In this document: piece after piece, positions 1 to 64,000 of the stretch | Layout: every line of letters starts with the position of its first letter | Numbering within the stretch: the first letter of the stretch is position 1 | Assembly (NCBI RefSeq): GCF_000373185.1 | Contig: NZ_KB890628.1 | Location: forward strand, 1-64,000 | DNA: 64,000 bases | Reading direction: 5' to 3' | Source: Segatella paludivivens DSM 17968 = JCM 13650 | Lineage (GTDB): Bacteria > Bacteroidota > Bacteroidia > Bacteroidales > Bacteroidaceae | The notes under the pieces: generated by a model | The model's input: the letters and a program-made list of their open reading frames with translations, nothing else | Told to the model about the DNA's origin: nothing | Database searches by the model: none | Made by a program: the position numbers and the translations under genes

Positions 1-717
1 CAGGCTCAATATAATGTAGCAGCTGATTTTAGGATTGACAGAAATCTTATTGGAAATGCCGTCACATACAATCAGTCAAATGGTGTATATACTTATCAGC
101 CACGTAATATAAATGGCAACTGGACCGGTTCTGTAAGTAATGGATTCTCAATGGCACTTGATAAGGATAGACTATGGAACTTGGAGAATAATGCCAGTTT
201 CAACTTCAATCGCAATGTAGACTTTGTAACGCTTGCAGGAAGTGCTGATTACCAGATTAGCAAGGTGAACAATATCTATGTTACAGATGGACTGAAGCTT
301 ACGATGCAGAAGAATAAGTTTCGTGCTGCGTTGCTTGGCAATATGGAATGGCACAATTCCGTAAGTCTTAGCAACAACTTCTCTACAATGAATGTATTTG
401 ATTTTAATTATGGTATGACAGCCACTTATGTGTTACCTCTTAATATCGGAATTTCTACAGACTTGAAGATGTATTCACGCCGAGGTTATAGTGAAAGCGT
501 TGCCAATACCAACTATGTAATTTGGAACATGTCTTTGTCGCGAAGTTTTATCAAAAACAAACTTGACGTACGTGTGATAGGGTATGATCTGTTACAAAAA
601 ATATCAAATCATTCATTCGTAGTCAACGGACAAGGTCGTACGGAAACATTCTATAACAACATTCCTAGCTATGTAATGTTGACAGTAGGATACAAAATTA
701 GTATCAACCCAAAATAA
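1..717 (+). CDS. Outer-membrane beta-barrel protein, C-terminal part (5' end outside window)
   Basis: The frame is open from base 1 to the TAA at 715-717, so only the last 238 residues are visible. The translation is a series of alternating aromatic/polar beta strands of the kind found in TonB-dependent receptor-like barrels (the Bacteroidetes outer-membrane beta-barrel family), and it ends in a typical C-terminal strand (VMLTVGYKISINPK). No plug, signal peptide or N-terminal domain can be judged. An ATG at 151 is internal to the barrel and is not the real start. It is followed by a hairpin terminator shared with the convergent ferritin gene. The substrate cannot be inferred. Confidence 0.8.
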   Translation, partial: QAQYNVAADFRIDRNLIGNAVTYNQSNGVYTYQPRNINGNWTGSVSNGFSMALDKDRLWNLENNASFNFNRNVDFVTLAGSADYQISKVNNIYVTDGLKLTMQKNKFRAALLGNMEWHNSVSLSNNFSTMNVFDFNYGMTATYVLPLNIGISTDLKMYSRRGYSESVANTNYVIWNMSLSRSFIKNKLDVRVIGYDLLQKISNHSFVVNGQGRTETFYNNIPSYVMLTVGYKISINPK

Positions 718-744
718 AGTAAAGACGATTATCTATTAATAAAA

Positions 745-790
745 AATTGCTAAGCCCCGTTTCTTTTAATGAAATCAAAGCTTAGCAATT
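745..790. terminator. Bidirectional terminator between barrel gene and ferritin
   Basis: A perfect 10-bp inverted repeat (AATTGCTAAG at 745-754, CTTAGCAATT at 781-790) is preceded by an A-run and followed by T-rich sequence. It lies between two convergent genes. Confidence 0.7.
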
Positions 791-852
791 TATTTATATT
801 CTTTTATAGTGATAAAAGAAAACGGTATAATCTTCAAAAGTGTTTTATTTTT

Positions 853-1377
853 TTATAACACAGAGTTGGCTAATGGAGCAGCCAGTGTATAAGTTCTTAC
901 AGCAAGCTCTTTGTCCAACATATAAATACCGAAACCATTATCCTTAATCATATCAAGTTTATCTATAATGTCTCGTGCATTATCTTCTTCTTCTACCTGC
1001 TCGTCAATGAACCATTGCAGCAGACTTTCTGTAGCATAATCATTTTTAGCCTTAGCTAAAGATACTAGGCTATTGATTTTAGCTGTAATTTCCTGTTCGT
1101 GTTTTAATGTACTCTCAAAGATCTCATGTATAGATTTCCATTCCTTAGGAACAGCATCTAAGCCTTCGAGTTCAACTCTACCATCACGACGGATAATATA
1201 ATTGAATAAAATTTTAGCATGATCCTGTTCTTCCTTAAATTGGACTTCAAACCAACTTCCCATACCCGTATAGCGAATGGAATGACAATAAGCAGCCATA
1301 GATAAGTATAAATAAGCTGACCACATCTCTACATTGACTTGCTCATTAAGAGCTTTTTCAATTTCTTTATTCAACAT
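853..1377 (-). CDS. ftnA: Ferritin (non-haem, bacterial type)
   Basis: A 174-residue protein of the usual bacterial ferritin length. It forms the four-helix ferritin fold with the ferroxidase residues in order: an early Glu in NVEMWSAYLYLSMA, the EEQDHAKILFNYI helix with Glu and His, and a later QWFIDEQVEEEDNA helix. Ferritins oxidise ferrous iron and store it as a mineral in a 24-subunit cytoplasmic shell, so in an anaerobe the protein protects against iron-driven damage on air exposure. An AGGAGG sits just upstream of the ATG, a stronger Shine-Dalgarno than is usual in this phylum. A TAnnTTTG box at 1489-1482 (minus strand) would give a leader of roughly 100 nt. Confidence 0.95.
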   Translation of the reverse strand: MLNKEIEKALNEQVNVEMWSAYLYLSMAAYCHSIRYTGMGSWFEVQFKEEQDHAKILFNYIIRRDGRVELEGLDAVPKEWKSIHEIFESTLKHEQEITAKINSLVSLAKAKNDYATESLLQWFIDEQVEEEDNARDIIDKLDMIKDNGFGIYMLDKELAVRTYTLAAPLANSVL

Positions 1378-1801
1378 AAACTTCCTCCTATTTTATTTAT
1401 ATTATTGTTAATAACAATCTTGAAATTAACAGTCATCGCATCTGGCAACACATATCGTTGCCTAGAGTGAAATCACTTTCTCAAAGATATATATAAAAAA
1501 CAGATAGTAATTAAAAATGTCACATAATTAGATGTTTTTAACTGTTTTTTATTTTAAAATATAATGATGGACTCAACTTATCTGTATAAAATTAAGATAT
1601 TTTTGATAAAAACGCAAGCATTCCATTCTGTAGATATTATGAATTTCCCTTTTACTACTGTAGAAAACTAGATGCTAAATACTTTTTCCTCTAAATTCTT
1701 TAAAAATTCATTCGTGGTAAGGTTTCTAAGATCTAAATGTAGTTTTTTATAAATTAATATCGTAAATTTGCATTTTATAGTCAGATACCACATTATATAA
1801 G
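1378..1801. other. Intergenic region, divergent ferritin and EFR1 promoters
   Basis: 424 bases without a credible gene. The ferritin side has TATCTTTG on the minus strand (1489-1482) and a short dyad AGTGA-AA-TCACT near 1465 inside the predicted leader. The EFR1 side has TAAATTTG at 1763-1770, about 30 bases before the ATG. Neither box has a good TTTG partner about 20 bp upstream, which may mean activator dependence. The rest is featureless AT-rich DNA. Confidence 0.5.
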
Positions 1802-2818
1802 ATGAAAGAACTTTTGATATTTTATTTCTCAGGCACTGGAAATGCACGACAAGTTGCAGAATGGATGAAAGAAGATGTTATGGAGAAAGGAGTAAAATGC
1901 TCTCTCTATGACATTACACAGCTGAATATTAATGAAATCACAATAGATAATGATGCCCATATTGGACTAATCTCTCCGGTACATGGTTTTAACTATCCAC
2001 CTATAATGCTCAATTTCATCAGTAGATTTAAATATGGACATAACAAAGTGATATTAATGAACACTAGAGCCGGAATGAAAATAGGAAGTGTCGTGACACC
2101 AGGAATCACAGGTATTGCCTTCTTGTTATCAGCAATGATATTAAGCATTAAAGGCTACAAGGTCATTGGAATGGTGCCATTTGATATGCCATCTAATTGG
2201 CTGTCGCTGCATCCGGCCTTGAGAGGAAAAGCTGTGGATTATATCTTTGAGAAAAATCATCAGAGGGTGAATAAACATAGTCTAAGGCTGATTAAGAATG
2301 AACATGATTTCACTGCTCTACGCGAAATCGTCCAAGATCTACTCATATCACCAATAGCTTTGCTTTATTACGCTATAGGCCGTTTTTTCATTGCTAAAAC
2401 CTTTTATGCGTCTCATACCTGTCTACATTGTGATATGTGTATTAAGCGCTGTCCAAAACATGCGATAATTAAGAAATCAGGACATCCTTATTGGACCTTC
2501 AAGTGTGAGAGTTGCATGAAATGTATGAATATCTGTCCAGGAAGGGCTATAGAGACGTCTCACGGACTTGTAATGATGACAGTACTATGCACGCTTCTTC
2601 TTTCTTCTTCAGCCCTATATGCAATGCTTCCATCAATATTCGACAATGCACAGGTAAGTTTTATCACTATCAACGTTTTCCTATTCATTCTGATGGGGCT
2701 GCTGTATCGCATACAGCACGTTCTGATTATGTATAAGTTCACTGGCAAGCTTATACATATATTCTCTCTCACGCACTTTAAATGGTGGGGAAGATACAGA
2801 AGAAATGGAAGATTATAA
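1802..2818 (+). CDS. EFR1-family flavodoxin/ferredoxin protein
   Basis: A 338-residue protein with two redox modules. The N-terminus is flavodoxin-like with an FMN phosphate loop (YFSGTGNARQVA, residues about 8-19). The middle carries two 4Fe-4S ferredoxin motifs (CLHCDMCIKRCP and CESCMKCMNICP). The C-terminus ends in two hydrophobic segments that probably anchor it in the inner membrane. This combination is the EFR1 family (EFR1 family ferrodoxin), frequent in anaerobes, whose partners are mostly unknown; electron transfer is inferred from the cofactor motifs. It has no operon partner: the upstream gene is divergent and downstream is a repeat element. Confidence 0.85.
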   Translation: MKELLIFYFSGTGNARQVAEWMKEDVMEKGVKCSLYDITQLNINEITIDNDAHIGLISPVHGFNYPPIMLNFISRFKYGHNKVILMNTRAGMKIGSVVTPGITGIAFLLSAMILSIKGYKVIGMVPFDMPSNWLSLHPALRGKAVDYIFEKNHQRVNKHSLRLIKNEHDFTALREIVQDLLISPIALLYYAIGRFFIAKTFYASHTCLHCDMCIKRCPKHAIIKKSGHPYWTFKCESCMKCMNICPGRAIETSHGLVMMTVLCTLLLSSSALYAMLPSIFDNAQVSFITINVFLFILMGLLYRIQHVLIMYKFTGKLIHIFSLTHFKWWGRYRRNGRL

Positions 2819-2839
2819 TAACCAATATAAGCAGATATA

Positions 2840-3425
2840 ATATTAACGCGTTGGCAATATTTGGACAACGGAAAATTGATGATTCTTAAAATAGAAGTTT
2901 TCCATATAGAAAAGGAAACTTTATATCGTAGGAATAGAAACTTTATATCGAAAGAACGGAAACTTTACGTCGAAGGAATGGAAACTTTATGTCGTAGAAA
3001 TGCAGACGTTTGATCGTAGAAATGAAATACAGGGTCTTTAAATGCTGTTTTTTACTACAGTAAAAATGGATTTTAAGTATAACGTATTTAGAAATCAGGG
3101 TATAAATTATAGTACTTACTTTATTTTTTTATTGATGATTTAAGTCATTTTTCCCCCTATAGTTTTTGAAAATAAATAGCGTCAAAGCGTCTAATGATTG
3201 TGTGTCAGTCTGTTAGAAAGTTTTTTGGGGTAGGAGAGGTGTATGTCAAGAGACACTATTTTATGCGTTTTATCGATGAAATGCAAAATCGGAATAATTT
3301 AGAGGTGATTTTATACTGTGCAAAAACATGTATTTTGGGTAGAAAATTGATGATTATGAAAGAAAAGCTGATTTTGTCGTTCAAAAAATAGATGAAACTT
3401 AACATGAAACATGATTTCATGTTAA
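2840..3425 (+). repeat. Noncoding repeat element, copy A, with 22-bp tandem array
   Basis: An intergenic element homologous along its length to the inverted copy at about 27130-27652. It opens with GTTGGC...ACGG and AATTGATGATTCTTAAAATA, then has six imperfect 22-bp units at 2893-3024 (type GAAACTTTATGTCGTAGAAA plus two bases), then about 360 bp with long conserved blocks, for example 25 of 25 bases at 3265-3289 and 17 of 17 at 3314-3330, and ends near AAATxGATG...TTAACAYGAAAC. A 65-codon frame at 3194-3391 is not kept in copy B, so I treat the element as noncoding. Confidence 0.8.
2893..3024 (+). repeat. Array of six 22-bp units (copy A)
   Basis: Units start at 2893, 2915, 2937, 2959, 2981 and 3003, each exactly 22 bp. 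The first is the most diverged. Units carry either a GAAACTTTA or an AGACGTTT core followed by a TCGTA or TCGAA block. There are no spacers between units. Confidence 0.85.
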
Positions 3426-3483
3426 AGCACATCTAAGTTGCTGATAGTAAGTTTGTCTTCGTTTAAAAGCTTGTATCATTATT

Positions 3484-3527
3484 AAAAAATACGTCGTAAT
3501 CCAACATGTTTAGTTAAATTACGACGT
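3484..3527 (-). terminator. Terminator of the nitroreductase gene
   Basis: A 10-bp inverted repeat (ACGTCGTAAT at 3491-3500, ATTACGACGT at 3518-3527). Read on the minus strand the hairpin is followed by ATTTTTT, about 30 bases after the stop codon. Confidence 0.75.
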
Positions 3528-3552
3528 TGTTCTGATATAAGTTCCGAAGATT

Positions 3553-4188
3553 CTACTTGTTTGTTATAACAAAATCCTCTTTTGGAATTCTTACTTTCTT
3601 CATATTCACAAGCCAGTCGTTTGTTGTGTCTCTATAGCCTATAGGCATTAAAACGACACTTCTTAGTCCTTTTGATCTTAGACCTAATAGTTCATCCAAA
3701 GCGTCATTATCAAAGCCTTCCATTGGAGTGCTGTCTACTTTCAACTCAGCGGCTTGTGCCAAAGCCATTCCTAAACCAATGTAAGCCTGTCTAGCCGTGT
3801 GAGCAAAATTTTCTTCTGCTGTCTGTGGCAGATACAGAGCTTTAAGTTTCGTCGTATAAGAGCCGAAACGTCCTCTTGGTAAACCTCTTTCGTCTGTGAT
3901 ATAATTGTAAATATCATCAATTCTCTTTTCTGTGTACTTATCCCACGCAGCAAAGACTAAAAGATGCGAACATTGAGCAATATTCTTTTGATCCATAGCA
4001 ATAGGAACAATCTTTTCTTTTAGTTTCTGATCGTTAATAACGATTATTCTAAATTGTTCTAAACCAGAAGAGGTTGGTGCTAAACGTGCTGCTTCTATAA
4101 TTTTATCGACGTTTTCCTGATCTACCTTCTTTGTAGAATCATAAGCTTTTGTAGCGTATCTCCATTTTAAATTATCTAATAGTGCCAT
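3553..4188 (-). CDS. Nitroreductase family NAD(P)H-dependent oxidoreductase
   Basis: A 211-residue protein with the nitroreductase fold features: an N-terminal RYATKAYD segment with the FMN-contacting basic residues, APTSSGLEQFRIIVI, and the C-terminal GLRSKGLRSVVLMPIGYR strand. These homodimeric FMN enzymes reduce nitro-aromatics, quinones or flavins in the cytoplasm; the natural substrate is not readable here, but NfsB-like enzymes are the nearest fit. A good promoter lies upstream on the minus strand (TTG at 4244-4242, 20 bp, TATCTTTG at 4221-4214), and a terminator follows, so it is probably monocistronic. Confidence 0.9.
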   Translation of the reverse strand: MALLDNLKWRYATKAYDSTKKVDQENVDKIIEAARLAPTSSGLEQFRIIVINDQKLKEKIVPIAMDQKNIAQCSHLLVFAAWDKYTEKRIDDIYNYITDERGLPRGRFGSYTTKLKALYLPQTAEENFAHTARQAYIGLGMALAQAAELKVDSTPMEGFDNDALDELLGLRSKGLRSVVLMPIGYRDTTNDWLVNMKKVRIPKEDFVITNK

Positions 4189-4623
4189 ATATGTTAATTT
4201 ATAAGTTATATGACAAAGATATATATCTTTTTTTTAATCGCCAAGATATTTCTGTTATAATTAATAAAAGACTCATGTTAATAATTTTTTATGAGCGCCC
4301 CGTCAACTCAAAAACATTATACAATGTCGTGTGCCACAAAACTTTTTTACATGCTTTTTGGGAAAGCATCATAATAACACTTGGTATCATAGCATTACAG
4401 ACTCTTTGATAAAAATATTAGCTTATTTCCTTATTCTCAACATGTAGTAATAATGCAGATTGAATCTAACTGTTTTTTATTTTTTCTCAATAATATGTCT
4501 TTAATCTTTCTTTGTCTGACAATCTTTTAGTAATTTTGCATCGCTTTTAAATTTATTTAGTGACTGGAATAGTCGCAGTGGATGTCAGAATAACAATTTG
4601 AATGTATATATATATAAAGTGAG
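4189..4623. other. Intergenic region between nitroreductase and AraC-type regulator
   Basis: 435 bases with no supported gene. It holds the nitroreductase promoter (4214-4244), a small hairpin without a T-run (ATGCTTT/AAAGCAT, 4351-4369) and the promoter of the next gene (TTTG 4511-4514, TAATTTTG 4531-4538). A 75-codon frame at 4182-4409 starts inside the nitroreductase gene, has no recognisable domain and looks like chance. Confidence 0.5.
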
Positions 4624-5094
4624 ATGACGAAATACAATATTAAGGAAAAGTCGGAGAAAAGAGCAAACTATCGTAGTTTTATGAATCCTAGTGTGAAAGA
4701 TGAATTACAGGAGAAAATTCGTGTGAAAATTATCCTTGAAGAAAAGTATAAGGACAAAGATTATAGCGCAAAGAAATTGGCAGAGGACTTGGGTACTAAC
4801 GTAAGATATATTTCTGCGGTATGCGCTGAACGTTTCTATATGAGCTATTGCGAATTGGTGAATTATTATCGCGTTAATGAAGCTATGACAATGCTAATAG
4901 ACAGAAGATATACAAAGATGAGAGTAGAAGATATCAGTGAAATGGTAGGATTCTCAAATCGTCAGAGCTTTTATGTGGCTTTTTACCGCTTGCGCGGAAT
5001 GACTCCACGTCAATATAAAATGCAATATATCAGAAATCATCCTGAATTATTGAGAGAACTTGCTGTGAAAGGTCGTCAACGCAAAACAGCATAA
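4624..5094 (+). CDS. Short AraC-type helix-turn-helix protein
   Basis: A 156-residue protein that is essentially an AraC/XylS DNA-binding domain without an effector domain. The first helix-turn-helix is in YSAKKLAEDLGTNVRYISAV (about residues 42-61) and the second in RVEDISEMVGFSNRQSFYVAF followed by the hallmark GMTPRQYK (about 100-135). It should bind DNA in the cytoplasm as a transcription regulator; with no sensor part it may act constitutively or through a partner. An upstream TAATTTTG box has a TTTG at a short 16-bp spacing. The following P-loop/CYTH gene has its own promoter. Confidence 0.85.
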   Translation: MTKYNIKEKSEKRANYRSFMNPSVKDELQEKIRVKIILEEKYKDKDYSAKKLAEDLGTNVRYISAVCAERFYMSYCELVNYYRVNEAMTMLIDRRYTKMRVEDISEMVGFSNRQSFYVAFYRLRGMTPRQYKMQYIRNHPELLRELAVKGRQRKTA

Positions 5095-5099
5095 AAAAT

Positions 5100-5131
5100 T
5101 TTGTGTAATCGGGATTTTTAGAGTACCTTTG
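5100..5131 (+). promoter_or_regulatory. Promoter of the P-loop/CYTH gene
   Basis: TTTG at 5100-5103, a 20-bp spacer and TACCTTTG at 5124-5131 match the Bacteroidetes vegetative promoter exactly. Predicted leader is about 25 nt. Confidence 0.75.
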
Positions 5132-5160
5132 CTTACTCAATTGTACTCAATAAAACAAGT

Positions 5161-6246
5161 ATGAAAGATATTAAGAAAATAGTTCTTACAGGTGGACCTT
5201 GCGCTGGCAAGACTACTGCTTTGGTGAAGGTTATAGAGCATTTCTCTAGTTTGGGATATAAGGTATTCACTATTCCTGAGGTGCCTACAATGTTCAGTCA
5301 GTCAGGAATGGACTATCTAACAGACAATAAAGATTTTTTTTACCAGGGCGAGAAAGCCACTCTGGAAGTTCAGCTTGATCTAGAAGATAAATTCCAGCTC
5401 ATTGCAGAACAGTGCACTGAACCATCAATGATTATCTGTGACCGTGGGGCTATGGATATTTCTGCCTACATGAAACCAGAAATGTGGGAGAAAATAACCG
5501 CTTCAGTTGGCACAAGTACTAGTATGTTGAGAGATCATCGCTATGATGCGGTATTGCATTTGGTCTCTGCCGCTGATGGAGCTGAGAAGTATTATACGAC
5601 TACTAATAACAAACAGCGCACTGAAGGACTTACATTAGCTCGTGAGCTTGATAAAAAGGTTATTAATGCATGGACGGGACATCCGCACTTGCGAGTTATT
5701 AATAATCATGAGGATTTTAATAACAAGCTGCACCGTGTGCTGAATGAAATATCAAATGTACTTGGCATTCCGCAGCCTATTGTTGAGGAAAGAAAGTATA
5801 TTGTGGAATTGACTGGCGAAATACCTGGAGTTATAGAAAGTGAGATTACACAGACATATCTTGTTGCTGAACCAGGATGCGAAGTTCGTTTGCGCCGTCG
5901 TGGATGGCAGGGAAAGTATGTTTACGTGCATACAACCAAGAGACGAATCTCAGACACAGAAAAGTTAGAGACTGAACGCCCGATAAACAATAACCTTTAT
6001 GTGTCACTGTTACAACAGGCTGATCCTTACAGAAACACAATAAGTAAGGTGAGAAAGAGTTTTATTTGGAAGGGACAGTATTTTGAACTTGATAATTATT
6101 TCAAGCCTGTGAAGAATTTGATGATTCTTGAAACCAAAGGTATTGCGGAACAGGAGAGCGTTAATTTTCCTCCTTTTATAAAAGTGATAAAGGATATTAC
6201 AGGAAATTCAAAATATTACAATTATAATATAGCTTTAAAAGGATAG
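5161..6246 (+). CDS. P-loop NTPase fused to a CYTH (triphosphate tunnel) domain
   Basis: A 361-residue two-domain protein. Residues about 1-200 are an AAA_28-type P-loop NTPase with Walker A GGPCAGKTT (11-19) and a Walker B-like segment MIICDRGAMD. From about residue 205 it changes to a CYTH-like domain: EERKYIV (209-215), basic strands EVRLRRRGWQGKYVYVHTTKR and YFELDNYF. The usual first Glu of the CYTH ExExK signature is Val here (V208). CYTH enzymes bind triphosphorylated substrates in a beta tunnel. The same order of kinase-like P-loop and CYTH is known in plant TTM1/TTM2, so nucleotide or polyphosphate chemistry is plausible, but the substrate is unknown. Confidence 0.8.
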   Translation: MKDIKKIVLTGGPCAGKTTALVKVIEHFSSLGYKVFTIPEVPTMFSQSGMDYLTDNKDFFYQGEKATLEVQLDLEDKFQLIAEQCTEPSMIICDRGAMDISAYMKPEMWEKITASVGTSTSMLRDHRYDAVLHLVSAADGAEKYYTTTNNKQRTEGLTLARELDKKVINAWTGHPHLRVINNHEDFNNKLHRVLNEISNVLGIPQPIVEERKYIVELTGEIPGVIESEITQTYLVAEPGCEVRLRRRGWQGKYVYVHTTKRRISDTEKLETERPINNNLYVSLLQQADPYRNTISKVRKSFIWKGQYFELDNYFKPVKNLMILETKGIAEQESVNFPPFIKVIKDITGNSKYYNYNIALKG

Positions 6247-6289
6247 TAAATGTAAATAATTATCCTTTAATGCTATTTTGATATTCCAT

Positions 6290-6829
6290 TTAGATCGCAA
6301 GCTGCTTTATAAGTTTGCCATTTAAATGGAATATTTTTATTGTTCCATTTTCGTATATGGCAAGAGTAGGAGAGTTGCCTCCTTTGGGGAATGTTACAGA
6401 ACCAGTGTTGCAAATAGTAGTACCATCAATCTTGCAAAGTTCCCATAGGTGTGTGTGACCATATATAATAGCGTCAAAGTTTCCCTTTGGCAAGTTTTCC
6501 TTATTGTAGATGTGTCCGTGAGTGAGAAATAATTTATGACCTTCGTCTACAATCATCGTATAGTCGCTCATGATAGGAAAATCAAGTAACATCTGGTCTA
6601 CTTCTGAATCACAGTTACCTCTTACTGCGATAATCTTGTCTGCCATAGAATTAAGATATTCAGCAATGCCCTTAGGGTCTATTCCTTCAGGTATTTCATT
6701 TCTTGGACCATAATTCAATATATCACCCATTATGCACATCATATCGCAATGCTCTGAATTGAATAGTTTCAGAGCTTCATTCAATGCTGGAAGTGAACCA
6801 TGAATGTCAGATATTAATAAATACTTCAT
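6290..6829 (-). CDS. yfcE: YfcE-type metallophosphoesterase
   Basis: A 179-residue calcineurin-like phosphoesterase of the YfcE/MJ0936 family. All metal motifs are present in order: DIHGS (residues 8-12), GDILNYG, RGNCDSEVD, a THGH motif and YGHTH. Family members hydrolyse phosphodiesters with bound manganese in the cytoplasm; the physiological substrate is not settled. It starts only 3 bases after the stop of the pflA gene, so it is probably the last gene of a pflB-pflA-yfcE transcript. It converges on the P-loop/CYTH gene. Confidence 0.85.
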   Translation of the reverse strand: MKYLLISDIHGSLPALNEALKLFNSEHCDMMCIMGDILNYGPRNEIPEGIDPKGIAEYLNSMADKIIAVRGNCDSEVDQMLLDFPIMSDYTMIVDEGHKLFLTHGHIYNKENLPKGNFDAIIYGHTHLWELCKIDGTTICNTGSVTFPKGGNSPTLAIYENGTIKIFHLNGKLIKQLAI

Positions 6830-6832
6830 ATG

Positions 6833-7570
6833 CTAAAGTTCTAGTCCTTGTTTGAGAATAGCTGTAGCTTTGTCTATGCTATCCTTAGAAGGAGGTTCTA
6901 TGCCTTTTAAAGGGTATTCAATGTTTAGCTTGTCATATTTAAAAGTGCCAAGCGTATGATAAGGAAGAATTTCTACTCTTTCAACATTCTTCAATGTCTT
7001 GATAAATGCATTTAGCTGTGAAAGATATTCTTCTTTGTCAGTTATTCCAGGAATCAGCACGTGGCGAATCCAAACTTTCTTGCCCGTATCACTAAGATAT
7101 TTGGCGCAGTCAAGGATGTTGCTGTTGCTGTGATGAGTTAGTTTGCGATGTTCGGTGTCGTTAATGTGCTTGATGTCAAGCAATATGGTATCAGTATATT
7201 TCATCAACGTCTCAAACTTGCTGAAATATGGTTCCCTTCTAGTGAAAGGTTGTGCCGATGTGTCAAGGCAAGTGTTAATACCTCGAAGTTTGGCTTTGCT
7301 AAAAAATTCTATCAGGAAGTCTATTTGAAGCAGTGCTTCACCACCACTTACAGTGATACCTCCCTCGTCACCCCAATATGACTTATATCTTTCTGCTTTA
7401 TCAAGGAGCTCGTCGGCAGAGAATTCTTGTCCTTTGCCCAGTTCCCAAGTATCAGGATTGTGGCAGAACAAACATCTCATAGGACATCCCTGCAAGAAGA
7501 TAATAAAACGAACCCCCGGCCCGTCAACCGAGCCGAAGGATTCTATAGAGTGAACGTTTGCTTTTGCCAT
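6833..7570 (-). CDS. pflA: Pyruvate formate-lyase activating enzyme
   Basis: A radical SAM protein of 245 residues when started at the ATG at 7570 (MAKANVHSIES), one base after the pflB stop. A longer frame reaches 7654 but overlaps pflB and adds nothing conserved. The CX3CX2C cluster motif is CPMRCLFC, preceded by SVDGPGVRFIIFLQG and followed by the glycine-rich GGEALLQ; all are typical of PflA. The enzyme uses S-adenosylmethionine and a 4Fe-4S cluster to make the glycyl radical on PflB. Tight coupling to pflB fits co-translation. Confidence 0.95.
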   Translation of the reverse strand: MAKANVHSIESFGSVDGPGVRFIIFLQGCPMRCLFCHNPDTWELGKGQEFSADELLDKAERYKSYWGDEGGITVSGGEALLQIDFLIEFFSKAKLRGINTCLDTSAQPFTRREPYFSKFETLMKYTDTILLDIKHINDTEHRKLTHHSNSNILDCAKYLSDTGKKVWIRHVLIPGITDKEEYLSQLNAFIKTLKNVERVEILPYHTLGTFKYDKLNIEYPLKGIEPPSKDSIDKATAILKQGLEL

Positions 7571-7571
7571 A

Positions 7572-9818
7572 TTAAAGAGTCTCGTGAGCCTGACGTGCGA
7601 TAACATCCAACTGCTGTTCGCGTGTAAGGTCAATAAACTTAACTGCATATCCACTTACACGGATTGTGAAGTTCTGATATTCTTCCTTTTCAGGATGCTC
7701 CATTGCGTCTTTAAGTTTATCAATACCGAATACGTTGACATTAAGATGGTGTGCACCCTGACTGAAATATCCGTCCATAACATTTACCAATGTGTTGGCA
7801 CGTTCAACATCGTCGTGGCCTAGAGCACCAGGATTTATTGTCTGTGTATTTGAAATACCGTCAAGGGCATATTCGTAAGGAAGTTTTGCAACAGAGTTCA
7901 AAGAAGCCAACAGACCGTTTTTCTCTGCTCCGTATGAAGGATTGGCTCCAGGAGCGAGTGGTGTACCTGCAGCACGACCGTCAGGCATAGCACCAGTATA
8001 TTTACCATATACTACATTTGAAGTAATGGTAAGGATACTTGTTGTAGGCTCTGAGTTACGGTATGTGTGACATTTCTTAATCTTGTTCATGAATGTCTTG
8101 AGCAACCATACTGCAATCTCGTCAGCACGCTCATCGTCATTACCATAACGAGGGAAATCACCTTCTGTCTTGAATTCAATTGGGAATCCTGTTTCGTCGC
8201 GGAGAATGTTAACTTTGGCATATTTGATAGCGCAGATAGAATCAACTACATGGCTGAAACCTGCAATACCGGTAGCGAATGTACGGCGTACGTCTGTATC
8301 TATAAGAGCCATTTCTTCAGCTTCGTAGAAGTACTTGTCGTGCATGTAATGAATAAGATTCAATGTCTTTACATATACGCTAGCCAACCAGTCCATTATT
8401 GCATCAAAGCGAGGCGCAAACTCTTCGTATGTGATGACATCTCCACTGATAGGGCGGAATGCAGGACCACACTGTTCGTGAGACTTAGCATCTACACCAC
8501 CGTTGATAGCATAAAGAAGAGCCTTAGCAAGATTTGCACGTGCTCCGAAGAACTGCATTTCTTTACCAGTCTGAGTTGCACTGACGCAGCAGCAGATTGA
8601 GTAGTCATCACCCCAAACAGGGCGCATGATATCATCGTTCTCGTATTGGATAGAACTTGTAGTCACTGAAATCATTGCAGCATACTTCTTGAATCCATCA
8701 GGAAGACGTTTGCTATACAATACTGTGAGGTTTGGCTCTGGTGAAGGTCCCATGTTCTCAAGAGTATGCAAGAAGCGGAAATCATTCTTTGTAACCATAG
8801 AACGACCGTCCTGACCTATACCACCAACTTCAAGAGTAGCCCAAACTGGGTCACCGCTGAACAACTGGTTGTAAGAAGGAATACGTGCAAATTTAACCAT
8901 TCTGAACTTCATAACCAAATGGTCGATAAGTTCCTGTGCGTCATCTTCTGTAAGATTGCCTTCATTGATGTCGCGAGTCATATAGATGTCGAGGAAAGTA
9001 GAAACTCTACCTACAGACATTGCTGCTCCGTTCTGAGTCTTTACAGCTCCAAGATAACCGAAATATAACCACTGTACAGCCTCACGTGCATTTGATGCAG
9101 GTATAGAAATATCGAAGCCGTAGCTAGCAGCCATTTCTTTAAGTCCTTTGAGAGCCTTAATCTGCATTGAAACTTCTTCGCGAAGACGAATTACATCGTC
9201 GATCATTTCGCGGTCGCCCATGTTCTCTAGGTCGTTTTTCTTTTCCTGTATAAGGAAGTCAATACCGTAGAGTGCAACACGACGATAGTCACCTACTATA
9301 CGACCACGTCCGTAAGTGTCAGGAAGACCTGTAAGGATGTGATTGTGGCGTACATGCTTCATCTCGGTTGTATATGCGTCAAAAACTCCGTCGTTGTGAG
9401 TTTTTACGTATTTAGAAAATACTTCGTGAAGTTTGTCAGCAGGTTGGTATCCGTAAGTGGTGCAAGCTTGCTCCGCCATTTTGATACCGCCATAAGGCAT
9501 GAATGCTCGCTTTAATGGTTTGTCTGTTTGCAAACCAACTATTTTTTCTAGTTCTTTAGTCTTTTCTCCAATATATCCAGGTCCATAAGCGGTAAGACTT
9601 GAAACAATTTCTGTTTCCATGTCAAGTACGCCTCCTTTGGCCCTTTCTTCTTTTTGTAGATTTTTGAGTATGCCCCAGAGTTCTTCTGTTGCCTTTGTAG
9701 GCTTAGCAAGAAAACTCTCGTCACCATCGTAGCTTGTGTAGTTGTTCTGAATAAAATCTCTTACATCAACTTCAGATTTCCATTTGTTACCTTTAAAACC
9801 TCTCCATTCTGTTCTCAT
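7572..9818 (-). CDS. pflB: Formate C-acetyltransferase (pyruvate formate-lyase)
   Basis: A 748-residue glycyl radical enzyme of full family length. The catalytic cysteine pair is C410-C411 (in [19 protein letters not shown]; an extra Cys at 409 is unusual), and the radical glycine is G723 in RVSGYAV near the C-terminus. It converts pyruvate and CoA to acetyl-CoA and formate without oxygen, a main route of mixed-acid fermentation. Its promoter region has a good minus-strand TACCTTTG (9871-9864) but no proper TTTG partner; a perfect palindrome is centred about 43 bases upstream of the predicted start, which suggests an activator. Confidence 0.97.
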
Positions 9819-10164
9819 AATAGCGTGGGTTAAATATAATATTAATTAATCTTAATTCGCGTGCAAAGGTAATACTATTATTTTGATATACTGGTAACAA
9901 TTGTTACCTCTAATATCATAAAAATAGTTAAATAGTTTGTGCGAAAGCGTAAAATGTTAGTTATTAAATAGTTATGAAAATTATCAGAAAAGAAAACTTA
10001 AAACGACTTAGAATTTAGCGAAGTTTTCTTTTTTATTTTGTAAGTTGTTGATTAATAGGCACTTAACTTTTGTTAACGTGTAAAAAGTTGTCTAAAAAGA
10101 ACAACTTTGTTATATAAGTACTATCTTTGTAGGAGAATTTAAATAACTTAATCACTGGTTAATA
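9819..10164. promoter_or_regulatory. Divergent control region of pflB and nrdD
   Basis: 346 bases between the two divergent anaerobic operons. The pflB side has TACCTTTG (9871-9864, minus strand) and the palindrome described separately. The nrdD side has TATCTTTG at 10122-10129, about 36 bases before the nrdD ATG, again without a clear TTTG partner. The AT-rich middle (9910-10080) shows no gene or further structure. Confidence 0.55.
9893..9908. promoter_or_regulatory. Perfect 16-bp palindrome, probable activator site
   Basis: GGTAACAATTGTTACC is perfectly self-complementary. It is centred about 29 bases upstream of the nearest base of the pflB TAnnTTTG box, near -43 of the predicted start, which is the class II position of CRP/FNR-family activators. 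The regulator is inferred, not identified. Confidence 0.55.
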
Positions 10165-12384
10165 ATGATACAGACAGTAGTAAAAAGAGACGGAAGAGTA
10201 GTAGGCTTTAATGAGCAAAAGATTATGGCTGCTATCCGCAAAGCAATGCTTCACACAGAAAAGGGTGAGGACGATGAACTAATACAGAAAATCACGGATC
10301 ACATATCTTTTAAGGGAAAAGACCAGATGACTGTTGAGAATATACAGGATTCTGTTGAACTGGAACTTATGAAGAGTGCCCGAAAGGATGTTGCTCAGAG
10401 ATATATAGCTTATCGCAATCAGCGTAGTATTGCAAGAAAAGCCAAAACTCGTGACGTATTCATGGAAATTGTCAACATCAAGAATAACGAGGTAACACGC
10501 GAAAATGCAAACATGAATGCTGATACTCCTGCAGGAATGATGATGAAGTTTGCTTCGGAAACGACAAAACCTTTTGTTGATGATTATTTGTTATCTGAGG
10601 ATGTAAGAGATGCCGTGAAGCATAATTACATACATATTCATGATAAAGATTATTACCCGACAAAGAGTCTAACTTGTGTTCAGCATCCTTTGGACAATAT
10701 TCTTGAACATGGATTTGTTGCAGGTCATGGTTCATCACGTCCAGCAAAGCGCATTGAAACTGCTGCTGTACTTGCCTGTATATCTCTTGAAACATGTCAG
10801 AATGAAATGCATGGAGGACAGGCTATTCCTGCTTTTGATTTTTATCTTGCTCCTTATGTTAAAACTTCATTTATAGAGGAAGTTAAGAATCTTGAAAAAC
10901 TTACCGGTAATGATTTATCTGTATTGTATCATAAGAATATTGAAGATTACATTGAAAAAACTCTTGATGGGCTTGAAGGTGATGAACGTTTGTGCCAGCA
11001 TGCAATCAATAAAACTGTGAATCGTGTACATCAGGCTATGGAGGCATTCATCCATAATATGAATACTATTCACAGCCGTGGTGGAAATCAGGTTGTATTT
11101 TCTTCAATAAATTACGGAACAGATACGTCTGCTGAAGGTCGTTGTGTAATGCGCGAATTACTGAAGTCTACTTACGAGGGAGTTGGTAATGGCGAGACTG
11201 CTATATTTCCGATACAGATCTGGAAGAAAAAACGTGGTGTAAACTATCTGCCAGAAGATAGAAATTATGATATTTATAAGTTGGCTTGCAAGGTTACAGC
11301 ACGTCGTTTCTTCCCTAATTTCCTGAATTTAGATGCCACATTTAATCAGAATGAGAAATGGAATGCAGATGATCCTGAACGTTATAAATGGGAAATTGCA
11401 ACTATGGGATGTCGTACACGTGTGTTTGAAAACCGTTTCGGACCTAAGACTAGTATTGCTCGCGGAAACTTGAGTTTCACTACTGTTAATATCGTGAAGT
11501 TGGCAATAGAATGTATGGGTATTGAGGATAAGAATGAACGTATAAATGTATTTTTTGACAAGTTGAAAAATATCCTTGATATTACAGCAAAGCAACTTGA
11601 TGAGCGTTTTCAGTTTCAGAAAACAGCTTTTGTCAAGCAATTCCCTTTGCTTATGACAAAACTTTGGATAGATTGTGATAAGTTAAATCCTGATGAAACA
11701 ATAGAAAAGGTAATCAATCAAGGTACTCTTGGTATCGGATTTATTGGATTGGCTGAGTGTCTGAAAGCTCTTGTCGGTAAGCATCATGGAGAAAGCGATG
11801 AGGCTCAGAACTTAGGAGTTAAGATTATTACTTTCATGCGTGATTGCGCAAATGATTACTCCGAACTCTATCAGCATAATTACAGTATTCTTGCTACTCC
11901 TGCTGAAGGCCTTTCTGGTCGTTTCACTAAATATGACAGAAAGGAGTTTGGGGTAATCGATGGTATTACAGACCGTGAATACTATACAAACTCAAACCAT
12001 GTACCTGTATATTATAAATGTTCTGCAATGCATAAGGCTCAGATAGAGGCTCCTTATCATAATCTTACACGTGGTGGACATATTTTCTATGTTGAAATAG
12101 ATGGTGATGCAACACATAATCCAGATGTAATATCTAGTGTGGTAGATATGATGGATAAGTATGATATGGGATATGGCAGTGTAAACCATAATCGTAACCG
12201 TTGTATGGATTGTGGTTATGAAAATGCTGATACTGAACTTGAAGTATGCCCTAAGTGTGGAAGTACAAATATAGATAAACTGCAAAGAATTACAGGTTAT
12301 CTTGTTGGAACTACAGACCGTTGGAATCATGCCAAACTGGCTGAACTTAACGACCGTGTAACACATATAAATTCAAATAAATAA
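10165..12384 (+). CDS. nrdD: Anaerobic ribonucleoside-triphosphate reductase, catalytic subunit
   Basis: A 739-residue class III ribonucleotide reductase. The N-terminus has an ATP-cone-like regulatory segment (VVKRDGRVVGFNEQKIMAAI). The C-terminus carries a zinc ribbon (CMDCGYENA and CPKCGS) and the glycyl radical motif RITGYLVG with G711. It reduces NTPs to dNTPs without oxygen, with the radical made by the adjacent NrdG. The gene diverges from pflB. A strong hairpin separates it from nrdG. Confidence 0.97.
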   Translation: MIQTVVKRDGRVVGFNEQKIMAAIRKAMLHTEKGEDDELIQKITDHISFKGKDQMTVENIQDSVELELMKSARKDVAQRYIAYRNQRSIARKAKTRDVFMEIVNIKNNEVTRENANMNADTPAGMMMKFASETTKPFVDDYLLSEDVRDAVKHNYIHIHDKDYYPTKSLTCVQHPLDNILEHGFVAGHGSSRPAKRIETAAVLACISLETCQNEMHGGQAIPAFDFYLAPYVKTSFIEEVKNLEKLTGNDLSVLYHKNIEDYIEKTLDGLEGDERLCQHAINKTVNRVHQAMEAFIHNMNTIHSRGGNQVVFSSINYGTDTSAEGRCVMRELLKSTYEGVGNGETAIFPIQIWKKKRGVNYLPEDRNYDIYKLACKVTARRFFPNFLNLDATFNQNEKWNADDPERYKWEIATMGCRTRVFENRFGPKTSIARGNLSFTTVNIVKLAIECMGIEDKNERINVFFDKLKNILDITAKQLDERFQFQKTAFVKQFPLLMTKLWIDCDKLNPDETIEKVINQGTLGIGFIGLAECLKALVGKHHGESDEAQNLGVKIITFMRDCANDYSELYQHNYSILATPAEGLSGRFTKYDRKEFGVIDGITDREYYTNSNHVPVYYKCSAMHKAQIEAPYHNLTRGGHIFYVEIDGDATHNPDVISSVVDMMDKYDMGYGSVNHNRNRCMDCGYENADTELEVCPKCGSTNIDKLQRITGYLVGTTDRWNHAKLAELNDRVTHINSNK

Positions 12385-12397
12385 TTTTCTTTATAGC

Positions 12398-12427
12398 ATC
12401 CCTCCTCAATAAGAGGAGGGATTTTTT
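12398..12427 (+). terminator. Strong hairpin between nrdD and nrdG
   Basis: A perfect 10-bp stem (ATCCCTCCTC 12398-12407, GAGGAGGGAT 12413-12422) with a 5-nt loop and a T-run. It ends only about 6 bases before the nrdG ATG, and its 3' arm contains GGAGG at Shine-Dalgarno distance, so it may act as an attenuator rather than a simple terminator. Confidence 0.8.
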
Positions 12428-12432
12428 CAATT

Positions 12433-12936
12433 ATGATTAGTATATTAGATATAGTTCATGACACAATGGTTGACGGACCTGGTTTTCGTACGTCAATTTA
12501 TTGTGCTGGTTGCCCTAATGCTTGTGTTGGTTGCCATAATCCTCAGTCATGGGATATCAACAACGGTAAGCTGATGACAACAAAAGAAATAATGGATATA
12601 ATAAAAGAAGATCCGTTTGCCAACGTCACGTTTTCTGGTGGTGATCCTATGTTTCAACCTGAAGGATTTGCTGAACTTGCTGAAGCTATACGTATTGAAA
12701 CATCAAAGACAATATGGTGCTTTACGGGTTTTAAATTTGAAACCTTAATTAAAAATCATGCCCAAAAGTCTTTGCTTGAAAAAATAGACGTTTTGGTTGA
12801 TGGACCTTTTGTGTTGAAATTGAAAGATACAGACTTGATATTTCGTGGAAGCAGTAACCAGCGTATTATTGATGTGAAAGCATCTTTGAAAAATGAAGAA
12901 GTTGTATTGCTTGATTATGATCCAACTAGATTGTAA
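12433..12936 (+). CDS. nrdG: Anaerobic ribonucleotide reductase activating protein
   Basis: A 167-residue radical SAM protein of the usual NrdG length. The cluster motif is CAGCPNACVGCHNPQSW, preceded by VDGPGFRTSIY and followed by the GGDPMF glycine motif. It uses S-adenosylmethionine to generate the glycyl radical on NrdD. The start lies directly after a hairpin with a T-run, so expression relative to nrdD is probably reduced or conditional. Confidence 0.95.
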   Translation: MISILDIVHDTMVDGPGFRTSIYCAGCPNACVGCHNPQSWDINNGKLMTTKEIMDIIKEDPFANVTFSGGDPMFQPEGFAELAEAIRIETSKTIWCFTGFKFETLIKNHAQKSLLEKIDVLVDGPFVLKLKDTDLIFRGSSNQRIIDVKASLKNEEVVLLDYDPTRL

Positions 12937-12957
12937 TTAAGCAATGGACTACTCTAA

Positions 12958-13370
12958 TTTTTAATAAATTTATCTCCCAGCATTGCTCCTGCAATAAAAA
13001 CTCCAACCGCTATTTCTTCTGGAATATAATGAATTGTCACGACAAGATTTAGTATTGTCGTTTTTTATAAATGTGATTTTGGATCTACTGGTTCTTGACT
13101 TCTTGTATGAAGGTGTGGGGTAATAATACCAATGAGTATAAATGCCGTGCATACAAGTAGACCTATTGAAACTTATAGAACAGCAGCTTTTCCGTAATTA
13201 GATAGCATGTCCATTCTTGGTATAATGAGTGACCGTATTGAAGCGGCTATCATAACACCGAATGTAAATCCAAGTAACGTCTTCTTCATTTATAAAGGCA
13301 TTTCATTTTTCATGAAAAACACAAATGCTGAACCTAAAGTGGTTCCTAAAAATGGTATTAATTAAGCTTA
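12958..13370 (-). pseudogene. Decayed ZIP-family metal transporter
   Basis: No intact frame, but one minus-strand reading frame translates to recognisable ZIP/ZupT segments: IPFLGTTLGSAFVFFMKNEM, then LLGFTFGVMIAASIRSLIIP, then HYIPEEIAVGVFIAGAMLG, which corresponds to the metal-binding HN-PEG-AVG helix of ZIP transporters (with Asn to Tyr and Gly to Glu changes). The frame is interrupted by three TAA codons, before KKTLLG, after NYGKAAVL and after DPKSHL, and it stops at KFIKN, so the C-terminal half is missing, as is a start codon. The fragment is about 137 codons against roughly 260 for the family. ZIP proteins import zinc or iron across the inner membrane; this copy cannot. Confidence 0.75.
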
Positions 13371-13409
13371 TATAATTCCTTCCACAGTGTATCTTTCAAT
13401 TGAATTTTG

Positions 13410-13859
13410 TCAGATATTTTTGTAGTCTGGAATATCTTTTAAAAATAAATATTTTTTACTAGCATAATCCATTTTGCAGCAATAGTGTTGTAGTCCGTTT
13501 GTGACTATAAGATAGTCTACGTGGAGCAACATATTGTATACTGTAATTTGGTCAAATACCTTTTGGGTTATGCTTATGTTGGGTGCCTTATATTCTATAA
13601 TCATCCTAGGTTTCAACTCTGTTGAATATAATACGCTATCGGCTCTGAGTTTTTTCTCACCAACTTTTAGTTTTACTTCGTTTGCTAGTAAGCTAAGTGG
13701 ATAACCTTTTTGCTCAATCATGAAGTGTATAAAATGTTGGCGTACCCATTCTTCAGGAGTAAGTGAAACATATTTTCGGCGAAGTACGTCGAAAATCGCA
13801 GGTTTATCTGGAGTTCCCGATAACTTTATTTCGTAATCTGGTAGGTTTAATGGAATCAT
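13410..13859 (-). CDS. HSDR_N-like domain protein (type I restriction R N-terminus type)
   Basis: A 149-residue protein when started at the ATG at 13859 (MIPLNLPDYEIKLS); a longer frame reaches 13934 but overlaps the divergent holA promoter and start. It resembles the stand-alone proteins annotated as type I restriction enzyme R N-terminal domain (HSDR_N) in Bacteroidetes: LRADSVLY, MIIEYKAPNI and YLIVTNG follow the D...ExK order of PD-(D/E)XK nucleases. No hsdM, hsdS or helicase part is nearby, so a restriction role is not supported. It is divergent from holA with facing promoters. Confidence 0.75.
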   Translation of the reverse strand: MIPLNLPDYEIKLSGTPDKPAIFDVLRRKYVSLTPEEWVRQHFIHFMIEQKGYPLSLLANEVKLKVGEKKLRADSVLYSTELKPRMIIEYKAPNISITQKVFDQITVYNMLLHVDYLIVTNGLQHYCCKMDYASKKYLFLKDIPDYKNI

Positions 13860-13864
13860 TTTGC

Positions 13865-13880
13865 TATTTTTGCAAAGATA
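13865..13880. promoter_or_regulatory. Back-to-back -7 boxes of holA and the HSDR_N-like gene
   Basis: TATTTTTG at 13865-13872 points right to holA; TATCTTTG at 13880-13873 points left. The two boxes are directly abutting and face each other, so the two RNA polymerases should compete. Neither has a strong TTTG at 19-21 bp. Confidence 0.55.
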
Positions 13881-13903
13881 AACAAAATAATTTAAATAGA
13901 AAG

Positions 13904-14938
13904 ATGCCTGAAAGAAAAAATACAGGAGTGTCATATGAAACGGTTATGCGCGATCTTAATGCGCGTAAGTTTTCACCTATTTATATATTAATGGGAGAAG
14001 AATCATATTACATTGATAAGATTTCTGAATTTATTGCTGAAAATGTACTTAAGCCAGAGGAAAAAGATTTCAATCAAAGTATTGTGTTTGGTGCAGATAT
14101 AAGTGCAGCCCAAATTGTCGATTCGGCAAAAGGTTTTCCGATGATGTCTGAATATAGAGTGGTGATTGTTAAAGAGTCGCAGAATTTGAAGAATACAGAA
14201 CCTTTAGAAAGGTATTTCAAAAATCCTGCAAAATCAACCATCTTAGTATTCTGTCACAAAAATGGCAGTATTGACAAAAGAAAGAAAATTATTCCGGCAG
14301 CTCTTGAAGGGGGAGCCGTTATTTTCGAAAGTAAAAAATTATATGATCGTGAACTTCCTGGTTTCATAGAATCATATTTGAAAAAAAATAGTGCTACCAT
14401 TGATTCAAAAACAGCTCAGGTAATTGCTGAACATGTTGGAGCAGATCTTAACAGATTAACTTCAGAATTAGACAAAGTCCTAATTTCACTTTCTGATTCT
14501 GATAGGAGAGTAACAGCAGATGTTGTTGAAAAAGAAATTGGAGTTAGTAAAGAGTTTAATACTTTTGAACTTAGAAATGCAATCATAAGAAGAGATGTTT
14601 TCAAGGCAAATCAGATAATAAAATATTTTGACAGTAATCCTAAAGCTGGTTCACTCTTCTCAATTCTCCCGTTGCTCTTTTCATATTTCGAAAATTTGAT
14701 GATAGCATATTATTCTCCAAATAAGATGAACGAAAATGCTGTTGCAGAATACTTGGAATTAAGAAACGGATGGGCCGCCAAAGACTATGTTACAGGTATG
14801 AGAAATTACTCCGGAATGAAAACGATGCAGATAATTTCTAAGATAAGAGAAATAGATGCTAAAAGTAAAGGGTTAGATAACCCTAATACTAGTGCTGGAG
14901 ACCTAATGAAAGAGCTTATTTTCTTCATTTTGCACTAA
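13904..14938 (+). CDS. holA: DNA polymerase III subunit delta
   Basis: A 344-residue protein started at the ATG at 13904 (MPERKNTGVSYE); the frame is open further upstream to 13763, but that part overlaps the divergent gene and its promoter. The start of the fold reads RKFSPIYILMGEESYYIDKI, and the body has the AAA+ clamp-loader delta layout with VVIVKESQNLK, LTSELDKV and a helical C-terminal collar domain. Delta opens the sliding clamp during loading onto primed DNA. A TATTTTTG box lies about 30 bases upstream and a terminator follows, so it is probably single. Confidence 0.9.
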   Translation: MPERKNTGVSYETVMRDLNARKFSPIYILMGEESYYIDKISEFIAENVLKPEEKDFNQSIVFGADISAAQIVDSAKGFPMMSEYRVVIVKESQNLKNTEPLERYFKNPAKSTILVFCHKNGSIDKRKKIIPAALEGGAVIFESKKLYDRELPGFIESYLKKNSATIDSKTAQVIAEHVGADLNRLTSELDKVLISLSDSDRRVTADVVEKEIGVSKEFNTFELRNAIIRRDVFKANQIIKYFDSNPKAGSLFSILPLLFSYFENLMIAYYSPNKMNENAVAEYLELRNGWAAKDYVTGMRNYSGMKTMQIISKIREIDAKSKGLDNPNTSAGDLMKELIFFILH

Positions 14939-14974
14939 AAAGAGTCTATTTATTGCTTATTTTGAGCTAGATGG

Positions 14975-14998
14975 AGTGCCCTTCAGGGGCACTTTTTT
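14975..14998 (+). terminator. Terminator after holA
   Basis: AGTGCCC (14975-14981) and GGGCACT (14987-14993) form a 7-bp GC-rich stem with a 5-nt loop, followed by TTTTT. Confidence 0.85.
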
Positions 14999-14999
14999 G

Positions 15000-15709
15000 T
15001 GCCTAAACTATTATAAACAAGTCATTTAAGTTGATTTTACCCCCTTCAAAATTCGCGTATTTTTAAATGTTCGGGCACTCGTTCAGATAATCAGAATTTT
15101 GCTGTTTTTTAGTTGTTTTGCTTTCTGATAATTTAGTGTTAACATTAGTTACGGTTTACCTTTTTAAAGTTTACGTTTTGATAATTAAGAATAGTAAATT
15201 GTATTTGTATTTACGAATCTAAATTTACTATATATTATACGTTTGTATATTGTTATATTTGGATATACAAATGTAAACATTTAGGTTTTGAATTCTATAC
15301 GAATAAATATTCTGCACTGATATACAGACCATAACTTGCTAAAAATCAGCATTATAGCTAAAATTTCCATTGAAAACATCCTAATATATCACTATTTTAA
15401 AAATCAGAAGTGAATATATGCTCTTTCAGTGCTTTACAATCAACAATTAACTATATTAGAACTAATTAGTTAGCTTTTCCTTCTAAAGAAAGGCTTTGTA
15501 GTACTTTATGAATCTAAATTTGGATTTGTAATTCTAAACCATAGGCTTTTGCGTTTTGATATTTATATTTGTAAAGTTTCGAAATCAAAACCTGATGTTT
15601 AGTATGTTAAATATGCTATACAAATGTTGTTTGTTTCGATTTTTTGTTTTACTTTTGTAAAGTCAACGAAAAAAGGCATAAAAGAGCCCTTTTCTATAAA
15701 TACACACTT
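15000..15709. other. AT-rich gap with degenerate repeats
   Basis: About 700 bases with no supported gene. It contains short imperfect repeats and dyads: GAATCTAAATTT at 15215-15226 and 15510-15521, TTTGTATAT...ATATACAAA around 15241-15272, GTTTTGAT...ATCAAAAC around 15556-15595, and AGGCTTTGTAGTACTTT at 15491-15507, which recurs with one change at 16265-16281 on the other side of the next gene. An AAAGTTTACGTTTT block near 15165 resembles the 22-bp repeat family. The end holds the promoter of the XRE-type gene. Confidence 0.5.
15627..15657 (+). promoter_or_regulatory. Promoter of the XRE-type regulator
   Basis: TTG at 15627-15629 and TACTTTTG at 15650-15657 with a 20-bp spacer. The predicted start is about 45 bases before the ATG at 15710. 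Confidence 0.6.
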
Positions 15710-16177
15710 ATGAAAGATAGAATAAAGATGATCATGGAGAGTCAACACATGACTCAGCAGACCTTCGCTCAGTTCATTCAAATGTCACCTGCTTCACTGA
15801 GTAGTATTTTTAATGGTAGAACCAAACCTACCCTCACGATTGTTGAGGCTATAAAAAATAAGATCCCTTCATTATCTTTGGAATGGCTTTTATCAGGTAC
15901 TGGACCTATGTATATGGACCAAGTTTCGACATCTGATGTTACTGAGCATAATGAGGCTTTACCATCCCAAGATGGTATTATTGATTTTGACTCACAACAA
16001 GACAGTCCTACTCTATCTCTTTTTGAACAACCAAATATACAGAGTGTAAATAATACACCAATTACTAAAACTAAAACTGAAGTTAAAATAATTGACAAAC
16101 CACAACGAAAGATATCAGAGATAAGAGTGTTCTATGATGATAAGACATGGGAGACTTTCGTTCCTCAAAAAGGTTAG
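15710..16177 (+). CDS. XRE-type helix-turn-helix regulator
   Basis: A 155-residue protein started at the ATG at 15710 (MKDRIKMIMESQHMTQ), downstream of the promoter; the frame is open from 15644 but that start would lie inside the -7 box. Residues about 1-66 are a Cro/CI-type helix-turn-helix (MTQQTFAQFIQMSPASLSSI, then EWLLSGTGPMY). The rest is a hydrophilic linker and a conserved-looking end (ISEIRVFYDDKTWETFVP). It should bind DNA; targets are unknown. It sits alone in an AT-rich island with small repeats on both sides. Confidence 0.8.
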   Translation: MKDRIKMIMESQHMTQQTFAQFIQMSPASLSSIFNGRTKPTLTIVEAIKNKIPSLSLEWLLSGTGPMYMDQVSTSDVTEHNEALPSQDGIIDFDSQQDSPTLSLFEQPNIQSVNNTPITKTKTEVKIIDKPQRKISEIRVFYDDKTWETFVPQKG

Positions 16178-16183
16178 ATCGTT

Positions 16184-16237
16184 ATTAGCCTATGCAACTT
16201 TTATGGTATCAGAATAATATAAGTTGCATAGGCTAAT
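16184..16237. terminator. Long perfect hairpin after the XRE-type gene
   Basis: A perfect 17-bp stem (ATTAGCCTATGCAACTT from 16184, AAGTTGCATAGGCTAAT to 16237) with a 20-nt loop, 6 bases after the stop codon. No T-run follows on either strand, so termination is plausible but not typical. Confidence 0.5.
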
Positions 16238-16340
16238 TTATGCCAACCTATTTTATTTCGTATTAGGCTTTGTACTACTTTCGATTATTATATTATGTAG
16301 TTTTCACCTAAACAATAAAATTTAAAAAAACCTTTTTTAT

Positions 16341-16371
16341 TTTGTATTGTGTTCAGCTTGCACTACCTTTG
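16341..16371 (+). promoter_or_regulatory. Promoter of pyrK-pyrD
   Basis: TTTG at 16341-16344, a 19-bp spacer and TACCTTTG at 16364-16371. It places the start about 20 bases before the pyrK ATG at 16398. Confidence 0.75.
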
Positions 16372-16397
16372 CATAAACATTATTGCAAAAAGCAAAG

Positions 16398-17174
16398 ATG
16401 AAAAAATACGTTCTAGACCTTACTGTCAAATCAGTAGAGGCTCTGAGTGCTAAGCATGTTCTTATTAAGCTTACTTCTGAAGAGACTTTACCAGAGATGA
16501 CACCGGGACAATTTGTGGAAGTTCGTGTTGACAATTCTCCGTCAACATATCTTCGCCGTCCCATTTCAATAAACTTAGTTGATTATAATCTTAACGAATT
16601 ATGGCTGCTTGTTGCCATGATTGGTGACGGAACTCGCCAATTAGGAAAACTTCATGCTGGTGATAAGCTAAATTGTCTTTTCCCTTTGGGTAATGGATTT
16701 ACTATGCCAGTTGACAAAAGCGAGAAGATTTTGCTTGTAGGAGGTGGTGTTGGCGTTGCCCCTTTGTTACATTTTGGCTGTGAAATACGAAGAATGGGTG
16801 GTCAGCCAACTTTCTTGTTAGGAGCAAGAAGCAAGTCTGATTTACTTGAACTCGAATATTTTGAGAAGATTGGTCGTGTCTTTGTTACAACTGAGGATGG
16901 AAGTCTTGGTGAAAAGGGATTTGTGACTAATCATTCAATATTGCAGAATGAAAAGTTTTCTCGAATAAGTACTTGTGGTCCTAAACCGATGATGGTGAGT
17001 GTTGCACGATATGCGATGTCAAATAACATAGAGTGTGAGGCTTCACTTGAAAATAATATGGCATGTGGTATTGGTGCTTGTTTGTGTTGTGTAGAGAAGA
17101 CAACCGAAGGGCATGTATGTGTATGTCAAGAAGGCCCAGTGTTAAATATTAAGAAACTATTATGGCAAATCTAA
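16398..17174 (+). CDS. pyrK: Dihydroorotate dehydrogenase, electron transfer subunit
   Basis: A 258-residue protein started at the ATG at 16398 ([12 protein letters not shown]); the frame can also begin at a TTG at 16383, but the ATG fits the family better. It has the ferredoxin-reductase fold: RRPISINL binds [17 protein letters not shown] contacts NAD, and the C-terminal cysteines [13 protein letters not shown]...CVC hold a 2Fe-2S cluster. It passes electrons from PyrD to NAD in pyrimidine synthesis. Its end overlaps pyrD by 13 bases, so the two are translationally coupled as a B-type complex. Confidence 0.95.
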
Positions 17175-18073
17175 ATGTAAAAATAAATGACCTTGTATTG
17201 AAGAATCCTGTAATGACTGCTTCAGGAACTTTTGGTTATGGAATTGAATTTGCTGATTTAGTTCCTTTGGATGAACTGGGTGGCATTATAGTAAAAGGTA
17301 CAACGTTACATGCGCGTGAAGGAAATGATTATCCTCGTATGGCAGAAACAGCTAGTGGAATGCTCAATTGTGTTGGACTGCAAAATAAAGGAGTAGACTA
17401 TTTTTGTGAGCATATATATCCACAGATAAAGGATATAAACACGAATATGATTGTTAATGTAAGCGGAAATGATCCTGAAACATATGCTGAATGTGCCGCA
17501 CGTATTGATGCCCTAGATAGTATCCCTGCTATTGAATTGAATATCAGTTGTCCAAATGTTAAGCATGGTGGAATGTCTTTCGGTGTAACTTGTGATGGTG
17601 CAGCTAGCGTAGTCAAGGCAGTTCGCAATGCATATCATAAAACTCTTATTGTAAAGCTATCGCCAAATGTAACTGACATAACATCAATTGCACGCACATG
17701 CGAGGAAGAGGGTGCTGATGCTGTTTCTTTGATAAATACACTAATGGGAATGGCAGTGGACATAGAGAAGCGCGAACCTATGCTTAGCATACGTACAGGT
17801 GGATTAAGTGGTCCTGCTGTTAAGCCTGTTGCACTAAGAATGGTTTACGATGTTGCTCATGCGGTAAACATTCCTGTAGTTGGGCTTGGTGGAATAAGCA
17901 ATACTAGCGACGCAATAGAATTCCTAATGTGTGGTGCTACAGCTATAGAGATTGGTACATCAAACTTTGTAGATCCAACTGTAACCATTAATGTGATAAA
18001 TGGTATAAATGATTGGCTAGACTCACATGGCTGCAAGAGTATAAACGAGATAATTGGTGCTATTAAAGATTAA
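17162..18073 (+). CDS. pyrD: Dihydroorotate dehydrogenase (class 1B), catalytic subunit
   Basis: A 303-residue FMN barrel enzyme. The family signatures are [10 protein letters not shown] near the N-terminus, the substrate loop [13 protein letters not shown] with the class 1 catalytic Cys region, NTLMGMAVD, and the FMN phosphate site GLGGISN. It oxidises dihydroorotate to orotate, the fourth step of pyrimidine synthesis, and hands electrons to PyrK encoded just upstream. The next gene has its own TATCTTTG box at 18112-18119. Confidence 0.96.
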
Positions 18074-18111
18074 TAATATTGATGCTTATCGGATTTTTCG
18101 ATTAAAAATAT

Positions 18112-18119
18112 TATCTTTG
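18112..18119 (+). promoter_or_regulatory. -7 box of slyD
   Basis: TATCTTTG about 30 bases before the slyD ATG; no clear TTTG partner at 19-21 bp. Confidence 0.5.
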
Positions 18120-18148
18120 CACAAGTTAAATTATATAATAAGGTAATA

Positions 18149-18739
18149 ATGGACAATAACCAAAACAAGTACATCGCCGTTTCATATATGTTGTATGACG
18201 TGACTGATGGCAAGCAGGAACTGATTGAGCAAACTAGCGAAGATCGTCCTTTCGATTTTCTAAGTGGTTTCAGTTTCACTCTTCCTGCATTTGAAGAGGC
18301 TGTAGTTAATTTAAAAAATGGTGAAGATTTTGAGCTTACACTCACACCAGATCAAGCTTATGGAGAACATATCGAAGAGCATGTGTTGGACTTAGATAAG
18401 CAGATATTTTCTATCAACGGAAAGTTTGATTCAGAACATATTGTTGTAGATGCTATTGTTCCTTTACAGAATGAAGATGGCAATCGTTTCAACGGACATA
18501 TTCTTGAGATTACTGACGATAAGGTTAAGGTAGACCTTAATCATCCTTTGGCTGGAAAGACTTTAAAGTTTGTCGGCAGTATAAAAGAAAATCGTGATGC
18601 GACAAATGATGAAATAGGAAAATACATGAACATGGTCAATGGAAACGATGGTTGTGGTGGCTGTAATGGTTGCGAAGGCGATTGTGAAGGTGGTTGTGGA
18701 GATGAAAAGAAAGATGGTGGCTGCTGTGGCTGTCATTAA
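18149..18739 (+). CDS. slyD: SlyD-type FKBP peptidyl-prolyl isomerase
   Basis: A 196-residue protein with the short FKBP domain and inserted IF chaperone domain of SlyD: the N-terminal strand YIAVSYMLYDV, then DRPFDFLSG, the ELTLTPDQAYGEH hinge, and FNGHILEITDDKVKVDLNHPLAGKTLKF. From about residue 167 the tail is glycine- and cysteine-rich with 10 cysteines and a final histidine. SlyD isomerises prolyl bonds and binds nickel or other metals through its tail, usually His-rich; here it is mainly Cys-based, which would favour soft metals. A terminator follows. Confidence 0.92.
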   Translation: MDNNQNKYIAVSYMLYDVTDGKQELIEQTSEDRPFDFLSGFSFTLPAFEEAVVNLKNGEDFELTLTPDQAYGEHIEEHVLDLDKQIFSINGKFDSEHIVVDAIVPLQNEDGNRFNGHILEITDDKVKVDLNHPLAGKTLKFVGSIKENRDATNDEIGKYMNMVNGNDGCGGCNGCEGDCEGGCGDEKKDGGCCGCH

Positions 18740-18750
18740 AATAAATAAAG

Positions 18751-18778
18751 AGCGCTTCATTTCTATGGAGCGCCTTTT
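18751..18778 (+). terminator. Terminator after slyD
   Basis: GCGCTTCAT (18752-18760) pairs with ATGGAGCGC (18765-18773) with one wobble and a 4-nt loop; CTTTTC follows. Confidence 0.7.
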
Positions 18779-18800
18779 CTGTTTTTAAATATTAACCATT

Positions 18801-19877
18801 ATGAGAAATAGTTTCGGCAATATATTTACTCTTACTACGTTTGGCGAAAGTCATGGTATGGCTGTCGGAGGTGTGGTTGATGGTATGCCTACTGGTGTTG
18901 ATATAGATTTGGACTTCATACAGAAGGAACTCAATCGCAGACGTCCTGGACAGAGTAAGATTACAACAAGTAGAAATGAACCTGATAAGGTCGAGATTTT
19001 CAGTGGAGTCTTTGAAGGTAAGTCTACAGGTACGCCAATAGGATTTGCTGTTTATAATACTAATCAGCATTCTAACGATTATGACAACATGCGTAGTCTT
19101 TTTCGTCCATCGCATGCTGATTTTGGATACTTCAATAAGTATGGCATCAGAGATCATCGTGGAGGAGGACGTTCTTCTGCGCGTATAACTATAGCACGTT
19201 GTGTCGGAGGTGCGCTAGCCAAATTAGCTTTGCGTAAATTGAATATTGATATAAAGGCATATACATCGCAAGTCGGAACTATTGAGTTGGATAGAGATTA
19301 TACAAAGTACGACCTTAATTCCATTGAAGATAACATCGTGCGTTGTCCTGATTCGGATAAGGCTAAGCAAATGGAAAAACTTATTTCTGAAGTAAAGGCT
19401 GATGGAGACACAATAGGTGGAGTCATCACATGCGTAATTAAGGGATGCCCTGTAGGATTAGGTGAACCAGAATTTAGCAAGTTGCATGCCCAGTTGGGAT
19501 CTGCAATGTTGGGAATAAACGCTGTAAAAGGATTTGAGTATGGCGAGGGATTCCATGGAGTGGTAGCTCGCGGTAGCCAGCAGAACGATGTTTTTGCAAG
19601 TTCTGAGGGAACAATAACAATGAAAACAAATCATAGCGGAGGTATTCAGGGGGGAATAAGTAACGGACAGGATATATATTTCCGTGTCGCTTTCAAACCC
19701 GTTGCAACTCTGTTGATGAAACAAGATACTGTGGATCTCAATGGTGATTCCACAACAATAACAGCTCGTGGGCGCCATGATCCATGTGTGCTTCCAAGAG
19801 CAGTACCTATTGTCGAGGCTATGGCAGCCATGGTAATTTTAGATAATTACCTTATTAATAAGACAATACATATATAG
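18801..19877 (+). CDS. aroC: Chorismate synthase
   Basis: A 358-residue enzyme with all family signatures: FGESHG near the N-terminus, [24 protein letters not shown], and the [19 protein letters not shown] block. It converts EPSP to chorismate, the last common step of aromatic amino acid synthesis, and needs reduced FMN. It stands between two terminators and is probably transcribed alone, although it follows slyD in the same direction by only 61 bases. Confidence 0.97.
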
Positions 19878-19911
19878 GTAACAAAAGCTTGTTGACCAAA
19901 TAATATACTTG

Positions 19912-19947
19912 TTGAGGATAAATCGTGTAGGTTTATCCTCAATTTCT
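19912..19947 (+). terminator. Terminator after aroC
   Basis: A perfect 11-bp stem (TTGAGGATAAA 19912-19922, TTTATCCTCAA 19932-19942) with a 9-nt loop, followed by TTTCT. Confidence 0.8.
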
Positions 19948-20043
19948 ATTTATAAAGGTATGTATTATTATACTTTTCGCTACAAAATAGCAAATTACTA
20001 TAGAAATGAAAGCTATTTCTTTGATTTAGGTCAAGAAATGTTG

Positions 20044-20059
20044 CTGTTTGCGCAAACAG
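20044..20059. promoter_or_regulatory. Perfect 16-bp palindrome upstream of small secreted protein
   Basis: CTGTTTGCGCAAACAG is fully self-complementary. It is centred about 58 bases upstream of the predicted start of the next gene, close to a class I activator position. Confidence 0.5.
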
Positions 20060-20072
20060 TGTGATAAAATGC

Positions 20073-20103
20073 TTGCGAGATAAATAAAAACATCATATCT
20101 TTG
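20073..20103 (+). promoter_or_regulatory. Promoter of the small secreted protein gene
   Basis: TTG at 20073-20075, a 20-bp spacer and TATCTTTG at 20096-20103. The leader would be about 80 nt. Confidence 0.65.
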
Positions 20104-20192
20104 CAATGTCTTACAGAGATAAAGACATTTAGGATAATAACAGATGTATAACAGAGCCTCAGGATAATAGGTAATAAAAGAGGTTCAAAAAG

Positions 20193-20576
20193 ATGAAAGG
20201 TAAAAAGATTATGAAAAAGATTATTTTGACATTCGTTGCTCTTATGAGCATGACAACAATCGCATTCGCAGAAGGTGAAGATGCAAAGGCAACAAACACA
20301 GTAGCAGTTTATGACATGACAGTAAACTATGGTAAACTTGCAGATGCTCTTGGACTTTCAATGGATCAGCTAGAAAGCGTTGAGGATGTACACAAAACAT
20401 TCTGTGTGGAAATGATGAACGCAGCTAACGCTTCTAAAGATGAGCGCAAGCCTATGGTTGACAAGGCAATTGAGAAGAATCTTAAGTACATGCACTACAT
20501 TCTGAATACAAATCAGTATCGCAAGTATCTTCTTCTTCTTAACACCACAATGAACAACCGTGGTTTGAACAAGTAA
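20193..20576 (+). CDS. Small secreted protein of unknown function
   Basis: A 127-residue protein, or 121 if started at the second ATG (20211). It opens with a clear signal peptide (MKKIILTFVALMSMTTIAFA, cut before EGED). The mature part is about 100 residues, mostly helical, with one cysteine and no motif I recognise (TVNYGKLADALGLSMDQLESV, then KYMHYILNTNQYRKYLLLLN). The layout, with a strong promoter, palindrome, long leader and strong terminator, suggests an abundant and regulated periplasmic protein, but this is inference. No function is assigned. Confidence 0.75.
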   Translation: MKGKKIMKKIILTFVALMSMTTIAFAEGEDAKATNTVAVYDMTVNYGKLADALGLSMDQLESVEDVHKTFCVEMMNAANASKDERKPMVDKAIEKNLKYMHYILNTNQYRKYLLLLNTTMNNRGLNK

Positions 20577-20606
20577 AAAGAAATAAGATTAAGAGAGAGA
20601 ATAATT

Positions 20607-20647
20607 AAAGGCTACATGTCTGTTTTAACAGATATGCAGCCTTTTTT
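20607..20647 (+). terminator. Terminator after the small secreted protein gene
   Basis: An 18-bp stem (20607-20624 with 20627-20644) with one mismatch and one wobble and a T-run (CTTTTTT). Confidence 0.85.
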
Positions 20648-20668
20648 CATGTCCGTAGGTTTCTATGT

Positions 20669-21709
20669 TTACATAAGCATAGGGACAAGATATTTAGATA
20701 AACAGTAACCTCCAACAATTAGCCAGCAATATAATATAGAGGCAAGTAGGAATGGTTTGAAGCCTGCTTTCTTAAATTTCTCTATACTTGTTTCTGCTCC
20801 AAGTGCTGTCATCGCAATAGTAAGCAAGAAGGTGTCTATATTGTTTAGGAATGTTACTATTGATTCTGAAAGTAAACCTAAGCTATTAAAGCATATCACT
20901 ATAAGAAACAATATTGCAAACCATGGAATCTTTATCTTTCCACGTCCAAATTCATCACTTTCAGGATTGCGACGAGCTTCACGAGCTACATTCCAACTAA
21001 TTACCAACAAAACCGGAACTAACATCATTACACGTATCATCTTCACAATGATGGCTGAATTTGATACTGTTGTACTCATTGCGTTTCCTGCACCAACAAC
21101 ATGTGCCACTTCGTGAATTGTAGCACCAGTCATAATGCCCATCTGGTCTGGTGTTAAATCAAATATGCCGCTGCGAAAAAGAATAGGGTAGAGAAACATT
21201 GATATAGTTCCAAATATAACCACTGTTGATACTGCAACTGCAGTCTTATATGGTTTTACTTTTATAGCAGATTCTACTCCTAGTATTGCTGCTGCACCGC
21301 AAATTGCACTGCCAACCGAAGTGAGTAATGCTATTCCGCGATCCATTTTTAATAATCTTCCGATTAATACTCCTCCGCATATCGTCACTACAACTATTAT
21401 GGCGTCCATACATATTGCTGGAAGTCCTACTGCTGTAATGTCCTGGAAAGTTAATTTGAATCCATACAGTATAATACCAAGTCTCAAAATTCTTTTAGAA
21501 CAGAATGCAATACCTGGTGTCCATGTTTCTGGAAGGTTGTTGCGTAAACTGTTTGCGTAAAGCATACCTAGGATGATACCCACAATCATTGGTGAGAAAG
21601 ATATAGCCTTGGCCATGTCTGTGCCACCGATGTAAAAAGCTGCGCATGCGAAAAGAGTCATAAGAAGTACTCCGTGTAGCATGCTGCTGCGTTGTTCTGA
21701 TAATTTCAT
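20669..21709 (-). CDS. YeiH-family putative sulfate exporter
   Basis: A 346-residue integral membrane protein of the UPF0324/YeiH family, with about ten hydrophobic segments. Recognisable family parts are LRLGIILYGFKLTF, SAICGAAAILGVESAI, GATIHEVAHVVGAG and the C-terminal GAETSIEKFKKAGFKPF. It is expected in the inner membrane; the proposed sulfate or sulfite export role is an annotation inference and not established. The LysR gene directly upstream, in the same direction, matches the common yeiE-yeiH pairing and is the likely regulator. A TATCTTTG box lies at 21748-21741. Confidence 0.85.
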   Translation of the reverse strand: MKLSEQRSSMLHGVLLMTLFACAAFYIGGTDMAKAISFSPMIVGIILGMLYANSLRNNLPETWTPGIAFCSKRILRLGIILYGFKLTFQDITAVGLPAICMDAIIVVVTICGGVLIGRLLKMDRGIALLTSVGSAICGAAAILGVESAIKVKPYKTAVAVSTVVIFGTISMFLYPILFRSGIFDLTPDQMGIMTGATIHEVAHVVGAGNAMSTTVSNSAIIVKMIRVMMLVPVLLVISWNVAREARRNPESDEFGRGKIKIPWFAILFLIVICFNSLGLLSESIVTFLNNIDTFLLTIAMTALGAETSIEKFKKAGFKPFLLASILYCWLIVGGYCLSKYLVPMLM

Positions 21710-21782
21710 AATACTTATCTTTATTTGTTTTTATCGCATGCAAAGATAAGTAAAAAAGTCGTTGAGTGTTTATATATTATAA

Positions 21783-22676
21783 CTATGCCTTATAACTATC
21801 GGTTATAAAGTGCTTGAATATTTTTTGCAGTCCAATACTTTCACCTCGCTTTTCAACATAAGCGAAGTCACGCATCATCTTCAGTCCTTTTAGTTCGATA
21901 ATCTTGAATCTGTTTTCTAGTAGTTCATGACTAACAGCCATTATCGATATTATTCCCATTGTTTCAGTGTGTTCTACAAAATGCTTGATACCTTCAGTAG
22001 TTCCAAAACTCATGACGATGTTAAGATCAGAAAGTCGCAAATTGTTTTGGTGCAAATAATTCTCTATCACTTGCAGTGAACCTGAACCATGTTCACGAAT
22101 AACTATCGGAGTCTTTTTAAAGGTATCAAAGTCAATCTCATCTAGTTCAGACATTTTGTTACCTTTGCAAACAATAGCAACAAGTTCATCTTTCATTATG
22201 TTGGTATATTTTAGTTCCGGCTGTCTACTTATACCTTCGACCATACCAACGTCTATACGCCCATCTTTAAGCAACTGCTCTATATTTCTTGAGTTATCCG
22301 AAATGGTGTTTATATTTATGTCTGGATATTTTTGCATGAATTTAGCCAGCATTTCAGGTAGAATGTATTGAGCGATTGTAGTACTCGCACCAACTCTTAG
22401 GCTTCCACCGTATTTTTTCTGGATATTGTTCATGTCAAAGTTCATCTTCTTGTATTGCTGAATTATTATTTCAGCATTGTCCAGAAGAATCTTTCCTGCT
22501 TTTGTGAGTTGTATGCGTGTACCCATACGTTCAAAAAGGCAAGTATTGTATTCACACTCCAGTTCTTTGATGTGCTTACTTATAGCTGGTTGACTTATGA
22601 ACAGTTCCTGTGATGCTTTCGTGAAACTTAGGTTACGAGCGACACTTAGGAAAACATTAAGACGTGTATCTATCAT
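21783..22676 (-). CDS. LysR-type transcriptional regulator
   Basis: A 297-residue protein with an N-terminal winged helix-turn-helix (VARNLSFTKASQELFISQPA, then SKHIKELE, residues about 13-41) and a periplasmic-binding-like effector domain (GSLRVGASTTIAQYILPEML). It probably controls the YeiH transporter gene that follows after 73 bases, in the way YeiE/CysB-like regulators sit beside yeiH. The promoter is so close to the ATG that the mRNA should be leaderless or nearly so. Confidence 0.93.
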   Translation of the reverse strand: MIDTRLNVFLSVARNLSFTKASQELFISQPAISKHIKELECEYNTCLFERMGTRIQLTKAGKILLDNAEIIIQQYKKMNFDMNNIQKKYGGSLRVGASTTIAQYILPEMLAKFMQKYPDININTISDNSRNIEQLLKDGRIDVGMVEGISRQPELKYTNIMKDELVAIVCKGNKMSELDEIDFDTFKKTPIVIREHGSGSLQVIENYLHQNNLRLSDLNIVMSFGTTEGIKHFVEHTETMGIISIMAVSHELLENRFKIIELKGLKMMRDFAYVEKRGESIGLQKIFKHFITDSYKA

Positions 22677-22680
22677 TTTG

Positions 22681-22711
22681 CAAAGATATAGTAAACATAA
22701 TACAATGCAAA
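22681..22711 (-). promoter_or_regulatory. Promoter of the LysR gene, leaderless layout
   Basis: On the minus strand TTTG (22711-22708), a 19-bp spacer and TATCTTTG (22688-22681), then only CAAA before the ATG. The transcript should begin at or within a base or two of the start codon. Confidence 0.65.
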
Positions 22712-22902
22712 ATTAAAATGAAATTTTATTTTTATAGTTTTATCCTTTGCAAAAATCATTTATATTAGGCGTATTATATAGCTATAACAAGTTCTTTGAA
22801 TGCCATAAATCACATGTAGTAATGATTTCATAACACAGCTTAACATAAGTATAACTCCACATGAACGTCCGTCTGCTAAAGTGCAGACAATTATTCTATT
22901 TT

Positions 22903-25900
22903 TTATAAAGAAGTATTTATCTTTTTTTGTGCATATTCTTTCGGTGACATTCCAAATTCTTTTTTAAAGCATTTTGAAAAATACTTTGGTGTGTTGAACC
23001 CAACTTTCATCGCAATATCATTGATTTGAATATCAGGCTGTCTTTTAATAATATTACAAGCCTCTTTAAGTCGTATGCTATTGATGAATTCAATAATGCC
23101 TTGTCCTGTCAAAGCTCTCAACTTATTGTATAGGGTGGAGGAACTCATCATCATATCACTGGCGAAAGTTTCTCTGTTATATTCTGTATCCGTTATATTT
23201 TGTCTTACGCATTGCATCGCCTTTTCTACGAAAGTCTTGTCTGGATTGCTATAGTGCATCTCATCAATTTTATCTATTTCAGTTTGTTGTCTGAATCTTT
23301 CACGTATTCTCATTCTATTGGCGATAATGCTGTCTATGCGCAATTGGAGATTTTCGAGTTTGAAAGGTTTTGTTATATAGTCATCTGCTCCTGTTTCATA
23401 TCCCTTATTTTCGTCAGTATCACTGGTCTTTGCCGTAAGCATAATAACAGGTAGTTGTGCGAAATCTTTGCTGCCCTTTATTTTCTTAGTAAGTTCCATT
23501 CCGTCCATAACAGGCATCATCACGTCGGTAACAACAACATCCAATTCCTCCTTATTAATAATGTTAAGAGCTTGTACTCCGTTTTTAGCTGTTGCTACAT
23601 GATATTTTCTGCCAAGCAGACGCTTCATTATATTCAGCAGTTGTTCATTGTCTTCAACCAGCAGAATCTTATATCCGTCTCCAGGTTGTAGTTCTCTTGT
23701 GTGCTGTGTCTCTAAAAGCTTCACTTCACTTTCGTGATTATATTTTGTCTGCGCCTTTTGTATATTTTCTTTTTCAATGCATATTTCATTTTCGCTGTAA
23801 TCTTCCTTTCTAATGGGAATATTTATTGTGAAAGTTGTTCCTATTCCTGATTTGCTTTGACAGTTGATGTTGCCATGATGTAGTGTGACCAAATCATGGG
23901 TTAGTGATAGTCCTATACCTGTACCTAAAGTCTTCATCTTGCGATAGTCTCCATCTAGGAATCGTGTATAAAGATGTTTTAATTTGTCTGGTGAAATACC
24001 TATTCCTTCATCAGTAACTCTCAATATAGCCTTTCCGTCTTTTACTTCTAGCGCAACAGTTACGCTTCCTCCCTCGCGGTTATATTTAAAAGCGTTGGAA
24101 AGAAGATTAAATAGAATCTTGTCTATTTTATCAGTATCAAACCATGCGAATATCTCATTTTGTGGAATGTCCACAATCATATTATTGTGGTGAATTGAAG
24201 ACATAGGTCTAATACTTTCACAGATGTCTCTTATGAATGCCGCAATATCATTCTTGCTTACTAACAATTTTAATTGTCCTGCCTGTGATTTTCTTATTTC
24301 AAGAATTTGTCTTAACAGTCTTGTAAGTCTTGATACGTTGTTTTGCATCAGAGTGTAACTGTCGTCAAATTGTGGAGCTTTGTTTCTCAATTCGTCAACG
24401 GCAGCTGTTATCACTGTCAATGGTGTCAGCAGTTCATGGGTAATGTTTGTAAACACTACTGTCATCTGAAGTCTATTCTTTGTTTTAAGATAGTTCTTAT
24501 ACCATCTTATTCCAAAAATCACACAAAGACCAATAATGAATATATATATAATGTAAGCCCACCATGTAGCCCACCATGGCGGCAATACCATTATCTTTAT
24601 TGCGTAATCCATTTCTTGCCATTTGCCGAAACTATCTGCAGCTTTTATGTGAAGATCATAGTTACCCGAAGGCAAGTTTTGGTATGTAGCTCTTCTTCCC
24701 TTGAAATTTGTATAAGTCCATTCTTTGTCATATCCTTCAAGTTTGTAGGCATATTTATTTTGTCTTGCATTGCTGTATGTAAGCAGTGCGAATTCAATTC
24801 CGAATTTCTTTATGTCACTTGATATAGTTATGCACCTTGTATAAGCAGGATTTTCGTTAGATATAGTCCTTCTCTTTGCAGAATCAAGCTGCATATAAGG
24901 AATGTCGTTAATCAGTATGTCGGTAATGATAATATTCTTTTTAATGTTTTTCTGTTTCTCTCGGTTCCATTTTGATGGTGAGAAAGAGAAAAATCCAGTT
25001 CTACCTCCGAAGAACAATTCTCCGTTGTATTTATATGAAGAGTTCGGACTGAACATCATTTCGCCTATTCCGTCTTCGCTAGCAAAACTTGTCACCTCCG
25101 GATATGTGTTTCTTCGTATAGATAGTTTTACCAAAGCGTTATCGGTCGTTAGCCACAAATTATGATTTTCGTCTTCATTTATAGAAAAGACCCTGTCACC
25201 GTCAATGTGGTATTCTCTGTTAACAGGAATAAAACAGTCCTTTGCATTATAATATCTGAACAGCCCTCCACTGTTAGAGATTGCCCATAAAATACCTCTA
25301 CTGTCTTCATAGCATGCTGTGGCATCATCTACAGCATAGTTCCTATTTAAAGGATTGTATTGTTTGAATACAATAGATTTTGTGTTATTTCTGTTTCTGC
25401 GTATTCTTATTATGCCTTCATTTTCAGTAGACAGCCATACATCTCCATTATGTGTTTGTATAATGTTTCTAACATCACATTGAGAAAAGTCCCTTTTTTC
25501 ATCATGTGGTTTCAGAAGTATGCCTTTGTCGTTAGGGTATATCATTGATATTCCGCTGCGTTGTCCAACCCACATTATTTTGTCACTTGACTCAAATAGT
25601 GTGCAAACGTAGTTGTCTGCAATATATTTATGTTTCTGAGAGTTTATTATGTATGCTTTGCCATTTGGCTTTTTCACAACAATACCATAACTGCTACTTG
25701 CAAACCACATTTCTCCATTACTTCTTTTTACGATAGACGGTATTTTGGTTCCCATTACCTCTGTTGGAATATCACCAAGTCCAGGAATGTTGTTGCTGTA
25801 TATGGTCTTTCCTGTAGTTCTGTTATACAGAGCAAGGCCATAAGGATTTAGTCCAAGCCAAAAGTCGTTACCGTTTTGGGTATATATTGAACAAATGGCA

Positions 25901-26982
25901 TTAATTGAGAATTTATAGCTTTTGGTATCAATGTTCCATATATGAAACAGACTAGGATTGGTATTTACCTCTATAATTCCATAATTCAGAGTTGAAATCC
26001 ATATATTACCATTATTATTGGTAGCCATGTCATTACTGAAGTTCAGATTGTTTGTCCCTGCGTATGTATAGTTTGTCCAAACTCCATTCACATCTTTTGA
26101 GTTAAGGATACTTACTCCCTCTCTGGAGCAAGCCCACATTGTATTTGTCACAGGATCTTCTATAATCTTATAGAAAGTATCAAAGTTATTTGTCGTGAAA
26201 GGATATTGATGTTTTTGAGGATTTTTTATGTTATACGGCTTATCAAGTCTGACAATACCATATCCCCATGTTCCAATCCAAAGTCTTCCAATATTGTCAA
26301 AATGCAATGAATAAGCAGAGTTGCGTTTGTTGAATTTTGGATATTGATAAAATTCATGGCTACCCTTATGAAATCTAATTAGACCGGCAGCCCATGTTCC
26401 GAATAAGATGTTTCCCTTGTTGTCCTCAATAATGTTTTTTACACTGTATGCCCCAATCTTTACTCTTTTCCCGTTAGATTGGGTTAAGTGAGTGTTTGTA
26501 TTGTCAAAAGTGTAGAATGAGTCTTTTTTGCGGTCATAATATGACAAACCTTCATCAGTTCCTATCCATATCGTTCCGTCCTTTGATGTATAAAGGCAGT
26601 AAATTATTCTCTGGTCTTCCTTTGGTAGAAAGTAAGTATGAAACTCACCTGTCCTTTTGTCCATCCTTACCAATCCGTTGCGAGTTCCTATCCACAGTCT
26701 GTTGTCGTTGTCTTCTGTTATACACAATACGGTGTTATTTGGAAGAATGCCAGGAGAAAAGGCATCCGATTTGTATGTTGTTATATTATAACCGTCATAC
26801 GATTTCAGACCAGAGCTTGTTCCAATCCACATCATTCCCTGATGGTCGAAGTATATACATCTCAATTCGTCAGAGGGGGAAATTCCTATTGGTGAGAACA
26901 TTCTATAATTAAAGTTCTGTCCATAGGTAATAGTGAAAAATAATAAGTTTAATGTTAATAGCAAATATTTAACAGCTTTCAT
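22903..26982 (-). CDS. Hybrid two-component system regulator (HTCS)
   Basis: A single 1359-residue protein from the ATG at 26982; a TTG seven codons earlier overlaps the promoter. Order: signal peptide (KYLLLTLNLLFFTITYG), periplasmic two-propeller sensor made of many NLWIGT-type repeats, a Y_Y_Y domain, one membrane segment (WAYIIYIFIIGLCVIFGI), histidine kinase with H849 (ITHELLTPLTVI) and ATPase boxes, receiver with D1153 (VVTDVMMPVMDG), and an AraC-type DNA-binding end. HTCS proteins bind oligosaccharides from a glycan and switch on the adjacent SusC/D locus. It diverges from that locus across a 1-kb gap, so it should control it. Confidence 0.97.
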   Translation of the reverse strand: MKAVKYLLLTLNLLFFTITYGQNFNYRMFSPIGISPSDELRCIYFDHQGMMWIGTSSGLKSYDGYNITTYKSDAFSPGILPNNTVLCITEDNDNRLWIGTRNGLVRMDKRTGEFHTYFLPKEDQRIIYCLYTSKDGTIWIGTDEGLSYYDRKKDSFYTFDNTNTHLTQSNGKRVKIGAYSVKNIIEDNKGNILFGTWAAGLIRFHKGSHEFYQYPKFNKRNSAYSLHFDNIGRLWIGTWGYGIVRLDKPYNIKNPQKHQYPFTTNNFDTFYKIIEDPVTNTMWACSREGVSILNSKDVNGVWTNYTYAGTNNLNFSNDMATNNNGNIWISTLNYGIIEVNTNPSLFHIWNIDTKSYKFSINAICSIYTQNGNDFWLGLNPYGLALYNRTTGKTIYSNNIPGLGDIPTEVMGTKIPSIVKRSNGEMWFASSSYGIVVKKPNGKAYIINSQKHKYIADNYVCTLFESSDKIMWVGQRSGISMIYPNDKGILLKPHDEKRDFSQCDVRNIIQTHNGDVWLSTENEGIIRIRRNRNNTKSIVFKQYNPLNRNYAVDDATACYEDSRGILWAISNSGGLFRYYNAKDCFIPVNREYHIDGDRVFSINEDENHNLWLTTDNALVKLSIRRNTYPEVTSFASEDGIGEMMFSPNSSYKYNGELFFGGRTGFFSFSPSKWNREKQKNIKKNIIITDILINDIPYMQLDSAKRRTISNENPAYTRCITISSDIKKFGIEFALLTYSNARQNKYAYKLEGYDKEWTYTNFKGRRATYQNLPSGNYDLHIKAADSFGKWQEMDYAIKIMVLPPWWATWWAYIIYIFIIGLCVIFGIRWYKNYLKTKNRLQMTVVFTNITHELLTPLTVITAAVDELRNKAPQFDDSYTLMQNNVSRLTRLLRQILEIRKSQAGQLKLLVSKNDIAAFIRDICESIRPMSSIHHNNMIVDIPQNEIFAWFDTDKIDKILFNLLSNAFKYNREGGSVTVALEVKDGKAILRVTDEGIGISPDKLKHLYTRFLDGDYRKMKTLGTGIGLSLTHDLVTLHHGNINCQSKSGIGTTFTINIPIRKEDYSENEICIEKENIQKAQTKYNHESEVKLLETQHTRELQPGDGYKILLVEDNEQLLNIMKRLLGRKYHVATAKNGVQALNIINKEELDVVVTDVMMPVMDGMELTKKIKGSKDFAQLPVIMLTAKTSDTDENKGYETGADDYITKPFKLENLQLRIDSIIANRMRIRERFRQQTEIDKIDEMHYSNPDKTFVEKAMQCVRQNITDTEYNRETFASDMMMSSSTLYNKLRALTGQGIIEFINSIRLKEACNIIKRQPDIQINDIAMKVGFNTPKYFSKCFKKEFGMSPKEYAQKKINTSL

Positions 26983-27000
26983 AATGCATAGGTTATTTTG

Positions 27001-27031
27001 CAAATTTACATTATTTCTTTAACACATACAA
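27001..27031 (-). promoter_or_regulatory. Promoter of the HTCS gene
   Basis: TTG (27031-27029), a 20-bp spacer and TAAATTTG (27008-27001) on the minus strand, about 19 bases before the ATG. Confidence 0.65.
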
Positions 27032-27129
27032 GATAAATCCCATTTTGTTTTATACTTTTTTTACATAAATGCTGTCTTTTGTATAATTCTTGTAATATAA
27101 TGTTTATAGCAGTAATTTGGATATGCTTT

Positions 27130-27652
27130 ACCTTTAAAGCAAGTTTCGTGTTAAATGCCATCAATTTTTGAACAACAAAATCAGCATTTCTTTCATATTC
27201 ATCAATTTACTATGAAAAACGCATGTTTTTGCACAGTAAAAATCGCCTCTGAATCATATCCTATTTTGCATTTCATCGATAAAACGCCCAAAATACCGTC
27301 TTTTGGCTGACACCTTTTTAATAATAAAAGACTTTCTAATAGTCTGATAATCAATGATTAGACACATTGACGCTATGTTTTTTAAAAAACTACATGTAGG
27401 AAAGTACTTTAACAATCAATAAATGAAAACGGGTTAAGCATTATAGATAGTAGCTTAATTTTAAACGTTTGAAAGATTTTAATTTTCATTTCTACGATCA
27501 AACATTTTCATTTCTACGACATAAAGTTTCCATTCCTACGATCAAACGTTTGCGTTTCTACGACATAAAGTTTTCATTTCAACGATGTAAAGTTTCTATT
27601 TTAAGAATCATCAATTTCCCGTTATTCTATTTCCGCCAACACTTAATAATAA
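27130..27652 (-). repeat. Noncoding repeat element, copy B (inverted relative to copy A)
   Basis: Read on the minus strand it follows copy A from end to end: GTTGGC and ACGG blocks, AAATTGATGATTCTTAAAATA, a 22-bp array, then the conserved tail with 25 identical bases at 27263-27287 and 17 at 27222-27238, ending in TTAACACGAAAC. The stretch between the array and the tail is diverged or shorter than in copy A. It fills most of the gap between the HTCS gene and susC. Confidence 0.8.
27487..27596 (-). repeat. Array of five 22-bp units (copy B)
   Basis: Units start at 27487, 27509, 27531, 27553 and 27575, each exactly 22 bp. TCAAACRTTT and ATAAAGTTT versions alternate after a shared TCTACGA block. 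No spacers are present. Confidence 0.85.
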
Positions 27653-27826
27653 TATTTGACTAAGTATTCAATTAGAAATAAATGATAAATAAGTAGAATG
27701 TATGCAAGTGCCAAATTTAGGCTTATTAATTATGAATACAATATACCGTTTTATAGATACCATAGTAATTAGATACAATTTAATAGAAATCTTATTAATT
27801 CATGCAAACCCTTTAAAAATGAGCAT

Positions 27827-27868
27827 AAATCACATTCTGTTCCCTTAAAATCACATTTTGTATCCCTT
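27827..27868 (+). promoter_or_regulatory. Direct repeat upstream of susC, possible HTCS operator
   Basis: AAATCACATTCTGTTCCCTT (27827-27846) is followed at a 21-bp period by AAATCACATTTTGTATCCCT (27848-27867). Direct repeats two helical turns apart are typical of AraC-type half-sites, and the HTCS ends in such a domain. Confidence 0.5.
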
Positions 27869-27974
27869 GTTTTAACGAATATAAACGATATTTGCAGCCG
27901 GATATATGGTGTCGTTGATTGACTACTATGTAAGCCGAGTATTTAAACAATAACCTAACTTAATAACTTGAATA

Positions 27975-30900
27975 ATGGAATATGTTAATCTTTCAATCAT
28001 GCCTAGAAAATTGTTTGTTTTGATGGCTATGGCTGCAGGGTGCTCGCTGACTCCTATTGATGCAATGGCAGTTAATGCCGTTCAGATTACTCAGCAAGCT
28101 AACTCTATTAAAGGTAGGATCCTTGATTCTGCGGGCGAACCTATTATAGGTGCTACTGTTAAAGTGAAAGGATCTAAAACCGGAACTGTTACCGACCTTG
28201 ACGGTAATTTTAATATTAATGCCGCTCCAGGAGCAATGCTTGAAGTTACTTATGTCGGATATAAACCGCAAATGGTTAAAGCCGGTAGAGAATTTTTGAA
28301 TGTCAAGCTGGCAGAAAACTCTGAAACTCTTAATGAAGTCGTTGTTGTAGGATATGGTACAATGCGCAAAAAGGATCTTACTGGTTCTGTGGTTCAGATA
28401 AATCCTAGTAAGATTGCTGACCAGAATCCCGGTACTGTACAGGACTTACTCCGTGGAACTCCAGGTTTGCAAATTGGATATGATCCTTCTGCAAAGAGCA
28501 GTGCCTCTATTCAGCTTCGTGGACAAAACTCACTTTATACTGACGGCGGACACAATTCTCCATTGCTGATTCTTGATGGTATGGCTTTCTATGGTGAACT
28601 TTCAGAACTTAATCCTGACGATATCGCACAGATTGACGTTCTAAAAGACGCTTCTTCTGCAGCCATATATGGTGCAAAGGCCGCTAGTGGTGTAATCATC
28701 ATTACTACAAAGAAAGGTAAGAGTGGTAAACCTACTATTAATGTAAGTGCCAACTGGGCTGCAAATACGAAGTCAGCTTATCGCGAAGTTTTCAATGCTT
28801 CTGAATACATGAAGTATCGTGAAGATTGGTACAAAGCTACCACATACGGATATGATGCTGCAGGAAATTGGGGCTATTATGGCGCGAAGAGTGGTACGCC
28901 TGCTGGATATTATGACAACGTAGATAATCTGTCACAATATGGACTTACTGCCGACCAATGGTCAAAGATGGGATCGGTACAGCTACAGTCTGGTGAAACA
29001 TACCAGTCTTTGTATGCAAGACGACTCAGACTTAACGAAGCCATGAACGTATATAACAATTATTTGGCAGGAAAGACTTATAACTGGTATGACAGTACTT
29101 TCAGAACAGGTGTTAATCAAGACTATAATGCTAGTATATCTGGAGCTTCAGACCGTGTGAACTATTATGCTTCATTCGGATATATGAAGAACCAAGGTGT
29201 AGTAGAAGGAAATGATTATCATGCTTTCCGTTCAAATATGAAGTTGAATGCTAAGATTACAGATTGGTTGGAAATGGGCGTAAACGTGAATTTCCAGGAC
29301 CGCTCAGACGGTGATGTATCTGTATCTCTTGGAACTAACTATTGGGATAATAACCAAACTCGCAATTCTCCTTTTGCTCCTATAACAGATGATAATGGCA
29401 AATATGTGCAGTATCCTATGAACGGAACTCCAACAAACGGAGGATACAACTATTGGTTTGATCGCCAGTATCTTAATCTAGATAAGGGATATACCGTGTT
29501 GAATACTATTTTCAACGCTAAAGTAACACTGCCTTTCGGTATTACATACCAGTTTAATATCTCTCCACGTTATCAGTGGTTCTACAATAGATATTTTATG
29601 TCAGCAGAACTTCCAAACAGTTCTCCTGCATCACGTGGTGCTGATCGTGAAACATCAAAGGATTTTGACTATTCTCTGAATAACACAATTACATGGGATA
29701 AAGTGTTTAATAAGGATCATCACTTCACACTCACCCTTGTGCAGGAAGCAGAAGAGATGCGCTATTGGGATGACAGAATAGAGGCACGCAATATTACTCC
29801 TTCTGATGCTCTTGGATTCCATTATATATCAGGTGCTAATATGGACCAGAGTAATTTCAGTGTAAATGATACTCATTCTACTGCAGCTGCATATCTTGGT
29901 CGTTTGTTCTATGGATATAAAGATCGCTATATGGTAACAGCTTCTGTTAGACGTGATGGCTATTCTGCATTCGGTTCAAACAATCCTTGGGCAACATTCT
30001 GGTCATTGGGTGGTAGCTGGATATTCTCAGAGGAACCGATGGTAAAGAAGGCTCTGCCTTGGCTTGATATGGGTAAGTTGCGTGTATCATACGGAACCAA
30101 CGGTAACCGCTCGCTGAAAGATACATACCTATCTCTTTCAAACCTTACAAATCAAGGTTCTATGGTATATTATAATAACGGAAATGCCGACATCGTGAAG
30201 ACTCTCGCTATGTCACGCCTAGGTAATCCTAATCTCGAGTGGGAAAAGACTTCTGCTTGGAACTTGGGACTTGATTTCGCTGTTCTTAATCAGAGACTGA
30301 GCGGTAGCATTGATTGCTATTTCAAGAAGACCAATAATATGATTATGGCACAGCGCCTTCCTAACTATACGGGTTTTAGCAGTATCACAACAAACCTTGG
30401 TGAAGTTCATAACTCTGGTGTTGAGTTGACATTAAACTCAGTCAATATCAAAAACAAAGACTTTGAATGGACTACCTCTGCTGGTTTCTCATATAACAAG
30501 AATACAATCAAACACTTGTATTATGACTATGACGCGAATGGAGTAGAACGCGATGATACTTCAAATGGTTGGTTTATTGGTCATCCAGTAGGTGAGATAT
30601 GGTATTGGGAAACAAATGGTATCTGGCAGAAGAACGAGGCTGCACAGGCTGCTTTGGTAAACCAGAAACCAGGTGATCCAAAAGTTGTAAATCACTGTAC
30701 AGATGATGATAAGATTCTTGCTGATGGAACACGTGTTCCTGTTTACAATGATAAGGATAAAGTTTTTCTTGGAACTACAAATCCCCCTATCTATTGGAAC
30801 TTGCGCAATGAGTTCACTCTTTGGAAAGACTTCACATTCTCTTTCTCTTTTTATTCATACATGGGACATAAGAGTCTTGAGGGATATTATTTGAATCAGG

Positions 30901-31241
30901 ATAACGGAGGTTCAATGGTTACAAATGCATTTAATGTATTTAAAAAAGAATATTGGACTCCAGAGAATCCTTCTAACACTTATGCACGTCTTGACGCAGT
31001 AGGTCCTACAGGATGTACTAGTGTGCAGAAGCTACATAATCGCAGTTTCGTACGTCTTGACAATATAAGTATAGGTTATACACTTCCACGCGAATGGACA
31101 CGTAAGGCTATGGTTGAAAGAGTTCGTATAAACGCAAGTGTGAACAATGTATTCACAATAGACAGTTGGGAATATGGTGATCCTGAAACGAGCGGCTTGG
31201 CTACACGTGCATTCAATATTGGAATAAATGTTACACTTTAA
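27975..31241 (+). CDS. SusC-like TonB-dependent outer-membrane transporter
   Basis: A 1088-residue protein. After a signal sequence comes a carboxypeptidase-D-like domain (IKGRILDSAGEPIIGATVKV, then GTVTDLDGNFNI), the TonB-box region (LNEVVVVGYGTMRKKDLTGSV), a plug (IRGTPG-type LLRGTPGLQI, ILKDASSAAIYGAKAASGVI) and a large barrel. It imports oligosaccharides across the outer membrane with the SusD protein encoded 13 bases downstream. Its locus contains DUF2264 and GH105 proteins, which points to an acidic glycan such as pectin, but the substrate is inferred. Confidence 0.96.
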   Translation: MEYVNLSIMPRKLFVLMAMAAGCSLTPIDAMAVNAVQITQQANSIKGRILDSAGEPIIGATVKVKGSKTGTVTDLDGNFNINAAPGAMLEVTYVGYKPQMVKAGREFLNVKLAENSETLNEVVVVGYGTMRKKDLTGSVVQINPSKIADQNPGTVQDLLRGTPGLQIGYDPSAKSSASIQLRGQNSLYTDGGHNSPLLILDGMAFYGELSELNPDDIAQIDVLKDASSAAIYGAKAASGVIIITTKKGKSGKPTINVSANWAANTKSAYREVFNASEYMKYREDWYKATTYGYDAAGNWGYYGAKSGTPAGYYDNVDNLSQYGLTADQWSKMGSVQLQSGETYQSLYARRLRLNEAMNVYNNYLAGKTYNWYDSTFRTGVNQDYNASISGASDRVNYYASFGYMKNQGVVEGNDYHAFRSNMKLNAKITDWLEMGVNVNFQDRSDGDVSVSLGTNYWDNNQTRNSPFAPITDDNGKYVQYPMNGTPTNGGYNYWFDRQYLNLDKGYTVLNTIFNAKVTLPFGITYQFNISPRYQWFYNRYFMSAELPNSSPASRGADRETSKDFDYSLNNTITWDKVFNKDHHFTLTLVQEAEEMRYWDDRIEARNITPSDALGFHYISGANMDQSNFSVNDTHSTAAAYLGRLFYGYKDRYMVTASVRRDGYSAFGSNNPWATFWSLGGSWIFSEEPMVKKALPWLDMGKLRVSYGTNGNRSLKDTYLSLSNLTNQGSMVYYNNGNADIVKTLAMSRLGNPNLEWEKTSAWNLGLDFAVLNQRLSGSIDCYFKKTNNMIMAQRLPNYTGFSSITTNLGEVHNSGVELTLNSVNIKNKDFEWTTSAGFSYNKNTIKHLYYDYDANGVERDDTSNGWFIGHPVGEIWYWETNGIWQKNEAAQAALVNQKPGDPKVVNHCTDDDKILADGTRVPVYNDKDKVFLGTTNPPIYWNLRNEFTLWKDFTFSFSFYSYMGHKSLEGYYLNQDNGGSMVTNAFNVFKKEYWTPENPSNTYARLDAVGPTGCTSVQKLHNRSFVRLDNISIGYTLPREWTRKAMVERVRINASVNNVFTIDSWEYGDPETSGLATRAFNIGINVTL

Positions 31242-31254
31242 TTTGAAATACATC

Positions 31255-33255
31255 ATGAAATATATAAGTAATATATTTAAAGGCAGTGCGGCATTTGTCA
31301 TGGCGACAATGCTCGTTAGTTGTGGTGACTCATTTTTGGATCAAGATCCACTGTCATTCTATGAGCCATCTACAACATATAGCAATGAGGCGGGATTGAA
31401 GTCAGCTCTTGCTATGTGTGACCAAGAACTGAAGACGATAATCATGGATGGAAACGGAAACGTTATACCAATGGCTTCCAACTATATTATGTCTGATATA
31501 GGCTTGTATGCCAAGACTGATATGGGTGGTGGTTTCGAAGATAACTTTGATGCAAAACTAACTCCTACATCAGGTATGAACGGTGGTGGTGATGCAAATG
31601 CCATGCAACGTTTTTGGGATGAAGGTTATACTGGTGTGAAATACGCTAATACAGTGCTTTCATACGTAGATAAGGCACAGGGACTTGATGATAATACAAG
31701 AAACATTTATAAGGGACGTGCTTATTTCCACCGTGCATTGAGATACTACTATCTGACATTGCAGTTTGGTGATATTCCTTTGGTAACAAATATTATCACT
31801 AAACCAAAGCAGGACTATAAGAGTACATCAAAGGAAGCTATCTTCAAGATGCTTGTAAACGACTTGGAATTTGCAGTGAAATACGTGCCTTCACAGTCAG
31901 CAATGACAGATATTGGTATGGTGAACAAGGAGGCTTGTCTGCATCTTTTGGCAAAATGCTATCTTGTTACAGGTCAATATGATAAGGCAGAACAGACTGC
32001 TACAGATCTTATAAGTAACTATGGTCTGCACCTTATGCAGAATACATTCGGAACATTTGTTGCCGGAAACCAAAAGACATGGCCTATTACACGTAATGTA
32101 CTTTGGGATCTTCATCGTGGTGAAAATGTATGTGATCCTGCTAACAAGGAACTCATTATGCCTATATTAAACTTCAATGATCAGAATTTCACTGGATATA
32201 GTATTATGCGTGCATGTTTCGCTCACTGGAGCAACGGTGTGATTAAAGATCCTTCAGGAATTTCTCCTGCTGGAAAAAATATCGCACGTAACAATGCTGA
32301 TTATGATGAAAACAACGACTGGGTAAGATCTATCGGACGTGGTATAGGATGTTTCAGAACTTCAAAGCATTACAATCAGGCAATTTGGAACGTTGACGGA
32401 ACTCCTGACTATCAAGACTTGCGTCACAACCGTAGTGTTGGAAACTGGGTAGAAATGGAAGACATAAAATATAGTAATAAAAAGTCTCCTTACTATGGAA
32501 AGAACTATCAGCTATATGCTACTCAAGACTATGTTGACGGCACTGGCAAGACTATCGTTCACAAGGGAGATTTGCTTTGTGGAGATACAATCAGAAGTTG
32601 GTATCCTACACCGCTATACCAATGCTATATATTGGATAAAACAGCAGAAGGTAACTTAGGTGCAAATCAGTTTAATGGTGCGTCTACGGGTTCTAACGGA
32701 AACCTTTATCTCTTCCGTCTAGCTGAAACTTATTTGATTCGTGCTGAGGCACGTTTCTATCAAGGAAATACAACAGGTGCAGCCGATGACGTAAACGTAG
32801 TGCGCAAGCGTGCAAATGCCAAGCACATGTTTACAACTGTCACTATAGGCGATATTCTTGACGAACGAGCTCGTGAACTTTATATGGAAGAGTGGAGACA
32901 GCCTGAAATGACACGTGTAGCTTGGTGTCTTGCAAAGAGTGGACAGCCAGATGAATGGGGACACACTTACGACATAAAGACATGGGACAAGCAAGAGGGT
33001 ACCGACCGCACTGGCGGAAGCTATTGGTATCAGCGTCTTATTAACTACAGTCTATTTAATAATGGTGCTATACAGTCAAACGGTGTAAGTTTGGAATATA
33101 AGGTTAATAAACACAATCTATTCTGGCCTATTCCGAATTCAGCAATAACAGCCAATACAGGTGCTGCATTGAGACAGAACTATGGATATGACGGATATAG
33201 CGAATCTACACAAATGTGGACTAATTGGGAAGATGCCGTCGCTGATCAAAAATAG
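31255..33255 (+). CDS. SusD-like surface glycan-binding lipoprotein
   Basis: A 666-residue protein started at the ATG at 31255 (MKYISNIFKGS); the frame reaches 31228 but would overlap susC. A lipobox (MLVSC, C23) directs it to the outer membrane. The helical TPR-like SusD core shows in GRAYFHRALRYYYLTLQFGDIPLV and the RagB/SusD end in FWPIPNSAITANTG. It forms the lid of the SusC transporter and binds glycan at the cell surface. A hairpin follows. Confidence 0.96.
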   Translation: MKYISNIFKGSAAFVMATMLVSCGDSFLDQDPLSFYEPSTTYSNEAGLKSALAMCDQELKTIIMDGNGNVIPMASNYIMSDIGLYAKTDMGGGFEDNFDAKLTPTSGMNGGGDANAMQRFWDEGYTGVKYANTVLSYVDKAQGLDDNTRNIYKGRAYFHRALRYYYLTLQFGDIPLVTNIITKPKQDYKSTSKEAIFKMLVNDLEFAVKYVPSQSAMTDIGMVNKEACLHLLAKCYLVTGQYDKAEQTATDLISNYGLHLMQNTFGTFVAGNQKTWPITRNVLWDLHRGENVCDPANKELIMPILNFNDQNFTGYSIMRACFAHWSNGVIKDPSGISPAGKNIARNNADYDENNDWVRSIGRGIGCFRTSKHYNQAIWNVDGTPDYQDLRHNRSVGNWVEMEDIKYSNKKSPYYGKNYQLYATQDYVDGTGKTIVHKGDLLCGDTIRSWYPTPLYQCYILDKTAEGNLGANQFNGASTGSNGNLYLFRLAETYLIRAEARFYQGNTTGAADDVNVVRKRANAKHMFTTVTIGDILDERARELYMEEWRQPEMTRVAWCLAKSGQPDEWGHTYDIKTWDKQEGTDRTGGSYWYQRLINYSLFNNGAIQSNGVSLEYKVNKHNLFWPIPNSAITANTGAALRQNYGYDGYSESTQMWTNWEDAVADQK

Positions 33256-33304
33256 GTAATTAAGAAGTTTTTGGATAACGTTAATTATTAATAGGTTATA
33301 ATTT

Positions 33305-33345
33305 ACGGCGGAGTAATCAAATATAATGGTTATTCCGTCGTTTTA
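33305..33345 (+). terminator. Hairpin after susD (terminator or attenuator)
   Basis: ACGGCGGAGTAA (33305-33316) pairs with TTATTCCGTCGT (33330-33341) with two wobbles; TTTTATATT follows. Such hairpins often lower expression of enzyme genes behind a SusC/D pair. Confidence 0.6.
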
Positions 33346-33375
33346 TATTAAAAGGATAATTATAAATAGTTTGTT

Positions 33376-34638
33376 ATGATTAGATATATAAAGTTATTTG
33401 TCGTAGCACTTGCTTTGCTTATGCCTCTTGGTGTTTCGGCAAAGAAGAAAGTGCAGATGAACGATCGTGAGTATTGGAGTTCACAAGCTTGGAAAATGTC
33501 ACGTCCTGTATTGGAGAACATGGCGAAGGGTGAACTGGTAAAAAACATGAAGATGGAATTCAGCCCTAGTTTCGACAACCGAAACAAAAAGGTTGCATAT
33601 ATGGAATGTTTCGGTAGACTTATGGCAGGTATTGCACCTTGGCTTTCGTTGCCAGATGATAATACTGCTGAAGGTGCTAAACGCAAGCAACTTAGAGAGT
33701 GGGCACTTAAAAGCTATGCTAACGCAGTAGATCCTACATCTCCGGATTATTTGTGTTGGGGTAGCGGTGGTCAAAATCTTGTAGATGCAGCATATATAGC
33801 AGAGAGTTTTCTTCGTGGATATGATTCATTATGGAAACCACTGGATGATACTACCAAACAGAGATATCTTGCTGAATTCAAGAAATTGAGAAAGATTGAT
33901 CCTCCTTATACCAACTGGTTGTTGTTCTCGTCGACGATAGAGAGCTTCATGGCAAAGGCAGGTGGTGATTATGACGAATATCGTGTGAACTCAGCATGTC
34001 GTAAAGTTGAAGAATGGTATGTGGGTGATGGATGGTTTTCTGATGGTCCAGAGTTTGCTTTTAATTATTATGGTAGCTATGTATTTCATGCCATGTATCT
34101 GGAAACATTACAGGCTATGATTGATGCTAAGGCAAGTACTCGTCTTGACTATAAGAAGTATTACGACAGACAGTTGAAGCGTACACAGAAATATTCAATC
34201 ATATTAGAACGTTTTATATCTCCTGAAGGAACATTCCCTGTATTCGGCCGTAGTATTCCTTATCGAAATGCAGCAATGCAGCCGTTGGCTCTTTTAGCAT
34301 GGATGAAGACTCTGCCGGAAGAACTTACAAATGGACAGGTGAGGGCGGCACTAACAAAGGTGATGCATCGCATGTGGGATGAACACAATAACTATAATGA
34401 TGCAGGTTTTCTCACAATAGGATTTTGTGGAAGCCAGCCAGATGCAGCCGATTGGTACACCAATAATGGAAGTGAATATATGGCTTCGCTAACCTTTATG
34501 CCATTGGGACTGCCTGCTGATGATCCTTTCTGGACTGCGAAAGCTGAACCTTGGACACAGGTTAAGGCATGGGGTGGAGATAAATTCCCGAAAGACCACA
34601 TGTGGACTGAAACCCCACAACCAAAAGATAAATGGTAG
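33376..34638 (+). CDS. DUF2264 domain protein, probable glycan-active enzyme
   Basis: A 420-residue secreted protein with a signal peptide (KLFVVALALLMPLGVSAKKK). The whole mature part fits the DUF2264 family: YWSSQAWKMSRPVLENMAKG, then ECFGRLMAGIAPWLSL, NWLLFSSTIESFM, WYVGDGWFSDGPEFAFNYYGSYVFHAMYL and the histidine-containing end. The repeated helix pattern suits an (alpha/alpha) barrel. I recall that related proteins have been placed among glucuronidases (CAZy GH154), but I am not certain of that link. Its position between SusD and a GH105 protein supports removal of a sugar, perhaps glucuronate, from an acidic glycan. Confidence 0.85.
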   Translation: MIRYIKLFVVALALLMPLGVSAKKKVQMNDREYWSSQAWKMSRPVLENMAKGELVKNMKMEFSPSFDNRNKKVAYMECFGRLMAGIAPWLSLPDDNTAEGAKRKQLREWALKSYANAVDPTSPDYLCWGSGGQNLVDAAYIAESFLRGYDSLWKPLDDTTKQRYLAEFKKLRKIDPPYTNWLLFSSTIESFMAKAGGDYDEYRVNSACRKVEEWYVGDGWFSDGPEFAFNYYGSYVFHAMYLETLQAMIDAKASTRLDYKKYYDRQLKRTQKYSIILERFISPEGTFPVFGRSIPYRNAAMQPLALLAWMKTLPEELTNGQVRAALTKVMHRMWDEHNNYNDAGFLTIGFCGSQPDAADWYTNNGSEYMASLTFMPLGLPADDPFWTAKAEPWTQVKAWGGDKFPKDHMWTETPQPKDKW

Positions 34639-34676
34639 AGATTATACATAATAACGAATAATATATATTATATATA

Positions 34677-36956
34677 ATGAAGAAATTGATGATTTCGACA
34701 ATGCTTATGCTTGCGTGCACAAGCTGTCTGGCTTTTAATGCGCAGCAGAAGAAGATTGTGGAGATGATAGGAAAGGTGAATGATTACTGGCAGTCTCATC
34801 ATAAACCCGAAACAAGGGCTTTTTGGGACAATGCTGCTTATCATACCGGTAATATAGAGGCTTACAAACTTACGTCAAACAAACAATGGCTTGAATATTC
34901 CACTAAATGGGCAGAACACAATAAATGGATGGGAGCTACAGAAAAGGATGCCTCGAAATGGAAATATAAGTTGTATGGTGAAGACCAACAGCATGTATTA
35001 TTCGGTGATTGGCAGGTTTGTTTCCAGACATATATTGATTTGTGTAATATTTCTTATGGTTCAAAGGCTGACAGGAATGAAATGCTTAATGACTTCCGTC
35101 TGAAAAGAGCTCTTGAAGTAATGGGATATGAAGCGAATTCAAAGGCTCATGACTATTGGTGGTGGGCAGATGCTCTGTATATGGTAATGCCAGTAATGAC
35201 AAAGATGTATAATTTGACTGGTGATGAGAAATACCTAGATAAACTTTATGATAACATCTGTTACAGTGATAGCATCATGCTAGATAAAAAAACTGGGCTT
35301 TATTTCCGTGATGGTAAATATGTTTATCCACGTCATAAGACGAATAGTGGTAAGAAGGACTTCTGGGCAAGAGGTGACGGATGGGTTCTTGCAGGACTTG
35401 CAAAAGTGCTACAGGATATGCCGCATACATATCGTCATTATGATTTCTTTATCAAAAAATATATTACTCTTGCTGATGCTGTTGCCAAACTTCAGCAGAA
35501 AGAAGGATATTGGACTCGCTCAATGATGGATCCATCTCAGGCTCCAGGACCAGAGACAAGTGGCACCGCTTTCTTTACTTATGGAATGTTGTGGGGAGTA
35601 AACAATGGCGTTCTTGACGCTGCGAAATATCGCCCTGTGATAAACAGAGCGTGGAAATATCTTTCAGAAGAAGCATTGCAGTCTGATGGAAAGATTGGGT
35701 ATGTTCAGCCTATTGGAGAAAAAGCTATACCAGGTCAGGTTGTCGGCAAAGACTCTGAAGCTAATTTTGGAACAGGTGCTTTTCTGCTTGCAGCTTGTGA
35801 ATATGTGAAGTATATTGGAAAGGGATTGCAAAGAATTTCTTTCAACGTTCATAATGGGCTTGATTTTCAGGTTCAGAGATTGGCAGAAGTTAGCCTTGAC
35901 AGTGTATTCGCAGGTTTGGGATGCGGAAATGAAGATGACATCATTGTAAGAGATGCTCATGGAAACGAGATAGAATATCAGAAAAGTTATAATGGTAAAC
36001 TTCTTGTTGATGCATCTGTAAGACCAAATGGAAACGCTGTCTTTTATGTTGAACGAGGACAACATTCCGCAATGAAGAATTTTGTTTATGGTGCGTGCTA
36101 TAAGATAAGAAAAGACGACATTGCATGGGAAAACGACCGAGGTATATATAGGGCTTACGGACCTGCACTTCAAAGGAGTGGGGAAAAGGCTTACGGATTT
36201 GATGTATGGATTAAAAATACTCCTGAACTTGTAATGGACAAGCGTTATAAAGTTGATTATGATGCCAATATTATTGAGGATTCACTTTACAGAATAGGCA
36301 AGAAAGAAGAGGCTAGAGCTATTGACGATGCAACTTCTTTTCATTATGATCATGGCAATGGTATGGACTGTTACAGTGTTGGACCAACTTTAGGTTGTGG
36401 TACTCCTGCATTGATGAAAGACGGAAATATGATTATGCCTTACTGTTATAAAGATTATGAGATATTGGATAATGGTCCATTAAGATTTACAGTGAGACTT
36501 GATTTTAATCCAGTTAGTATTGGAAATGATAAGAATGTAGTGGAACACCGTTTGATAAGTCTTGATAAAGGCAGTAACTTCAATAAGATTACGGTATGGT
36601 ATGATGGTATGAAGTCGGCTTGTAAACTTGTTACGGGTGTTGTTCTTCATAGTTCTGATGGTGCTGTTATTGACAAAGAAACCGTGTTGTATGCCGATCC
36701 TACTGATGATCCAGATAAAAATAATTCACAGATCTATGTCGGTGTATTGTTTCCTAATGGCAACATTACAACAAAGCTAATGACAATCAAGCCGGAGAAT
36801 GGTATTTATGGACATGCTGTTGGTATAAAAGATGATTATCGTGGTGAGAAGTTTACTTATTTATTCGGTTCTGCATGGAGCAAATATGATGTTAGAAATA
36901 TGCAGGAATGGATTGTAAGATCAAAAAGTGCATTGACGGTAGCTAAAGCAAACTAA
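34677..36956 (+). CDS. GH105 unsaturated uronyl hydrolase fused to DUF4861
   Basis: A 759-residue protein with signal sequence (MISTMLMLACTSCLAF, which may be a lipobox). Residues about 25-385 form a GH105/YteR-like (alpha/alpha)6 barrel: HDYWWWADALYMVMPVM holds the first conserved Asp, FWARGDGWVLAGLAKVL the second, and GPETSGTAFFTYGMLWGVN the later loop. The rest, from about 390, is a DUF4861 beta domain found behind such hydrolases. GH105 enzymes cut the 4,5-unsaturated uronic acid left by pectin lyases. No lyase gene is in the window, so the lyase may be elsewhere or the substrate different. Confidence 0.9.
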   Translation: MKKLMISTMLMLACTSCLAFNAQQKKIVEMIGKVNDYWQSHHKPETRAFWDNAAYHTGNIEAYKLTSNKQWLEYSTKWAEHNKWMGATEKDASKWKYKLYGEDQQHVLFGDWQVCFQTYIDLCNISYGSKADRNEMLNDFRLKRALEVMGYEANSKAHDYWWWADALYMVMPVMTKMYNLTGDEKYLDKLYDNICYSDSIMLDKKTGLYFRDGKYVYPRHKTNSGKKDFWARGDGWVLAGLAKVLQDMPHTYRHYDFFIKKYITLADAVAKLQQKEGYWTRSMMDPSQAPGPETSGTAFFTYGMLWGVNNGVLDAAKYRPVINRAWKYLSEEALQSDGKIGYVQPIGEKAIPGQVVGKDSEANFGTGAFLLAACEYVKYIGKGLQRISFNVHNGLDFQVQRLAEVSLDSVFAGLGCGNEDDIIVRDAHGNEIEYQKSYNGKLLVDASVRPNGNAVFYVERGQHSAMKNFVYGACYKIRKDDIAWENDRGIYRAYGPALQRSGEKAYGFDVWIKNTPELVMDKRYKVDYDANIIEDSLYRIGKKEEARAIDDATSFHYDHGNGMDCYSVGPTLGCGTPALMKDGNMIMPYCYKDYEILDNGPLRFTVRLDFNPVSIGNDKNVVEHRLISLDKGSNFNKITVWYDGMKSACKLVTGVVLHSSDGAVIDKETVLYADPTDDPDKNNSQIYVGVLFPNGNITTKLMTIKPENGIYGHAVGIKDDYRGEKFTYLFGSAWSKYDVRNMQEWIVRSKSALTVAKAN

Positions 36957-36971
36957 TTAGTTGTTTATAAT

Positions 36972-37014
36972 AAAAAAGCACGAAGAATGATTATTTATTC
37001 TTCGTGCTTTTTTT
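36972..37014. terminator. Bidirectional terminator after the glycan locus
   Basis: A perfect 17-bp stem (36972-36988 with 36997-37013) with an A-run on the left and a T-run on the right, between convergent genes. Confidence 0.9.
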
Positions 37015-37029
37015 GTCTGTATACTAATA

Positions 37030-37992
37030 TTAAATGTAAGACTCAAGGAATTTTATCTCACCTTTTATATATATATCTTTTGTTGTAGCAGGTATGAGTA
37101 TTGATTCGCCTGCTTCTAAAGAAATATTGTTTCCTTCATTGTCGCTTATATCGGCACTTCCTTTAAGACAAAGGAAGATAACGAAACTGTCAAGATCGCT
37201 ATAGTCTATTGTCATAGGTTCGTTAATGTCATATATAGTTGTGCAGAAATATGGACAGCGTACAAGGCTTACACCTTGATTTTTTTCAGGCTTATAATCT
37301 GTGTGATAGTCATTCTCTACATTGTAGTTAATGCTTTCGGCAGCCTGTTTTGTATGAAGTTGGCGATAGTTTCCGTCTTTATCTTTGCGCTTGAAGTCAT
37401 AAATACGCCATGTGACGTCACTTGTCTGTTGTATTTCAGCAAGGAAGCATCCTTTACCAGTGCTATGTATTCTTCCTGCAGGCAAGAAAAAACAGTCACC
37501 TTCTTTTACAGTATATTCAGCAAGAGCATCAGTGATCGTATCATTTTCAACCATCTTCTCGTATTCTTCAGGTGTGATCTTCTTCTTGAGTCCGATCCTC
37601 AGCTTTGCGTTTTCGTCACTGTTCATGATATACCACATCTCAGTTTTTCCGCGCTTCATGCCTTGCTTTTTGGCAATTTCGTCGTTAGGATGTACTTGAA
37701 TAGACAATTGGTCTTTTGCGTCGATGAACTTAACTAGCAAAGGAAATTCGTTGCCGAAATGTTTGTAGTTTTCTTCTCCTACAAGTTTACCTTTAAGTTT
37801 TGCCAATAAGTCATTTAATTTTGTTCCTGCATATTCGCCTTCAGCTATTATGCTTTCATGGTCTTTTACTCCCGATATTTCCCAGCTTTCACCAACATTT
37901 TCTTGGTTTATAGCCAGGTGTTTAAACGGAATAATTTTGTCGCCACCCCAAATAGTGGATTTCAGTAGTGGATTGAATTTAATAGGTTTCAT
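37030..37992 (-). CDS. manA: Mannose-6-phosphate isomerase (class I)
   Basis: A 320-residue cupin enzyme. The zinc-binding positions are seen in FIDAKDQLSIQVHPND (Gln, His), GKTEMWYIM (Glu) and the later IHSTGKGCFLAEIQQTSD (His). It interconverts mannose-6-phosphate and fructose-6-phosphate in the cytoplasm, feeding mannose use or GDP-mannose synthesis. At 320 residues it is the short bacterial form. It follows dxs in the same direction with a 94-base gap, so co-transcription is possible. Confidence 0.95.
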   Translation of the reverse strand: MKPIKFNPLLKSTIWGGDKIIPFKHLAINQENVGESWEISGVKDHESIIAEGEYAGTKLNDLLAKLKGKLVGEENYKHFGNEFPLLVKFIDAKDQLSIQVHPNDEIAKKQGMKRGKTEMWYIMNSDENAKLRIGLKKKITPEEYEKMVENDTITDALAEYTVKEGDCFFLPAGRIHSTGKGCFLAEIQQTSDVTWRIYDFKRKDKDGNYRQLHTKQAAESINYNVENDYHTDYKPEKNQGVSLVRCPYFCTTIYDINEPMTIDYSDLDSFVIFLCLKGSADISDNEGNNISLEAGESILIPATTKDIYIKGEIKFLESYI

Positions 37993-38086
37993 ATGATATT
38001 TTTAGTTGTGTTTTCATGTAGTCGACGGAAATATCACCAAAACGGTGAATATCTCCATGGCCACTTGTGTATTTTATTGATTATTA

Positions 38087-39982
38087 TCATCTTAAGTTCT
38101 TTATTGCGTCAATGATACTATCAGAATCAATATGGCATATCTTCTGAAGTTCGTCAACAGGTCCGTGTTCAACAAAAGAGTCGGGGATACCCAGACGGGT
38201 AATCTTTGGAGTGTATCCATTGTCACTCATCCATTCAAGGATAGATGAACCAAATCCTCCGTTACGTACTCCGTCTTCGATTGTTATTATGCGATTGAAT
38301 TTCTTTCCTATTTCGTGAAGTAAATTACCGTCTAATGGTTTTAGAAAACGCATATCGTAATGTGCTACACTAAGTGTGTTATCAGAGCCACAATATTCCT
38401 TGATAGCATTCTCAACATTATTGCCGATAGGGCCTAAACTAAGTATTGCAATATCTTTACCTTCATGGAGTTTTCTGCCTGTTCCAACTTCTATTTCTTC
38501 CAATGGACATTTCCAGTCGGTAAGAACTCCGCGTCCACGTGGATACCTAATAACGAACGTTCCCTTATCAGGAAGTTGCGCTGTAAACATGAGACGGCGC
38601 AATTCATGCTCGTTCATCGGGCTTGCTATTGTAATGTTAGGAATAGGGCGCAGTGCTGCCATGTCAAATACTCCATGATGTGTAGGACCGTCTTCTCCGA
38701 CTAATCCTGCACGGTCAAGACATATAACAACAGGCAGATTAAGTATTGCTACATCGTGAATGATGTTGTCGTAAGCCCTTTGACCAAAAGCACTGTATAT
38801 ATTGCAGAATGGCTGTAATCCGTCTTTTGCCATACCTCCAGAGAATGTTATAGAGTGTCCTTCGGCTATTCCAACATCGAATACACGATCAGGCATTTCT
38901 TTCTGCATTATATTCATAGAACAGCCTGTAGGCATAGCAGGAGTAACACCAACTATATTTGGATTCTGTTCTGCAAGTTCCAAAAGTGTTTTGCCGAATA
39001 CATCCTGAAATCTAGGAGGTAGGTTGCTGCTGTCGGCAATCATACGTTCGCCAGTTTCTGGATCAAACTTGCCTGGAGCATGCCATATTGTTGCAGCCTT
39101 CTCAGCTGGCTCATATCCTTTACCCTTTACAGTATGAAGGTGTAGAAGTTTTGGACCTTTCATATTCTTCAGTTGCTGGAGAACCCTTACTATTTCCTTG
39201 ACGTTATGTCCGTCAAAAGGTCCGAAATATCTTATGTTCATACCCTCAAAGATATTTTGCTGATGACTTATCGCACTTTTCAATGCATTATTTAGTCTGA
39301 TGATACCTTTTCTTCTGTCTTCGTTAAGATATCCTTTGCTATGCAGCCATTTGCTAGCTTTGAAGCGCAAACGATTGTAAGTCTCGTTAGTGTCAAGGTT
39401 AAGCAAATACTGTTCCATGCCTCCTACGGCACGGTCAATGGACATATCGTTGTCGTTGAGGATTATCAGTAAATCATTTGGTGTGCTTGATGCGTTGTTT
39501 AGTCCTTCAAATGCTAAACCTCCGCTCATAGCTCCGTCTCCGATAACAGCAACAACATGTCGTTGGTCGTTGTGCTTAGCTGCCACGGCCATACCTAATG
39601 CTGCTGAAATGGAATTACTAGCGTGTCCACATGTAAAAGTATCGTATTCGCTTTCGCGTGGATTAGGGAATGGGCATATACCATGAAACTTACGGTTGGT
39701 ACAGAATTTATCTCTACGCCCTGTAAGTATTTTGTGTCCATAAGCCTGATGTCCAACATCCCATACAATACGGTCTTCTGGTGTATTGTATACGTAATGC
39801 AGAGCAACAGTTATTTCCACAACACCTAGCGATGATGCGAAGTGTCCTGGATTAACAGAAACTTCATCAATAATATCCTCGCGTAGTTCCTTGCAGATTT
39901 CTGGTAACTGTTCAACGTTGAGTTTACGAAGATCTGCCGGATATATAATATTACTTAGTAATCCAAATTTGCTTTTGTCCAT
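38087..39982 (-). CDS. dxs: 1-deoxy-D-xylulose-5-phosphate synthase
   Basis: A 631-residue transketolase-like enzyme started at the ATG at 39982 ([12 protein letters not shown]). ATG at 39997 (five residues more) is also possible; the frame runs to 40033 but that part includes the promoter. The thiamine-diphosphate motif is [18 protein letters not shown]...NDNDMS; the N-terminal [14 protein letters not shown] and the later [15 protein letters not shown], with VRYPRGRG-like VIRYPRGRG, are diagnostic. It makes DXP from pyruvate and glyceraldehyde-3-phosphate, the first step of the MEP isoprenoid route and a precursor for thiamine and pyridoxal. Confidence 0.96.
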
Positions 39983-40008
39983 CAATACTTTTAGCATGAT
40001 TATTTGTG

Positions 40009-40039
40009 CAAAGATACTGCAAGCCTCACACAATACAAA
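40009..40039 (-). promoter_or_regulatory. Promoter of dxs
   Basis: TTTG (40039-40036), a 19-bp spacer and TATCTTTG (40016-40009) on the minus strand. The leader is about 5 nt to the ATG at 39997 or 20 nt to the one at 39982. Confidence 0.65.
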
Positions 40040-40245
40040 ATAAAAAATGAAATATTTTATTTAATTACTGTGTGTGTCCCTATCTTAAAGGTTATTTTCA
40101 ATACAGCAGTTCCGTTTTGATGGTATGGTGTTTTTCGTTATTTTAAGATGGTTTCTTTAGGTCTACAAAATAAAGATACCTTGATTGAACCGAAAGCAGT
40201 AAGCTATTTACTCAGAATTATGATAAAGTTCAGATAATTAAGCTA

Positions 40246-40276
40246 AAAAGAGGCAGCTTAATAAGCTGCCTCTTTT
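40246..40276. terminator. Terminator of rubrerythrin gene (bidirectional form)
   Basis: GAGGCAGCTT and AAGCTGCCTC form a 10-bp stem with a 3-nt loop, extended by AAAA on the left and TTTT on the right. Confidence 0.85.
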
Positions 40277-40287
40277 ATGGATATTAT

Positions 40288-40830
40288 TTAATAGTTTTCT
40301 GCACTTATTTCGAAGAAACTCTTTGGGTGATTGCACGTAGGGCAAATTTCTGGAGCTTTCTTTCCGATAATGATATGTCCGCAGTTACGGCATTTCCAGA
40401 TGCGATCGCCATCACGTGAGAATACAATTCCGTCTTTGATGTTTTGCAACAGTTTCAAGTAGCGCTCTTCATGATGCTTCTCAATAGCAGCAACAAGCTC
40501 AAATTTCCTAGAAATCTCATCAAAGCCTTCTTCTTTAGCTTCTTTAGCCATTCGAGCATACATGTCTGTCCACTCGTAGTGTTCTCCGCCTGCAGCGTCA
40601 ACTAAGTTATCCATAGTTGGTGCAAAATCGCCACCATTGAGATACTTAAACCAAAGTTTTGCATGCTCTTTTTCATTTCCAGCAGTCTCTTCGAAAAGAG
40701 CTGCTATCTGCTCATAACCTTCTTTCTTTGCTTTTGAGGCATAATAAGTATATTTGTTACGTGCCATGCTCTCACCTGCAAAGGCGTCATGTAGGTTTTT
40801 CTCTGTTTTTGTACCTTTTAAATCTTTCAT
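40288..40830 (-). CDS. rbr: Rubrerythrin
   Basis: A 180-residue protein. The N-terminal four-helix di-iron domain has the carboxylate ligands in [23 protein letters not shown] and [14 protein letters not shown]; the C-terminal rubredoxin-like domain has CRNCG and CPTC binding one iron. It reduces hydrogen peroxide with NADH-derived electrons and is a main defence of anaerobes against oxygen. A good promoter lies upstream (TTTG 40913-40910, 19 bp, TATCTTTG 40890-40883) and a terminator downstream, so it is single. Confidence 0.96.
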
Positions 40831-40882
40831 ATCGATTTATTATTAATAAGTTATATTGTATTGATGTGTTTATCATCAATGA

Positions 40883-40913
40883 CAAAGATAGATTATATTT
40901 TGAATATATCAAA
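40883..40913 (-). promoter_or_regulatory. Promoter of rubrerythrin gene
   Basis: TTTG (40913-40910), a 19-bp spacer and TATCTTTG (40890-40883), minus strand. Confidence 0.7.
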
Positions 40914-40947
40914 ATGAATTTAGATAATATATATATATTTTAACTAC

Positions 40948-42624
40948 TTATTTAATTTCCTTAGACCTTTCCAATGCTTCATTTATATGGCTGCATATAT
41001 TCTCCTTGCCGATAATATTTTCGAGTTGTGCATGCTCAAGGGTTTTCTTAACGTTTTCGTTAACTCCGGAAAGTATTATTTGTATGCCCTCTTTTTTGCT
41101 CATCATACAGAGATTCGTTAGATTATGTATTCCTGTACTATCGACAAATGGTACTTTCCTCATTCTTATTATTCTTACTTTTGGACGGTCTCCGAATGTA
41201 GCCATTATCTCTTCAAAGCTGTTACCTGCACCAAAGAAATATGGACCATTGATTTCATAAACCTCTACGCCTTTAGGTATTGTCAGATGTTCTAGATTAC
41301 CAAGCATGAAATCACTATTCTCTTCAGATGGATCAATCTCATCGCTTATAACTTTAATGTCTGTTGCTTCTGCTACACGTCTCATGAAAAGTAGGCATGC
41401 ACATACTAATCCAACTTCAATCGCGATGGTTAAATCAAAGAATATTGTTAGAAGGAAAGTTACCCACAATACGATAATGTCGCTCTTGGGATTGTGCATG
41501 ATTCCGATGAATGAACGCCAACCGCACATCTCGTAGCTAACAATTACTAGTACTCCAGCAAGACAAGCCATTGGTATATATTTAGCAAATGGCATTAGAA
41601 AGAGAAATATCAACAGCAATACGCCTGAATGTATTATTCCTGCAATAGGGCTGCGACCACCATTATTTATATTAGTCATTGTTCTTGCTATTGCGCCTGT
41701 TGCTGGTATTCCTCCAAAAATAGGTGAAGCCAGATTTGCCAGTCCTTGTGCAATCAATTCAGTATTTGAATTATGACGTGAGCCAATAACACCATCAGCT
41801 ACAGTGGCAGAAAGTAAAGACTCAATAGCCCCCAGAACGGCAATGACAATCGCAGGAGGAATCAGCGACTTTATAGTGTTGAAAGATAATGCTGGTAATG
41901 TCGCTTCAGGTAGTTTATTGCTTATGGCAAAGTGGTCGCCAATTGTTGTTATTGATGTGATACCTGCATATTTTCTTAACAGCAATGCTGATACCGTCAT
42001 TATTATAATAGCTATCAGTGATCCTGGAATCTTCTTACTGAACTTTGGTGATATAGCGATTACAATAACACTTACAATACCTATTGCTGCATTCCAAGGA
42101 GTAATGGTGCCGATGTTTTGAATATATGCAATCCATTTACTAGAAAAGTCAGCAGGAACATTTGCTATTGAAAGCCCAAGAAGGTCTTTTATCTGTGTAG
42201 TGAAAATGGTTACGGCTATACCGCTTGTGAATCCAATTACAATAGGATAGGGAATGTATTTAATTATTGTACCCAAATGCAACAGTCCGAAAATAATCAA
42301 GAACACTCCTGCCATTATTGTGGCGATGGTTAATCCTTCTATTCCATATTGTTGAATAATACCATATATTATTACGATGAAAGCTCCTGTAGGTCCACCT
42401 ATCTGAACCTTACTTCCTCCGAATAATGATACTATTAGTCCGGCAACGATAGCTGTTATTATTCCCTTTTCAGGTGTTACTCCACTGGCGATACCAAAAG
42501 CTATTGCCAACGGCAATGCCACGATTCCAACAATGATACCTGCCATGAGGTCAGTGATAAACTGTTTACGATTGTAATTTTTTAATGTAGCCACCAGCTG
42601 TGGCTTAAATTCAAATGGTGTCAT
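40948..42624 (-). CDS. SulP-family anion transporter with STAS domain
   Basis: A 558-residue protein started at the ATG at 42624 (MTPFEFKPQL); a TTG at 42651 lies inside the preceding terminator. There are about ten or more membrane segments, with SulP signatures GIVALPLAIAFGIASGVTPEKGI near the N-terminus and NIFGGIPATGAIART-like PIFGGIPATGAIARTMTN. A C-terminal STAS domain (VPFVDSTGIHNLTNL) follows. SulP proteins carry sulfate, bicarbonate or dicarboxylates across the inner membrane; which one is not readable. It follows the HAD gene but has a terminator in between. Confidence 0.92.
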   Translation of the reverse strand: MTPFEFKPQLVATLKNYNRKQFITDLMAGIIVGIVALPLAIAFGIASGVTPEKGIITAIVAGLIVSLFGGSKVQIGGPTGAFIVIIYGIIQQYGIEGLTIATIMAGVFLIIFGLLHLGTIIKYIPYPIVIGFTSGIAVTIFTTQIKDLLGLSIANVPADFSSKWIAYIQNIGTITPWNAAIGIVSVIVIAISPKFSKKIPGSLIAIIIMTVSALLLRKYAGITSITTIGDHFAISNKLPEATLPALSFNTIKSLIPPAIVIAVLGAIESLLSATVADGVIGSRHNSNTELIAQGLANLASPIFGGIPATGAIARTMTNINNGGRSPIAGIIHSGVLLLIFLFLMPFAKYIPMACLAGVLVIVSYEMCGWRSFIGIMHNPKSDIIVLWVTFLLTIFFDLTIAIEVGLVCACLLFMRRVAEATDIKVISDEIDPSEENSDFMLGNLEHLTIPKGVEVYEINGPYFFGAGNSFEEIMATFGDRPKVRIIRMRKVPFVDSTGIHNLTNLCMMSKKEGIQIILSGVNENVKKTLEHAQLENIIGKENICSHINEALERSKEIK

Positions 42625-42634
42625 TAATAAAAAA

Positions 42635-42658
42635 AGAAAGGGGTAATACAATTACCCC
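42635..42658 (-). terminator. Terminator between HAD gene and SulP gene
   Basis: GGGGTAAT (42640-42647) and ATTACCCC (42651-42658) form an 8-bp stem; on the minus strand it is followed by TTTCTTTTTTT just before the SulP ATG. Confidence 0.75.
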
Positions 42659-42682
42659 GAAGTAAAAAAATAAATTTATGCT

Positions 42683-43381
42683 TTATTGGCAAATTTCGCC
42701 GAAATGTTTTATTGTCGTGAGGCGCTTATGATCATAAGTTTCAGATAGTTCCATTTTCCAAGCTACACTGAATGGGACATGAATTGCGTATGCTCCAATG
42801 TTAAGTGCTGGTGCAATATCTGATTTGAAAGAATTACCTATCATAAGTAATTCTTCAGGATGTATGTTGTAGTTCACGCACAGATGCTTGTATTCATGCT
42901 CTGTCTTCTCAGAAACTATGATTATATCGTCAAAGTAGTTGGCAAGTCCCGAACGTTTTATCTTGTTTTCCTGATCTTGAAGCTCTCCCTTGGTAAAGAC
43001 AACCAATTTGTAGTTGTCGTCATTCTTTCTTTCGTTGAGAGTAATAAGTGTGTTTTCAACCTCTGGTAGTGGAGTAGTAGGAAAAGATAGAAGCGATTTA
43101 CCCATTTGTAGTATCTCTTCTATTATGTTTCCCTTTACTTCACCTTCTGAAATCTTAATTGCATTCTCAATCAGTGACATGGTGAATGCTTTAATTCCGT
43201 AACCAAGACAATCCATGTTTGCTTTTTCTATTGCAAACAAAGAGTCAGATACTGTTTCAGCATCAGCATATTTTGAAAGCAACTGACAATACATGTTTTC
43301 AACATTGTCAAAATAGGATTGACAGTCCCAAAGAGTATCGTCAGCGTCTATAGCTATAATCTTGAATTTATCTAGTTTCAT
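42683..43381 (-). CDS. HAD-superfamily hydrolase
   Basis: A 232-residue phosphatase-like protein. Motif I is DADDTLWD (residues 12-19 region, nucleophile Asp first), motif II is VVFTKGE, and the late acidic motif is GNSFKSDIAPALNIG. The layout with an inserted helical cap resembles the YjjG/phosphoglycolate group, so a small phosphate ester such as a nucleotide is likely, but the substrate is unknown. It starts 6 bases after the CobW-type gene, so the two are probably one transcript. Confidence 0.9.
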   Translation of the reverse strand: MKLDKFKIIAIDADDTLWDCQSYFDNVENMYCQLLSKYADAETVSDSLFAIEKANMDCLGYGIKAFTMSLIENAIKISEGEVKGNIIEEILQMGKSLLSFPTTPLPEVENTLITLNERKNDDNYKLVVFTKGELQDQENKIKRSGLANYFDDIIIVSEKTEHEYKHLCVNYNIHPEELLMIGNSFKSDIAPALNIGAYAIHVPFSVAWKMELSETYDHKRLTTIKHFGEICQ

Positions 43382-43387
43382 ACTTTA

Positions 43388-44632
43388 TCAGTCAAGAAGA
43401 ATAGAGTCTAATTGTCTTGTTATCTCATCTTTGTCAAGATGCTGACCTATGAATACAAGTTTTTGCATTCTGTCACCATATTGCTCGTTCCAGTCCTGAC
43501 GCAGTCCTGGCTCACGCTGCATAAGGTCGGCAAGTTCATCTTTCTCCATCGTTGCATACCATTGACCAGCATTGCGAAGATTCATCTGCTTTCCAGCCTG
43601 TTCAAATACATAGCATGTTGCAGGTTCTTCCTTAAACCAGCATATACCCTTGCATCGTATGATATTCTTTGACCATTTTGAAGCTATGAACTCATCAAAT
43701 CCTACAAGATCAAAAGGCTTGCGACGATAATATACAAATGTGCCAATGCCATATTCCTCAACTTCTCCACCTTCGTGATCATGTTCGTGGTGATGATGAT
43801 GTCCTTCTTCATGCTCATGCTCATGTTCATGATGGTGGTGTCCTTCGTGGTCATGTTCTTCGTCTTCGTCTTCGTCATCATCATCATGTTCATCGTCGTG
43901 GTGATGTTCTATTTCGTCAATCCATGCAGCAGAAGTAGCAACTTTATCAAAGTCAAACAGGTGTGTGTTGATAATCTTATCGAGGTCTACATTGCCATAG
44001 TCACATTCAATAATTGTTGCATGTGGCTGCAAAGCTACGATAATTTCTTTTAGACGTTCAAGTTCGCTAGGTTCAACTTCAGATGCTTTGTTAAGCAATA
44101 TGATGTTACAGAATTCAATCTGCTGTATAACTAAGTTCTCGATATCATCTTCAGCTATATTCTGCCTTATGAGATTTTCGCCGTTTCCGAATTCGTCTTT
44201 CATACGCAGTGCGTCAACAACTGTAGTGATACAGTCAAGACGTGCTATACCGCCTTTGATATATTCTGGTCCCATAGTTGGTATAGAACATATTGTCTGT
44301 GCGATAGGTGCTGGTTCGCAAACACCGCTAGCCTCAATTACAATATAGTCGAATTTCTGCATACTTGTGATGTCACGAAGTTGTGCTACGAGATCCATTT
44401 TCAGGGTGCAGCATATACATCCGTTCTGCAATGCAACAAGACTGTCGTCTTTCTGGTCAACGATACCACCTTGCTGTATAAGGTCAGCATCGATATTTAC
44501 TTCACCGATATCATTAACGATTACAGCGAATTTTATACCATGCTTGTTAGATAGAACTTTGTTAACCAATGTTGTCTTTCCGCTACCCAGATAACCTGTA
44601 AGTAGCAGTACTGGTATTTCCTGAAATTTCAT
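43388..44632 (-). CDS. CobW/COG0523 GTPase with His-Asp-Glu-rich metal loop
   Basis: A 414-residue G3E GTPase. Walker A is GYLGSGKTTL (residues 13-22), the metal CXCC motif is GCICCTL, and the Walker B/guanine region is IVIEASGVCEP and LLNKASE. Between the GTPase and the C-terminal CobW domain (VYYRRKPFDLVGFDEF...GICWF) lies a loop of about 55 residues that is almost only His, Asp and Glu. Such proteins hand metal, mostly zinc, to client enzymes. Promoter: TTTG 44725-44722, 20 bp, TAATTTTG 44701-44694. Confidence 0.93.
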   Translation of the reverse strand: MKFQEIPVLLLTGYLGSGKTTLVNKVLSNKHGIKFAVIVNDIGEVNIDADLIQQGGIVDQKDDSLVALQNGCICCTLKMDLVAQLRDITSMQKFDYIVIEASGVCEPAPIAQTICSIPTMGPEYIKGGIARLDCITTVVDALRMKDEFGNGENLIRQNIAEDDIENLVIQQIEFCNIILLNKASEVEPSELERLKEIIVALQPHATIIECDYGNVDLDKIINTHLFDFDKVATSAAWIDEIEHHHDDEHDDDDEDEDEEHDHEGHHHHEHEHEHEEGHHHHHEHDHEGGEVEEYGIGTFVYYRRKPFDLVGFDEFIASKWSKNIIRCKGICWFKEEPATCYVFEQAGKQMNLRNAGQWYATMEKDELADLMQREPGLRQDWNEQYGDRMQKLVFIGQHLDKDEITRQLDSILLD

Positions 44633-44693
44633 AATATATATTGTATTTTATTTTATCTCAATGTTGAGTAATTCCTAAAATTGAACTAGATTG

Positions 44694-44725
44694 CAAAATT
44701 ACTAAAAATCAGTTGGATATACAAA
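44694..44725 (-). promoter_or_regulatory. Promoter of the CobW-type gene
   Basis: TTTG (44725-44722), a 20-bp spacer and TAATTTTG (44701-44694), minus strand. I saw no Zur-type dyad beside it. Confidence 0.65.
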
Positions 44726-44813
44726 AATAAATATATAATTATAGATAACGTTCAGATAATAATGCGCATATACTTATTCTGCTAGTGCAAAATTTAAAAG
44801 AAATATTAATTTC

Positions 44814-44845
44814 TTTGTGTTTCAATACATTAATTATTACCTTTG
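44814..44845 (+). promoter_or_regulatory. Promoter of the C1-type peptidase
   Basis: TTTG (44814-44817), a 20-bp spacer and TACCTTTG (44838-44845); leader about 26 nt to the ATG at 44878. Confidence 0.75.
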
Positions 44846-44877
44846 AAGGCGTAAAAATATTAAAAGTAAACATTATC

Positions 44878-46284
44878 ATGAGTAAAAAGACTTTTACAGT
44901 TGGACTTTGCTTGTGTGTAGCAACAATGATGCTGGCACAGACAAATCCAGGTGGCATATCTGCTAATATGTTGCAGCAGATAGAGAAATCACAGAAATCA
45001 TCAAAAGCTGATAAGGCTATTTTCAATGCAATCGCATCTAACAGTATAGACGATTTGGCTAAGAACTTTGCCAATCAGGGTACTGTTGATACATACTTCA
45101 GTAATGAGACTCCTAGTCAGAATATTCACGACCAGCAGAGTTCTGGACGTTGCTGGATGTTTACAGGAATGAATGTGCTTCGTGCAGATTTTGCAAAACA
45201 GCACAACGACACTCTTGCTGTTGAGTTCTCTCATGCTTATTTGTTTTTCTACGATCAGTTGGAGAAGGCAAACCTTATGCTTCAGGGAATAATTGATAAT
45301 GCAAAGAAACCTATGGAAGACCCTACAGTGCAGTTCTTCTTTAAAAATCCTATCAGCGATGGCGGTACATTTTGTGGTATAGCAGACCTTACAGAAAAGT
45401 ATGGTTTGGTTCCTATGAGTGTTCAGCCTGAAACATATTCAAGTGACAACACAAAGATTATGGACAAACTTGTCTCTAGTAAGTTGCGTGAATACGGACT
45501 CGAACTTCGTCGTATGGTTGCTTCTGGAAAAAGTAAGAATGCTATAAAAGATAGAAAGACTGAAATGCTGGCAGATATTTATCATTTGCTAACTCTTACT
45601 ATTGGTGAACCAGCTAAGGAGTTCACATATACGTTTACTGATAAAAATGGTAAGGCTGTTGGTGAAGCGCATAAGTACACTCCACAGACATTCTATGAAG
45701 CTACCGTTGGAAAGAAACTTAATGGTACTTTCATTATGGTAATGAACGATCCGCGACGCCCATATTACAAGACTTTTGAAGTAGAATATGACCGCCATAC
45801 CTATGATGGTCACAACTGGACATACTTAAATCTACCTATGGAAGAAATTGCCAAGCTAGCCATTGCTTCAATAAAAGACGGACACAAGATTTATTCTAGC
45901 TATGACGTAGGTAAGCAGTTAGACCGCAAGCGTGGATATATGGATGTAGACAACTTTGATTATTCTACTCTTATGGGAACGACTTTCAATATGAATAAAG
46001 CCGACCGTATAAGTACTTTTGACAGTGGTTCTACTCATGCTATGACTCTTACAGCTGTAGATATGGACAAGAATGGTAATCCTAAAAAATGGAAAGTCGA
46101 GAATAGTTGGGGACCTACTTACGGACAGAAAGGATGCTTGATAATGACCAATAATTGGTTTAATGAGTATATGTTCCGTCTTGTTGTGAACAAGAAATAT
46201 GCCACACAAAAGATATTGGATGCTGCTTCTCAGAAACCAATCATGGTTACTCCTGATGATCCTTTGTTCTTAGAGGATAATTAA
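44878..46284 (+). CDS. Secreted C1B cysteine aminopeptidase (bleomycin hydrolase type)
   Basis: A 468-residue protein started at the ATG at 44878 (MSKKTFTVGLCLCVATMMLA), which gives a signal peptide and follows the promoter; the frame is open from 44785 but that would precede the promoter. The catalytic residues are C92 (SSGRCWMFTG), H387 (GSTHAMTLTA) and N409 (VENSWG), the order of PepC/bleomycin hydrolase. Members cut single residues from peptide N-termini. The signal peptide marks it as periplasmic or exported, unlike the cytosolic PepC. Its stop overlaps that of the convergent comEC. Confidence 0.92.
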   Translation: MSKKTFTVGLCLCVATMMLAQTNPGGISANMLQQIEKSQKSSKADKAIFNAIASNSIDDLAKNFANQGTVDTYFSNETPSQNIHDQQSSGRCWMFTGMNVLRADFAKQHNDTLAVEFSHAYLFFYDQLEKANLMLQGIIDNAKKPMEDPTVQFFFKNPISDGGTFCGIADLTEKYGLVPMSVQPETYSSDNTKIMDKLVSSKLREYGLELRRMVASGKSKNAIKDRKTEMLADIYHLLTLTIGEPAKEFTYTFTDKNGKAVGEAHKYTPQTFYEATVGKKLNGTFIMVMNDPRRPYYKTFEVEYDRHTYDGHNWTYLNLPMEEIAKLAIASIKDGHKIYSSYDVGKQLDRKRGYMDVDNFDYSTLMGTTFNMNKADRISTFDSGSTHAMTLTAVDMDKNGNPKKWKVENSWGPTYGQKGCLIMTNNWFNEYMFRLVVNKKYATQKILDAASQKPIMVTPDDPLFLEDN

Positions 46285-47786
46285 TTCCGGACTTTTAGCA
46301 TTCTTAGCATTGCAAAACTACTGAGAATAAATATATATAGCAGCCAGGTCTGCGACGTGGAAATATAGGAATTTTCTATTGACGATCCTGGAAGTCCTGC
46401 TATAAAGAATATAGAACGATTCATTAATCCCGCTATCTGCACTATTACGTAACATACAATGTTATTGAGTGCAGTTAGTGGGATTGTTATTATCAAAGCC
46501 ACAGCCATGTATATTATCAATGTAGCACATGGTACAACAATAAAGTTTGTAAGAATAAAATAACATGAAAAGCGTCCGAAACAATGAAGTACTATTGGAA
46601 AAGTAAATGTTTGTGCAGACAATGATACGCAGATACTTCCCCATATCCAACTTAACAATTTGTTGTAAGGATGCAACAGCATATACATTGGCTTGTATAG
46701 GGTGAATATTCCAGCAACAGCCATGAATGACATTTGAAATCCTATGTCCCACAAACTAAGTGGATTGATTACAAGTATCACTATTGCCGCAAAAGCAAGA
46801 GTATTAAAACTTATGCTTTTTCTGTTTATGATACTTACAAGGGCATATATTGAGAGCATCACGGCACTGCGTACTACTGATGGAGGCATACCTACAAGAA
46901 AGGCGAATGCCCAGATACCAATTATAGATAATGTCATAGCGATTGCACTATGACCGAACAAAAGCAGGAATACTGAGAATATTATTCCAAGATGCAATCC
47001 CGACAATGCAAGGACATGACTTCCTCCAGATATAGAAAATGCATTTTTCGTATCCTTGTCCAGTGCACTCTTGTCGCCTAGTGTCATTGCAGAAATCACA
47101 GAGTAAGCCTCTTTATCCTTTCTGTTATCCGCAAATATTTTTTTTGATAGGTTGTCACGAAATATACGTGCTTTCATACATAATCTGTCATAAGCATTTT
47201 TGCCAAGCGAAACTCTTGCGGGATGTATATTCCAATATGGAATAAATGTCTGCGCTGTGTATCCGTGTATTTTCATCCATTGTGCATAGTCGAAGTTTGA
47301 GCTGCCAGATATATTATGTGGCTTTTCTAAAACAGACTCAGCGCATATCCCATCACCAGTATTCAGTTTCATTTCAGTTGTAGTATCCCTGAGAATAGTA
47401 GCTTTTGCGTTGATTGGACTGCCAAGAGACTTTTCGTTGAGGCTCATAATTTCAATATCACATTTCAAAACCTTACCGTGGACAATTGGTGTGCTTGTAA
47501 TCAAAGCCTCATATTGAGATGTTTCATTTGGAAGTTGTATATCAGTTGCTTTCAGTTGTCGACACATCAAAGTTCCGCCAAGTGCTAATGTTGTTGCAGC
47601 AATTAGTATGCTTTGTATATGTTCGCGTTTTATAAGTAATGCTAAAACTATGAATATAATGCCAGAAGTGAGCCATATACCTATAGTTATGTGCTTATAT
47701 AGTAGATTTCCTGTAACAATACCTATGCATAAGGCTATGGCGAGACGCAGCAGAGGATAAAGTTGCAGTTTGTTATTCGTGTACAT
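46281..47786 (-). CDS. ComEC/Rec2-type membrane protein, short form
   Basis: A 501-residue protein with a short N-terminal DUF4131-like part and the Competence domain: FSISGGSHVLALSGLHLGIIFSVF, then GMPPSVVRSAVMLSIYAL and many membrane segments. It lacks the C-terminal metallo-beta-lactamase domain of full ComEC. ComEC forms the inner-membrane channel for single-stranded DNA in natural transformation. Odd context: it starts directly at the stop of a susD gene, so it appears to be translated in a SusC-SusD operon. Confidence 0.88.
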   Translation of the reverse strand: MYTNNKLQLYPLLRLAIALCIGIVTGNLLYKHITIGIWLTSGIIFIVLALLIKREHIQSILIAATTLALGGTLMCRQLKATDIQLPNETSQYEALITSTPIVHGKVLKCDIEIMSLNEKSLGSPINAKATILRDTTTEMKLNTGDGICAESVLEKPHNISGSSNFDYAQWMKIHGYTAQTFIPYWNIHPARVSLGKNAYDRLCMKARIFRDNLSKKIFADNRKDKEAYSVISAMTLGDKSALDKDTKNAFSISGGSHVLALSGLHLGIIFSVFLLLFGHSAIAMTLSIIGIWAFAFLVGMPPSVVRSAVMLSIYALVSIINRKSISFNTLAFAAIVILVINPLSLWDIGFQMSFMAVAGIFTLYKPMYMLLHPYNKLLSWIWGSICVSLSAQTFTFPIVLHCFGRFSCYFILTNFIVVPCATLIIYMAVALIITIPLTALNNIVCYVIVQIAGLMNRSIFFIAGLPGSSIENSYISTSQTWLLYIFILSSFAMLRMLKVRN

Positions 47787-49397
47787 TTATTTGTATCCTT
47801 GGTTCTGTTTTAATTTTGTATTCATGTCTATTACAGCTTGTGGAATAGGGAACAGGTATGTGAATTTGCTATCTTCGTTATCTACTTGTTTACGTTGGTC
47901 GTAAGCCTTTTGAAAGATTCCAAACCTAATCATGTCATTACGTCGCCAACCTTCCCACATAAGTTCAAGTAGTCTTTCATCAAGGATATTCTGCAACGTA
48001 GCCTTTCTGTCGTTCATTCCTACACGATTGCGTATCATATTGAGTTCTTGTGTACCGTCTTCACCGTTGCGTACTTTTGCTTCAGCGATCATAAGCAATA
48101 CATCTGAATATCTAAATAGCACAATATCATTGTCTTGCAGCTTTCCGTCAGCATGTGCAGTACGGTCTATCTCATATTTAGACATTCTGGCTCCACCAGT
48201 CTTTTCATATTTACTGCCTGTAAGGTCTGGTGCAACTTCAAGTGGTCTGTAAATCAAAGGATCTCCGTTGTTAAGATAAACAATCTTTCCGTCAACTCTC
48301 AGTGTATCACTGTAGAAGTTTATACTATATCTGCTGTCAATAGAATCCGTACCATATCCGTATGTCTTAACCGTTGATAGGGTGGCACAGCTTCCGTTTT
48401 CAGCATCCATACCTATTGCACTTCCATGATTATAGTGTCTGCTACGGAAGAGATACCAGAATTGGTTGCTATATAATGTCTTATCCATAGGTATGGTGAA
48501 TATGTTTTCACTTGAAGTCTCATTGTGTACCGCAAAGTTGTCGGCATAGTTCTTTTCAAGAGAATATCCCTCTTTGGTAATCATGTTGCAATAATATATG
48601 CATGCTTCCCATGCGTTAAGTTGCTTCCCATCAATGTTAAACGTATGTTCGCCAGTACCAAGATAAATTTCATTATTAAGCATCATCTTGGCAAGTATGA
48701 AATAAGCTACAGGACGTGTGAATTTACCGTAATATGTTCCTTGGATGTTACTGTGTTCATCTGGAAGGTATGTTGCTGCCTCTTGTAGTTGAGATATGAT
48801 TGTACTTGCTACTTCCTGACGTGTTGCTTGTGTCATCTCAGCAAGTGTAGCGCCGTCTTTCATTGAAAGAGGTACGTTTCCAAACATATCCATGATATAG
48901 AAGTAGAACATAGCCCTTATGCCTTTTACTTCGGCTGTGTATTCATTATACTCAGAGTCGTTGAGTAGATTCTTGTTGTATTCAATTTCTGCTAAAGAAT
49001 GATTACATAGTCCAATTACCTTATAAAGATAGTTCCATGTGTCTAGTAGTGCCTTGTCAGTGGATGTCCATTTGTGCATATATAGGTCTTGCCAGAAACC
49101 GCCATCATACCAGTCTCCTCCTCTTGTAGGCAGAATAGCCTCGTCTGTGGTAAACGTGTTGTAGTCATATACTCCCCGATAAGTGCCTTGAATACCTTGA
49201 CTGTTACTGTTTCCGCCTATATAGTTGTATAGGTTTCCCACTGAGTTTATATATAAATTGGTTGCCGTGTTGTAAGCTTTGTATTCAAGCAGTTTGTCTT
49301 TGGAATTCTCATCAAGACAAGACGAAAGAAATGTTGTCGATAATGTCATTCCGGCAATACCGATAATCGTTATTATTATATGATACGTTTTTTTCAT
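47787..49397 (-). CDS. SusD/RagB-family lipoprotein
   Basis: A 536-residue protein with a lipobox (TTFLSSC, C27). SusD features are AEVKGIRAMFYFYIMDMFGNVPL in the N-terminal helices, FRYSDVLLMIAEAKVR and the end FPIPQAVIDMNTKLKQNQGY. It sits 5 bases behind the SusC-like gene and abuts comEC. It should bind a nutrient at the cell surface and cap the SusC transporter. There are no glycan enzymes near, so the ligand may be a peptide or another glycan handled elsewhere. Confidence 0.95.
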   Translation of the reverse strand: MKKTYHIIITIIGIAGMTLSTTFLSSCLDENSKDKLLEYKAYNTATNLYINSVGNLYNYIGGNSNSQGIQGTYRGVYDYNTFTTDEAILPTRGGDWYDGGFWQDLYMHKWTSTDKALLDTWNYLYKVIGLCNHSLAEIEYNKNLLNDSEYNEYTAEVKGIRAMFYFYIMDMFGNVPLSMKDGATLAEMTQATRQEVASTIISQLQEAATYLPDEHSNIQGTYYGKFTRPVAYFILAKMMLNNEIYLGTGEHTFNIDGKQLNAWEACIYYCNMITKEGYSLEKNYADNFAVHNETSSENIFTIPMDKTLYSNQFWYLFRSRHYNHGSAIGMDAENGSCATLSTVKTYGYGTDSIDSRYSINFYSDTLRVDGKIVYLNNGDPLIYRPLEVAPDLTGSKYEKTGGARMSKYEIDRTAHADGKLQDNDIVLFRYSDVLLMIAEAKVRNGEDGTQELNMIRNRVGMNDRKATLQNILDERLLELMWEGWRRNDMIRFGIFQKAYDQRKQVDNEDSKFTYLFPIPQAVIDMNTKLKQNQGYK

Positions 49398-49402
49398 GTG
49401 AT

Positions 49403-52117
49403 CTAGAATTGAATGCTTATTCCCATTGAATATGAGCGATATGCAGGATATGAACGTTTGTCGTCAATACCAAGTGTTCCATCAACTACATAACTGTTTA
49501 TCATAGGTGTGAGTCCACTGTATCCTGTTATGGTAGCTAAATTATTTACAGAGCATGAAAGACGTAGTGAACTGATATATTTATTTCTTACAGGTATGTT
49601 CCAGCCTATTGTTAGATAGTCAAAGTTCAGGTAGTCTCCTTTTTCCAGCCAATAGTCTGTTGCTGTCTGGTCTTTAATATTTTGCTTCGGCGCTTTTGCC
49701 ATAACATTATAGTCGGGAAAGCTAGACATGTTCATATATGTTAGACTTGTTCCGTTGTATATCTTGTGACCAAAAGCTCCGTTTATCTGCAATGATACAT
49801 CAAATTCTTTGTATCTGAAACTGATGTTTGAGCCTAGTATCCATTTAGGTGTGGCTTGTCCTGCAATATATCTGTCGCCACCGTCTTCGATGTTTATTTT
49901 TCCGTTATGGTCAAGGTCAGCAATGGCATAACTGTAACTGCCGTCACTGTTTTTTGTTAACCCTGTGCAGTGGGGCAGATAGAAAACTCCAAGTGGTTGA
50001 CCTATTATTTGATATACGATGTTGTTGTTGCCACCATGGAATCCAGCACCGTTAAGTGAACCTATACTTGTTATCTGTGAAGCAGAAAGTTGTGTGCCGT
50101 TATAGTTGCCCGACAATGAAAGTAGTTTGTTCTTTTGGAATGCTACGTTCATGTTAATGTTTAGTTCCATGTCTTTCTTTGATATAGGAGTAATGCCTAA
50201 ACCTAGTTCAAAACCACTATTGCTCATTTCTCCCAGATTGGCAAGCAACTTATTGTATGTGAATGGTGGAACAGGTACATCATATTGGTATAGCATGTCT
50301 CGTGTCTTACTGTAATAGTATTCTGCTGTAAGTATCACTCTGTTCTTCCAAAAACTTATATCCGTACCAATATTGAATGTGCTTCGTGTTTCCCATTTTA
50401 AATCAGGATTAGCATTGCGGAATTGTCCCATTGTTATAGTTGGTGAACCGTTATAAGATATTACACCTGTAGGCTGAACTAAATTTATTGAGTTGTATGG
50501 ATCAATACCTCCTAGGTTTCCAGAGAGTCCATATCCCATTCTTATCTTGAAAATGTTTACAAGTTTGCGTAAGCTTTTAAAGAAAGGTTCGGCTGCAACA
50601 TCCCATGTCCCAGATATAGATGGAAATATGCCCCATTTGTGGTTGTTTCCAAACATACTACTTCCATCAGCTCTCATGTTGGCAGCAACGGTATACCTAT
50701 TCAGAAGTGTATATGATACGCTACCCATCGCAGAAGCCAGTGAAGACTCTGTGTAGTCAGACCCTGTACCTCCGTATGGCCTTGTAGAGGCGGCGGCAAG
50801 ATTGTCATATCCTAATTCATTTGTTGTGAAACCTTTTACAAGAGTCCAGAAGCCGCTATGTTTGCTCTTTTGGTATTCTGTCATTGCTGTTGCTTCTATA
50901 GCGTGTATACCCCATGAGTGCTTCCATTCAAGAGTTGCATTGCCCAGCATATCTTCTGTCTTATGTTCTCCACGGTAAGCCTGCCCCTGTGCCCAAACCC
51001 ATGTCGGGCAGAACACTGCATTCTCTAGAGAGTTATAGCTATAACTGCCGAATAGTTTTAAATGTAGTTCTTTTTCTAGTGTAAAGTCCAGTCCTAAATG
51101 AGTATTGAAGTTAATGTTCTTATCATCGTTCTTCTCTTTTAGTAATGCTCCCGGAGGGTTTATCTGACTAGCCGTTGAATTTTTATCCCAACCACCCGAT
51201 GCATTCATTCCTTCTGGGTATGTTGGATTTTGTGTAGCTGCACTGTAAAACAGTTTTTGTTCGTCAAATATATAGTTGTTTTTTTGTGAAGCTCCAAATA
51301 CACCAAAATCAATAGAAAGAAGATTATCGAATGCCTTTTGTGATAGGTCAAACTTAGCAGTGAAGTTTTGGTATTCATTAACCTTAATAATTGTTTTGTG
51401 GTCCATAACTCCTATTGACGCACGATAGTTACTGCTTTCAGAGCCTCCGCTGAAAGCTATATGATGATTTTGTACAATTCCAGTTCTTGTTACTGCATCC
51501 TGAAAATCAGTGTTGTATCCGCCGTCATTGTAATCAAGCCCCAGTGTCTTTGCCGTTGATATATATCCGTTACGTTGCAACATGTCTATGGTCTTGTATT
51601 TAGACTCAAAGCCAATATTGCCATCATAACTAATATGAAACATACTTCCATGTCCTTTTTTGGTCGTAACCTGTATAACGCCTGATGCACCTCTAGAACC
51701 ATATTTTGCTGTTTCTGCGGCATTCTTCAGAATCGTAAAGCTCTCTATATCTGCTGGATATATTGATGAAAGGGTAGAAAGGTCGCTGTAAACGCCATCA
51801 ATAATAACAAGCGGATCATTACCGCCAGTAAGAGAAGTCGTACCTCTTACTCGCACACTGCTCAATTGTGCCATTCGGTTTTCGCCAGAAGTCACATTCA
51901 CACCTGCAGCTTGTCCGCTTAATGCATTGAGTGAGTTTATCACAAGTCCCTTGTTCATTCTGTCTTCAGTAACAATATCTGCCGATCCCTGTTTGCGTTC
52001 TGGTATCAGTCGCATTATTTCCAATGAGTCTATTTCTGAAAGACTATGTTTTTCCTGAGCCTGCATTGTGAAATTTGGCATTATCAGCAAGGGTATTATG
52101 AGTTTCCAGTTATACAT
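49403..52117 (-). CDS. SusC/RagA-like TonB-dependent transporter, short N-terminus
   Basis: A 904-residue protein with a signal peptide (KLIIPLLIMPNFTMQAQ). It goes almost directly to the plug (GLVINSLNALSGQAAGVNV, then VRVRGTTSL, DPLVIIDGVYSDLSTL, ILKNAAETAKYGSRGASGVI) and then a barrel ending RSYSMGISIQF. The carboxypeptidase-D-like domain and the usual VVVVGYG linker are missing; the start is a signal peptide and the plug begins by about residue 55. Import with the adjacent SusD protein is expected. A TATTTTTG box (52145-52138) is upstream. Confidence 0.94.
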   Translation of the reverse strand: MYNWKLIIPLLIMPNFTMQAQEKHSLSEIDSLEIMRLIPERKQGSADIVTEDRMNKGLVINSLNALSGQAAGVNVTSGENRMAQLSSVRVRGTTSLTGGNDPLVIIDGVYSDLSTLSSIYPADIESFTILKNAAETAKYGSRGASGVIQVTTKKGHGSMFHISYDGNIGFESKYKTIDMLQRNGYISTAKTLGLDYNDGGYNTDFQDAVTRTGIVQNHHIAFSGGSESSNYRASIGVMDHKTIIKVNEYQNFTAKFDLSQKAFDNLLSIDFGVFGASQKNNYIFDEQKLFYSAATQNPTYPEGMNASGGWDKNSTASQINPPGALLKEKNDDKNINFNTHLGLDFTLEKELHLKLFGSYSYNSLENAVFCPTWVWAQGQAYRGEHKTEDMLGNATLEWKHSWGIHAIEATAMTEYQKSKHSGFWTLVKGFTTNELGYDNLAAASTRPYGGTGSDYTESSLASAMGSVSYTLLNRYTVAANMRADGSSMFGNNHKWGIFPSISGTWDVAAEPFFKSLRKLVNIFKIRMGYGLSGNLGGIDPYNSINLVQPTGVISYNGSPTITMGQFRNANPDLKWETRSTFNIGTDISFWKNRVILTAEYYYSKTRDMLYQYDVPVPPFTYNKLLANLGEMSNSGFELGLGITPISKKDMELNINMNVAFQKNKLLSLSGNYNGTQLSASQITSIGSLNGAGFHGGNNNIVYQIIGQPLGVFYLPHCTGLTKNSDGSYSYAIADLDHNGKINIEDGGDRYIAGQATPKWILGSNISFRYKEFDVSLQINGAFGHKIYNGTSLTYMNMSSFPDYNVMAKAPKQNIKDQTATDYWLEKGDYLNFDYLTIGWNIPVRNKYISSLRLSCSVNNLATITGYSGLTPMINSYVVDGTLGIDDKRSYPAYRSYSMGISIQF

Positions 52118-52267
52118 GTTGTGTGATTTTAATGGCGCAAAAATATTAAACTATATTGCAAATGTAGTTAAAAATAATGTTTAAAGCAATAAAAGCTTTA
52201 TTTATTTTTCTGTTTTGTAAGATGAAAGTGCTTCATTACATAGCTTATTTACGTGGTAAATTTGACG

Positions 52268-52327
52268 AGACTGCTATAGAAATACGATTATGTGTGAGAG
52301 GCATAAAATCGTATTTCTATAGCAGTC
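52268..52327. repeat. 21-bp perfect inverted repeat (long hairpin)
   Basis: Arms 52268-52288 and 52308-52327 (AGACTGCTATAGAAATACGA plus one base) are perfectly complementary with a 19-nt loop. It lies between the end of the GNAT gene and the susC promoter. No T-run follows on the minus strand, so it is not a standard terminator. Confidence 0.7.
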
Positions 52328-52369
52328 TTAAAATCAATTCGAAATATCTGTTTTGAATTAAGCTTTACT

Positions 52370-52939
52370 TCATCTTTGTAAATGCTTCATTTTATGGCCA
52401 CCCCATGCTGCGTCATTCACAAATTTAAAGCCAAGTCTGGTATACAGCTGTTCTGCTTTTGGATTTCCGCAGTCAACGAGTAATCCTGTTAATGGAATAT
52501 TCAGTGCTTTTGCCTTTTCTAATGTTGCTTTTAATAGGGCAGAGGCAATACCCATTTTGCGAAATCTTTTATCAACAGCCAAACTGTCAATATACAGTTC
52601 TCCTTTTCCGGTTTCATCGTCAATTCCAGAATAGTCTATGCCAAATTCTTTTAAAGCTTCCTCTATAAAAGCTTTTCGCAGTGTGTGCAGATCTGCTCCA
52701 TCATAACTTACGCAAATGCCAATAACGGCTTTTGATACTTCATCCAAAGCTACTAATGTGTTCTTATACGAATATTGTGAGTCTTCTCTTTCCACAAGTC
52801 TTGTCATCATCTTATGAAAATCCTCTAACGTATGTTTTTCACCAGCAAAGTTTTTGCAACATTCATGGTTCATCGCCAGCATGATGAGTGTAGATATTGT
52901 ATCTGCCTGTTGTTTAGTGGCATTCGTTATTCTTATCAT
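52370..52939 (-). CDS. GNAT-family N-acetyltransferase
   Basis: A 189-residue protein with the GNAT fold: the acetyl-CoA loop is VDKRFRKMGIASALLKATLEKA (Q/RxxGxG/A type), followed by LLVDCGNPKAEQLYTRLGFKFV. It transfers an acetyl group from acetyl-CoA to an unknown amine. It has a good promoter (CAAA complement of TTTG at 52996-52993, 20 bp, TATTTTTG at 52972-52965) and no operon partner. Confidence 0.88.
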   Translation of the reverse strand: MIRITNATKQQADTISTLIMLAMNHECCKNFAGEKHTLEDFHKMMTRLVEREDSQYSYKNTLVALDEVSKAVIGICVSYDGADLHTLRKAFIEEALKEFGIDYSGIDDETGKGELYIDSLAVDKRFRKMGIASALLKATLEKAKALNIPLTGLLVDCGNPKAEQLYTRLGFKFVNDAAWGGHKMKHLQR

Positions 52940-53102
52940 GTAAAGTATTTATTACGTTTTATTACAAAAATACTAATATAACGATAAATACACAAATATA
53001 TTAATGATTTTTAGTGAATGGCAGTACCTATCACAAGCACTGCCATTTCTTTATTTAAACAATACAATTTTCTCTTTTCAAAAGAGATTTAAATGGAATA
53101 TC

Positions 53103-54842
53103 TTATTTAAATGTCTTCACATACACTTTCGCTTTTCCGTCTTCTGACTTCATAACTATGATACTTTTGATTTCAGATGGCTTTAAAATATCATTAATAT
53201 CCTGACCTTCTGGTAGCTCCTTACCGTCTATTATATATTTATAGTTTTTCTTCCTTTCTTCTGAAGATTGTAACTTAATATTTCCTACAGGTACAGGAAT
53301 AGTGAACAATGTTTTTACGACTTTACCTTTTTTAATGCCAGGTTCCCAATTAGGCATGCTATTTATAACTTTTAAAGCTTCGCTGTCCAATTCTGGGTCA
53401 AAGCTTCTTACAACATGGGCTCCAGATATAGAACCGTCTTTGTTAACAGTGAATGCGACTATCGTAAAACCCCCCTTTGTGGAATTTTCTGGATTCTTTA
53501 TGTTTTTGGCAAAGTAATCTGATAGCTTGTCACTACCACCTGGAAAACTTGGCAACTTGTCTACGCTCTCGTAAACTTTATCTTCACCGTTTGAGTCACT
53601 ATTGTCCTTCTTTAAAGTAATCTTTATTCCGTTAGCTGCATCTCCTGCACGGAATGTCATATCGTCAAAGCCAACATATTGCACAACAATAGTATTATCA
53701 TCAGAGACCTCATTTAAAGAAAAGTTTCCTTTAGTATCAGATACAGAACCTTTCTTTATTCCATTTATGATAACAAGTGCACCTTGTATCGGTTTACCGC
53801 TTTCATCAACAACAGTTCCTTTAATATTGATAATCTTTGCATCTTGAGCTTGATTTTCAACAGCATTGTTAACTAGGTCGGCTACAGATTGAACTTTATT
53901 TCCAGTAACTCCTGATTCAAGTAATCCTTTTGTTGCATTTGATATTTTTGCAATCTCTGGAATTTTCTCACTCAGTGAACGTGCTACTGTGTCAATATTG
54001 CTTACAAAAAGCAATGCGGCTGCAAGTGGCGCAAATAATAAATACTTAGTCTTTGCTATTTCCTTCGTTCTACGTTTGTTCATCATTTTAATTCTTTTTT
54101 TAAGAGGTAAAACATTAAAGTTATTGGCAATATCAGTTTTTGGAGAATGATATGCCAAACCAAGCAAGTGATACTGATAGGCTTTGCGCGCGTTGCCTTC
54201 AGCCAAAACACTTTCATCGGCTAAAAATTCCAGATTAATACGCACATCCCGCTTCATAAGCCATGCAAAAGGATTAAACCAGCAGAATATACAAAACATT
54301 TCTGAAAAGATACTGTCTAGAGAGTGCCACTGGTTTACGTGTGTGCGTTCGTGTATTATAATTTCATTAAGTTCTTCATCACTTAATCCTTCTTTATTTA
54401 AAAAGATCCATTTGAAAAAAGAAAATGGTCCATCTTTGCTTCTCAATGTGTGCAGTATAGTGCCATTGATGCTTATTTTTTTATGTTTGCATGCCATATA
54501 TACGATAGTTCCAAGCTGCAAAATAAAGTTTAGCAACATAATCGTTACCACGGCTATATAGACATATAGTAGAAAGTCTTTCCATGTTATTGACGGAGCA
54601 TTGGCATATGTCATCATTGTTGGTAATATACTTGTGGCATAACTGTTTGCCATACTAACTGTGGTATCGGAGTCTTTAATCCAGTATTCAATGTTAAGTA
54701 ATGGAATAGTTAATGATATAAGATATATTGTCCATAGCGTGGCACGTCGCAATGCAAAAAATGTGTCTCTGCTTGTCATAAGCCGATAGAATCCATATAA
54801 CAGAATCAGAGCAAAATTTACTTTTAATAGATATATAGCCAT
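53103..54842 (-). CDS. M56-family BlaR1-like sensor peptidase with TonB end
   Basis: A 579-residue inner-membrane protein. N-terminal membrane segments surround the zinc motif HERTH (H164-H168, HExxH type), followed by NLEFLADESVLAEG, typical of the M56/BlaR1 peptidase. After a fourth membrane segment comes a periplasmic carboxypeptidase-D-like domain (IKGTVVDESGKPIQGALVII) and a TonB C-terminal domain (GGFTIVAFTVNKDGSISGAHVV). Instead of the penicillin-binding sensor of BlaR1 it has these modules. It should cut the BlaI-type repressor encoded 3 bases upstream when it senses a signal. The signal is unknown. Confidence 0.93.
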   Translation of the reverse strand: MAIYLLKVNFALILLYGFYRLMTSRDTFFALRRATLWTIYLISLTIPLLNIEYWIKDSDTTVSMANSYATSILPTMMTYANAPSITWKDFLLYVYIAVVTIMLLNFILQLGTIVYMACKHKKISINGTILHTLRSKDGPFSFFKWIFLNKEGLSDEELNEIIIHERTHVNQWHSLDSIFSEMFCIFCWFNPFAWLMKRDVRINLEFLADESVLAEGNARKAYQYHLLGLAYHSPKTDIANNFNVLPLKKRIKMMNKRRTKEIAKTKYLLFAPLAAALLFVSNIDTVARSLSEKIPEIAKISNATKGLLESGVTGNKVQSVADLVNNAVENQAQDAKIINIKGTVVDESGKPIQGALVIINGIKKGSVSDTKGNFSLNEVSDDNTIVVQYVGFDDMTFRAGDAANGIKITLKKDNSDSNGEDKVYESVDKLPSFPGGSDKLSDYFAKNIKNPENSTKGGFTIVAFTVNKDGSISGAHVVRSFDPELDSEALKVINSMPNWEPGIKKGKVVKTLFTIPVPVGNIKLQSSEERKKNYKYIIDGKELPEGQDINDILKPSEIKSIIVMKSEDGKAKVYVKTFK

Positions 54843-54845
54843 ATT

Positions 54846-55205
54846 CTATTCTCCTTTCTCTATTTCCTTAATTATATCTTTCAGTTCATCTTCTGATATT
54901 TTTTCTTCTTTAGCAAAAAAAGAAACCATTTCTTTAAATGAGTTCTTGAAATAATCGTGTACAAACCCATTCATGAATCTACGCTTGTATTCGCCCTCAT
55001 TGATCGAAGGTGTGTAAACATATCCTTTTCCGTCACGTTCAGACTTAACGAAGTTCTTTCTTTTCAAGTTATTCACTATAGAAGCAACTGTTGTGTAGGG
55101 TGGTTTAGGATCAGGAATAGCATCTAGTACTTGCTTTACAGCGCAGCGACCTAACTTCCATACATATCTCATAACTTCTTCTTCTTGCTTTGTAAGTTTT
55201 TCCAT
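54846..55205 (-). CDS. BlaI/MecI/CopY-type repressor
   Basis: A 119-residue winged-helix repressor of full family length: LTKQEEEVMRYVWKLGRCAVKQVLDAI, then YTTVASIVNNLKRKNFV, the recognition helix and wing, and a dimerising C-terminal helix. It is followed after 3 bases by the M56 peptidase gene, the usual blaI-blaR1 arrangement. Its promoter carries two 15-bp dyads of sequence TACGAA-n3-TTCGTA, so autoregulation is likely. Confidence 0.95.
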   Translation of the reverse strand: MEKLTKQEEEVMRYVWKLGRCAVKQVLDAIPDPKPPYTTVASIVNNLKRKNFVKSERDGKGYVYTPSINEGEYKRRFMNGFVHDYFKNSFKEMVSFFAKEEKISEDELKDIIKEIEKGE

Positions 55206-55234
55206 TGCATTATATGTTTATATTATCAATGCTG

Positions 55235-55325
55235 CAAATCTACGAAACTTTCGTAACAAAAGCAATAAAATGTACGTTAAAGTGTTTAAATTGCTGCTAT
55301 TTTAACATTTTACGAATGTTTCGTA
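55235..55325 (-). promoter_or_regulatory. BlaI promoter with two operator dyads
   Basis: Minus-strand TTG (55265-55263), a 20-bp spacer and TAGATTTG (55242-55235). Dyads TACGAAACTTTCGTA (55241-55255) and TACGAATGTTTCGTA (55311-55325) share TACGAA-n3-TTCGTA; the first lies between the two promoter boxes, the second 70 bp upstream. Confidence 0.7.
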
Positions 55326-55620
55326 ACAAGTTATTAATAACTTACATTATTATATATATATCGCTTATTTCCGTTTTGGCTTAAAGATTTTCAATTTATA
55401 TGCTAAGTAATTTTCATGTATTTGTGTGCCAAATATCTTTTAGATGTTGAATAAAAATATAATTGTCATATTAATCTAATTTGCATAGTTGCTAGTCTCT
55501 TAATCTTTCTGCTACATAGGGTTTTCAAAAAAACTAGTGTCTAAATGTCTATTTACTGATAATCAGTATGTTAGATGGTGGATTTTAAAAATAACAGTGT
55601 CGCTATAATGTCAAAAAGCA

Positions 55621-55752
55621 AATGCGTTTCTATATAGAATTGAAAACGTTTCTACATAGAAACGGAAACTTTATGTCGTGAAAGTAAAAACGTTTCCACG
55701 TATAAACGTAAACTTTATATCGTATAAACGCAAACTTTGACCGTGAAAGTGA
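55621..55752 (+). repeat. Array of six 22-bp units (left arm)
   Basis: Units start at 55621, 55643, 55665, 55687, 55709 and 55731. AAACGTTT and AAACTTTA cores alternate for much of the array, as in copies A and B. Confidence 0.85.
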
Positions 55753-55898
55753 ATTCTGCGCTATAACTTCCTAATATATTTAGTTTTTATCTCAGAACAC
55801 AACTGTAAAATAATAGTAATTGTCAATAATCTTATTCTTGTAATCATATTGATAACCATTCGTTTACCTGCGCAAAGTAATATCGTTTTTCACGCTAG

Positions 55899-56034
55899 GC
55901 AATTCGATTACCTAACGTGTGTAATCGAGTTGTTCACGTTGTGTAACATGGTTACACACGTTGTGTAATCGAATTGCACACATGCTGATGTAATTGAATT
56001 ACACACATACCGATGTAATATAGTTACACAAAAG
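55899..56034. repeat. Dyad array inside the inverted-repeat element
   Basis: Six repeated dyads of form GTAAY-n3-RTTAC, for example GTAACATGGTTAC and GTAATTGAATTAC. They start at 55899, 55921, 55943, 55965, 55990 and 56015, so the period is 22 bp for the first three steps and 25 bp for the last two. Confidence 0.75.
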
Positions 56035-56340
56035 TTTTGTAAATTTATGTAATCGTTTGTGCACTCAGTTTCAATATATATTTGCATAATTACGAAAAAA
56101 ACGCCAAAAACCAGGTGTAATCTAGGGTTTAATGTCACTTTTACGCTGATAATGTCACTTAATGTCACTCGCTCAACCCTTATAAATAAAGGGTTTGTGA
56201 CATTATAACATTAGTGACATTAAAAAACTTTTTTATGTTTTGTCTTTAGCCGGAATAGGTTTATAGAGAATCCCCCCCTCTAAATTGACGAAGAAGCAGA
56301 ATTCAAAATCTCTCTATATATAGTTTTATGTAGTAAGAAT

Positions 56341-56472
56341 TCACTTTCATGGTCAAAGTTTACGTTTATACGATATAAAGTTTACGTTTATACGTGGAAA
56401 CGTTTTTACTTTCACGACATAAAGTTTCCGTTTCTATGTAGAAACGTTTTCAATTCTATATAGAAACGCATT
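56341..56472 (-). repeat. Array of six 22-bp units (right arm)
   Basis: Units start at 56341, 56363, 56385, 56407, 56429 and 56451, in inverse order to the left arm. Confidence 0.85.
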
Positions 56473-56674
56473 TGCTTTTTGACATTATGGCGACGCTGTA
56501 TTTTCAAAAAATTACCATCTAACATACTGATTATCAGCAAATAGACATTTAGACACTAGTTTTTTGAAAACCCTATGTAGCAAACAGGGTAATATACAAG
56601 AATAATTATAAATTACAAGTAAATTACTCTTATAATATACATTTTGCAACTTTAAGCGGCGGATAATAAGAATA

Positions 56675-57076
56675 CTATTTATTTTTCTTGTAATACTCAA
56701 GACCAAGTTTTACATTTTTCTTCAGTGCTTCTGAAGAATAGGTTGCACCGCTAATTCCGTCAACATTCATCTTGACAGCCTTTGAAACTGTCTGCCCATT
56801 AAACTGATCTAGCAAAGTCTTTGCTTTTCCAAAGAATTGAGGAGTTTCATGATTTGGCATAGCCTCAATCTTTACAACTTTATTCTTGCGTATGAAGATT
56901 TTAACAGGAGTATTACCTCTGAACCCCTTTACATTCTTACCCAGTTCCTGAGTGTTTACTATTACAGTATCTTTCTCGCGCGTAATTACGTTATCGTTAG
57001 GCATGGCACTAACCATTACTGCTATCATTGCAGAAGCAGACAAAGCTGTGACAATTGCATTGAATCTTTTATTCAT
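56675..57076 (-). CDS. Secreted FMN-binding domain protein
   Basis: A 133-residue protein with a signal peptide (AIVTALSASAMIAVMVSAMP). The mature part is one FMN-binding domain with the flavinylation motif DGISGATYSSEALKK, in which a Ser or Thr takes FMN from ApbE. Such domains occur in Rnf/Nqr subunits and in small extracytosolic flavoproteins that pass electrons to a periplasmic acceptor. No partner gene or apbE is nearby. A -7 box (TACTTTTG, 57146-57139) is upstream; the gene ends 93 bp from the inverted-repeat element. Confidence 0.9.
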   Translation of the reverse strand: MNKRFNAIVTALSASAMIAVMVSAMPNDNVITREKDTVIVNTQELGKNVKGFRGNTPVKIFIRKNKVVKIEAMPNHETPQFFGKAKTLLDQFNGQTVSKAVKMNVDGISGATYSSEALKKNVKLGLEYYKKNK

Positions 57077-57214
57077 ATTATAATAATTCTATTTTTAATT
57101 TATAATCCTTTATTTACCCTAATAAGCGAGTCTTTCTGCAAAAGTAAAAAATATAATCCACATCTTAATATCAACGTAGTCGAATTTTATGTTATTTTTT
57201 GATTTATATAAAAG

Positions 57215-57251
57215 ACAATGGCGCATGAAAATTATAATCATGCGCCATTGT
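57215..57251. terminator. Terminator after ddh
   Basis: A perfect 14-bp stem (ACAATGGCGCATGA 57215-57228, TCATGCGCCATTGT 57238-57251) with a 9-nt loop. On the minus strand TCTTTTAT follows. Confidence 0.75.
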
Positions 57252-57276
57252 GTATCTAAAAAGTGTAAAACAGTTT

Positions 57277-58176
57277 TTATACTAGTGTTGCGACGATTTC
57301 CTCGCGAGTGCCAGGAAGCATGTCAATAACAGGAATCTCAGGCATTGTATAACATCCTGGTTGTAAACGGAAACTAGCACGAGCTACATTTACAAGAACT
57401 TGTGCTGTAAGAGCTGGGTTGTTGATGCTCATGTTGAACTCAAAACGCTGATTCTGTGTTTTTCCAGAAACACCTTTGCGTACCAAGTTTACACCATGTC
57501 CCATATCACGTACATCATCAACAGATGCAACTGCGAATACATGAGTTTCATCGTGTGCGAAATATGGATCAGCCTTTATAGCTGCTGTTACGTCTTCCAA
57601 CTTAGCTCCGTCTTCCAACTCAACATATACCATACGACGATGAATACCTTCGCCAAGAGGAATAGTTACAGAAAGAGCATTCTTTACTCCCTTCTTGCTA
57701 CGTACACACACTGAATGTCCCATAGACATACCTGGACCGAAGTTGGTATAGCTAAGTCCCTTTGGTGCAAGACTTTCCATGAGTACACGTACGATAGAGT
57801 CTGATCCTGGATCCCAACCTGCAGAAATAACACTTACAGTGTTAGTCTTCTTGTTGTTCTCCATCTGCTTTGTGCGATAGTCAAGGATACTCGTGTGGAT
57901 ATCAAAACTATCTACTGTGTTGATTCCTAAAGCTGTTATTTTCTCAGCATATTCAGGACAACTGCGTGTAGGAGTTGCAAGGATAGCAACATCAACATCT
58001 TTCAACTTTGTGATATCGTCTACAATTTCGTAATCAGTAAGTTCAACAGGTTTAGCCTGATTGGCATTACGACGTACGATACCTGCGATTTCAAAATCAG
58101 GAGCTGCTTCAAGTGCCTCTACAGTGAAGTGTCCGATATTGCCGTAACCAACTACGGCTGCTCTAATCTTCTTCAT
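57277..58176 (-). CDS. ddh: meso-Diaminopimelate dehydrogenase
   Basis: A 299-residue NADP enzyme. The Rossmann motif is VVGYGNIGHFTVEAL, and the substrate parts ILATPTRSCPEYA, TVDSFDIH, SAGWDPGSDSI and FGPGMSMGHSVCVRSKKGV match the family closely. It makes meso-DAP for lysine and peptidoglycan in one step from tetrahydrodipicolinate and is the usual route in this group. A TAATTTTG box (58229-58222) precedes it. It is the only gene between two terminator-like hairpins. Confidence 0.95.
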   Translation of the reverse strand: MKKIRAAVVGYGNIGHFTVEALEAAPDFEIAGIVRRNANQAKPVELTDYEIVDDITKLKDVDVAILATPTRSCPEYAEKITALGINTVDSFDIHTSILDYRTKQMENNKKTNTVSVISAGWDPGSDSIVRVLMESLAPKGLSYTNFGPGMSMGHSVCVRSKKGVKNALSVTIPLGEGIHRRMVYVELEDGAKLEDVTAAIKADPYFAHDETHVFAVASVDDVRDMGHGVNLVRKGVSGKTQNQRFEFNMSINNPALTAQVLVNVARASFRLQPGCYTMPEIPVIDMLPGTREEIVATLV

Positions 58177-58451
58177 ATTCTTTATTGTTGTTAAGTTTTA
58201 CTTTAAATGATTATCTATTCGCAAAATTACATTATTCTGCTGAAAAATAAGCTCTTTTGGTAGATTTTTTATCTTAAATTCTACAAGAAGTTACAAATTA
58301 TAATGATAATAAACCTATTTTTATGTTGATATTCATTCTTCATGCGTAAATAATTTATACTTTAACATATATCAACTCTTACTTGCTGACTATACAATAA
58401 TAATATGCGCGTGTGCGTTATTTATTAAGTATAAATAAATAAAACATAAAG

Positions 58452-59069
58452 ATGATAGAATATATAAAAGGCGAGTTAACGGAACTAACTCCGGCATTGG
58501 CTGTAGTTGAGGCTGCGGGAGTAGGATATGCTCTGAATATCTCACTTACCACATATAGTGCCATTCAGGGTAAAAAAGCAATAAAACTATATGTGCATGA
58601 ATCTCTTGTAACAGGAGGACGTGATGATAATTTTACGTTATTTGGCTTTGTTAACAAGCAAGAACGTTCGCTTTACAGACTTCTCATCACTGTGTCGGGA
58701 GTTGGTGCCAATACTGCAAGAATGATGTTGTCGTCAATGAGTCCAGCTGAACTTTGTAATGCTATTGCCAACGGTGATGATAAGATGATAAAGACCGTGA
58801 AGGGAATAGGACTGAAGACAGCACAGCGCATAATCATTGACTTGCGAGATAAGATTGTAGCAAGCGGTATTGCTGACGAACTGCACCTGAGTCGCAATGC
58901 TGGAGGAATGAATATGAATAATGGTATAAAGGATGAGGCTGTTGCCGCATTAACTATGCTTGGATTCTCGCCGGCACCTTCTGCTAAAGTTGTTGTAGGG
59001 ATTATAACAGAACATCCTGATTGGGCTGTGGAAGATGTTGTAAAGGAAGGATTGAAGAGAATAAAATAG
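58452..59069 (+). CDS. ruvA: Holliday junction branch migration protein RuvA
   Basis: A 205-residue protein with the OB-fold N-terminus (MIEYIKGELTEL, YALNISLTTY) and the two helix-hairpin-helix motifs (YRLLITVSGVGANTARMML and IKTVKGIGLKTAQRIIIDL), then a C-terminal domain III (DEAVAALTMLGFSP) that contacts RuvB. It binds Holliday junctions as a tetramer and drives branch migration with RuvB. The ruvA-sprA order is conserved in several Bacteroidetes; in this window it is followed by sprA after 42 bases. Confidence 0.96.
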   Translation: MIEYIKGELTELTPALAVVEAAGVGYALNISLTTYSAIQGKKAIKLYVHESLVTGGRDDNFTLFGFVNKQERSLYRLLITVSGVGANTARMMLSSMSPAELCNAIANGDDKMIKTVKGIGLKTAQRIIIDLRDKIVASGIADELHLSRNAGGMNMNNGIKDEAVAALTMLGFSPAPSAKVVVGIITEHPDWAVEDVVKEGLKRIK

Positions 59070-59111
59070 ACTGTTTACTATTTATTTCAGTGTAGATGAT
59101 ATTCTTTGTTA

Positions 59112-62100
59112 ATGAAAACAAGACATGGATTTTTTTGTATGATTGTAGTTATGCTTACGCTTTTTTGCGTAAGCTATTCAATCGCCATGCCTTATATTCA
59201 GGACGACACAAAGAAACAAAATAATTCTGCAGACACTAAAAATACCAGATTGTCAGGCGTTGATGATGACTCTGTCAAAACTGGTAGAAAAGCATTGTGG
59301 AGGGTGCAGCGCACTCTGCCAATTACATGGCATGACCTTGATAGCAGTAGTCTTGACTTGAAGACACCTTTTAACCTAAGACAAAGCATACAGTATAACG
59401 ATACGCTTGACGAATATGTTTTTGGTAAAAAAATGGGGGGAACTTACCTCAATGCTCCAATAATGATGACGAGAAGCGAATACAATGACTGGAGCGAAAA
59501 ACAAGAGATGCATGCTTTCTTCCGAAAGAAGAATAATGAGATATATAAGGCTAAAGGGAAGGATCAGTTTGATTTTAGTGATATGCACTTCGACTTGGGA
59601 CCTGCAGAAAAGATTTTCGGAGCTGGAGGAGTGAGGATTAAAACACAAGGAACAGCTGAACTTAGATTCGGAGCAACAACGAAGAAGGTTGATAACCCTG
59701 CTCTTACTATAAACAGGAGGAACACCACAACGATGAACTTCGACGAGAAGATTAATCTGAACGTGAACGGAAAGGTTGGTGACAAGGTGAACATGAACCT
59801 GAACTATAATACTGATGCTACTTTTAATTATGATGCTCAAAATCTTAAACTTAAATACGAGGGAAAGGAAGATGAGATTGTCAAACTAGTAGAGGCAGGT
59901 AATGTGTCGTTTCCTTCTAATTCTTCGCTTGTGAGCGGGGCAACATCTTTATTCGGAGTAAGAACTGATCTACAATTTGGTAAACTGAAGATGCAGCTTG
60001 TCGCATCACAGAAGAAAAGTTCCTCAAAAAGCGTATCAAGTAAAGGTGGGGTACAACTCACGCCTTTTGATATAGATGTATCCAACTATGAGGAAAACCG
60101 TCACTTCTTTCTTTCTCAGTATTTCAGAAAGAAGTATGCTTCTGGAATGAAGACCCTACCTAATCTGACAACAGGAGTAAACATCAATCGTGTGGAGATA
60201 TGGGTTACAAATAAGACAGGAGCGACAAGCAATACTAGAAATATTGTGGCATTGACCGATCTTGGTGAGAACATAAGTGTTTCAAATAAGTCGTTGTGGA
60301 ATACAATAGGAAAGAATGTTCCTGCAAATGATGCTAATACAGAATACTCTACATTGGTAAGCTCTTTGGCTTCGGCAAGAGATATCAACCAGACATCAAC
60401 GGTGCTTGATGCAGGAGGACTTGTAGGAGGTACGGATTATGAGAAACTGGAGAATGCACGACTGTTGAGTTCTTCAGAATATACCGTTAATTCGGCTTTG
60501 GGATATGTAAGTCTTAACACAGGAATAAACACAGATCAGGTTGTAGCTGTTGCTTATGAATATACCTATGGTGGAGTTACATATCAGGTTGGTGAGTTTG
60601 CTGGTGACCGTACTGACGTGAATGAGGCTTTGTTTGTGAAGTCGCTTAAGAATACGAGTAATAATCCTTCCCAGGGAAACTGGGCATTGATGATGAAGAA
60701 CGTCTATAAGCTTGGCGATACCGTTGAGAAGACAAAGTTCAGACTTGATGTGAAATATCAGAGCGATACAACTGGAGTATATCTTAATTATATTCCAGAA
60801 AGTCAGGTGAAAAGCACTCTTATCATCAAACTTATAGGTGCTGACCGACTAGACAATAACAATAGGGCACAGAGCAATGGATACTTTGATTATGTTCAAG
60901 GCTACACGGTGAACAATGGACGTGTGTTCTTTCCGGAACCAGAACCTTTTGGAAGGGATTTATACGATATATTGGTTAGTAAAGGTGTTGCTGCGAACGT
61001 GGCTCAGAAATACGCATTCACAGAACTTTACGACAGTACCAAGACTACAGCAAAGCAGATAGCAGAGAAAGATAAGTTTAATCTTGTTGGACAGTTCAAA
61101 GGATCGTCTGCCAACGTGATATCATTGGGTGCATTCAATATTCCAAATGGGTCGGTAGTTGTAACAGCAGGTGGAGTGAAACTTACCGAAGGAACAGACT
61201 ATAGTGTGGACTACAGTGCTGGAGAGGTAACGATATTAAATCAAAGTATTATTGATGCTGGTACGGCGGTAAATGTGTCGCTGGAGAGTAATAATGACTA
61301 TGGTATGCAGCGCAAGACGATGCTTGGAATGAACTGGGAATATGACTTCTCTCGTGAGTTCCAATTAAGCGGTACATTGCAGCATTTGTCGGAACAGTCG
61401 CTGACAAACAAGGTTACAATGGGTTCCGAGCCACTTAATAATACTTTGTGGGGATTGAACGTTAACTGGAAAAAAGAGAGTCAATGGCTTACTGATATGC
61501 TCGACAAACTGCCGTTTCTGCATCTCACTCAGCCTTCACAGATATCGTTTACTGGTGAGTTCGCCCAGCTTATAGCTGGAAAGAATCATGGTACACAGGA
61601 TAACGCTTCGTATCTTGATGATTTTGAAAATACCACCAATAAGATTGATGTTTCTACACCAACATCATGGATTATATCAAGTGTACCTTCGATGTTTCCG
61701 GAATTCAATGACAAGACAACTCTTGCAAGCGGATATAATCGTTCGCTTATGGCATGGTATAATATAGATCCACTATTTACACGCCGAACCAGTTCGCTAA
61801 CTCCTGCACATATAAAGAGTGACCTGGAACAGTTGTCAAATCATTATGTGCGCGAGGTTCCTACAAGAGAGTTGTATCCAAATAAGGACATAAGTAATTA
61901 TAATGGAACATTGTCTACACTAAATGTTCTAAACTTAGCATATTATCCAAATTTACGTGGACCGTATAACTTCAATACCAACATTAACTTTGACGGCACA
62001 TTAAACAATCCAGAACAACATTGGGGAGGAATGATGCGCAAACTTGATACAAACGATTTTGAACAGGCTAATATAGAGTATGTGGAGTTCTGGCTTCTGG

Positions 62101-64000
62101 ACCCTTTTATCTATACAAACAAAAAAGCAGATGCATCTGATTACGGCGGTGATTTTTATATAAATTTGGGTGAGGTTTCTGAAGATGTATTACGTGATGG
62201 GAAAAAATTCTATGAAAGCGGAATGCCTGTTGATGGTTCTGCCAGTTACACTACTACACAATGGGGAAAGATTCCAACTAGAAATGCTGTGACCTATGCT
62301 TTTGCTACTACGAGTGGTGCAAGAGCATTACAGGATGTTGGATTCAATGGACTGAATGATACTGAGGAACGAAGTTTCCAGTCATATCAGAGTTTCCTTA
62401 CGGCTATACAGGGAAAAGTGAGCGCAGCCGTTTGGGACTCAATATACAACGACCCAGCAAACGATGACTATCATTATTTCAGAGGAAGTGACTATGACCG
62501 AAAGGAAACAAGTATTCTGGACAGATATAAGTATATAAACAACCCGCAAGGAAACTCACCAGACAGTAATTCAAGTTCAGAAAACTATGATACATCATAC
62601 AAGACTACGCCTGATGTGGAGGACATAAATCAGGACTATACACTGAATGAATATGAAAAGTATTATCAGTATCATGTGTCGATGAGACCAGAGGATATGG
62701 TTGTGGGCAATAACTTCATAGTGGATAAGCGTGAGGCGAGTGCCAGTCTGAGAGATGGAAAAACGGAAAATGTGACATGGTATCAGTTCCGTATTCCCCT
62801 TAGCGAATATCAAAAGCGTGTTGGTTCTATTTCGGGCTTCACAAGCATAAGGTTTATGAGAATGTTTCTCACAAGTTTCAAACATCCTATTGTGCTGCGT
62901 TTCGGAAGTTTGAATCTCGTGCGTGGCGAATGGCGACAATATGAGCAGAATCTCGATAATGCAGGCAGTTCAGGAACAGCGGCTGTGAGTTCGGTAAGTA
63001 TAGAAGAAAACGGAGACAAGACTCCAGTAAACTATGTGTTACCTCCTGGTATAAGCCGTGAGCAGGATCCTACTCAGCCACAGCTTGTGGAAAGTAATGA
63101 ACAGGCATTGAACGTTATTGTAGACAATCTCTCAAACGGAGAATCTAAGGCTGTTTATAAGAATACTACGGTAGATTTGAGACAATACAAAAAGTTGCAG
63201 ATGTTTGTGCATGCAAACGCATTGCAGCAGAATAATACGAATCTTACAGACGGACAGCTGGCTGTGTTTATTCGTTTAGGTTCTGATTACAAAAACAATT
63301 ATTATGAATATCAAATACCGCTTAAATTAACCCCAGCAGGAAAATATAATAATAACTCTACTATAGATCGCGTGGCTGTATGGCCTGAAAGCAATATGCT
63401 TGATATTCCGTTATCTATTTTCACAGACATAAAGAAAAAAAGAAATATAGCAAAGGCTGAAGGAAGAGCTTATTTCAACAGAGTGTTCACTGATTATGAC
63501 AAAGATAAACCTGCTAATAAGGTTACTGTTATGGGAAATCCAAGTTTGGGTGAGGTTAAGACAATGATTATTGGTGTGAGAAACCTTTCAGCAGACAACA
63601 AGAGTGGTGAAGTTTGGGTGAACGAATTGCGACTAAAGGATTATAACAATAAAGGCGGATGGGCTGCAAACGGCAACCTGAATGTGCAGTTATCAGACTT
63701 GGGTAACGTCAATGTTCAGGGAAAATATGTTAGTGACGGATTTGGTGGACTTGAAGATGGAGTGATGCAGCGCTCGCAGGAAGACTTCTCCACATACAGC
63801 GTTACTACAAATGTAGAACTAGGCAAATTCTTTCCTGATAAAGCTAAGGTAACAGCTCCCTTGTACTATTCTGTAACAAAAGAGAAAAACAAGCCAAGAT
63901 ATAATCCGCTTGACACCGATATGAAACTTGATGACGCATTGGGATCGGCTGCAACAAAATTAGAAAGGGACAGCATTGAGAATATAGCCGTAAAGAAGAC
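59112..64000 (+). CDS. sprA: Type IX secretion outer-membrane channel SprA (3' end outside window)
   Basis: An open frame from the ATG at 59112 to the window end, 1629 codons of a protein usually near 2,400. After a signal peptide (MIVVMLTLFCVSYSIAMP) comes the recognisable SprA start: TAELRFGATTKKVDNPALTI, then NVNGKVGDKVNMNLNYNTDATF and IVKLVEAGNVSFPSNSSL, VSGATSLFGVRTDLQFGKL. SprA (Sov in Porphyromonas) is the 36-strand barrel through which type IX cargo passes the outer membrane, so this organism has type IX secretion. No cargo gene with a type IX C-terminal domain was seen here. Confidence 0.93.
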   Translation, partial: MKTRHGFFCMIVVMLTLFCVSYSIAMPYIQDDTKKQNNSADTKNTRLSGVDDDSVKTGRKALWRVQRTLPITWHDLDSSSLDLKTPFNLRQSIQYNDTLDEYVFGKKMGGTYLNAPIMMTRSEYNDWSEKQEMHAFFRKKNNEIYKAKGKDQFDFSDMHFDLGPAEKIFGAGGVRIKTQGTAELRFGATTKKVDNPALTINRRNTTTMNFDEKINLNVNGKVGDKVNMNLNYNTDATFNYDAQNLKLKYEGKEDEIVKLVEAGNVSFPSNSSLVSGATSLFGVRTDLQFGKLKMQLVASQKKSSSKSVSSKGGVQLTPFDIDVSNYEENRHFFLSQYFRKKYASGMKTLPNLTTGVNINRVEIWVTNKTGATSNTRNIVALTDLGENISVSNKSLWNTIGKNVPANDANTEYSTLVSSLASARDINQTSTVLDAGGLVGGTDYEKLENARLLSSSEYTVNSALGYVSLNTGINTDQVVAVAYEYTYGGVTYQVGEFAGDRTDVNEALFVKSLKNTSNNPSQGNWALMMKNVYKLGDTVEKTKFRLDVKYQSDTTGVYLNYIPESQVKSTLIIKLIGADRLDNNNRAQSNGYFDYVQGYTVNNGRVFFPEPEPFGRDLYDILVSKGVAANVAQKYAFTELYDSTKTTAKQIAEKDKFNLVGQFKGSSANVISLGAFNIPNGSVVVTAGGVKLTEGTDYSVDYSAGEVTILNQSIIDAGTAVNVSLESNNDYGMQRKTMLGMNWEYDFSREFQLSGTLQHLSEQSLTNKVTMGSEPLNNTLWGLNVNWKKESQWLTDMLDKLPFLHLTQPSQISFTGEFAQLIAGKNHGTQDNASYLDDFENTTNKIDVSTPTSWIISSVPSMFPEFNDKTTLASGYNRSLMAWYNIDPLFTRRTSSLTPAHIKSDLEQLSNHYVREVPTRELYPNKDISNYNGTLSTLNVLNLAYYPNLRGPYNFNTNINFDGTLNNPEQHWGGMMRKLDTNDFEQANIEYVEFWLLDPFIYTNKKADASDYGGDFYINLGEVSEDVLRDGKKFYESGMPVDGSASYTTTQWGKIPTRNAVTYAFATTSGARALQDVGFNGLNDTEERSFQSYQSFLTAIQGKVSAAVWDSIYNDPANDDYHYFRGSDYDRKETSILDRYKYINNPQGNSPDSNSSSENYDTSYKTTPDVEDINQDYTLNEYEKYYQYHVSMRPEDMVVGNNFIVDKREASASLRDGKTENVTWYQFRIPLSEYQKRVGSISGFTSIRFMRMFLTSFKHPIVLRFGSLNLVRGEWRQYEQNLDNAGSSGTAAVSSVSIEENGDKTPVNYVLPPGISREQDPTQPQLVESNEQALNVIVDNLSNGESKAVYKNTTVDLRQYKKLQMFVHANALQQNNTNLTDGQLAVFIRLGSDYKNNYYEYQIPLKLTPAGKYNNNSTIDRVAVWPESNMLDIPLSIFTDIKKKRNIAKAEGRAYFNRVFTDYDKDKPANKVTVMGNPSLGEVKTMIIGVRNLSADNKSGEVWVNELRLKDYNNKGGWAANGNLNVQLSDLGNVNVQGKYVSDGFGGLEDGVMQRSQEDFSTYSVTTNVELGKFFPDKAKVTAPLYYSVTKEKNKPRYNPLDTDMKLDDALGSAATKLERDSIENIAVKK

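Follow-up and report, generated by a model that had tools for sequence, protein, structure and literature searches.

A gene-less 1.07-kb element in Segatella paludivivens that appears to combine repeat modules of two element families linked to BT4734/VapE genes

The window, a 64,000-nucleotide stretch (positions 1 to 64,000 of contig NZ_KB890628.1 of Segatella paludivivens DSM 17968), carries at positions 55510 to 56582 an inverted-repeat element that we read, with a probability of about 0.48, as a gene-less composite of cis-acting modules from two element families that, where they bear a long gene, encode a BT4734-like_N + VapE (primase-helicase-like) protein; these would be origin-like modules that spread as gene-less copies. 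In the sample analyzed, 22-bp units like those in its arms accompany one gene family systematically. In the mechanism we propose, the 22-bp arrays would be iterons bound by the cognate BT4734/VapE protein, the inverted blocks of short repeats might serve as paired initiation sites or ends, and the gene-less copies would be propagated through copying in trans that creates no long target duplication. The second arm of the window element could then have arisen through an inverted duplication or a template switch. We infer that the primase-helicase may be the mover of the gene-less copies, and the action of a transposase or recombinase is a live rival for that role.

Anatomy of the window element

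Two inverted arms of 248 and 247 bp enclose a 578-bp core. The near-perfect pairing of the arms given in the original prediction was recovered both by a gap-free scan (238 nt at 94% identity) and by alignment (95.1%), and the six 22-bp units claimed for each arm were confirmed by counting on the printed sequence, where they lie head to tail, with a spacing of 22 in the gap-free scan. The left arm (55510 to 55757, + strand), defined by the inverted-repeat scan and alignment, is an array-bearing end of a repeat family designated family I; it follows the order of that family, with the terminal inverted repeat (TACATAGG...) at 55512 to 55572 (+) and then the array of six units at 55626 to 55757 (+; spacing and period 22). 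The right arm (56336 to 56582, - strand) is its inverted copy, with the units mirrored at 56336 to 56467. In the alignment, the array portions of the arms mismatch at two bases only, and the differences between the arms are concentrated near arm positions 70 to 95. Since each arm reaches at most 78% identity to the closest other copy compared, the two arms are mutual nearest relatives (tree support 0.842). Left-arm stretches of at least 150 nt matched at least 13 other places among the matches listed, and ~60-nt matches to the terminal repeat were found at many places. The element terminates in GCTACATAGGG...CCCTATGTAGC, and the ORF scan of 55510 to 56582 turned up no reading frame reaching 100 aa, as anticipated by the claim that no transposase lies inside.

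Two related 22-bp arrays were located elsewhere in the window by tandem-repeat and similarity evidence, copy A at 2899 to 3026 (+) and copy B at 27466 to 27630 (-). By eye, a family I-like repeat stands ~70-130 bp beyond the 22-bp array in both of them (2866 to 3300 and 27100 to 27610, respectively); their arrangement is unlike that of the 55510 to 56582 element. A CRISPR-like array was excluded because the 22-bp units run head to tail without spacers. An RNA element was also discarded, with no Rfam family in the window at its gathering score and three weak matches far below theirs (E up to 1).

The core derives from a second family, family II, whose terminal repeats of ~100-115 bp are rich in TGTCACT. 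Its first part (55758 to 56087, +) is family II interior with matches elsewhere, including a complete gene-less family II copy in locus L043. This part holds an array of its own at 55918 to 56030 (+), overlooked earlier, with a period of 22 to 25 (the tandem repeat finder reported periods 22 and 25, and a period scan gave 25 as best), and a similar array lies upstream of a 710-aa gene in locus L052. The second part (56084 to 56233, +) is one family II terminal repeat, composed of TGTCACT direct repeats, whose left partner is missing; in L052 this repeat is found on both sides of the gene. A single end, GCTTCTTCGTCAATTTAGAGGG, at 56276 to 56297 (-) belongs to a further repeat layer found around family II copies, shows two mismatches to the pattern from other family II copies, and by eye resembles an ISL3-type IS end. 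The core is a dispersed repeat, likewise overlooked earlier, and occurs in at least 25 other places (40 of 100 first-look candidates scored).

The arms thus represent a family I array end and the core part of family II, so the best reading of the window element is a chimera of two repeat families with a doubled arm, rather than one simple element. In this layout, a family II piece sits between two inverted family I array ends. The original prediction of a MITE-like, non-autonomous element holds as far as its gene-less and repetitive nature is concerned, but not as one clean insertion.

How the chimera was assembled admits a competing account, namely an accidental patchwork in which recombination joined a family II piece to two family I ends, the resulting 1.07-kb unit has never moved whole, and the product has no function. 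We regard this account as a serious contender, with a chance somewhat below even, and it may hold together with our best explanation of the parts. It fits the missing left end of family II, the single further end, and the uniqueness of the composite, which was present exactly once among the matches listed, with no other whole-unit copy there. However, outer ends that form a palindrome and arrays that are almost identical point to a single copying event or a recent conversion. Nested composites also recur: in three gene-less copies of genome G096 (L297, L298, and L301), with TTTAGGATT-like ends, an outer inverted repeat encloses an inner one that holds the 22-bp array.

BT4734/VapE genes and their upstream arrays

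Both repeat families also exist as gene-bearing copies in which inverted repeats flank the gene and a ~22-bp array immediately precedes it. In locus L061 (contig C38 of the same genome), a family I terminal repeat and array are followed by a 693-aa gene and then by the inverted terminal repeat, so that the repeat flanks the gene at either end. In L052, family II terminal repeats enclose a small DUF6078 gene, a 22-bp array, and the 710-aa gene. The 693-aa and 710-aa proteins both match PF08800 (BT4734-like_N), PF05272 (VapE-like), and PF12990, all above cut-offs. As expected if the window element is a gene-less derivative, array and inverted repeat are common to it and to the BT4734_N + VapE gene copies. 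A transposase beside the arms had been proposed for searching; the cognate gene found was instead a BT4734/VapE gene.

PF08800 matched seven times in the genome of the window, BT4734-like genes were present in 48 of 80 genomes of the genus (up to 14 per genome), and VapE homologues appeared in 407 records from phages and 96 from plasmids. A profile built from seven BT4734/VapE proteins matched the solved VapE-like chain 7pds. The block taken for primase motif I is non-canonical, being mostly E.N (E in 78 of 106) as opposed to D.D/E, and S.K in family I, which counts against an active primase. In addition, an RloB-like + AAA gene pair (PF13707, PF13304) adjoins the family I gene on C38 (L061:301-2293), and tandem repeats of ~171 bp surround several VapE genes (L061, L063, L060, and L081), some of them as LPQISQIYADKPQK-like ORFs.

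To survey the arrays, a profile from seven genes was used, which matched 113 of the 1109 ORFs in the examined loci; after exclusion of 8 duplicates, four ORFs whose upstream region was short, and one short ORF (a number obtained by subtraction), 100 upstream regions were left. These loci were picked by similarity to query genes, the named ones being mostly Prevotella or Prevotellaceae, and the counts describe the sampled relatives, not all members of the BT4734/VapE family. The best upstream period was 22 in 70 of the 100 BT4734/VapE genes and 21 in 12, compared with a best period of 22 in 18 of 102 downstream controls and in at most 7 of 185 upstreams of control ORFs (seven commonest periods tallied). 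Strong arrays, defined as 40 of 66 positions repeated, preceded 49 of the genes, 41 of these at period 22, and the other 51 upstreams were without one; the corresponding controls gave strong arrays in 10 of 102 downstream regions and 5 of 185 control-ORF upstreams (one at period 22). Inverted repeats across the gene, at 28 bits or more, were detected for 21 of 96 genes, leaving 75 without a detected flanking inverted repeat. The comparison sets gave 2 of 96 with partners permuted, 4 of 96 in direct orientation, and 5 among the first 150 control ORFs to qualify.

A direct-repeat array beside a primase/helicase gene is known from the iteron replicons of plasmids and phage satellites of the P4 and SaPI type. 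In contrast to those replicons, the present arrays are found as many gene-less arrays across the chromosome, between inverted repeats. The genes themselves belong to the same family as the BT4734-like archaeo-eukaryotic primases and VirE/VapE helicase domains treated in PMC5862659, which, in the part available, counts BT4734-like among the primase families, places VirE-domain helicases in mobile elements, and reports related primases with a mobile-element association. That part does not mention upstream 22-bp arrays or gene-less copies, and the term 'inverted repeat' is absent from its main text as available. PF08800 is listed among human-gut-specific families in the accessible part of PMC2880560. 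In the literature searched, including papers available in part, we found neither a tested role for BT4734-like genes nor a report linking BT4734/VapE genes to 22-bp arrays and gene-less copies. The link to a fixed 22-bp array architecture and gene-less chromosomal copies provides a testable function for BT4734-like genes, namely iteron binding and copying in trans.

Gene-less copies and described repeat elements

Gene-less copies that retain the array and the inverted repeats are dispersed in intergenic DNA of the window's genome, for family I as well as family II. A search for other copies of the arms had been suggested, and arms or core indeed recur at many places. For other genomes, the array regions of three genes, all chosen for clear arrays, were queried in their own genomes (G007, G096, and G097). 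The letters of these arrays are unrelated to those of families I and II, and each genome contained cognate gene-less copies. Matches were obtained at six further places in G007, of which five are 85-95% alike across almost the full query, with the array enclosed by inverted TATGACGTTT blocks; at seven further places in G096, six of which were fetched; and at three further places in G097 (74-80% alike). When the G007 query was run against seven other genomes, one weak match was found, in G020.

The fetched flanks in G007, G096, and G097 (at most 1.5 kb, and for G096 six places out of seven) showed a VapE match only at the query's own gene. In the window's genome, 1 of 50 fetched loci had a VapE match, the known L052, in a set drawn from copies away from contig ends and outside the family I loci already known to bear the gene; in the sister genome G040, the figure was 1 of 24, a fragment. 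Sharing of the arrays with primase-helicase-like genes hints at an unusual mobile DNA without an ordinary transposase, and the BT4734/VapE link could account for part of the Prevotella intergenic repeat DNA. Around the gene-less copies of L032 and L089-L097, we observed repeats of ~73 bp and an outer TAGCTACG layer; alternating CG-rich stretches were visible by eye close to the ends.

Families I and II and the copies in G007, G096, and G097 share the MITE traits of being short, gene-less, multi-copy, and bounded by terminal inverted repeats. Target-site duplication, which also characterizes MITEs, was not seen: a scan at the clean ends of the window element, where a duplication had been proposed, gave at most 2 bp, and in five G096 loci no direct repeat exceeded 3 bp across 12 end pairs, some of which combined an inner with an outer end. 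The nearest described element is BrickBuilt of Porphyromonas gingivalis, which, according to the part of PMC4596501 available, is likewise intergenic, gene-less, and multi-copy, with head-to-tail 23-nt repeats and small inverted ends, in the same order, Bacteroidales. In BrickBuilt, the ends match IS5-family elements, again as given in the available part of that paper, whereas IS5-like GAGACCTTTGCA ends were not found here, the ends of the window element being those given above. Further differences are that array and inverted repeats here belong to BT4734/VapE genes, the unit is 22 bp, its letters vary between genomes, and both arms of the window copy carry arrays. The main text on BrickBuilt contains neither the word primase nor the word VirE (PMC4596501).

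Occupied sites in relatives and candidate movers

The sister genome G040 contained 95 matches to the window element and gene-bearing copies of both families. Among 39 other relatives, one gave a match, of ~44 nt (up to 11 candidates scored per genome), and a further search in G016 found none. At the site of the window element, the corresponding intergenic region of G040 is occupied by a family II copy that lacks family I arms. Because the family II element there differs from the one in the window, G040 offers no empty site for comparison with the window copy, and a simple single insertion at the site was rejected on the same ground. The G040 copy also bears on whether the element is an invertible DNA switch, in which the 248-bp arms would flip the core and alter expression of the BlaI or FMN-binding neighbours. 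The long inverted arms lie between two genes and the family II core is oriented opposite to that in G040, as a switch would have it. However, the two cores are 78% alike and are thus probably different copies, and no recombinase gene was recognized beside the window element, so that we consider a switch very improbable.

When the flanks of seven family copies were searched in G040, one empty counterpart was found among the matches listed, that of L032, with 63 bp in G040 against a stretch 1176 bp longer in the window's genome. The extra 1176 bp comprises a family I copy and 73-bp repeats, and is thus more than the repeat element; the neighbours of the empty site are presumably dioxygenase-like and GNAT-like genes. 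The empty site expected in a relative was seen for this other family I copy; the element's own position is occupied in G040 by another element. Among the matches listed, two more copies had a G040 site matched on both sides, occupied by the same element (L092) or by a longer family I arrangement (L031); the flanks of the other four were not matched on both sides. The L133/L035 site holds different elements in the two sister genomes (among the matches listed).

These sites are relevant to the proposal that the copies are dispersed regulatory or origin sites, whose arrays bind the VapE protein or a phage relative (as satellite origins or titrating decoys) and which spread mainly by recombination. 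Intergenic placement, iteron-like periodicity, and the VapE homologues in phage and plasmid records are in line with this proposal, but the differences between the two sister genomes at orthologous sites and the sharp ends of the G096 copies between unrelated flanks are not, and we judge it improbable. A separate observation concerns the region downstream of alaS, where L148 of G040 has a 683-aa thioredoxin-like gene flanked by two family I arms, and L070 of the window's genome has one family I arm, with two copies of this gene further on.

In G040, family I units lie within ~15-kb clusters and share several kb beyond the inverted repeats, so the terminal repeats may not be true ends; the interpretation as a plain 2.4-kb TIR transposon was weakened because the shared sequence continues past the terminal repeat. 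Pfam scanning of one cluster (L261) identified a tyrosine recombinase (PF00589), DUF3575, DUF3868, a FimA-like protein, a peptidase M15, and a Toprim/DnaB-like protein. The PF00589 product is a possible conventional mover, and for this reason the probability of our best explanation was lowered from 0.50 to 0.48 and that of a conventional mechanism was raised slightly. Under the latter, an ISL3- or IS5-type transposase or the cluster tyrosine recombinase would recognize the outer ends and the 22-bp arrays would be passengers, which we think unlikely but worth weighing seriously.

The insertion sequences of the window's genome speak partly for such a conventional mover. Besides a complete ISL3 transposase there are nine short matches, of which seven lie no more than 30 bases from a contig end, the pattern that a multi-copy IS would leave (L278-L285). 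Ends that look ISL3-like by eye accompany family II copies, one of them within the window element, and BrickBuilt combines 23-nt repeats with IS5-like ends in a MITE of P. gingivalis (PMC4596501, available part). Against this, the ISL3-like end pattern (up to 4 mismatches) was found in 1 of 8 ISL3 loci, ~770 bases from the transposase match and not at an IS end. The window element has one such end only, internal, without a partner and not at the outer ends; its likeness to an ISL3-family IS is thus confined to this core end and to an ISL3 transposase in the same genome. Moreover, Pfam scans of selected ORFs near family I copies revealed no transposase, and the gene-less copies in G007, G096, and G097 have letters in common with the VapE-gene flank.

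If the primase-helicase does the moving, as in our preferred reading, this would be a new kind of transposition. A broader version would comprise widespread transposase-free Bacteroidales elements, in which a primase-helicase uses 22-bp iterons and inverted ends, copies without target duplication, and supports gene-less satellites, the window element being one with arrays at both ends; we hold this generalization to be doubtful, at roughly one chance in several. In the G040 clusters (L261-L264), the family I VapE genes terminate the ~15-kb units, where a small four-cysteine ORF is also present, and an HU-like gene (PF18291) lies just past the VapE gene at L262:18119-18589.
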